Shown here one piece after another: positions 1 to 32,337 of a stretch of DNA of 32,337 bases (positions are counted from its first letter, which is position 1; each line of letters opens with the position of its first letter). The stretch covers positions 1 to 32,337 of the forward strand of contig JAUVCN010000024.1 in NCBI GenBank assembly GCA_030595715.1, in the 5' to 3' direction. The translations under genes were made by a program, and so were the position numbers. Source of the DNA: Thermoplasmatales archaeon. GTDB lineage: Archaea; Thermoplasmatota; Penumbrarchaeia; Penumbrarchaeales; Penumbrarchaeaceae. Below the pieces are notes generated by a model, which worked only from the letters and a program-made list of their open reading frames with translations, was not told the origin of the DNA and did not search any database.

Positions 1-23
1 TTGAATTTCTTCACTTCGTTCAA

Positions 24-872
24 TCACATCACCAGATCTTCAATTTCCTTTTTAATGTCATATTTATCAGCGAAATCCAGAAGATATTCCTTATTGATCA
101 GTCCAGAGATCAAGGCTCTTTTTAATATTCTCCTGGGGCGAGGGTTGACAGGATCTATTAGTATTGTCTGAACGATTGCCTCTTCCGGTGTTATCGAATC
201 AATTCGTTTACTATACATCATGTATTCTCTATTGACCACCAGATCAAGGCCGAGATCCTCCAGCTCAGAAGGTCCGGCCAGGAATACATTTTCTTTATCG
301 ATAGTTTTATCATTTGAGAATAGGAACTCCTCCCATTGCTGCCACAGGATCACACCTTTACCTGTTATCTCTTTACCGATATCCCGATTATGGAATTGAA
401 TGAAATGGATCACAAATTCCTTCAGATCCCTCATAAGTGGATTCATGATGCAATATCCACCCCTTTGTCGGTAGGCCACCCCCATCCGACTCCATCTACC
501 AATGTAGTTCAATACAGTTCTATAGGAGATCGAAGACCATCTTGCAATATCTCTCATGGTATTTCCTTTACTCAATAGGTAGGGAAGGATCAGTAGGGAT
601 GAGTCGCCAAGTGTCCTTTTCAGGTTAAGTTGCTTATTCTCAACGATCAGTTTTCTTAAGGATTCTCCGAGGATATTGTTTGATAGTATCACCTTTAACG
701 TGATCCCTGTTCTGGATTGCTCGACCAGGCCCATTTTCCGAAGATGAGATACACATTCGGATGTCCATGAAGTAGAGATATCCAAGTTACCGGATATTGT
801 TGATATATTATTGTCTCCGCCAACAAGAAGCTTCAGTATTCCGATCTCATTTTCATTCAATGTCCAATGCAT
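24..872 (-). CDS. Archaeal winged-helix/HTH transcriptional regulator, AbiEi-like/nucleotidyltransferase-associated style
   Basis: 282-aa ORF; two HTH-like segments (NISTISGNLDISTSWTSECVSHLRKMGLVE and TMRDIARWSSISYRTVLNYIGRWSRMGVAYR); C-terminus LLDFADKYDIKKEIEDLV resembles proteins paired with nucleotidyltransferases. Confidence 0.65.
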   Translation of the reverse strand: MHWTLNENEIGILKLLVGGDNNISTISGNLDISTSWTSECVSHLRKMGLVEQSRTGITLKVILSNNILGESLRKLIVENKQLNLKRTLGDSSLLILPYLLSKGNTMRDIARWSSISYRTVLNYIGRWSRMGVAYRQRGGYCIMNPLMRDLKEFVIHFIQFHNRDIGKEITGKGVILWQQWEEFLFSNDKTIDKENVFLAGPSELEDLGLDLVVNREYMMYSKRIDSITPEEAIVQTILIDPVNPRPRRILKRALISGLINKEYLLDFADKYDIKKEIEDLVM

Positions 873-890
873 GATGATATGAAATATGAA

Positions 891-913
891 CGAATTAGTA
901 TATATATAATTCG
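891..913. promoter_or_regulatory. Palindromic operator overlapping the TATA box of the HTH regulator gene
   Basis: CGAATTA-GTATATATA-TAATTCG: 7-bp perfect inverted arms around a TATA-like core, about 20-40 nt upstream of the ATG at 872 (minus strand). Confidence 0.6.
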
Positions 914-932
914 GTTACATTTCATATAATGC

Positions 933-1184
933 CTATAATACTCTCCAACCCTCGGGCCTGAAATCAGAGTTCTTCAAAGCCTCATCTATCTGGAAAAGCA
1001 TCTTTTCTCTATCTTCCGGCAAGGTTCCTTTTATTGGAACGTAATTCGATGGATGGTTCGATCTGAAAACACAGTTGGTGACATCCATTCCCTCAATGAT
1101 GGTCCTTATTTCCTTCAATGATCCTATGTAATATTTTATGAATATCTCCTCCTCTTTTTCCATTTGATATGCCTGGGATCCCAA
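933..1184 (-). pseudogene. Fragment duplicating the C-terminus of the radical SAM gene at 2134-3009
   Basis: SLKEIRTIIEGMDVTNCVFRSNHPSNYVPIKGTLPEDREKMLFQIDEALKNSDFRPEGWRVL is nearly identical to the radical SAM C-terminus; no radical SAM core. Confidence 0.75.
942..1122. repeat. Direct repeat copy A (about 180 bp), partner of 2142-2322
   Basis: Nucleotide match to 2142-2322 at a constant offset of 1200 bp, with scattered substitutions. Confidence 0.75.
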
Positions 1185-1445
1185 TTTGTATTCCTCAATG
1201 AATCCGGTAATGTATCAATGATGATCTCTTTTGATCTGATACGGATCTCCTATTAAGGTGATCCTTGCTTATTTTTGAAAAATCAATTTTAGGGTCCCTA
1301 CTACCATCCTCTGATCTAAATGTATTATTGATCGATATATCTGGCTAATTATATTTCATTCGTTCCACCCTCTCCCTGCCCTGCTTTTATATTTTCAGAT
1401 CAAATGGGACCATCATCAGAGCAGTTAAGATACCACTAAGTAAAT

Positions 1446-1463
1446 ATATGTGCATACACATAT
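1446..1463. promoter_or_regulatory. Inverted repeat in the vapBC promoter, probable autoregulatory operator
   Basis: ATATGTG-CATA-CACATAT, perfect 7-bp arms, adjoining the TATA-like TAAATATATG and about 15-25 nt upstream of the likely ATG (1478 or 1487). Confidence 0.55.
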
Positions 1464-1477
1464 TATTGATGATATCT

Positions 1478-1705
1478 ATGGTCAACATGACTTTGGCAGT
1501 TCCTAAGGAATTGAAGAAAGAAATGGATGAGTATCCATGGGTCAACTGGTCTGAGATCGCAAGGATCGCATTCAAGAACAGGGTTAAGGAGTTGAGGATA
1601 TTGGATGAATTCAGATCGGATAGTGAGATGACAGAAGAGGATGCTATTGAATTGGGAAGAAAGGTCAATAAGAACTTGTACAAGAGATATAAGGAGAGCA
1701 GTTGA
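1478..1705 (+). CDS. vapB: VapB-like antitoxin
   Basis: Short ORF (AVPKELKKEMDEYPWVNWSEIARIAFKNRVKELRILDEF) of the archaeal VapB type; overlaps the PIN-domain ORF by 4 nt; the listed start at 1448 lies inside the operator, so ATG 1478 or 1487 is more likely. Confidence 0.75.
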   Translation: MVNMTLAVPKELKKEMDEYPWVNWSEIARIAFKNRVKELRILDEFRSDSEMTEEDAIELGRKVNKNLYKRYKESS

Positions 1706-2112
1706 TGGACCTTGTTGTTGATGCAAACGTCCTTTTTGCAGTTCTTATCAAGGATGGCGGATCTGCAAGATTGTTATTGCATGACAAGATCCAATTATTT
1801 GCACCAGAGTTCATACTGGATGAATTGGAGAAGTACGACAAACTTATACAAAAGAAAACTCACAGGAACGAGGGTGAATTGAGATTGATACTTTCTATTA
1901 TCAAGGACAAGATATGTTTCATTCCTTTGAATGAGATCATTGATGTGTTTGCTGAAGCTGAATCAATATCTCCGGATATCAATGATAGTCCATATTTTGC
2001 AGTATCATTGTTGATTGGTGCTCCGTTGTGGACGAATGATAAGAGGTTAGGTCATCAAGATAGGATCAGGGTATACTCCACTAATGATCTTATCTGGATT
2101 TTTCCTGAATAG
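1702..2112 (+). CDS. vapC: PIN-domain toxin, VapC-like
   Basis: DLVVDANVLFAVLIKDGG start, FAPEFILDELEKY and C-terminal acidic residues (SISPDINDSPYFAVSLLIGAPLWTNDKRL) typical of PIN domains. Confidence 0.85.
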   Translation: MMDLVVDANVLFAVLIKDGGSARLLLHDKIQLFAPEFILDELEKYDKLIQKKTHRNEGELRLILSIIKDKICFIPLNEIIDVFAEAESISPDINDSPYFAVSLLIGAPLWTNDKRLGHQDRIRVYSTNDLIWIFPE

Positions 2113-2133
2113 TTTTTCACTCGATCGATCGTA

Positions 2134-3009
2134 TCATAAGGCCCTCCATCCCTCGGGCCTGAAATCGGAGTTCCTCAATGCCTCATCTATCTCGGAAAGC
2201 ATTTTGGCTCTATCTTCCGGCAAGTTCCCTTTTATTGGAACATAATTCGATGGATGGTTCGATCTGAAAACACAATTGGTGACATCCATTCCCTCAATGA
2301 TGGTCCTTATCTCTTTCAATGATTGCTCAGGTGATATCAATGTCATCTTTCCTTCTTCGATCTCTTTCAGGATCTCGGCACCGGGTTCGAGCAGAAGTGT
2401 CAGGGCTGCTGCATAATCAGGGTCCATTGCGGAAAGGACCTTTGCCGATTCCCTTGCATGGACCTCTGAAAGTTCCTGACCACCAAGGCCTAAGATCACC
2501 ATCACCGAGAATTTGATACCGGCTGCCTTGACCTTCTTCCCGGCCTCGATCATCATATCCGGTGTGGCCCCTTTTCTCACCTTCTTCAGGACCTCCGCCG
2601 ATCCACTTTCAAGACCCATGTATATCATCTGAAGGCCTGCTTCTTTCAATCGTTTCAGTTCATCAAGTGATTTCCTTTGTATGTCGATCGGACCTCCATA
2701 CAAAGTGACCCTTCCGAGGTCCTTGAATCTGGAATAGAGGTATTCCAGGGTCGATGCCAGATCCTCCGTTTCCATGCAGAGGGCATTTGCATCCGCAAGG
2801 AAGATCTTTCGAATATCCTTGTAGAATGGGTAGACCTTGTCGACATCCTTGATGATGTCTTCAAGTGTCTTTGCCCTGAATTTCTTGCCATCGAATGCAG
2901 TACAGAAAGTACATCTGTTCCAGGAACATCCTATCGTCGCCTGCAGGATCAGTGAACGGGCCTCTGACGGAGGTCTGAAAATATTGCCTTCGTAGATGTC
3001 ATGGAACAT
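2134..3009 (-). CDS. Radical SAM protein
   Basis: Cys cluster GCSWNRCTFC (CX4CX2C), followed by a TIM-barrel-like pattern (YGGPIDIQ, MGLESGSAEVLKKVRKG, VMVILGLGG). Confidence 0.85.
   Translation of the reverse strand: MFHDIYEGNIFRPPSEARSLILQATIGCSWNRCTFCTAFDGKKFRAKTLEDIIKDVDKVYPFYKDIRKIFLADANALCMETEDLASTLEYLYSRFKDLGRVTLYGGPIDIQRKSLDELKRLKEAGLQMIYMGLESGSAEVLKKVRKGATPDMMIEAGKKVKAAGIKFSVMVILGLGGQELSEVHARESAKVLSAMDPDYAAALTLLLEPGAEILKEIEEGKMTLISPEQSLKEIRTIIEGMDVTNCVFRSNHPSNYVPIKGNLPEDRAKMLSEIDEALRNSDFRPEGWRAL
2142..2322. repeat. Direct repeat copy B (3' end of the radical SAM gene)
   Basis: See copy A at 942-1122. Confidence 0.75.
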
Positions 3010-3067
3010 TGAAATGGTGAAATGCGAGAATGTATCTTAAAGTTCCCTAATAATGGAAGGCCTGTTC

Positions 3068-3835
3068 CTATTCCTTCAGTTTCTTCACTATGTTCTTGAA
3101 CCTGGTAGTGGAGATGTAGTGGTCAACCAGCAATTCTCCATCATTGATCAGTGAGAAGGTCCCGTAAACGGATGGACCTTTCTGTGCCTCTTCAGGGTTT
3201 TTCAATTCGATGACCTTGATATCGATCTTTTTCGTAGCGGTGTATTCGGTGATCTCCTCGATGGACCTGGCCACCCATGAACACTGATTGGAGTATACTA
3301 TGTTCAATCCTTCGTATTCTTTTAATGCCCTTTTCCAGTCCATGAACCTTGGACCCGGCCCATCCTCGATCCTCTTCACCAATAATGAGTAGGATGGTTC
3401 CTCTTCGGCAACGACCTCGAATCCGTTCTTGAGGAAGATATTCTTACCTGCCATGAATGGTCCTTCACTAGTAACGACCGCTACACCTTTCATTCCATTC
3501 TTTATCGCATCATCCATTGCTTCTTCGATCAGAAGAGATCCATTACCTAAGTTCCTGATCTTCTTTGGATTCGTCCAGAGACAATGGATGAACATGTATC
3601 CCTCGGCATTGACTGCTCTCCATGCATTCCTTCCATCGATATATTCGATGTATCCGATCACTTTCTTTCCGGTATCGTCCATCATCAATTTCAGCTTCAA
3701 TCCATCTTCTTTGAACGAAGGTCCCATCCAATCGACCTTCTTCAGATGACCAGGTGAATCCGGTTTCATGAAGCAGGTGCAACGGTGTTCGGTCATGTTC
3801 GTTTTATCTATGTTCACGATCCTCTTTTCTTCCAT
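3068..3835 (-). CDS. GNAT-family N-acetyltransferase with C-terminal YoaP-like domain
   Basis: GNAT-like core (IHCLWTNPKKIRNLGNGSLLIEEAMDDAIKNGMKGVAVVTSEGPFMAGKNIFLKNGFEVV) followed by a YoaP/thioredoxin-like region. Confidence 0.75.
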   Translation of the reverse strand: MEEKRIVNIDKTNMTEHRCTCFMKPDSPGHLKKVDWMGPSFKEDGLKLKLMMDDTGKKVIGYIEYIDGRNAWRAVNAEGYMFIHCLWTNPKKIRNLGNGSLLIEEAMDDAIKNGMKGVAVVTSEGPFMAGKNIFLKNGFEVVAEEEPSYSLLVKRIEDGPGPRFMDWKRALKEYEGLNIVYSNQCSWVARSIEEITEYTATKKIDIKVIELKNPEEAQKGPSVYGTFSLINDGELLVDHYISTTRFKNIVKKLKE

Positions 3836-3954
3836 GGAACTTGAAGATGTAGGTTATTGATAATACCATTTCATCGAGAGGGGTCAAAGTAAGTAATGGA
3901 TCTTGGGTCACACGTTTATATTCTTTCAATGTCGTATATTATACGGTCCTGAAT

Positions 3955-4338
3955 ATGAATTTGATCGCAAAGGGTGGAGGTCGGTGTGTCAGTATTTTGA
4001 GATGGACGGCCCGGATCATCAGTTCACTTGTGATCTTATATACACTCTTCATGCTCATCGCAAGCGCTCTTTTCGATCCTACACCAGCCGATGCTGGTAT
4101 TGGAGTTTTCGTGGGTTTTGCAGCCCCTACGATGTTAGCACTAGTATTGTCATGGAGGTGGGAGAGACTATGTGGATGGATCGCCCTCATCGGGAGTATT
4201 GGAATGGGAGTCACGGTGTTCTTCACATCCGGTCATAATGAACTGCTTGCAGGCATCCTGATCCCATCACCGTTCTATGTGTCCGCGATCCTCTTCATTC
4301 TGAGCGGGATGGGGGGTCACTCTTCAGATACTTCCTGA
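3955..4338 (+). CDS. Small multi-pass membrane protein
   Basis: 127-aa ORF with several hydrophobic helices. Confidence 0.5.
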   Translation: MNLIAKGGGRCVSILRWTARIISSLVILYTLFMLIASALFDPTPADAGIGVFVGFAAPTMLALVLSWRWERLCGWIALIGSIGMGVTVFFTSGHNELLAGILIPSPFYVSAILFILSGMGGHSSDTS

Positions 4339-4359
4339 AAGTGTCCCTTCTTCCTTCGT

Positions 4360-4443
4360 ATGGGGATGATCGTCATTATTATGATCGCAGTGATCACATT
4401 CATGGCGATCACTATTGGTAGGATTGTCAGTTCAAATAGCTGA
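4360..4443 (+). CDS. Possible 27-aa hydrophobic small ORF, same frame as the preceding ORF
   Basis: Hand translation: MGMIVIIMIAVITFMAITIGRIVSSNS then TGA; not in the supplied track. Confidence 0.25.
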   Translation: MGMIVIIMIAVITFMAITIGRIVSSNS

Positions 4444-4523
4444 TCTTTTTGGATTTATAAACCAAAACCTATTTCAAATCCTTCAGAGAATGAAGTTTTC
4501 TATTATGGAGATGTGATTTTAAA

Positions 4524-5150
4524 ATGACCTCCAAGAATATATTCATTTCAGCCATCGCATCGGTATTGGTCCTTACCTTTTTTTCCGGGTGTATCGACGA
4601 CAGAGAAGTTGAAGATGATAGTGGAGTTGATCCGATCTTCATCCGGGAGACCTCCTTGATCTATCCGACAACAGGATCATCGGAGGAAAGGATGCTTCTG
4701 GTACTTGAAGAGGATAACGAAACATTCAACCTCCAAGGGGGCTGCATAGGGCCGCGAGGTACTTCAGTTACTTTTGGGAACTTCAGTGTCCCAGAGAACC
4801 TGTCAGGCGCTCTTGTTCTGAACTGTTCCATCCTTTTCAAATACGGGACCGATCGTCCTTTTCAAGAAGAAGAAACAAGAAGGATAGGATACCCATATGA
4901 TGAAGTCAGATGGAAATTGGGGAATATCGACCATTCTTCAGGTTACAGACCCGGGGTCCAGGATAATTTATCCTGGATCATGATCCCGATCCTTGAAGAT
5001 GGAATCTATTTACTTGATGATCTAGAACAGGTCTCTGTTACTTTCGGAGTAAATTATAGTGCATTGGGTGCAATAGGCTTGTATTTTGATGTTGTATGCT
5101 TGAATGTTGATTTTCAACGTGGACTGGAAGGCTTACCTGGATCGACCTGA
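4524..5150 (+). CDS. Secreted lipoprotein, unknown function
   Basis: Signal peptide with lipobox (VLVLTFFSGC), Asp/Glu-rich linker, beta-rich ectodomain. Confidence 0.65.
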   Translation: MTSKNIFISAIASVLVLTFFSGCIDDREVEDDSGVDPIFIRETSLIYPTTGSSEERMLLVLEEDNETFNLQGGCIGPRGTSVTFGNFSVPENLSGALVLNCSILFKYGTDRPFQEEETRRIGYPYDEVRWKLGNIDHSSGYRPGVQDNLSWIMIPILEDGIYLLDDLEQVSVTFGVNYSALGAIGLYFDVVCLNVDFQRGLEGLPGST

Positions 5151-5184
5151 TAATATTCAATATCGTGAAAATTGGCAATTTTGA

Positions 5185-5331
5185 TCATTGACTTATTTTT
5201 AACCGGCTTGGGCAATACCATCCGTCAAACTGTTTTATGCAGTATATATTCAAACGGACAGCAACTTCACCCGAGACCATTTCCTTACCGCATTTTGAAC
5301 AGACCGGTACCTTTTTTTCATTCTGCATCAT
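5185..5331 (-). CDS. 48-aa CxxC zinc-ribbon-like small protein
   Basis: Hand translation: MMQNEKKVPVCSKCGKEMVSGEVAVRLNIYCIKQFDGWYCPSRLKISQ; GGAGG at 5336-5340 just upstream; lies 27 nt 3' of the pentapeptide-repeat gene. Confidence 0.55.
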   Translation of the reverse strand: MMQNEKKVPVCSKCGKEMVSGEVAVRLNIYCIKQFDGWYCPSRLKISQ

Positions 5332-5358
5332 TCAACCTCCCTGCATTCACATATCTAT

Positions 5359-5982
5359 TCAAACAATGGCTTTCTTCATGGATGATCCCGATATCTTTGC
5401 CTTCTCGATATTTGAATTCGTGAGTATTGCCTCTCTACAATTTGCACATCTCAAGTCTGATGAAGATAGGTCTGCACCGGATAGGTCGGCATCTGTAAGA
5501 TCGGATTTCCATAGTATGGAACCATCCATCCGGGCCTTGACCAGACATGCTCCGGAAAGATCTCCAAAACTCAGATCCGCTCTTTGCAGCCATGCTCCTT
5601 TGAGATTTGCTTTCCTGAGGCTCACTTCTCTCATTTTGGCATCCATCAAATAAGCCCCCCTGAGATCCGTATCACTCAGATCAGCCCCGCAAAGGTCAGA
5701 TCGGCTGAGGTGGGCCTTGGTAAGATTTGAACCTCTCAGGTCAGCAAAAGACAGATCTGCACTTCTAATGTCGGCATTGGAAAGGTCACATCCTACCATT
5801 TTAGTGTTGGAGAGATCTGCCCATTTGAGAATAAAACCACGGAGATCCCTACCCGATAGGTCTATACCTGAAAGATCGATCTCTCTGTTAGGTTCGCTCA
5901 TCCTCCATGTGTTCCAGGCCTCTTCATCCTTTTCGATCATACGGATCAATGTTCTTTTTTTCTCAGATATGTCCTCGTTCAT
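5359..5982 (-). CDS. Pentapeptide-repeat protein
   Basis: Many tandem A(D/N)LxX repeats (IDLSGIDLSGRDLRG...ADLSDTDLRGAYLMDAKM...). Confidence 0.92.
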   Translation of the reverse strand: MNEDISEKKRTLIRMIEKDEEAWNTWRMSEPNREIDLSGIDLSGRDLRGFILKWADLSNTKMVGCDLSNADIRSADLSFADLRGSNLTKAHLSRSDLCGADLSDTDLRGAYLMDAKMREVSLRKANLKGAWLQRADLSFGDLSGACLVKARMDGSILWKSDLTDADLSGADLSSSDLRCANCREAILTNSNIEKAKISGSSMKKAIV

Positions 5983-6120
5983 TCTTCTCCAACCTCCAAA
6001 ACCAAATTATTTTCGAAGAGTTATATGGATCGGACTCTCAGTTCATCTTTTTCTCACACATAATTAATAGTAGATGATTATATACATTTGTCAAACATAA
6101 TTATTACGGGTGGCTTAAAT

Positions 6121-6654
6121 ATGCCTGAAAAATCATCCAAAAGTAATAAATTAACGGATAATAGAATACTAAATGCTCTCTTGGAGGACCCTACAAGGAG
6201 TATGAGGGAGATCGCGCGGGAGCTGAATTCCTATAGGCAGACCATCTGGAGAAAGAAGAAAAGGATGGAAACCGAGAATATGATCTGGGGTTATACGGCA
6301 GTTGTCGATGAGGCCAAGCAGGGTAAGAGAACATTCCTTGTACTCATGAAGACAAGACCAATGGTAAGAGAGATGGCGGAAATAATGATCAAACGAATAA
6401 AGGGGAACGAGCCAGCAAAGAAGGACATCAGATTGATCGATCTATTTCAGGTCAATGGTGAATACGATTGGATATTAAGATTCTCAGCTCACGATCACAC
6501 CACAGCCAGGAAATACTATGATACTCTAAGGGCCGTTTATAGCGTTTATCTGCTTGAGAAACCCGTTCTGGTCGATGTGAACTTCATACTTGTGGCAGAA
6601 GGTAAGAGGAATCCCGAGATAAATGATCTGTTCGATCTTGTAATAACTCTCTGA
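6121..6654 (+). CDS. Lrp/AsnC-like HTH transcriptional regulator
   Basis: N-terminal HTH (NRILNALLEDPTRSMREIARELNSYRQTIWRKKKRMETENMIWGYTAVVD) plus ligand-domain-like C-terminus (VNGEYDWILRFSAHDHTTARKYYDTL); the listed TTG start at 6088 overlaps the probable TATA/TSS region, so ATG 6121 is preferred. Confidence 0.75.
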   Translation: MPEKSSKSNKLTDNRILNALLEDPTRSMREIARELNSYRQTIWRKKKRMETENMIWGYTAVVDEAKQGKRTFLVLMKTRPMVREMAEIMIKRIKGNEPAKKDIRLIDLFQVNGEYDWILRFSAHDHTTARKYYDTLRAVYSVYLLEKPVLVDVNFILVAEGKRNPEINDLFDLVITL

Positions 6655-6962
6655 TCATCGATCTCAACTTTGTTATCGACAGTATGGGCAGAACTCCGTT
6701 GATCAAATACTGGGACGTAATATACCAATTATCAAGAGAGATATTTGAGTTAAGTGAATAGATATCATTCCTTTTCCCCCATATAGTGAAAATTCGATAT
6801 TATCCAAACCTGATGGTCTATTGGTCAGTATAGAGGTGAATGAAGAAGTGAAGTTTCCGGATCCGATTGGAAGAAGGAAAATGAAGGGAGATAACAATCC
6901 TGTAAATTGGTGATGGATCCCATTTATTATCAGATAAGGTTCAGATATTGTTAGACCGGTTA

Positions 6963-7460
6963 TTATTTTTTCTTCAGAGTATAGATACTTCTTCCCTCTT
7001 TTACTATCTTGAAATGCTTGTTCAGCGGTCCATCATTTTTGATCAATTCACCTTTGATATGATGGTCGTTGAATAGGAGACATCCATTCTTTTTCAGGAT
7101 CCTTTTCAATTCCTTAAGAATGCCTTCCCCGTCCGGAAGATCATGATATGTATCGAAGAGGTAAATCACATCAACGGAAGAGGACCTTAAACCTGTGTCT
7201 CGATCGGTTTTAATGAAAAACACATTTCTATCGCGACCTTTCCTTCTTGCGATCCTTTCAGCATGAACTCCTGCTCTTTGGTGGATATCTGCGGCATAGT
7301 ATATTCCATCAGGTCCTATTCTATCAAGTGTGGGCCCTATATAGCCTCCGGGACCTGAACCGTAATCAAGGACAGTGATCCCCTCTTTCAGGGAGATCTC
7401 TTCAAGGACCTTGCTCCTTGGTGTGATCATATCCCTTATTTTGAATATAAATGCCATCAA
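6963..7460 (-). CDS. Class I SAM-dependent methyltransferase
   Basis: Motif I VLDYGSGPGGYIGP; DVIYLFDTYHDLPDGEGILKELKRILKKNGCLLFND. Confidence 0.88.
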   Translation of the reverse strand: MMAFIFKIRDMITPRSKVLEEISLKEGITVLDYGSGPGGYIGPTLDRIGPDGIYYAADIHQRAGVHAERIARRKGRDRNVFFIKTDRDTGLRSSSVDVIYLFDTYHDLPDGEGILKELKRILKKNGCLLFNDHHIKGELIKNDGPLNKHFKIVKEGRSIYTLKKK

Positions 7461-7605
7461 TTCAAAGGACCAACCGGGTTGATGTTGTGTAATTTTCTAC
7501 CCCCCCATTAAATGAGAGAAAACTGAACCTCTATTCAAATCCATTCCATCACCTGAATTGATAGATATCGTAATATTATAAAGGTTGGCTATCGAATCTG
7601 AGGCG

Positions 7606-8499
7606 TCAGTGAATATTTTTTTCCAACCGGTTCCCGGACAGAATATGACCTTCAATAAAACCCGCTACTCCTGTCTTCCACTCGTACTCGGATCTGATCA
7701 TCATATCATTGTGATCTCCTTCCAGTTCAAGGAATTCCTTTGGCTCTGGCACCCTATCGTAAAGGTCCTGCCCATGATGGAATTGGATGGTCACATCATC
7801 ATTCCCATGTATCACCAGGATCGGGCAGTCAGCCTTTGCAAGATTCTCTGCGGTGGGGTAATCAAGGTCCACGATAAGCCCGAGGGGAAGGATGAAGAAA
7901 AGGTCCTTCACCTGCTCCATGAAAGATGTGAAGGTGGATTCCATGATGAAGGCCGCTGGAGATACCTTCGGAGCAAGATGGGATGATATGGCCCCACCAA
8001 GGGACCTCCCATATATGATTATCGAACCCGGATCCTTTCCAAGGTCCTCTGTCATATATTTCCATGCAGCTTCAACATCATTGTAGGTTCCCTTCTCTGT
8101 GGGTTCTCCTTCACTCCTTCCGTAACCTCTGTAATCGATCATGAAAGTTGATAACCCCATTGAATGGAACATCTTTGGATAGAACAGGCTTCCTCCCATA
8201 TTGCATCCATTCCCGTGGCAGTACAAAACCGTAAGGTCCGCTCCTTCATATGGAACGTACCATGCATTAATGGAGATCCCATCCCCTGTTTCCAGGTATA
8301 GGTCATCGAATTCGAGATCGATATCCCCGGGAGTGGAATCAACATCCTTTCTGACGCTGTAAAGAACATCTTTGTGTAACATGAAGAAAAAAGTAGATAC
8401 CAGGAAATACCCCAGTAACAGGACGATAATAAGATCCCTGAGGCTTCTCTTGATATTGAACCTGCTGCCGTCGGGCCCTCTCCTTCTTCCAATACTCAT
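7606..8499 (-). CDS. Membrane-anchored alpha/beta hydrolase (S33/BEM46-like)
   Basis: Nucleophile elbow IIYGRSLGGA, VLYCHGNGCNMGG, Asp/His motifs ILVIHGNDDVTIQFHHG and LEGDHNDM; N-terminal TM helix. Confidence 0.88.
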   Translation of the reverse strand: MSIGRRRGPDGSRFNIKRSLRDLIIVLLLGYFLVSTFFFMLHKDVLYSVRKDVDSTPGDIDLEFDDLYLETGDGISINAWYVPYEGADLTVLYCHGNGCNMGGSLFYPKMFHSMGLSTFMIDYRGYGRSEGEPTEKGTYNDVEAAWKYMTEDLGKDPGSIIIYGRSLGGAISSHLAPKVSPAAFIMESTFTSFMEQVKDLFFILPLGLIVDLDYPTAENLAKADCPILVIHGNDDVTIQFHHGQDLYDRVPEPKEFLELEGDHNDMMIRSEYEWKTGVAGFIEGHILSGNRLEKNIH

Positions 8500-8613
8500 C
8501 TTGATCGGATGTCAATTCTTCTATTAAGTTATAAAGGTCCCGATATCTTCTCTGCCTGAAAGCATCCGTTCTTTCTCCAACGGAAAGCAGCAGGGTATCC
8601 TCAAAGACACGTA

Positions 8614-9324
8614 TCACCCGTTCTTCCTTCCGGTGTCCAACTTTGTTCGAACCTCTTTCCTGACACGTGGGGCCAATACCTCATAGTTGCTATCCATGAA
8701 CTCCTCCACGGACGAACGGTCGGTCTTTGACAGCTCCCTGAGAGCCCACGACAGGGCCTTAACGACCATATCGTCCCTGTCCTCTTTCAGCTTCTCGCAC
8801 ACCATCAGCGTTCTTGGGGTATCTCCCGTTCCTCCTCTGGCCTTCTGGTTAAGACCAAGTGTCGAAACCAGTGCTGACCTTCTCATCCATCTATCATTCG
8901 ATGATGCCCACTTCATTATATTATCATCACCGATCCTTCCTTCTCTCCAGGCAACACCCGATAGATATCCTGAGAATGTATCCACGGAAACCCAGTTATC
9001 GAACCCCTTCCGGAGATCATTGAGGTCATCAAGTGTTAGTCTGGAATTCCATTTTTTCGTTTTCCCTAAAAGTTCATATGCAACCTGCTGGCACTCGAAG
9101 ATCTCTGTATTGACCAGGTCCTTGCAAAGTGATATGATCTCATCAGGTTCTGATCCCTTCAATTTCTTTTTAAGGTCCATTACAACTGATCTCTGGTCGG
9201 GGACCTTCACACCGAGCGTCTTGAATGAAGTAGGATAGTAACCCTTTGACATCTCCTTTCTTTCCGGGTCTGCCAGGTCTTGCAGTTGTTGTATGGTCCG
9301 ATCTATCAATTCATTGGGATCCAA
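8614..9324 (-). CDS. DNA alkylation repair protein, AlkD-like HEAT-repeat family
   Basis: Helical repeat protein with typical AlkD pattern (YYPTSFKTLGVKVPDQR, WASSNDRWMRRSALVST). Confidence 0.8.
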   Translation of the reverse strand: MDPNELIDRTIQQLQDLADPERKEMSKGYYPTSFKTLGVKVPDQRSVVMDLKKKLKGSEPDEIISLCKDLVNTEIFECQQVAYELLGKTKKWNSRLTLDDLNDLRKGFDNWVSVDTFSGYLSGVAWREGRIGDDNIMKWASSNDRWMRRSALVSTLGLNQKARGGTGDTPRTLMVCEKLKEDRDDMVVKALSWALRELSKTDRSSVEEFMDSNYEVLAPRVRKEVRTKLDTGRKNG

Positions 9325-9402
9325 ACTTGCACCAGACCATGAAATGCCATCCTGATTATTAAAATGGACTTGGAGAGAGGTGTCCGAAGGAAGATCCTAT
9401 CA

Positions 9403-9972
9403 TCACAGGTCACAGATCTCTTGATATCTGAAGCAATTCACCTGGTGATCGTTCACCATTCCAATGGACTGCATCAGTGCATATATGATGGTGGGTCCCA
9501 CGAAGTTCATCCCCCTCTGCTTCATATCCCTGGATATCCTTTCTGAAAGCGGGGTCTTTGCCGGGATCTCCTTCATTTCTCTGAATTCATTCCTTATTGG
9601 AATCCCATCAACGAACCCCCAGATGTATTCATCGAAGGATTCGAACTCCTTTTGTATCTCCATGAATACTTTTGCATTCCGGATAGCTGATCTGACCTTT
9701 GATCTATTCCTGATCACCCCTGGGTCAGCAAGGATCGCTCCGATCCTTTCTTCATCGAATACAGCTACCTTTTCCGGATAGAACCCTTCGAATGCAATTC
9801 TGTAGTTCTCTCTCTTTTTCAGGACAGTGGACCAGGAAAGGCCGGCCTGCGCTCCTTCAAGAACAAGCATCTCGAAGAGCCTTCTATCATCATGGAGTGG
9901 AACTCCCCATTCCTCATCATGATATCGTGTGTAGAGATCATCTTCGACGGGAACCCAATCACACCTTTTCAT
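9403..9972 (-). CDS. tag: DNA-3-methyladenine glycosylase I
   Basis: Tag signature: CDWVPVEDDLYTRYHDEEWGVPLHDDRRLFEMLVLEGAQAGLSW...NFVGPTIIYALMQSIGMVNDHQVNCFRY. Confidence 0.93.
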   Translation of the reverse strand: MKRCDWVPVEDDLYTRYHDEEWGVPLHDDRRLFEMLVLEGAQAGLSWSTVLKKRENYRIAFEGFYPEKVAVFDEERIGAILADPGVIRNRSKVRSAIRNAKVFMEIQKEFESFDEYIWGFVDGIPIRNEFREMKEIPAKTPLSERISRDMKQRGMNFVGPTIIYALMQSIGMVNDHQVNCFRYQEICDL

Positions 9973-10169
9973 AAGGCGAAAGCATCCCTTTTACATAATT
10001 TCTTTTTGCCTGACTTTCCGTCGGGAAAGTATTGGCCTTTCGATCTTTGCATATGACGTTCATCTACAGATAGACCAACAAGTTGGAGGTTCATGAGGGA
10101 AAATTTTAAAAAACTATATTAATGATATCATCCTTGGATATTTTGCCTATCCATTGTGGGGGAAAGTAA

Positions 10170-10361
10170 TTGAAAGGAACGGTCAAGTTCTTCAATATGA
10201 AGAAGGGTTTCGGCTTCATTGCCGGAGATGATGGTAATGACTACTTCGTGCATGTATCTGGGATCACCGAGGGAGTGGAGATAGCGGATAATGACGAGGT
10301 CGAGTTCGAAGCCGTTGAGGGAAATAGAGGTCCAAAGGCTGAAAAAGTTGTAAAAGCCTGA
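10170..10361 (+). CDS. Cold-shock-domain protein, CspA-like
   Basis: TTG start with GGGGG upstream; RNP1 KGFGFI and RNP2 DYFVHVS. Confidence 0.95.
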
Positions 10362-10594
10362 ACCTGACCGTGAAGTGAGGATCGATATTCATCGACCTGG
10401 ATACTTGCGGAAAACCTCTTTGTCCAGCTTTGATGCTCAAAATTCTTGAGATATTATATTCTAATGCTCTTCATCGAGCAACCAAAAATGTGGTCCATAT
10501 CTTCCATTTTTTCAAATATTTCCAAGATGGTGGATGATCAACAACCAAACTTTCTATCAGTTCCCGTTATTTCGATGTTGTAGCCTGCAGGTCC

Positions 10595-12022
10595 ATGGCT
10601 GAACTCTTTATAAAGAGTGAAATCATTGACCGTTCCATGGAAGAAGATATCTTCTCGGAAGTTGAACCTTTCAGGATCAAGATGGTCGAGCCTATTCGGA
10701 TGCCTTCAAGGGAAGAAAGGGAAAAATGTCTTGATGAAGCCGGTCTGAATGTTTTTCTTATCAAGGGGAAGAATATCTTCATCGACCTTCTGACCGACTC
10801 CGGTACGGGTGCAATGTCGGATCGCCAATGGGCCGGATTGATGATGGGCGATGAGACCTATGCGGGATCGAGGAATTTCTACAACCTTGAAGAAGCTGTC
10901 CAGGATATCCTCGGTTTCAAGTATGTTCTACCCTGTCATCAGGGAAGGGGAGCTGAAAATGTCCTTCACACTTCCTTGATCAAGGACGGAGATGTGATAC
11001 CCGGGAACACACATTTTGATACCACCAAGGCCCATATCGAACACAAGAAAGGAAGAGCGATCGATTGTACGATAGATGAGGCAGCTGATCCATACATCGA
11101 TCTACCTTTCAAGGGAAACCTTGACCTTAAAAAGCTCGAGGAAGTGTACAAGGAGTATGGGAAGGAACATATTCCATTCACCGTTGTGACCGCAACCTGC
11201 AATAGCGGAGGAGGGCAACCCGTCTCCCTGCAGAACATGAGAGCCGTGAAGGAACTGTCTGACAGATACGGGATCCCTGTTTGCCTTGATGGTGCAAGGT
11301 ATGCCGAGAACTGCCATTTCATAAAGGTGAGAGAGACCGGGATGGAAAAACATTCCATGAAAGAGATCTCCAGGATGCAGGCAGAATGTTTCGATATAAT
11401 GACAATGTCAGCCAAGAAGGATGCCATCGTGAACATCGGTGGTTTCATTGCGACAAGACATGAGGAAATATATGACTCGGTCAAGAACCTGGGTATACTC
11501 TTCGAGGGATTCGTCACCTATGGCGGACTGGCCGGCAGGGACCTTGAAGCAATGGCCATAGGTCTATATGAGGGACTTGATGAGGATTATCTGAAATATC
11601 GAATTGGCCATGTCAGGTACCTTGGTGAGAGATTGAAGGAGAGGGGGATGCCTGTCCTCTGGCCTCCAGGGGGTCACGCGATATATCTTGATATGAAGGA
11701 ATTCCTTCCCCACATATCACCGGACCAGTTCCCCGGAATGGCATTCTGTGCACATCTATATCTTGAATCGGCGGTCAGGGGTGTGGAGATCGGAACCTTG
11801 CTCAACGGAAGGGATCCGGATACTGGAAAGAACAGACCCGCAAAACTGGAACTCGTAAGGTTGACCATACCTAGAAGGGTATACACATTCAAACATCTGG
11901 ATTATGTTGTAAAGGCAGTTTTAAAGGTCTGGGAGAAGAGAGAACAGATCAAGGGTTTCGATCTTACCGATGAACCTCCCGTTCTCAGGCACTTCACGGC
12001 CAAGTTCAAATGGGCGGAGTGA
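10595..12022 (+). CDS. tnaA: PLP-dependent beta-eliminating lyase, probably tryptophanase
   Basis: Family signatures TMSAKKDAIVNIGGF (PLP lysine), YGGLAGRDLEAMAIGL, VRLTIPRRVYT; VEIGTLLNGRDPDTG resembles tryptophanase rather than tyrosine phenol-lyase. Confidence 0.88.
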   Translation: MAELFIKSEIIDRSMEEDIFSEVEPFRIKMVEPIRMPSREEREKCLDEAGLNVFLIKGKNIFIDLLTDSGTGAMSDRQWAGLMMGDETYAGSRNFYNLEEAVQDILGFKYVLPCHQGRGAENVLHTSLIKDGDVIPGNTHFDTTKAHIEHKKGRAIDCTIDEAADPYIDLPFKGNLDLKKLEEVYKEYGKEHIPFTVVTATCNSGGGQPVSLQNMRAVKELSDRYGIPVCLDGARYAENCHFIKVRETGMEKHSMKEISRMQAECFDIMTMSAKKDAIVNIGGFIATRHEEIYDSVKNLGILFEGFVTYGGLAGRDLEAMAIGLYEGLDEDYLKYRIGHVRYLGERLKERGMPVLWPPGGHAIYLDMKEFLPHISPDQFPGMAFCAHLYLESAVRGVEIGTLLNGRDPDTGKNRPAKLELVRLTIPRRVYTFKHLDYVVKAVLKVWEKREQIKGFDLTDEPPVLRHFTAKFKWAE

Positions 12023-12385
12023 TCATCCCTCATGACCCATGATCCTATCTCTGTCGGACCTTTTCAATGATCTGAATACGAGATCGTACGAGTGATCGAT
12101 CATCCAGAGTATCTTATCCTTCGGAATGGAACCGTCGAGGATGACCGTGTTCCAATGGACCTTGTTCATATGATATCCGGGAAGCACCGAGCCATGCTCC
12201 TCTCTCAATGCTTCTGCGAGGTCCGGATCGCATTTCAGGTTGACCCTGAGTGGTTCTCCCTGGATATCTGTCAATGCGAAGATCTTGCCGCCGACCCTCA
12301 ATGTCAATGTGGTCTCATCGAAGGGGAAGTCATCGGTCACGCCCTTCAAATTCTTGCAATATGTAACAAGTTCATCAAGCAACAT
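12023..12385 (-). CDS. MmcQ/YjbR family protein
   Basis: FPFDETTLTLRVGGKIFALTD...NLKCDPDLAEALREEHGSVLPGYHMNKVHWNTV...IDHSYDLV. Confidence 0.85.
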   Translation of the reverse strand: MLLDELVTYCKNLKGVTDDFPFDETTLTLRVGGKIFALTDIQGEPLRVNLKCDPDLAEALREEHGSVLPGYHMNKVHWNTVILDGSIPKDKILWMIDHSYDLVFRSLKRSDRDRIMGHEG

Positions 12386-12391
12386 TAACCT

Positions 12392-13183
12392 TCACTTCCT
12401 TCCTGTGGTTATCATCTCGAGCAGTTCCTTGACCTTGATCATGGTCCTATCAACCTCTTCTTCATTTCCTGTCACTCTTATGATGACCTTGCCAGGTCCC
12501 TGTGGGTATGAACCTATATCAACATCCGGATGTTGATCTTGAAGAAACTCGAGTCTGTCGGCTATGGAGCTTTCATTTCCATTGAAAATGACCTCTTTGA
12601 TGGCAGTATCCGAACTCCTTCCAATTGGAAGATAATCCTGGAACTTTCGAGTTGATATGATCCCTTTGTATTCTCGGGGGACCCCTGGAAGGATGAATAC
12701 CTGCGTTCTTCCCCGGTTAACCGATCCCATCAGCCCCTCGACCATGCCGCTCTCATTGTCAATGAGATCGAAATCAAGTGGGACATAGGCCATCTTATCC
12801 AGTCCCTTCTTTGCCGTCTCGGGCATATCCCTGTTCTGGTTCCTTCCTTTCCATTTGGAGACCATGCGCTCATAGCATCTCTGATGGAACCTCATTGGAA
12901 TGTCAAGACCTTTTGCCACGGCCTCCACGGTAATATCATCATGGGTCGGTCCCATTCCCCCGCTAACTACAATGATCTTGTATCCATCGGAAACGAACCT
13001 TTTCAATTCCCTTGCGATCACTTCGCTATCATCGGGGATTATCAGCCATCTGGAAAGTTTGATCCCGCGTTTCAGGAGTTCTTCGGCCAGGAAAACGGTA
13101 TTGGTATCCTTTGTTCTTCCGATAAGGATCTCACTTCCGACTACAAGGGCTCCCGCAAGGATGCCCTGTCTGGTCCGGTCCAT
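12392..13183 (-). CDS. Molybdopterin-binding / CinA N-terminal-like protein
   Basis: AGALVVGSEILIGRTKDTNTVFLAEEL...IIVVSGGMGPTHDDITVEAVAKGL...VFILPGVPREYKG. Confidence 0.88.
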   Translation of the reverse strand: MDRTRQGILAGALVVGSEILIGRTKDTNTVFLAEELLKRGIKLSRWLIIPDDSEVIARELKRFVSDGYKIIVVSGGMGPTHDDITVEAVAKGLDIPMRFHQRCYERMVSKWKGRNQNRDMPETAKKGLDKMAYVPLDFDLIDNESGMVEGLMGSVNRGRTQVFILPGVPREYKGIISTRKFQDYLPIGRSSDTAIKEVIFNGNESSIADRLEFLQDQHPDVDIGSYPQGPGKVIIRVTGNEEEVDRTMIKVKELLEMITTGRK

Positions 13184-13220
13184 ATCACATCATGGGGGTT
13201 GAAAAGATAAAACCTCCGTC

Positions 13221-15353
13221 CTATTCTTTCTTCCTCACGACCATTTCGACATCCATGCCGTCTGAGGGAAGGACCGACATGACCTGCTCCATCTCTCCGC
13301 CAAGTTCTGCGGATATCTTCTTCACGACGTCGGATTTCTTGATGTTCCCCGGTCTGATCCTGAAATATTTCCCGTTGCACATCTTGAGAACGGCGGTCTC
13401 CGGGCCGAACATCACTTTTGGAACACCTTCGACATATATCGTTCCTGCAGCACCGACCAATGGAAGTTTGTCCACCATGTTCTTCTTTCCTCTGATGATG
13501 AAGGATCCCTTTGCCACGAACTCCCCGGATTGGGGGGTCCTCGAAACCTGATCAGGGATCACCCAGTAGGCTGGAGTGGATCCGATCTTCGCATTCCACG
13601 CCTTGGAATGGAGAACGGAGAAATGGCACCCTTGGACCTTGGTGGCATCATCTGCTATCTGATCTTTTTCCACCCTTATCACAACACTGGAAGCTCCCGA
13701 GATATCCGCATGGGCATAGAGATCAGTATCCCTCATGTATTTTTTGACAACCCTTTCATTGGACTTCGCATCCCTGCCCCCTATCATCAGGATGCCTTCG
13801 GATGAGAAACACCATCTGAAGTTCTCGAACCAGAACTTTCGAAGTTTCTTCCGATCAATATCTTCTGATGCCATCTCCTCGATCTCTTTTTCTGCTTTTT
13901 TTATCTTCTCATTTGTTATATTGATCGCCTTTTTAATACCGTCAAGTTTTCGTTTCGATCTCTTTGACATCTCGTAGAGAAGGTCTGCATTCTGATTGAT
14001 GGTCCGATCCAGGCTCAAAGCGACCTCTTCCTCTCCTCTTTCACTTGATAGTCTAACCTTGATATATCCACCACCCCTTCTATCATACGTATAGGAGACC
14101 ACATCAGGGAAAATGGAATTATCGGCATTATATTGTGTCCTATCGAATCCGTTCAGCAGTTCTTCTATCTTCTGATAGTTGGTATACAGTGCGTCTGCCA
14201 GGATACTGTATCCTTCCGATTCTCTCTCCCTTTCGATCTTTGCTTTTTCCTGGCTCTTCAGCATTTTCCCGAGTTTATCGATGGCTCTTTCCTTCTTTCT
14301 TTCCAATGGGGCCATGGGTTTTGACTCTTCGAACATGTATGTTTCTATGGCATCGTTCATTGACCCCATTTTCAGGTAATGATCATTTTCAACACCTATT
14401 CTTTCGGCTGATAGGCGTTCCAATCCTTTTTTTTGGTCCCTCATGCCGAAAAGAGATGATAGGAAGCAGGGTTCTATCAAAGTGGGGTCCCCCCTCTGGA
14501 AATGGACATAGGCACCTTTCTCACGTTCCATTCCAACAAGGAGATCATTGAGAGATGACCAGATGTTCTCGATCTTGTCCACTGATAGACCGGATACAGA
14601 GGATCTTTTGTCGATACCTGCTCTGAAGCATACCTCTTCTGCATGGATCGGAGGAAGGTTTACCCTTCTTATCAGGAACCTGACAAGATCATCGGTGGAA
14701 GCCTTGATCCTCACTCCGAATTCCTCCCTGGAGAGTTCGAATGTATCGATCCCTGAGGGAGGTGGGACGAAGGTCTCTCCTCGTTTCACCGTTCTTGAGG
14801 ACCAGGACTTCGATGTGAAGGGTGCTTCGATGGTATCTCCCTTGACGAGTATCGCATTTCCATCCCCGAACAGCTCAAGATAGAGTTTGCTCTCTTTATC
14901 CTCGTTCGCAAAGGGATTGAACGTGAGGACCACAAGTCTATCAAGTTCCACCTGGGATATGTCATTCAATATCCTGTTCTTCAAGGACTTCCGGAGCTTC
15001 ATGACAAATGATGACGGGTCCTTTGGCATCTCTGATCCTATCTGGGATGAGAAGAACAGGAATCCACCCATTTTAATATAGAGATCGAACTTGACATAAT
15101 TTCCGATCCCCTCTCCAAGGGAGATGCCTTCTATCTCCTCTTTATCCCCTTCCTCTTCCTCCTTACCAAGGATAGCAGCGGCAATTCCATTGTCTTCGGC
15201 TGCATTCATCAACTGTTCCCGTCGGACAGCGAACCTGAGAACGATCGTCCCATAATCCAATTGATATGCTTTATGGAAGAAAGCACCTTTCAGGACCTGT
15301 GCCTCCTCAACGACCTTTCTAATAGCCATTGAAGAAAGGGATTTCTTAATCAT
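13221..15353 (-). CDS. rqcH: NFACT/Rqc2 (RqcH) family ribosome quality control protein
   Basis: NFACT-N, coiled-coil and NFACT-R-like segment (KFWFENFRWCFSSEGILMIGGRDAKSNERVVKKYMRDTDLYAHADISGASSVVI). Confidence 0.92.
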   Translation of the reverse strand: MIKKSLSSMAIRKVVEEAQVLKGAFFHKAYQLDYGTIVLRFAVRREQLMNAAEDNGIAAAILGKEEEEGDKEEIEGISLGEGIGNYVKFDLYIKMGGFLFFSSQIGSEMPKDPSSFVMKLRKSLKNRILNDISQVELDRLVVLTFNPFANEDKESKLYLELFGDGNAILVKGDTIEAPFTSKSWSSRTVKRGETFVPPPSGIDTFELSREEFGVRIKASTDDLVRFLIRRVNLPPIHAEEVCFRAGIDKRSSVSGLSVDKIENIWSSLNDLLVGMEREKGAYVHFQRGDPTLIEPCFLSSLFGMRDQKKGLERLSAERIGVENDHYLKMGSMNDAIETYMFEESKPMAPLERKKERAIDKLGKMLKSQEKAKIERERESEGYSILADALYTNYQKIEELLNGFDRTQYNADNSIFPDVVSYTYDRRGGGYIKVRLSSERGEEEVALSLDRTINQNADLLYEMSKRSKRKLDGIKKAINITNEKIKKAEKEIEEMASEDIDRKKLRKFWFENFRWCFSSEGILMIGGRDAKSNERVVKKYMRDTDLYAHADISGASSVVIRVEKDQIADDATKVQGCHFSVLHSKAWNAKIGSTPAYWVIPDQVSRTPQSGEFVAKGSFIIRGKKNMVDKLPLVGAAGTIYVEGVPKVMFGPETAVLKMCNGKYFRIRPGNIKKSDVVKKISAELGGEMEQVMSVLPSDGMDVEMVVRKKE

Positions 15354-15473
15354 ACTCCCCTCGACAATTGATGCCTTATTTATAACCTGTGAATCGACCC
15401 TGTTCCATAGTGGGGTTTATTAGAAATGGGGTGTTTACCTTCTATTGGAAATGATATTTCTTGGAGGGTTCAT

Positions 15474-17462
15474 ATGGAGGAAGAACAGGTTGTCGATATT
15501 GAAAGGAAGCTCGTTGGAAGGGTCCCGTATTACTATGGTCTGAAGGAGGGAACCACCACTCTGGAAGCAGATTCTGGTTTTGGAAAGGTTGGTGCAAAGA
15601 TGGATCCGAAGACAGGAGCTTTGATGTATGAGAAGTTCGAGGATTGGATAACCAAGGAGAAGACCATAAGACAGGAGGTCGAAATTTCCAACATCAGGTT
15701 CTCAAAGGATTCTGGAGCCATGATAGAGTTCCTTGAATCCGAAAAGGTTCATTTGGGGGTCGATTCCTCTGTGAGGGATCACAGTGCAAGTGGCATAATA
15801 TCGGTTCACAACAGGTCCAACAAGGACAGGATCTGGGATGTGGATGTTACATTCCATGAAGAGATGGGTATTGCCAAGCTTGATACGGGTCATATCGGAG
15901 CAAAGGAGATAGAACCAGGCAAGAGTGTATCGAAGACCTATGGGATGTTCCTTCATGAACCCTCCCTTGCTCTTGAAGAGGTTATCACAACTCATCCTGA
16001 CCTTCCCGAGTCCAGAGTGGTCATAGGCGGAAGGCAGTCCCATGTGGTCGTTCAACTCGGAATTAAGAACCTGGCACCCATCGAGTATGAACAGGTACTT
16101 TTCATCAAGGAGGTTCCGGTCGAAATGAAGAATATCATATTCCCGACCGAAAATCCGGAAGATGTGAAGATAGAAGATGGTAAGCTGATCTGGAAGATCC
16201 CCAGTATGGCACATGGAGAAATGAGGTTCATAAGATATGAAGGGGACCTTGAAGCTTCAATGTCAACTCCCATCCCCGCAGGGGATATCCATCTGACCGC
16301 CAGGGGAGATGAGATCATCACCAATATCGTGGTGGATTCGTTCGAGGCAATGTGCCGGAACATGTATTTCATCGAGGCGGATGAAACCGAGGAACCCGGA
16401 GAGTGGATCTGCAGGTTCGTTGTTGAGAACACTTCTGATTTCGAAGTGGATGTGATAAAGGTTGAGGTCCAGGATGCAGTAAATAGTAGAGTATACCTTG
16501 ATCTGGAGGATCACCATGTTGCTGTTGCCCCGGGAGATCGATGGGAATCGGATTCCTGGCTGGTATCCGGGTCTGAGAGGCCTTCTTTCATCAAGAACCT
16601 GGTTCTGAACGTGGTTCCCGGTCTTCTGAAGAGGACCAATTTCGAGCTCATCAAAGAGGGTGGGGAGTATTTCCCTGCCGCACTTTCCTTCAAGAAATCC
16701 TTTGATAAATCGAAGGTTGAAGCAAAGAGGGATACGGATATCACTGCACAGCTGATAATCGAGAACACGGGTGGAGCGGATATAGAGCATATATTCATCA
16801 GGGACAGTCTTCCAAAATATTTCCTTCCTCCATCACAATCCATGCTCAGGGTTGAAAAGGGCGGTATCGAAATGAAGGAGAATGTCGGTGTCCATGTGGA
16901 ATCAGAAGATGCAGGTCCTACCTCGGAGCAGATGTTCTTCATAAGGATCGACGATCTATCGAGGTTCGGTGGACCTCTCAAGACAGGAGAGAGGATGGTC
17001 ATCAAATACATGACCACCGTTCACCGACCCGAACCCGAAGAAAGGATTGCCGCACCTGCCGAGGTGGACGCCAGATCCAGGCTTCCGGGTCCAGTTATCT
17101 CGGGTCAGGATACGGCCGGTGCTCCCATCGTTGAGACCATGCAGGTGCTGAGACGGTTCTCCGTTGGAAAATCCATTGAACAGGGTTCAATGGAGGGTGA
17201 GTATCATATTGAGCTCCTTTATCGTAATAGAGGGAACAATCCAATATCGGACCTTGTCCTCAGGGATATAATACCGGAGAACTTCATCGGTACCAAATAT
17301 TCTGTTGCTCCACTTGAAGAGCCCACTCCCGAGGGGGTCACCATTCTGGAATGGAGCTTTGAAAAGATACAACCGGGGCAATCCATTGTAATATCCTACT
17401 CATTGAAAGGTGAGGGTGAGTATCACGCGAGAGATGCACAGATATTCTACAATTCACAGTAA
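15474..17462 (+). CDS. Large protein with DUF11-like/Ig-like repeats, no evident signal peptide
   Basis: Repeated beta-sandwich-like modules (TAQLIIENTGGADIEHIFIRDSLPKYF...; HIELLYRNRGNNPISDLVLRDIIPENF...). ATG 15474 preceded by GGAGGG is a better start than 15426. Confidence 0.65.
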   Translation: MEEEQVVDIERKLVGRVPYYYGLKEGTTTLEADSGFGKVGAKMDPKTGALMYEKFEDWITKEKTIRQEVEISNIRFSKDSGAMIEFLESEKVHLGVDSSVRDHSASGIISVHNRSNKDRIWDVDVTFHEEMGIAKLDTGHIGAKEIEPGKSVSKTYGMFLHEPSLALEEVITTHPDLPESRVVIGGRQSHVVVQLGIKNLAPIEYEQVLFIKEVPVEMKNIIFPTENPEDVKIEDGKLIWKIPSMAHGEMRFIRYEGDLEASMSTPIPAGDIHLTARGDEIITNIVVDSFEAMCRNMYFIEADETEEPGEWICRFVVENTSDFEVDVIKVEVQDAVNSRVYLDLEDHHVAVAPGDRWESDSWLVSGSERPSFIKNLVLNVVPGLLKRTNFELIKEGGEYFPAALSFKKSFDKSKVEAKRDTDITAQLIIENTGGADIEHIFIRDSLPKYFLPPSQSMLRVEKGGIEMKENVGVHVESEDAGPTSEQMFFIRIDDLSRFGGPLKTGERMVIKYMTTVHRPEPEERIAAPAEVDARSRLPGPVISGQDTAGAPIVETMQVLRRFSVGKSIEQGSMEGEYHIELLYRNRGNNPISDLVLRDIIPENFIGTKYSVAPLEEPTPEGVTILEWSFEKIQPGQSIVISYSLKGEGEYHARDAQIFYNSQ

Positions 17463-17525
17463 TTGAATGAAGTTGGACCACAGGACCTATGATACGATCA
17501 GTTTTTACTTGGTCGGGATAGTGAC

Positions 17526-18593
17526 TCACTTCTCTCTTCCGGGAGGTGGCCTTCGTGATCTATAATGTCTTTCCATCTCGGCAGAGGCTCTCATGGGTCT
17601 CTGTCTGGATACGGTCCTTGGAAGATCCGGTTCAGGCTCCTCTCTCTCTTTCCCGAAAACCTTTCCAATGGAATGTATACCGAGGTCAAGAATGAATGGG
17701 AAGCTCACCAGAACGATCAATGCGATGATCAGATTCTTCATTGAATTATCATTCCAGTTGTCGTTTCCCTCGATCTTCAACTTGATGATGCCGAACCATG
17801 GCAGCTCTCCAACCGATCTGCCTATGACCCAATCTTCTTCGACCGGCTCTATCCACTTGGGATCGGTGAATCCTGATGTCTGATCAACACCGGCATTGTC
17901 GTCACCTTTGGTGATGAAACCACCATGGGGTTTGATCTTGAACTCATAGAAACTGTACAAGATGTCGCCAAGATCTATCAAGAGGCCCATATCTTTCGTC
18001 CCCTCGGGCCACTCATATCCTTCTATCGTTAATATTCCCTTGAAATTCATCTGGCCTGTCAATGGGATGTCAAACCCACCATAGAGGTTATTGTCCCAAT
18101 CGAGGTCCGTATCATTGAATTCCAGATACATTACAGCCCGATGTATGATCGCAGTCCTATCTGCATCTCCATTTGGCCTGAAGATGATAACATCACCAAA
18201 TGAATCGTAAGTTCGGTAGTCCTTATCGATCCCTTCAAAGTATGGAATGATGTCACTTTCTCCTTCGGTCTTCTTAACGAAAACAAGGTCCCCCGTATCG
18301 ATCACTCCGACATATGACATGTCATTAGAATGCTGCATCGAACCTGACTGTACTACCACGAGCGGAGGCCAGTTATCGGTATATGTGTACAGTCCTCCGA
18401 CCAGAAGGAAGAGGACTATGAATGCGGCCAGGATATCAAAGAGGAATGATCTTGCCTCTTTCTTCCACCTGGGTAATCCCACTATCTTCTCTGGTTCTTC
18501 CTCTGGCTCTTTTCTGGATATTATGGATTCCCTGTAGGTCCTTCTTTCCATCGCCCTGCCATGGGGCCTTGGTGGAGGTTGGGTTCTTTCCAT
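17526..18593 (-). CDS. Signal peptidase I, archaeal S26B-like
   Basis: TM helix then VVVQSGSMQHSN (catalytic Ser box), IDTGDLVFVKK, DVIIFRPNGDADRTAIIHRAVMYLE, ITKGDDNAGVDQ; C-terminal second TM. Confidence 0.9.
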   Translation of the reverse strand: MERTQPPPRPHGRAMERRTYRESIISRKEPEEEPEKIVGLPRWKKEARSFLFDILAAFIVLFLLVGGLYTYTDNWPPLVVVQSGSMQHSNDMSYVGVIDTGDLVFVKKTEGESDIIPYFEGIDKDYRTYDSFGDVIIFRPNGDADRTAIIHRAVMYLEFNDTDLDWDNNLYGGFDIPLTGQMNFKGILTIEGYEWPEGTKDMGLLIDLGDILYSFYEFKIKPHGGFITKGDDNAGVDQTSGFTDPKWIEPVEEDWVIGRSVGELPWFGIIKLKIEGNDNWNDNSMKNLIIALIVLVSFPFILDLGIHSIGKVFGKEREEPEPDLPRTVSRQRPMRASAEMERHYRSRRPPPGREK

Positions 18594-18699
18594 GGTCTCA
18601 CCAGAGATTGTCAGAGTAACGATGCACTTGTAATAAGCTTTACCCGGCTCATACTTGGATATATGGACATCATTTTATTACAGGGATCAATTGCCCATC

Positions 18700-19641
18700 A
18701 TGGTCCTGAACAGAGGTCTCCTTGTGTGTGGGAACATGAACATCGACAGGATATATTCGGTTGAATGTCTACCATCGGAAGGAGAATCAACACCCATTTC
18801 TGCAGAACGAACGGTATTTGGGGGGTGTGGCGGAAATATCGCTATTGCAGCTGCCAGGGTCGGTGTGCGAACAAGATTATCCTCTGTCATAGGCCAGGAT
18901 TTCCCTGCGGATTACTCCCGAAATATGGAAATGGCCGGTGTGGAACTGGACTTGGTCAGTATCTCTGACTCTCTCCCTTCACCGTATTGTATTATTCTCT
19001 CCGCTCCGGGCGGCAGACAGTCATATGCGTTCAATCCTGGTTCCATGATAGAACAGAAGGATCTGAAGGTCCCCCTGGATAGTAAAATAAGCCATGTTCA
19101 TATTGCGACATCTGACCCATCATTCTCGATCCGAGCTGCAAAGGAACTCTCTCGAATGGGTTCATCTGTTTCTTTCGATCCGGGAATGGAGATATTCTTC
19201 AGGTGGAATGTGGATCTGCTCCGGAAGATCCTTGCACATTGTGATCGGTTCTTCGGGAATATCGGTGAATGGAAGCATCTTGGCGAGCAGCTTGGATGGG
19301 GGGGTGATGTTCATACTTTTTCGGGGATAGGCGTTCCTCACTTCATTGATGCTTTCGAGCACATTGAAGAAGCAGTGATCACTCTTGGTGCTGCCGGATC
19401 GGTCCTGATCACCAAGGATGGATCCCATTACGAAGGTCCGATAGAGGTTGGTGAGGTTGTGGATGCAACCGGTGCGGGGGATGCCTTCAGAGGTGGATTC
19501 TACGGGGCCCTTACAAGGGGGTATTCCTCCGGGGAAGCTCTAAAGTTCGGAAACGCTATGGGGGCATTGTCGATAAAGAGCGAAGGTCCACAGGATTACG
19601 AGGCAACTTGGGATAAATTGATCCACCTTACGGGTATCTGA
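18700..19641 (+). CDS. PfkB-family carbohydrate kinase
   Basis: CGNMNIDRIYSV, GGCGGNIAIAAARVGVRTRLSSVIGQDFPADY, VVDATGAGDAFRGGFYGAL. Likely start is ATG 18700, not 18655. Confidence 0.93.
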   Translation: MVLNRGLLVCGNMNIDRIYSVECLPSEGESTPISAERTVFGGCGGNIAIAAARVGVRTRLSSVIGQDFPADYSRNMEMAGVELDLVSISDSLPSPYCIILSAPGGRQSYAFNPGSMIEQKDLKVPLDSKISHVHIATSDPSFSIRAAKELSRMGSSVSFDPGMEIFFRWNVDLLRKILAHCDRFFGNIGEWKHLGEQLGWGGDVHTFSGIGVPHFIDAFEHIEEAVITLGAAGSVLITKDGSHYEGPIEVGEVVDATGAGDAFRGGFYGALTRGYSSGEALKFGNAMGALSIKSEGPQDYEATWDKLIHLTGI

Positions 19642-21036
19642 TCAGTATCTTGTTTTTCTGATGATAAGGACCAATGCGACAAGGATCACAATGCACATCA
19701 GTACCACAGACGATATGGCCAATACAAATGGGTCGAACACCGTTCTGTTATCCTCTTCGTAGTCTGGATCCAGGAGGACGATGACCTTGATGGTCCTCGA
19801 TATATGGAGATCCGGATCGCCCGACCTTACCTCCAGTTCCCTGATTCCCGGGTTCCTGAACGTGTGTGTGAGATCCTCTCCTGTTGAGATCGGCTTTCCA
19901 TCGACCGACCAGGAATATTCGCTATCCTCATGATAGAATTCCCATCCATCATCGATATCAGTTACGGTGATGTCGATCCTTTCTCCCTGCTTAACGAAAA
20001 GGACCTTATGATAGGCTGACCCCTTCAACCCATGCTCATCTGTTATTTCGAGTCCAATGACCTTGAAACCGGTTTTATTTAACGTTGTCTGATCGACCAT
20101 TTCCTTTCCGATGCATCTCTTTTTGATCGAGGACCGGTTCCAGATATTCCATTCAAAGGAGATTATTTCGCTGTCAAGGTCGATAGAATCACTTCCATCC
20201 AGATGTAACAGGACTCCATCTTCCAATACCTCGCCGGTTAGCTTGATCGAAGGTCTTGGACCCTTGAGGATCCACATGATCCCGACATCCTTTTCAGGGG
20301 TCCAGTAGGTGTATTCCCTTTTGAGGAGTCGATATCCTTCCGTTCCATCCACCGGGGTCATTATGAACTCGGTCTGATCCAGTAAGATATCAAGATCCCA
20401 CCCGGTCCGACTATCGGCCCCGAAAACATTGTTAATGAAATTACCATTCTCGTATTCGTTCGCTACAAGTGATACGTTCACATAGAACAGGAATACCGCA
20501 TGGTCGATGTGATCGTTCCATATCTTTCCTGTCCTTGCGAGATATATGTAGGAGAATAATCGATCTCCATAGTAAGAGTCACGGGTGATATTCCTTCGGT
20601 AATCCACAGTAATATTAACCGATCCATGAGGATGTGCGCTCACGTTGAACACTATCGCATGGAATTCCTCTCCTTCAAAGAACCTGAGGTCCGAACTCCA
20701 CATCTTCCAACTGAATTCCGTCTCAATGCCATTAACTTTCAAACCAATTTCAAAAGGTGTATTGTAGAATGGGAGGGCGATGGCCTCCGAGATCGTCTTA
20801 TTTACCTTGTTGATCAGCTGATACTTTCCGATCACCCTTGCTTTTTCATCTATCCAGACCGTGACCTTCTCCGTAGCGAACCTGAATTGTGTTCCATTCT
20901 GAAGGGATGGTCCACCATCAGGTGTATCGATCGTAATTTCAGGAATAGGGGCGGGATTACCTTCTGCAACAAATACAGTATTGATGGGTATCAGAAACAT
21001 CAGGATGAATATTGGTAGGGTCAATTTCCATCTCAT
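19642..21036 (-). CDS. Secreted membrane-anchored protein with PKD-like domains
   Basis: Signal peptide, PKD-like DGSDSIDLDSEIISFEWNIW and FRNPGIRELEVRSGDPD, C-terminal TM helix. Confidence 0.7.
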   Translation of the reverse strand: MRWKLTLPIFILMFLIPINTVFVAEGNPAPIPEITIDTPDGGPSLQNGTQFRFATEKVTVWIDEKARVIGKYQLINKVNKTISEAIALPFYNTPFEIGLKVNGIETEFSWKMWSSDLRFFEGEEFHAIVFNVSAHPHGSVNITVDYRRNITRDSYYGDRLFSYIYLARTGKIWNDHIDHAVFLFYVNVSLVANEYENGNFINNVFGADSRTGWDLDILLDQTEFIMTPVDGTEGYRLLKREYTYWTPEKDVGIMWILKGPRPSIKLTGEVLEDGVLLHLDGSDSIDLDSEIISFEWNIWNRSSIKKRCIGKEMVDQTTLNKTGFKVIGLEITDEHGLKGSAYHKVLFVKQGERIDITVTDIDDGWEFYHEDSEYSWSVDGKPISTGEDLTHTFRNPGIRELEVRSGDPDLHISRTIKVIVLLDPDYEEDNRTVFDPFVLAISSVVLMCIVILVALVLIIRKTRY

Positions 21037-21255
21037 CTTCCCACTTCAGAAAAACATGGTGGAGTGAGTATTTAGTATTATTTGTACGAGATGTTTATAA
21101 AAGGTCCCGCTCAGCTCGCCCATCATTCATCATATGTCAGCTATGTCTCTTACATCATCGCGGGAAGGGGGATATGACCTGTTGGTATAAATCTGTCACC
21201 TATTATCTTCCAACCATCGATGCAAACGGAGCTTTGTTCGGTCACTTTTATTCTG

Positions 21256-21272
21256 TAAGATTTAAATAATCA
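21256..21272 (+). promoter_or_regulatory. Archaeal TATA-box promoter of the GGGP synthase gene
   Basis: AAGATTTAAATAATC about 25-35 nt upstream of ATG 21294. Confidence 0.45.
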
Positions 21273-21293
21273 CATACGATTGACAACTTCACT

Positions 21294-22052
21294 ATGTCCA
21301 TCCTGGGATCCTTCCACACCCTCCTGTCGAAAGGACCTGTCCATATAACATTGATAGATCCCGATAAACAGAACCCTCAAAAGGCCGCATTGATGGCAAA
21401 GGGAGCGGAAGAGGGGGGTTCCGATGTAATACTTGTTGGGGGGACCTCAGGTGTTGACATCTCGAAACAGGAAGAGACCCTAGATACTGTTAGAGATGCC
21501 ACAGATCTTCCCGTTGTGATATTTCCCACTTCTGCAGATATCCTATCGATCAACGCAAATGCAGTGTTCTACATGAGCCTCCTGAACTCCAGAGATATCA
21601 GATTCGTGGTCGGCGAGGCTGTCAGATCCTCGCTGAAACTCTTCGATATGGGTATTGAAGTGATCCCTGTCGGATATCTGGTCTTCGAACCCGGCATGCT
21701 TGTTGGGAAGGTCGGTGATGTCGACCTTATCGGAAGGGATGACCTGGAGATGGGTCGTTCCTATGCAAAAGCAGTGGAGTTCCTTGGAATGGACCTTTGC
21801 TATCTGGAGGGCGGTTCGGGTGTGGACTCTCCCATCCCTTCCAGTATGGTATCTGCTATAAGTTCGATCATTGACATTCCTTTGATATTGGGAGGAGGCA
21901 TCAATACTCCGGAAAGGGCTGCGGATGCCGTGAGGTCCGGAGCGGATATCATTGTGACAGGAACAATGGTGGAGAGGTCCAATGATGTTGCATCATCCAT
22001 ATCAGAGATGATCGCTTCCATGAAGGAAGCATGGAAGGAGAGAGGCCCTTGA
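21294..22052 (+). CDS. Geranylgeranylglyceryl phosphate synthase
   Basis: HITLIDPDKQNPQKAALMAKGAEEGGSDVILVGGTSGV...LCYLEGGSGVDSPIP...LILGGGINTPERAADAVRSGADIIVTGTMVE. Confidence 0.95.
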   Translation: MSILGSFHTLLSKGPVHITLIDPDKQNPQKAALMAKGAEEGGSDVILVGGTSGVDISKQEETLDTVRDATDLPVVIFPTSADILSINANAVFYMSLLNSRDIRFVVGEAVRSSLKLFDMGIEVIPVGYLVFEPGMLVGKVGDVDLIGRDDLEMGRSYAKAVEFLGMDLCYLEGGSGVDSPIPSSMVSAISSIIDIPLILGGGINTPERAADAVRSGADIIVTGTMVERSNDVASSISEMIASMKEAWKERGP

Positions 22053-22567
22053 AGGCATATGAATGCTCGATAACAACACCTCTTGGACCAATGAAGGTCG
22101 TTCTTTCAGAATGTGGACTGGTATCCCTTGGGGTACAGAAGGAGGGTGACTGCCCGGAATGGTCCGACCCATACCAGAACAGGGGCGATGATCGATTGGC
22201 CGCGATCAAGACCTTTGTGAACGATTACTTCTACGGAAGAGACCCTGGAACGAAGGACATACCACTGGATATGACCGGGATATCTCCCTTCAGAAAGAGA
22301 GTTTATATCGAATTGATGAAGGTTCCTTACGGTGAGGTACTTACTTATGGGGAACTGGCCGAAAGAGCGGGTTCTCCCGGTGGTGCAAGGGCGGTGGGAA
22401 ACGCCATGAACTCCAACCCCTATCTTCTTATCGTTCCCTGTCACCGCGTTTTGGCTTCTCGAAGCAGGCATGGGTATTTACTTGGCGGATTCGGCATTGG
22501 CCTGGATGCAAAGAGGTTCCTGCTGAGATCCGAAGGGCATGATGAAACCGATATCACAGGGATGTGA
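22049..22567 (+). CDS. ogt: Methylated-DNA--protein-cysteine methyltransferase
   Basis: Active site IVPCHRV plus VPYGEVLTYGELAERAGSPGGARAVGNAMNSNP; start may be TTG 22049 overlapping the upstream stop (track start 22031). Confidence 0.93.
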   Translation: MKAYECSITTPLGPMKVVLSECGLVSLGVQKEGDCPEWSDPYQNRGDDRLAAIKTFVNDYFYGRDPGTKDIPLDMTGISPFRKRVYIELMKVPYGEVLTYGELAERAGSPGGARAVGNAMNSNPYLLIVPCHRVLASRSRHGYLLGGFGIGLDAKRFLLRSEGHDETDITGM

Positions 22568-22604
22568 CCCTAAAATTTTCTGATGGTAAAGATAATAGCG
22601 ACAA

Positions 22605-22615
22605 ACATTTATATC
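22605..22615 (+). promoter_or_regulatory. TATA box of feoA
   Basis: ACATTTATATCC upstream of feoA, TSS expected about 25 nt downstream. Confidence 0.5.
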
Positions 22616-22627
22616 CAACTAGTAGAT

Positions 22628-22641
22628 TTAGGTGAACCTAA
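22628..22641. promoter_or_regulatory. DtxR/IdeR-type operator in the feoA promoter
   Basis: Perfect inverted repeat TTAGGT-GA-ACCTAA, matching the half-site type recognised by DtxR-family regulators; coincides with the expected TSS. Confidence 0.7.
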
Positions 22642-22662
22642 CAAGAATAGGATGACCTGAAT

Positions 22663-22905
22663 ATGAACCCGATCACGATCCCAAGGGTGAGAAGACCGCT
22701 CTCCAATGTCAAAGAGGGAGAAAAGGTCACTGTCATGTTGATCAAAGGGGGCCGTGGGGTCAATCGAAGATTGAGCGAACTCGGTATCGGAACAGGATCC
22801 GAGATCAAGATGGTCCAGAACTCCGGTGGTCCCGTCATTGTTGTAGTTGGAGATTCCAGAATGGGTCTTGGACATGGCGTTGCCAGCAAGATCGAGGTCG
22901 AATGA
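22663..22905 (+). CDS. feoA: FeoA-domain protein
   Basis: PLSNVKEGEKVTVMLIKGGRGVNRRLSELGIGTGSEIKMVQNSGGPVIVVVGDSRMGLGHGVASKIEVE. Confidence 0.9.
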   Translation: MNPITIPRVRRPLSNVKEGEKVTVMLIKGGRGVNRRLSELGIGTGSEIKMVQNSGGPVIVVVGDSRMGLGHGVASKIEVE

Positions 22906-22912
22906 TCCTGCA

Positions 22913-22930
22913 ATAATTTTTTTTATTGTT
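22913..22930 (+). terminator. T-rich intrinsic-type terminator after feoA
   Basis: AATTTTTTTTATTGTTT just after the feoA stop. Confidence 0.4.
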
Positions 22931-23041
22931 TATGGTCCAGGGATTCCAAATAGGTAGCAGATCATATCTGGTTAACAATAGCTCCCGCTATGGGAAAAAA
23001 TGGGTGGTCCCTTCGGCCTCCCTGTTCTTGATTGCCTGTTT

Positions 23042-23329
23042 TCAGTGGTCCTTCATCTTCTTTATGATAACATTTCCGTCCATCGATGCATATGGCGATG
23101 AGTATAGATTGATGCTTCCGATAATATCATCGAGGTCCTCAACGGAGTGGATCTCGTATTCTTTTGTCGGGAACACTTTCAAAGTACCATTGACTTCATA
23201 TTCCATGTCTATCAAAGATTCCAACTGACCTCTGACCCTAAGCAGATCACTGTAGCGTGTGATTTTCTCTGGGCCTTTCGGTTTCATATGATCTCTCCTT
23301 GTTTCATCCGATCTTCCCGGCATTTTCAC
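23042..23329 (-). CDS. Small hypothetical protein
   Basis: 95-aa ORF with coherent protein-like sequence (KITRYSDLLRVRGQLESLIDMEYEVNGTLKVFPTKEYEIHSVEDLDDIIGSINLY). Confidence 0.5.
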   Translation of the reverse strand: MKMPGRSDETRRDHMKPKGPEKITRYSDLLRVRGQLESLIDMEYEVNGTLKVFPTKEYEIHSVEDLDDIIGSINLYSSPYASMDGNVIIKKMKDH

Positions 23330-23396
23330 TCATTGTCGAACTTTCAAACGTCGGAAAGGTCTCACCGAGATTCAGGTCCTTTCCCTGTTATGGTTT

Positions 23397-23615
23397 TTAG
23401 AACCAATTCTCGGGGAGATAATACATAGCATTCAGGGAATATCTATCTTTCTCCCTGACATGTACAAAAACACTCAACTTATCGATAAAGTGAACGACAT
23501 AGGATATAATATATTGATGATCACACCCTTGGTCCTGATCTTTCGGATCGATATCATTGCCACGACAATGATCCATTGACCACTGTATTGTATGATCTTT
23601 ACACTCATTGCACAA
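23397..23615 (-). CDS. Possible Cys-rich small protein
   Basis: TTG start; CNEC-x11-C-x13-C Cys pattern, protein-like tail (IISYVVHFIDKLSVFVHVREKDRYSLNAMYYLPENWF). Confidence 0.4.
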   Translation of the reverse strand: MCNECKDHTIQWSMDHCRGNDIDPKDQDQGCDHQYIISYVVHFIDKLSVFVHVREKDRYSLNAMYYLPENWF

Positions 23616-23664
23616 AAACAGTTCATGGATGGGAAGGTTTTATTCCTGAGTGATCCATATCCCG

Positions 23665-25383
23665 ATGAGGGAGTGGATGAAAAGACCATCTTTATCAGCA
23701 ATTGTTGTTGTTGTAGTATTACTATTTTCCATCATCTTTCTGCTCAAAGGGATAGATGATGTATCTGCTGTTGGGGAGGTGGAGTTCTCCGTAGAGTACG
23801 ACATGGACTATCCAGGTTACGATCATAAGCATTCTGTTGAGCTTCCATTTTCCGAAAGCCCTGATGGAATGACCATCGAGAGTATCGGTTCTACCGAGAT
23901 CTCATTGACCGGAAGAGTGAATGTCACTTCCGAATATCCTCATTATTTTCAGGTCCTTTTGGTGAAATACTACATTTCGGTCCGCGATCATGATTATGAT
24001 GCTCACGACTATGATGGAGATACTATCCACCCGGAATTTACCATGGAACCTTCTCCAATGATGATCACAGGCCTGGGTCCAGGAGAAACAGAGATCATTG
24101 AATTCACACTGACAATGACACTTGATGATCAATTTCAGGGTGGCTGGAATGATATCTGGATAATTTGGTATATTGAAAGCGCAACAGGACCCTACAGAAC
24201 AGATTCACAGGAAGATGAACTTGAGCTGTGGATCGATCCAATTGTTCGTCTGGATCTGATCCCGAGCGAGGACAGAGAGATATTGGTAACATATAATGGG
24301 AACGAGATGTTCGATTTTGATATCGTGAATTCGGGAAACATGATGCAACCATATGTTTGGGGTGATATTACCTGTGGGGAAGACCTTGAAGGAAATGGAA
24401 TATCATCATTGGTTTGGGTTTCCATGGAATATGAGCACCAGGAATATTATGAGACAATGTCCATTCTTATCAGTGCCGATGATGCACTTATTGGTGCACA
24501 ATTCGATATACGCCTTAACCTCTACGATGAAGATAACAACACTTATGATTCAGAGGAAATAGTACTGAAGATCATCGAAATAGTGGACATAGATGATAAA
24601 TCTGATCCGGAGGACCCGGAACCTGAAGATCCTCCTCACGATGATAATGATCCGGAACTTGTCATCGACGTGGATGTTGAAACCTTTCACTACCGGACCT
24701 TCAGAAAGGATGGGAATATATCTGTTGAGATCATCTTAGAAGGAACAACGTCCGGTTGCAACCAGATAGTGATCATGTTCGGAAAAGAATTCAGCGATCC
24801 CATGTATGATCACTCCTGGAAGATCGATACGTTCGATTCGGAATGGGACGGTTTCAGATATGATGGAACCGGCTGCACATATCACATCAAGGAGTTCGAG
24901 GATACTTCCATATCGGGTGATTGGTCCGAATTCTCCCTTCATGTATTCTACACCATTGACCTGGAATACTTCCAGGGGTTGTGGAATAATGAGATACAAG
25001 AGGTGACTGATGATAGCTTCCCGCATATCGGAGATAAAATGATCTTCAATGTAATTGCCATGGATGAGATCAACAGTATTGAAGGAGATATCGGGGCCTG
25101 GGAAGGATACACCTATGTAACTCTCGCCGAGGATCCGAACAGTGCTGATCTTCCATACGATCCACTGACAGATGAGGAATTGGAATTTGCATCAAGAGGG
25201 TTGCTGGCAGTATTGATCACTTTGATCCTGAGTTCGATATTGGTGGCTCTGCTTCCGATCATCGCAACCATTATTGTCGTCGTCATTGTGGTATATGCGA
25301 TATCAAAGAACAGCAAGAAGAAGACAAAGGACACTGCTATCACACATCAAGGTCCTGCCGGGGTCCAGGCAGGATCGCCATAA
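23665..25383 (+). CDS. Surface protein with large acidic ectodomain and C-terminal TM anchor
   Basis: N-terminal TM/signal, Asp/Glu-rich spacer DIDDKSDPEDPEPEDPPHDDNDPE, C-terminal TM (LAVLITLILSSILVALLPIIATIIVVVIVVYAI); ATG 23665 or GTG 23650. Confidence 0.65.
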   Translation: MREWMKRPSLSAIVVVVVLLFSIIFLLKGIDDVSAVGEVEFSVEYDMDYPGYDHKHSVELPFSESPDGMTIESIGSTEISLTGRVNVTSEYPHYFQVLLVKYYISVRDHDYDAHDYDGDTIHPEFTMEPSPMMITGLGPGETEIIEFTLTMTLDDQFQGGWNDIWIIWYIESATGPYRTDSQEDELELWIDPIVRLDLIPSEDREILVTYNGNEMFDFDIVNSGNMMQPYVWGDITCGEDLEGNGISSLVWVSMEYEHQEYYETMSILISADDALIGAQFDIRLNLYDEDNNTYDSEEIVLKIIEIVDIDDKSDPEDPEPEDPPHDDNDPELVIDVDVETFHYRTFRKDGNISVEIILEGTTSGCNQIVIMFGKEFSDPMYDHSWKIDTFDSEWDGFRYDGTGCTYHIKEFEDTSISGDWSEFSLHVFYTIDLEYFQGLWNNEIQEVTDDSFPHIGDKMIFNVIAMDEINSIEGDIGAWEGYTYVTLAEDPNSADLPYDPLTDEELEFASRGLLAVLITLILSSILVALLPIIATIIVVVIVVYAISKNSKKKTKDTAITHQGPAGVQAGSP

Positions 25384-27326
25384 AGCACGTATTCCCACAT
25401 GGCAACAGAAGCCTCGAATGCTTCGTTCGATGAGTCATCGTTCACCCATTTATCTATCATCTCGTTCCTGGAGATCATCAAAAGCTCTCCCGTGGTCATT
25501 CCGCCATTGACGAAGTTCTCCGATATTCTGTCAACCAGATACAGGGCGCCGGTATCGATCAGAAGACCCTGTTCTCCCTGCCCGACCTTGAAAAGACCGT
25601 ATGCAAGTCTCGTGGATCCGATATAGCCGTTCTGACCTGCATGGATGAATGCAAGGGATATCTTGTCATCCTGGTGGTCATCGAGATTGTCCACTCTTCC
25701 TGTTAGACATGCCATGACCGCAGAGAATCCGGGTTTCATGGTCTGGGTGGTGATGAACTTAGCATCGATATTGTCAGCATAGTTGGAATACCAGGCGGAC
25801 TGTAATCCATGGCCACAGTACATCATGTAGTTCATCTTGTCCATCACCATGTCCGCTGTTACATCATTGAGAAGCAAGGATTCCTCTGTTGTGACGAACA
25901 TCCCGCCATCACCCAGGACATCATATTGATACTTCTTCATATGCTTCAGCGCGGCTGGCATCGGGAAAGGTTTGGTGGTTCCCACAAAAACTCCGGCATT
26001 ATCCTTCCAGTCAGGTGATAGGGTGTCGTAGATCCTCTGGTCCACATCGTTGCCCCTCTCGAAATCATACTCGGAATATTCATCGAAGCCCATGGTCCTT
26101 GCATTTAAGAGAGCAGTATCTGTCAGAGACCTTCCAAGGATCCTTCCATATGCGATATCCTGATGTTCATCGCCTTCCGTGTCGGCAAAGTAGTAATCCG
26201 AGGCAATGAAATTCGTATTCGAGAAGAAAACATCATCTCCCCCATCTCCGAAATCCTCATAATGGTAGGGGACGGCAATGGGGTCCCCGACGATCCCAAG
26301 GAATTTCAGATCGAATGCCGAAGTGGAGTTCCCCTCTTCAATGGCATGCAGGACCTTGTCCTTGATGGTATCGGAGTAATTGTTGGCAATCTCGACCGAT
26401 GCTCCCATCTGATTGTAATGGACCCTGTCATCGAAATTCACCCCGATCTCATCTTTCGAATATCCTTTGACAAAGAACATCAGGGCCATTCTGTATGCTG
26501 CAAGTTGAGCTGAAGTTGATGATACGCCCCGAACTGGTAGGTATCCTGGTTCTCCCCATCCATTGTCAATATCATCAGGATTTGTAACTATCATGTAGTC
26601 GGAAGAGTCCCCTTTGGATTCAAGACACCATAGGAAGAATCCATTGTGGCAGGGTTCTGTACCTCCCAGGGCCATGGTCGGGACGCTTAGGAGGGGCCCA
26701 TCGTCCATGGAGATCGCAAATCTAACCCCCAGATCATCCATCAGATCCTCCAGGGGTTCTGAATTCTCTGTTGCGAATACCATGGGGATGTCATAATATG
26801 AGGACAGAGCAACTGCTTTCATTCCGCTTCTGTAGGATGAATAGATCACCAGGAGGTCGGATGCCTGATAGCAATTACGGGCAAAAGATATTGTTGCTTC
26901 TTCGGGAATGGATGGATCCACTTCAAGAGGTTCCCTTGGAGATAGTGAAAGATATCTTTCCAGAGCATCGCCGGTCTCGTCGATCATTATCAAAGGTGTG
27001 TATTCCGGCTGCCCGGAAATGAACCTGATAGATGCAGCAGATATCGCAATGGATGTCTCAAATGCGTTGTCCCTGACAGAATCGATCAGTATCACTTTAT
27101 TTTCAAGGTAGCTGGTCCTGGATGATGTTCCTTCGTTCAATCTGTCCACCCAGATCTTTGATGGAAGTTCCTTATCCCTTGAAATGTCCTCTCCCTTCAT
27201 TGAGATGAACAAGAGACCCGAGATCAGCAGGATGGACACTATACTCACAGCGATGGCGACCTTCCTTTTATCTATTGACATGGAAACCAACCCTTCAAGG
27301 AGCCTTAGATAGAATAATCTTTTCAA
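25347..27326 (-). CDS. C25/gingipain-like clan CD cysteine protease, membrane-anchored
   Basis: Catalytic-type motifs MYCGHGLQSAWY and FSAVMACLTGR, DIAYGRILGRS, C-terminal VLYGDPAWTP; N-terminal TM segment. Confidence 0.75.
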   Translation of the reverse strand: MKRLFYLRLLEGLVSMSIDKRKVAIAVSIVSILLISGLLFISMKGEDISRDKELPSKIWVDRLNEGTSSRTSYLENKVILIDSVRDNAFETSIAISAASIRFISGQPEYTPLIMIDETGDALERYLSLSPREPLEVDPSIPEEATISFARNCYQASDLLVIYSSYRSGMKAVALSSYYDIPMVFATENSEPLEDLMDDLGVRFAISMDDGPLLSVPTMALGGTEPCHNGFFLWCLESKGDSSDYMIVTNPDDIDNGWGEPGYLPVRGVSSTSAQLAAYRMALMFFVKGYSKDEIGVNFDDRVHYNQMGASVEIANNYSDTIKDKVLHAIEEGNSTSAFDLKFLGIVGDPIAVPYHYEDFGDGGDDVFFSNTNFIASDYYFADTEGDEHQDIAYGRILGRSLTDTALLNARTMGFDEYSEYDFERGNDVDQRIYDTLSPDWKDNAGVFVGTTKPFPMPAALKHMKKYQYDVLGDGGMFVTTEESLLLNDVTADMVMDKMNYMMYCGHGLQSAWYSNYADNIDAKFITTQTMKPGFSAVMACLTGRVDNLDDHQDDKISLAFIHAGQNGYIGSTRLAYGLFKVGQGEQGLLIDTGALYLVDRISENFVNGGMTTGELLMISRNEMIDKWVNDDSSNEAFEASVAMWEYVLYGDPAWTPAGP

Positions 27327-27369
27327 ACCTAGAGTAAAATTAAAAGTAACTTACAACGTTTTCCGCCTC

Positions 27370-30354
27370 ATGGAAAGATCCGTTCATGACGATCATGATC
27401 ATAATATCAACTATGACGCGGATTATCGACCTGTTTTCCATGATTTCTACGATCTTATGAGATGGAGGGTATCTAAGATACTGCTTGTATCGAGCCTTTA
27501 CGATGCTTTCACACTCGAGGAGGAAGGTCTCATTTTTGAACAGATCTCAAGCGAATATCGGGACCTCGCGCTCCCGTTCCCACCCCAGGTCATAAGGGTT
27601 TCCACTGCTGAAATGGCACTTCTGGAACTGGAAAGGACACAGTACGATCTGATCATCACCATGGCCAGACTTCCCGATATGGATCCATTTAAATTCGGTA
27701 ATAAAGCAAAGGGTGTTCAGGATGATATCCCTGTTGTGATGTTGCTCACAGATGCCGGGGATATTTCGCTCTTTCACACTCCTGGTAAATATGGTGGCGT
27801 GGACAAGATATTCTTCTGGAATGGGGATTCGGCGCTGTTCCTTGCTATCGTGAAGTACGTGGAAGACCAGAAGAATATAGTGCATGATATCAAGACCGGT
27901 CTTGTCAGGGTGATCCTGGTCGTTGAGAACGATCCAAGATATTACTCGCTCTTTTTACCATTGATCCTGACCGTTATCGTCAGACAGACAAAGAACCTGA
28001 TCCAGGAGGGGCTCAACGAGCAGGAGAAGATGCTTAGGAAAAGAGCCAGACCCAAGATCCTTCTGGCCGAGACATATGATGAGGCATTGGAATTGTATGA
28101 ACGATACAAGGGCAACATGCTTGGCATCATTTCTGATGTGTCTTATCCAAAGAAGGGAAAGAAGTTCCAGAACGCCGGTTTTTCTCTGGCGAAGGAGGTC
28201 GATCCGGATATCCCCATGATCCTCCAGTCCAGCCAGCTTGAGAATGAAATAAAGGCCAAACGGCTGGGGATACCGTTCATCAACAAGAATTCGGAGACAC
28301 TTCTGCAGGAGATCAGAGAATGGTTCCAGACCAGCCTTGGTTTCGGCCCATTCTTGTTCAGTACACCGGAGGGAAAATTCATCGGTCATGCAAATGATCT
28401 GAAGGAGTTCCTGAATGTGATCGAGGATATCTCTCCGGAATCGATGAACTTCCATGGAAGGGCCAATGCTTTTTCCAACTGGTTCTTCTCAAGAGGTGAG
28501 ATAGACCTCGCCAGAAAGCTCAGGAAGAAGAAGGTCTCGGACTTCCCTTCAGGGGAGAAAATGAAGAGATATCTTGTGAAACAGATCAAGGATTCCCATC
28601 GAAGGAAGCAGCAAGGGATCATAATCGATTTCGAGAATCAAACATTCGAGTTCGAAGGGACAATAACACGTCTTGGAGGAGGTTCCCTAGGAGGAAAAGG
28701 ACGGGGGATCGCATTCCTCTCAACCTTGATACATCAGTCAAATCTGGGTTCATTGATCAAAGGATGTTCGATAAAGGTTCCCGCCTCATTGATCCTCGGA
28801 ACAGATATCTTTTCCAAGTTCATGGAAAACAATGGTTTCAATGAAATGTCCATGGAGAAATTGAATGATGATAATATAAGAGAACTATTCTTGAAGTCAC
28901 CATTGGATTATGAGACCATGGAATCACTCGCAATATTCCTCGCTCATGTGGATTATCCGATAGCGGTAAGATCATCATCACTGCTTGAGGATTCCCAGAA
29001 CCAACCCTTTGCGGGTATCTATTCCACATATATTCTGCCCAATAGATGTGAAGATGATGAACAGAGGTTGAAGGAACTTGTCGATGCGATCAAACTCGTG
29101 TACGCTTCAGCATTTTTCAAGGATGCCAGAGCATACATCCAATCAACGGTCCATGTCCAGGAAGAGGAAAAGATGGCGGTGGTCATCCAGAAACTGATCG
29201 GAACCGAACATAAGGATCACTTTTATCCTCTATTCTCCGGGGTGGCCCAGACATTCAACTTCTACCCTGTATCACCCCTGAAGAGAGACGATGGCATAGC
29301 AAGTATCGCTCTTGGTCTGGGGAGGATAGTTGTCGAAGGTGAGCAGGTCATGAGCTTCTCTCCGGAGCATCCGAAAGTGATCCCCGGATTCGCCAACGTT
29401 GATGATGTATTGAGCAATTCACAGAACCACTTTTACTCATTGGATATGTCAAAAGTTTGTTTCGATCTCAAACAAGGAGAGGATTGCACTCTCTTAAAAA
29501 GTAACATCTCCAAAGCGGAGGAAGATGGGGTCCTCGACTATCTGGCCTCCACATATGATGTGAATGATAACAGGATACGTGACGGTGCTGGAAGGACGGG
29601 ACCCAAAGTGATCACATTTTCCGGGATCCTTAACTATAATATGGTTCCCCTCGACAAGATCATCAAGGCGATCCTTCAGATAGGAACAAAAGGCATGGGT
29701 AGACCTGTCGAGATAGAGTTTGCAGGAATAATCAACGAGAAGGAAAAACCGGAATTCTATGTTCTTCAGATCAGGCCCCTTGTCACATTGAAGGAAAGGA
29801 CCCAGGTCAGGATCGATAAGAAAGAAGAGGAGAGTTCTATCATTCTATCGAATAAAGCCATGGGAAATGGGGTCATCCAGGATATCAGGGATATAATTCT
29901 TGTCACCCCTGATTCCTTTGATAATATTCGAACAGTGGAGATAGCAGATGAGATAGGGAGGATCAATGAGCAATTGGGTGATAAGCAGTATATCCTCGTT
30001 GGGCCAGGGAGATGGGGGACCAGGGACAGATTCTTAGGAATTCCGGTCCAGTGGAATCAGATATCCGGAGCCAGATGTATGGTGGAAATACAGCTCAAGG
30101 ACTTTCGAGTAGATCCATCTCACGGTACCCATTTTTTCCATAATCTAACATCACTTGGCATTCCCTATTTTACGGTCCAATATTCTTCGAAGGATCAGAG
30201 GGTGGATTGGGATTGGTTGCTCTCAAGGGAACACGAACCTCGTGGAGATATGGTAAGGCACATCCATCTCGATGATCCGATCATGATCAAGGTGGATGGC
30301 AAGAAGGGAAAGGGTATAATTTTCCGGCAGGAGGACCCGGATGAATATTCATAA
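27370..30354 (+). CDS. Tandem receiver-like domains fused to PPDK/PEP-synthase ATP-binding domain
   Basis: Receiver-like LLGIISDVSYPKKG and degenerate first copy (YDLIITMARLPDMD); ATP-grasp motifs LGGGSLGGKGRGIAFLS, IAVRSSSLLEDSQNQPFAGIYSTY, FYVLQIRPLV. Confidence 0.85.
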   Translation: MERSVHDDHDHNINYDADYRPVFHDFYDLMRWRVSKILLVSSLYDAFTLEEEGLIFEQISSEYRDLALPFPPQVIRVSTAEMALLELERTQYDLIITMARLPDMDPFKFGNKAKGVQDDIPVVMLLTDAGDISLFHTPGKYGGVDKIFFWNGDSALFLAIVKYVEDQKNIVHDIKTGLVRVILVVENDPRYYSLFLPLILTVIVRQTKNLIQEGLNEQEKMLRKRARPKILLAETYDEALELYERYKGNMLGIISDVSYPKKGKKFQNAGFSLAKEVDPDIPMILQSSQLENEIKAKRLGIPFINKNSETLLQEIREWFQTSLGFGPFLFSTPEGKFIGHANDLKEFLNVIEDISPESMNFHGRANAFSNWFFSRGEIDLARKLRKKKVSDFPSGEKMKRYLVKQIKDSHRRKQQGIIIDFENQTFEFEGTITRLGGGSLGGKGRGIAFLSTLIHQSNLGSLIKGCSIKVPASLILGTDIFSKFMENNGFNEMSMEKLNDDNIRELFLKSPLDYETMESLAIFLAHVDYPIAVRSSSLLEDSQNQPFAGIYSTYILPNRCEDDEQRLKELVDAIKLVYASAFFKDARAYIQSTVHVQEEEKMAVVIQKLIGTEHKDHFYPLFSGVAQTFNFYPVSPLKRDDGIASIALGLGRIVVEGEQVMSFSPEHPKVIPGFANVDDVLSNSQNHFYSLDMSKVCFDLKQGEDCTLLKSNISKAEEDGVLDYLASTYDVNDNRIRDGAGRTGPKVITFSGILNYNMVPLDKIIKAILQIGTKGMGRPVEIEFAGIINEKEKPEFYVLQIRPLVTLKERTQVRIDKKEEESSIILSNKAMGNGVIQDIRDIILVTPDSFDNIRTVEIADEIGRINEQLGDKQYILVGPGRWGTRDRFLGIPVQWNQISGARCMVEIQLKDFRVDPSHGTHFFHNLTSLGIPYFTVQYSSKDQRVDWDWLLSREHEPRGDMVRHIHLDDPIMIKVDGKKGKGIIFRQEDPDEYS

Positions 30355-30391
30355 TATTCGGAAGAGAACGAGAACTTAAACAGGATTGAGT

Positions 30392-30589
30392 TCAAAGCTC
30401 TCTATAATCTGCAGGTATCAATTTCTTGGCAATAGGATCACCATAATGCGGATTCACTTTGATCAATTCAACCTTCTTCTTAATGGAATTCAAAATGGAT
30501 CTCTCAATTTTTGATTCTTCAGAATGTTCATTCAGGTGACGATATGCTTCTTCCGCTTCTTCAGAAAGAATGACCCGGACTAATTTCAT
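30392..30589 (-). pseudogene. Truncated RelE/ParE-family toxin
   Basis: RelE-like N-terminal half ending YGDPIAKKLIPADYREL*; the C-terminal strands expected of this archaeal family are absent. Confidence 0.6.
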
Positions 30590-30864
30590 AGTTCAAGCCC
30601 CTTGGAAATTGCCTTTCTTAGATTTGGATTAGGATTGAATATCCAGGTTATCCCATCAGCTGTGAAAATGATCTTGTTACTTTCTTGGAGATATCTTAAA
30701 ATGATCTTGAGTTTGTTGTGATTTACCTTTCTTGGGAGTCTTCTTTTCAACTCCGCAACTTTAATCACACTTTCATCAATATTCCGAAGTACCTCTTCCA
30801 CCATGATCACGGTATTCAATGTGGGTGCATGTTCAAGCATCGGAATAGCATCAGAGGATATCAT
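30586..30864 (-). CDS. Winged-helix antitoxin-type protein paired with the RelE-like ORF
   Basis: TLNTVIMVEEVLRNIDESVIKVAELKRRLPRKVNHNKLKIILRYLQESNKIIFTADGITWIFNPNPNLRKAISKGLEL; 4-nt overlap with the toxin ORF. Confidence 0.7.
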   Translation of the reverse strand: MISSDAIPMLEHAPTLNTVIMVEEVLRNIDESVIKVAELKRRLPRKVNHNKLKIILRYLQESNKIIFTADGITWIFNPNPNLRKAISKGLEL

Positions 30865-30987
30865 GATATCACCTTTTGTTACTATGATGTATCTAAATAA
30901 GACTGTTATATGCTTAATCCTTTCTAACAGATGTTCAATAACAATATTTGATTAAGAGTTGCATATAGCATGGATAAACAATTCCCA

Positions 30988-31109
30988 GACCCCCTGAGGA
31001 GGCAAATCTGATAAAGAAGAAAGGTGTTGCCTAAAATGGACGGAACGTGTTATTAAAGACTATCGGCGAGGGGGGGTCGGTGTTCAGGAAACAGCATTCG
31101 CACTGAACA
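30988..31109 (-). ncRNA. Candidate structured RNA 3' of the IS110 transposase
   Basis: Outer pairing GACCCCC (30988-30994)/GGGGGTC (31072-31078) enclosing AGGCAA/TTGCCT (31000-31005/31027-31032), followed by hairpin TGTTCAG/CTGAACA (31081-31087/31103-31109). Confidence 0.35.
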
Positions 31110-31152
31110 AGGGGGGGTATTATCATACCATTTATGCGTAAAATATCAAATC

Positions 31153-32337
31153 TCAATCAGATTTGAAATTCTCAGGTACTACGAAATTTTTCTGATTTTT
31201 CTCAACAGTATACACCAACATAACCAACTTACGTGAACAAGCAATAATAGATGTCCAGTGAGATTTTCCTTTACTCCTCATCTCATAGTACTTTTGCTTG
31301 ATCACTGGATTATGCTTGATTGATATCATTGCTGCATTCAACAATGATGTCCTGAGATACTTGTTGCCTCGCCTGGAAATATGGCCATGCCGATACGCCA
31401 TCTTGCCAGACTGGGATACTACCGGATCCAGACCAGCATAGGCAGCAACAGAATCCCTGTTCTTGAAACGGTTCACATCACCCAGCATACCAAGGATGGT
31501 TGCTCCAGTGACGTAACCAATGCCAGGGATGGACATTGCATACGGCTTATACTGATCAATCGCTTTGTGTATGTTTTTTTCAATATGTTTTCTCTGTTCA
31601 AGCAACATATCATACTGACCAAGGATATGCTTGACGTTCATCACAAGAGGTCTCTTGTAATGCTCCGGACAGGTTGAATTCTTGAATGCGTCCAATACAG
31701 ATCTCATCCTGGATTGTCTGGTGTCCCTTCTATTGTTGTTCCTGATGAATATCTGTTCAAGTTCTTCCTCAGATATTTCAAACAGTTTGGTATGTTTTAT
31801 GGTTTTTTTCAGTATCTGAAGAGATGTTACCGAAGTGATATCCTTGAACACCTCATCATACCCTGGACACAATACGGTTAAAGCTGTCCTCAGCTCCAAT
31901 TTCAATACAGAGATCTTCTCAACAATACGATGATATGATGTTGCCAACTCCTTCATTTCCAACTTACCAGGGTCATTATTAAACCGTAAATTATTCTCTA
32001 TCAGGTCCAGTTTCACAGCATCGGCTATCACTTCTGCATCTACTTTGTCTGTTTTAGTTTTCCGAATTCTTCTCTGTCTGAGAGCATAGGTCTCCAGAGG
32101 ATTGTACAATCTCACATGGTATTCCTTATCAATGAGATAATGCAAAAGGTTCCTGTGGTAGACTCCAGTTGCTTCCATTGCGATCAATGGTTTTCTATCA
32201 ACAGATAATGATTGAATATCGTTTATCAGGCGATCCATATCATGTTTTTTCTGTTGATATGTTCTTGCTTTGATCAGCTTCTGGCCGTTCTCATCCTTGA
32301 TACATACATCGAATTTGATCTTCGATATATCTATTCC
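31153..32337 (-). CDS. IS110-family DEDD transposase, 5' end off the window
   Basis: Frame stays open to the window edge, giving GIDISKIKFDVCIKDENGQKLIKARTYQQKKHD upstream of the listed Met; C-terminal IPGIGYVTGATILGMLGDVNRFKNRDSVAAYAGLDPVVSQSGK...ISRRGNKYLRTSLLNAA. Confidence 0.93.
   Translation of the reverse strand, partial: GIDISKIKFDVCIKDENGQKLIKARTYQQKKHDMDRLINDIQSLSVDRKPLIAMEATGVYHRNLLHYLIDKEYHVRLYNPLETYALRQRRIRKTKTDKVDAEVIADAVKLDLIENNLRFNNDPGKLEMKELATSYHRIVEKISVLKLELRTALTVLCPGYDEVFKDITSVTSLQILKKTIKHTKLFEISEEELEQIFIRNNNRRDTRQSRMRSVLDAFKNSTCPEHYKRPLVMNVKHILGQYDMLLEQRKHIEKNIHKAIDQYKPYAMSIPGIGYVTGATILGMLGDVNRFKNRDSVAAYAGLDPVVSQSGKMAYRHGHISRRGNKYLRTSLLNAAMISIKHNPVIKQKYYEMRSKGKSHWTSIIACSRKLVMLVYTVEKNQKNFVVPENFKSD

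Follow-up and report, generated by a model that had tools for sequence, protein, structure and literature searches.

A 994-residue protein of a Thermoplasmatales archaeon belongs to a family whose genes are tied to those for glutamate dehydrogenase (GDH), and we tentatively propose that it is a receiver-gated ATP-grasp regulator dedicated to this enzyme. Since the family genes are tied to GDH genes, GDH is the likely target pathway, and we are fairly confident that the family works in some manner for GDH or for metabolism closely tied to it. From the linkage we suspect a form of control over ammonia and glutamate metabolism that has so far gone unrecognised. In databases the family is labelled only "PEP/pyruvate-binding domain-containing protein", and the "PEP synthase-like" label assigned automatically gives a false impression of its members. 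Neither Pfam, NCBIfam nor the literature searched gives the family a defined reaction, an outcome that the earlier note on this DNA had named as a check on its reading, and the full-text literature, with most subscription journals not covered, held no description of the family or its link to GDH.

The linkage emerged from the genes co-occurring with homologs, a comparison proposed in the earlier note. When neighbours were clustered, the commonest gene family, present at 50 of the 90 loci against 16 for the next, proved to be GDH. It was present in 48 of the 80 sampled contig loci and was the direct neighbour in 42. Counted over the sampled contig loci plus the archaeal loci, GDH was found within 1.5 kb of 63 of the 87 assessable family genes, which marks the linkage as a tendency of the family and not as a defining residue-level feature. 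With genomes of about 3 Mb each carrying about two GDH genes, the count expected by chance within this distance is estimated to be well under one. Relative to the family gene, the 63 GDH genes were upstream on the same strand (33), downstream on the same strand (14), downstream on the opposite strand (12) or upstream on the opposite strand (4), and these four arrangements require at least 16 changes on the family tree. The proportion linked, the direct adjacency and the repeated rearrangement all favour a regulator of GDH.

The linkage occurs in both bacteria and archaea and for two GDH subfamilies, each with its own family partners, which also favours the regulatory reading. On contig 46 of the host (locus L021) paralogue A and then paralogue B come after a GDH of the 415-residue type, and in another archaeon (L178) a single run comprises GDH450, the orthologue of our protein, GDH415, paralogue A and paralogue B. 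GDH and family genes alternate in loci of the Ignavibacteria type (L060, L081 and L106), and in Parabacteroides distasonis the gene for WP_041525632.1 is divergently adjacent to gdhA. No fusion of GDH with a family protein was seen in the loci examined; a 1321-residue frame in L098 considered as such a fusion overlaps another frame and looks spurious. Against a GDH regulator, gene linkage shows neither physical contact nor modification, we know of no PPDK_N protein that acts as a protein kinase, and 24 of the 87 assessable members, as well as the copy described here, are not beside GDH.

This copy lies in a window of 32,337 nucleotides (the whole stretch of DNA that was analysed), and no GDH is found beside the gene at 27370-30354. 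The host GDH of about 450 residues sits on a different contig, and a search downstream of the gene for a GDH remnant found none. Since GDH is directly downstream and convergent in relatives of the gene (L002, L004 and L036), a rearrangement has probably broken the linkage here; the host's own paralogues A and B retain it. The surrounding features are as follows.

25347-27326, reverse strand: C25-family peptidase (E=3.1e-17), upstream and divergent across a very short gap
30392-30589 and 30586-30864, reverse strand: small overlapping pair of open reading frames between the gene and the transposase
31153-32238, reverse strand: IS110-type transposase near the contig end

The transposase may have caused the loss of linkage. 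The peptidase is not kept as a neighbour in relatives. The overlapping pair resembles a toxin-antitoxin module, with a weak ParE match (E=0.023) below the cut-off, and the other genes of the window include PcrB, NFACT and a TrmB-type regulator.

The open reading frame itself is real, and all of the motifs quoted in the earlier note were found in its translation. Its layout is given below.

27370..30354, forward strand: whole gene, 994 amino acids, ATG start; predicted pseudo-receiver, receiver, linker, PPDK_N ATP-grasp domain and new C-terminal domain, in that order
27469..27900, forward strand: receiver 1, residues about 34-177, predicted pseudo-receiver (AlphaFold2 model and alignment)
27661-27663, forward strand: Met98 at the phospho-Asp position of receiver 1 (alignment)
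27907..28335, forward strand: receiver 2, residues about 180-322, active-site set complete (AlphaFold2 model and alignment)
28135-28137, forward strand: D256 of receiver 2 (alignment)
28336..28659, forward strand: linker, residues about 323-430, mostly helical (AlphaFold2 model)
28675..29832, forward strand: PPDK_N ATP-grasp domain, residues about 436-821 (Pfam, AlphaFold2 model and alignment)
29833..30339, forward strand: C-terminal domain, residues about 822-990, alpha/beta, without a known family or fold match (AlphaFold model)
30001..30018, forward strand: GPGRWG motif, residues 878-883 (alignment)
30124..30138, forward strand: G-[ST]-H-F-F motif, residues 919-923 (alignment)
30130-30132, forward strand: His921 (alignment)

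The domain order and the invariant residues are common to 93 relatives, mostly 37-58% identical to the protein with the farthest at 27%, and this sharing, judged from the sequences, is no chance pattern. With the alignment of these relatives as input, AlphaFold2 modelled the full-length protein confidently along the whole chain (mean pLDDT 89.9, pTM 0.86). Both of the receivers claimed in the earlier note have clear folds in the model, but only the second is intact. Receiver 1 matched Pfam weakly (E=0.007, under the gathering score) and is predicted to be a pseudo-receiver, since its phospho-Asp position holds Met98 here and Asp in none of the relatives in the 93-row alignment. In receiver 2 the alignment shows the active-site set to be complete (E186, D/N187, D256, S/T287 and K306), D256 being kept in 88 of the 89 members having any residue at that position. 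The linker gave a weak match to DUF5752, below the cut-off, and neither Pfam nor the model placed a response-regulator output domain of known kind (DNA binding, GGDEF, PglZ etc.) after the receivers. The ATP-grasp domain proved as complete as the earlier note had described it: Pfam matched PPDK_N at residues 440-821 (E=3.5e-40), and K443, R534, E783 and Q800, which we take to be the equivalents of the PPDK catalytic residues, are present in 93 of 93 rows. The conservation of receiver 2 and of the ATP-grasp residues favours a regulator of GDH. A role in defence was rejected, no PADLOC anti-phage model having been matched.

The C-terminus, which the earlier note was unable to assign, is a mixed alpha/beta domain of about 170 residues that was again modelled confidently by itself (AlphaFold, pLDDT 91.9). 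Across 94 members Pfam gave it no consistent match, a PDB profile search found no credible sequence relative, and Foldseek found nothing at E<=0.001 among either PDB structures or viral structure libraries; a viral fold was rejected on the latter result. The domain is present in 47 of 194 Thermoplasmatota genomes, and every intact long frame carrying it that was scanned for domains also has PPDK_N. G880, R881, G890, E906, G919, H921, F922 and F923 are invariant (93 of 93 rows), and all of these except G890 and E906 belong to the PGRWGT and DPSHGTHFFHN motifs picked out in the earlier note. His921 is a candidate phosphate acceptor, and it could instead be structural.

At least 583 family matches were confirmed in species-representative genomes, the best 80 of them coming from Bacteroidota, Ignavibacteriota, Acidobacteriota, Thermodesulfobacteriota, Fidelibacterota and many other phyla. 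The nearest named relative among the matches listed is from Euryarchaeota archaeon S2_100 (51%). This relative and the PcrB, NFACT and TrmB-type genes near ours mark the host as an archaeon, most likely one of the Thermoplasmatota. In a tree made with FastTree only, most archaeal sequences grouped with our gene; since others fall among bacterial ones, transfer between bacteria and archaea, in one direction or the other, is likely. Some members carry further domains, and two relatives are diverged.

L048, L049, L052, L054, L057, L065, L072, L078, L079, L087, L093, L096, L097 and L115: N-terminal GAF-like extension
L021:6423-9641 (host contig 46): paralogue B, 1073 amino acids, after GDH and paralogue A
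L190:4592-7291 and L191:4863-7454: diverged relatives of 860-900 amino acids in a separate archaeal lineage

The extension is conserved in Bacteroidales members and spans 190-330 residues; it was read as GAF-like from the alignment and matched no Pfam family. Three members (L065, L078 and L097) have it twice, and in L087 a PAS domain stands in front of it. Paralogue B has a GAF-like N-terminus, PPDK_N and the same C-terminal motifs, followed by a nucleotidyltransferase domain (PF01909, E=6.7e-8), and may be a second signalling enzyme belonging to this system. The diverged relatives are closest to paralogue B (about 32%) and match the C-terminal domain weakly; PPDK_N was confirmed in the L190 protein. 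Genes of the NfnA/NfnB type follow in L172, similarly placed genes in L037, L174 and L176 match them in size, and 2-oxoacid:ferredoxin oxidoreductase is a neighbour in some Bacteroidales. Taken with the fused inputs, these neighbours suggest signalling connected with 2-oxoglutarate, glutamate and NADPH. Both the nearby NADPH-linked Nfn and oxidoreductase genes and the fused GAF-like and PAS inputs favour a GDH regulator, as does the finding that the host handles PEP metabolism with another, PPDK-like enzyme and has no free-standing phospho-His protein.

As a GDH regulator the protein might work as follows. Upstream, either receiver 2 would be phosphorylated at Asp256 or the pseudo-receiver would bind a small molecule, and this signal would open or close the ATP-grasp domain, with receiver 2 as the gate. 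In Bacteroidales, the fused GAF-like and sometimes PAS input would let a signal enter the same chain. The ATP-grasp domain would then pass on a phosphoryl or pyrophosphoryl group, probably via the C-terminal domain, where His921 would stand in for the missing swivelling phospho-His, and transfer of the group to the adjacent GDH, or to an effector linked with GDH, would switch ammonia assimilation on or off. That the family is in this specific sense a new class of regulatory phosphotransferase, acting from a receiver-gated ATP-grasp through the invariant His of a new domain onto GDH, is doubtful. The earlier note had suggested a receiver-gated signalling phosphotransferase or ligase with an acceptor other than pyruvate; neither a swivelling phospho-His domain nor a reaction already assigned to the family was found, and the suggestion is partly supported, phosphotransfer itself being putative. 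GDH joins carbon and nitrogen metabolism in very many microbes, gut Bacteroidales included, and the control of its flux is poorly known outside a few models. If the proposal is true, bacteria and archaea have an unrecognised post-translational switch on ammonia assimilation. Since signalling, ATP-using and new domains are combined with strong GDH linkage in hundreds of species, it is testable in culturable strains.

We consider it rather unlikely that the protein is instead a metabolic enzyme, whose ATP-grasp domain acts on a small molecule from the glutamate, 2-oxoglutarate or ammonia pathways by phosphorylating or activating it while the C-terminal domain binds the acceptor and the receiver only tunes the activity. 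The well-studied PPDK_N proteins (PEP synthase, PPDK, rifampin phosphotransferase and prodigiosin ligase) all act on small molecules, and our protein matches NCBIfam models of these weakly. The invariant ATP-grasp residues and the metabolic enzymes encoded nearby would suit such an enzyme as well. However, two receivers and fused GAF-like or PAS domains are unusual in a plain enzyme, two GDH types with separate side-by-side partners are better explained by cognate regulators, and Pfam, PDB profiles and Foldseek revealed no acceptor domain of known kind.

A sensor scaffold with little or no catalytic activity, in which the ATP-grasp domain reads ATP/AMP, the receivers read a signal and GDH is altered by binding alone, seems distinctly unlikely. 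The pseudo-receiver suggests binding of a ligand or protein without phosphorylation, and a partner role is all that the GDH linkage needs, but the strict retention of the ATP-grasp residues and His921 in every row suggests catalysis.

It is very improbable that the C-terminal domain is a swivelling phospho-His domain in strongly diverged form, which would make the protein a PEP-synthase-like phosphotransferase lacking only the PEP barrel: the domain directly follows PPDK_N, starts with a GNG loop and ends in DGxxG as swivelling domains do, its His is at a helix start with H-x7-LGIP spacing and falls near the phospho-His in a forced alignment, but that spacing occurs in our sequence only, the LGIP not being conserved across the family, and the idea, which the spacing and the terminal DGxxG had prompted, was unsupported by Pfam (no PF00391 match in the protein or any of 94 members), PDB profiles, Foldseek (no swivelling domain among the 50 best PDB matches) or hhalign. 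The last comparison, made against 37 swivelling domains with block-shuffled and positive controls, gave a probability of about 1%, equalled by 11 of 100 shuffled controls, and a genuine swivelling domain scored 99%. In agreement with the earlier note, no such domain was found, and no PEP/pyruvate-binding barrel either, for which Pfam gave no match in the protein. Supply of a phospho-His domain in trans was rejected, since the host has no free-standing phospho-His protein and its sole PF00391 protein is its own PPDK-like enzyme.

The top PDB matches to the full model were the HpeI ATP-grasp chain and tandem receivers of the PleD type. HpeI from Rhodococcus rhodochrous (PDB 9goj, E=4.3e-10), the best of these, consists of an ATP-grasp chain on its own and was deposited under the name "phosphoenolpyruvate synthase". 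Like the family protein it is without a swivelling domain of its own; it differs in lacking both the receivers and the family's C-terminal domain. In two-subunit enzymes of this kind a phospho-His partner acts in trans, and the host genome offers no equivalent of such a partner. The receiver pair folds like that of PleD-type regulators, but the family keeps only one receiver intact, receiver 1 being without its Asp, and the output is an ATP-grasp and a new domain instead of GGDEF or DNA binding. The P. distasonis protein WP_041525632.1 is a full-length bacterial member of the family, 39% identical and bearing a generic name only. With PEP synthase and PPDK (PF01326) the family shares the ATP-grasp domain and its conserved residues; it differs from them in the absence of both the swivelling phospho-His domain and the PEP barrel, and adds two N-terminal receivers and a new C-terminal domain.
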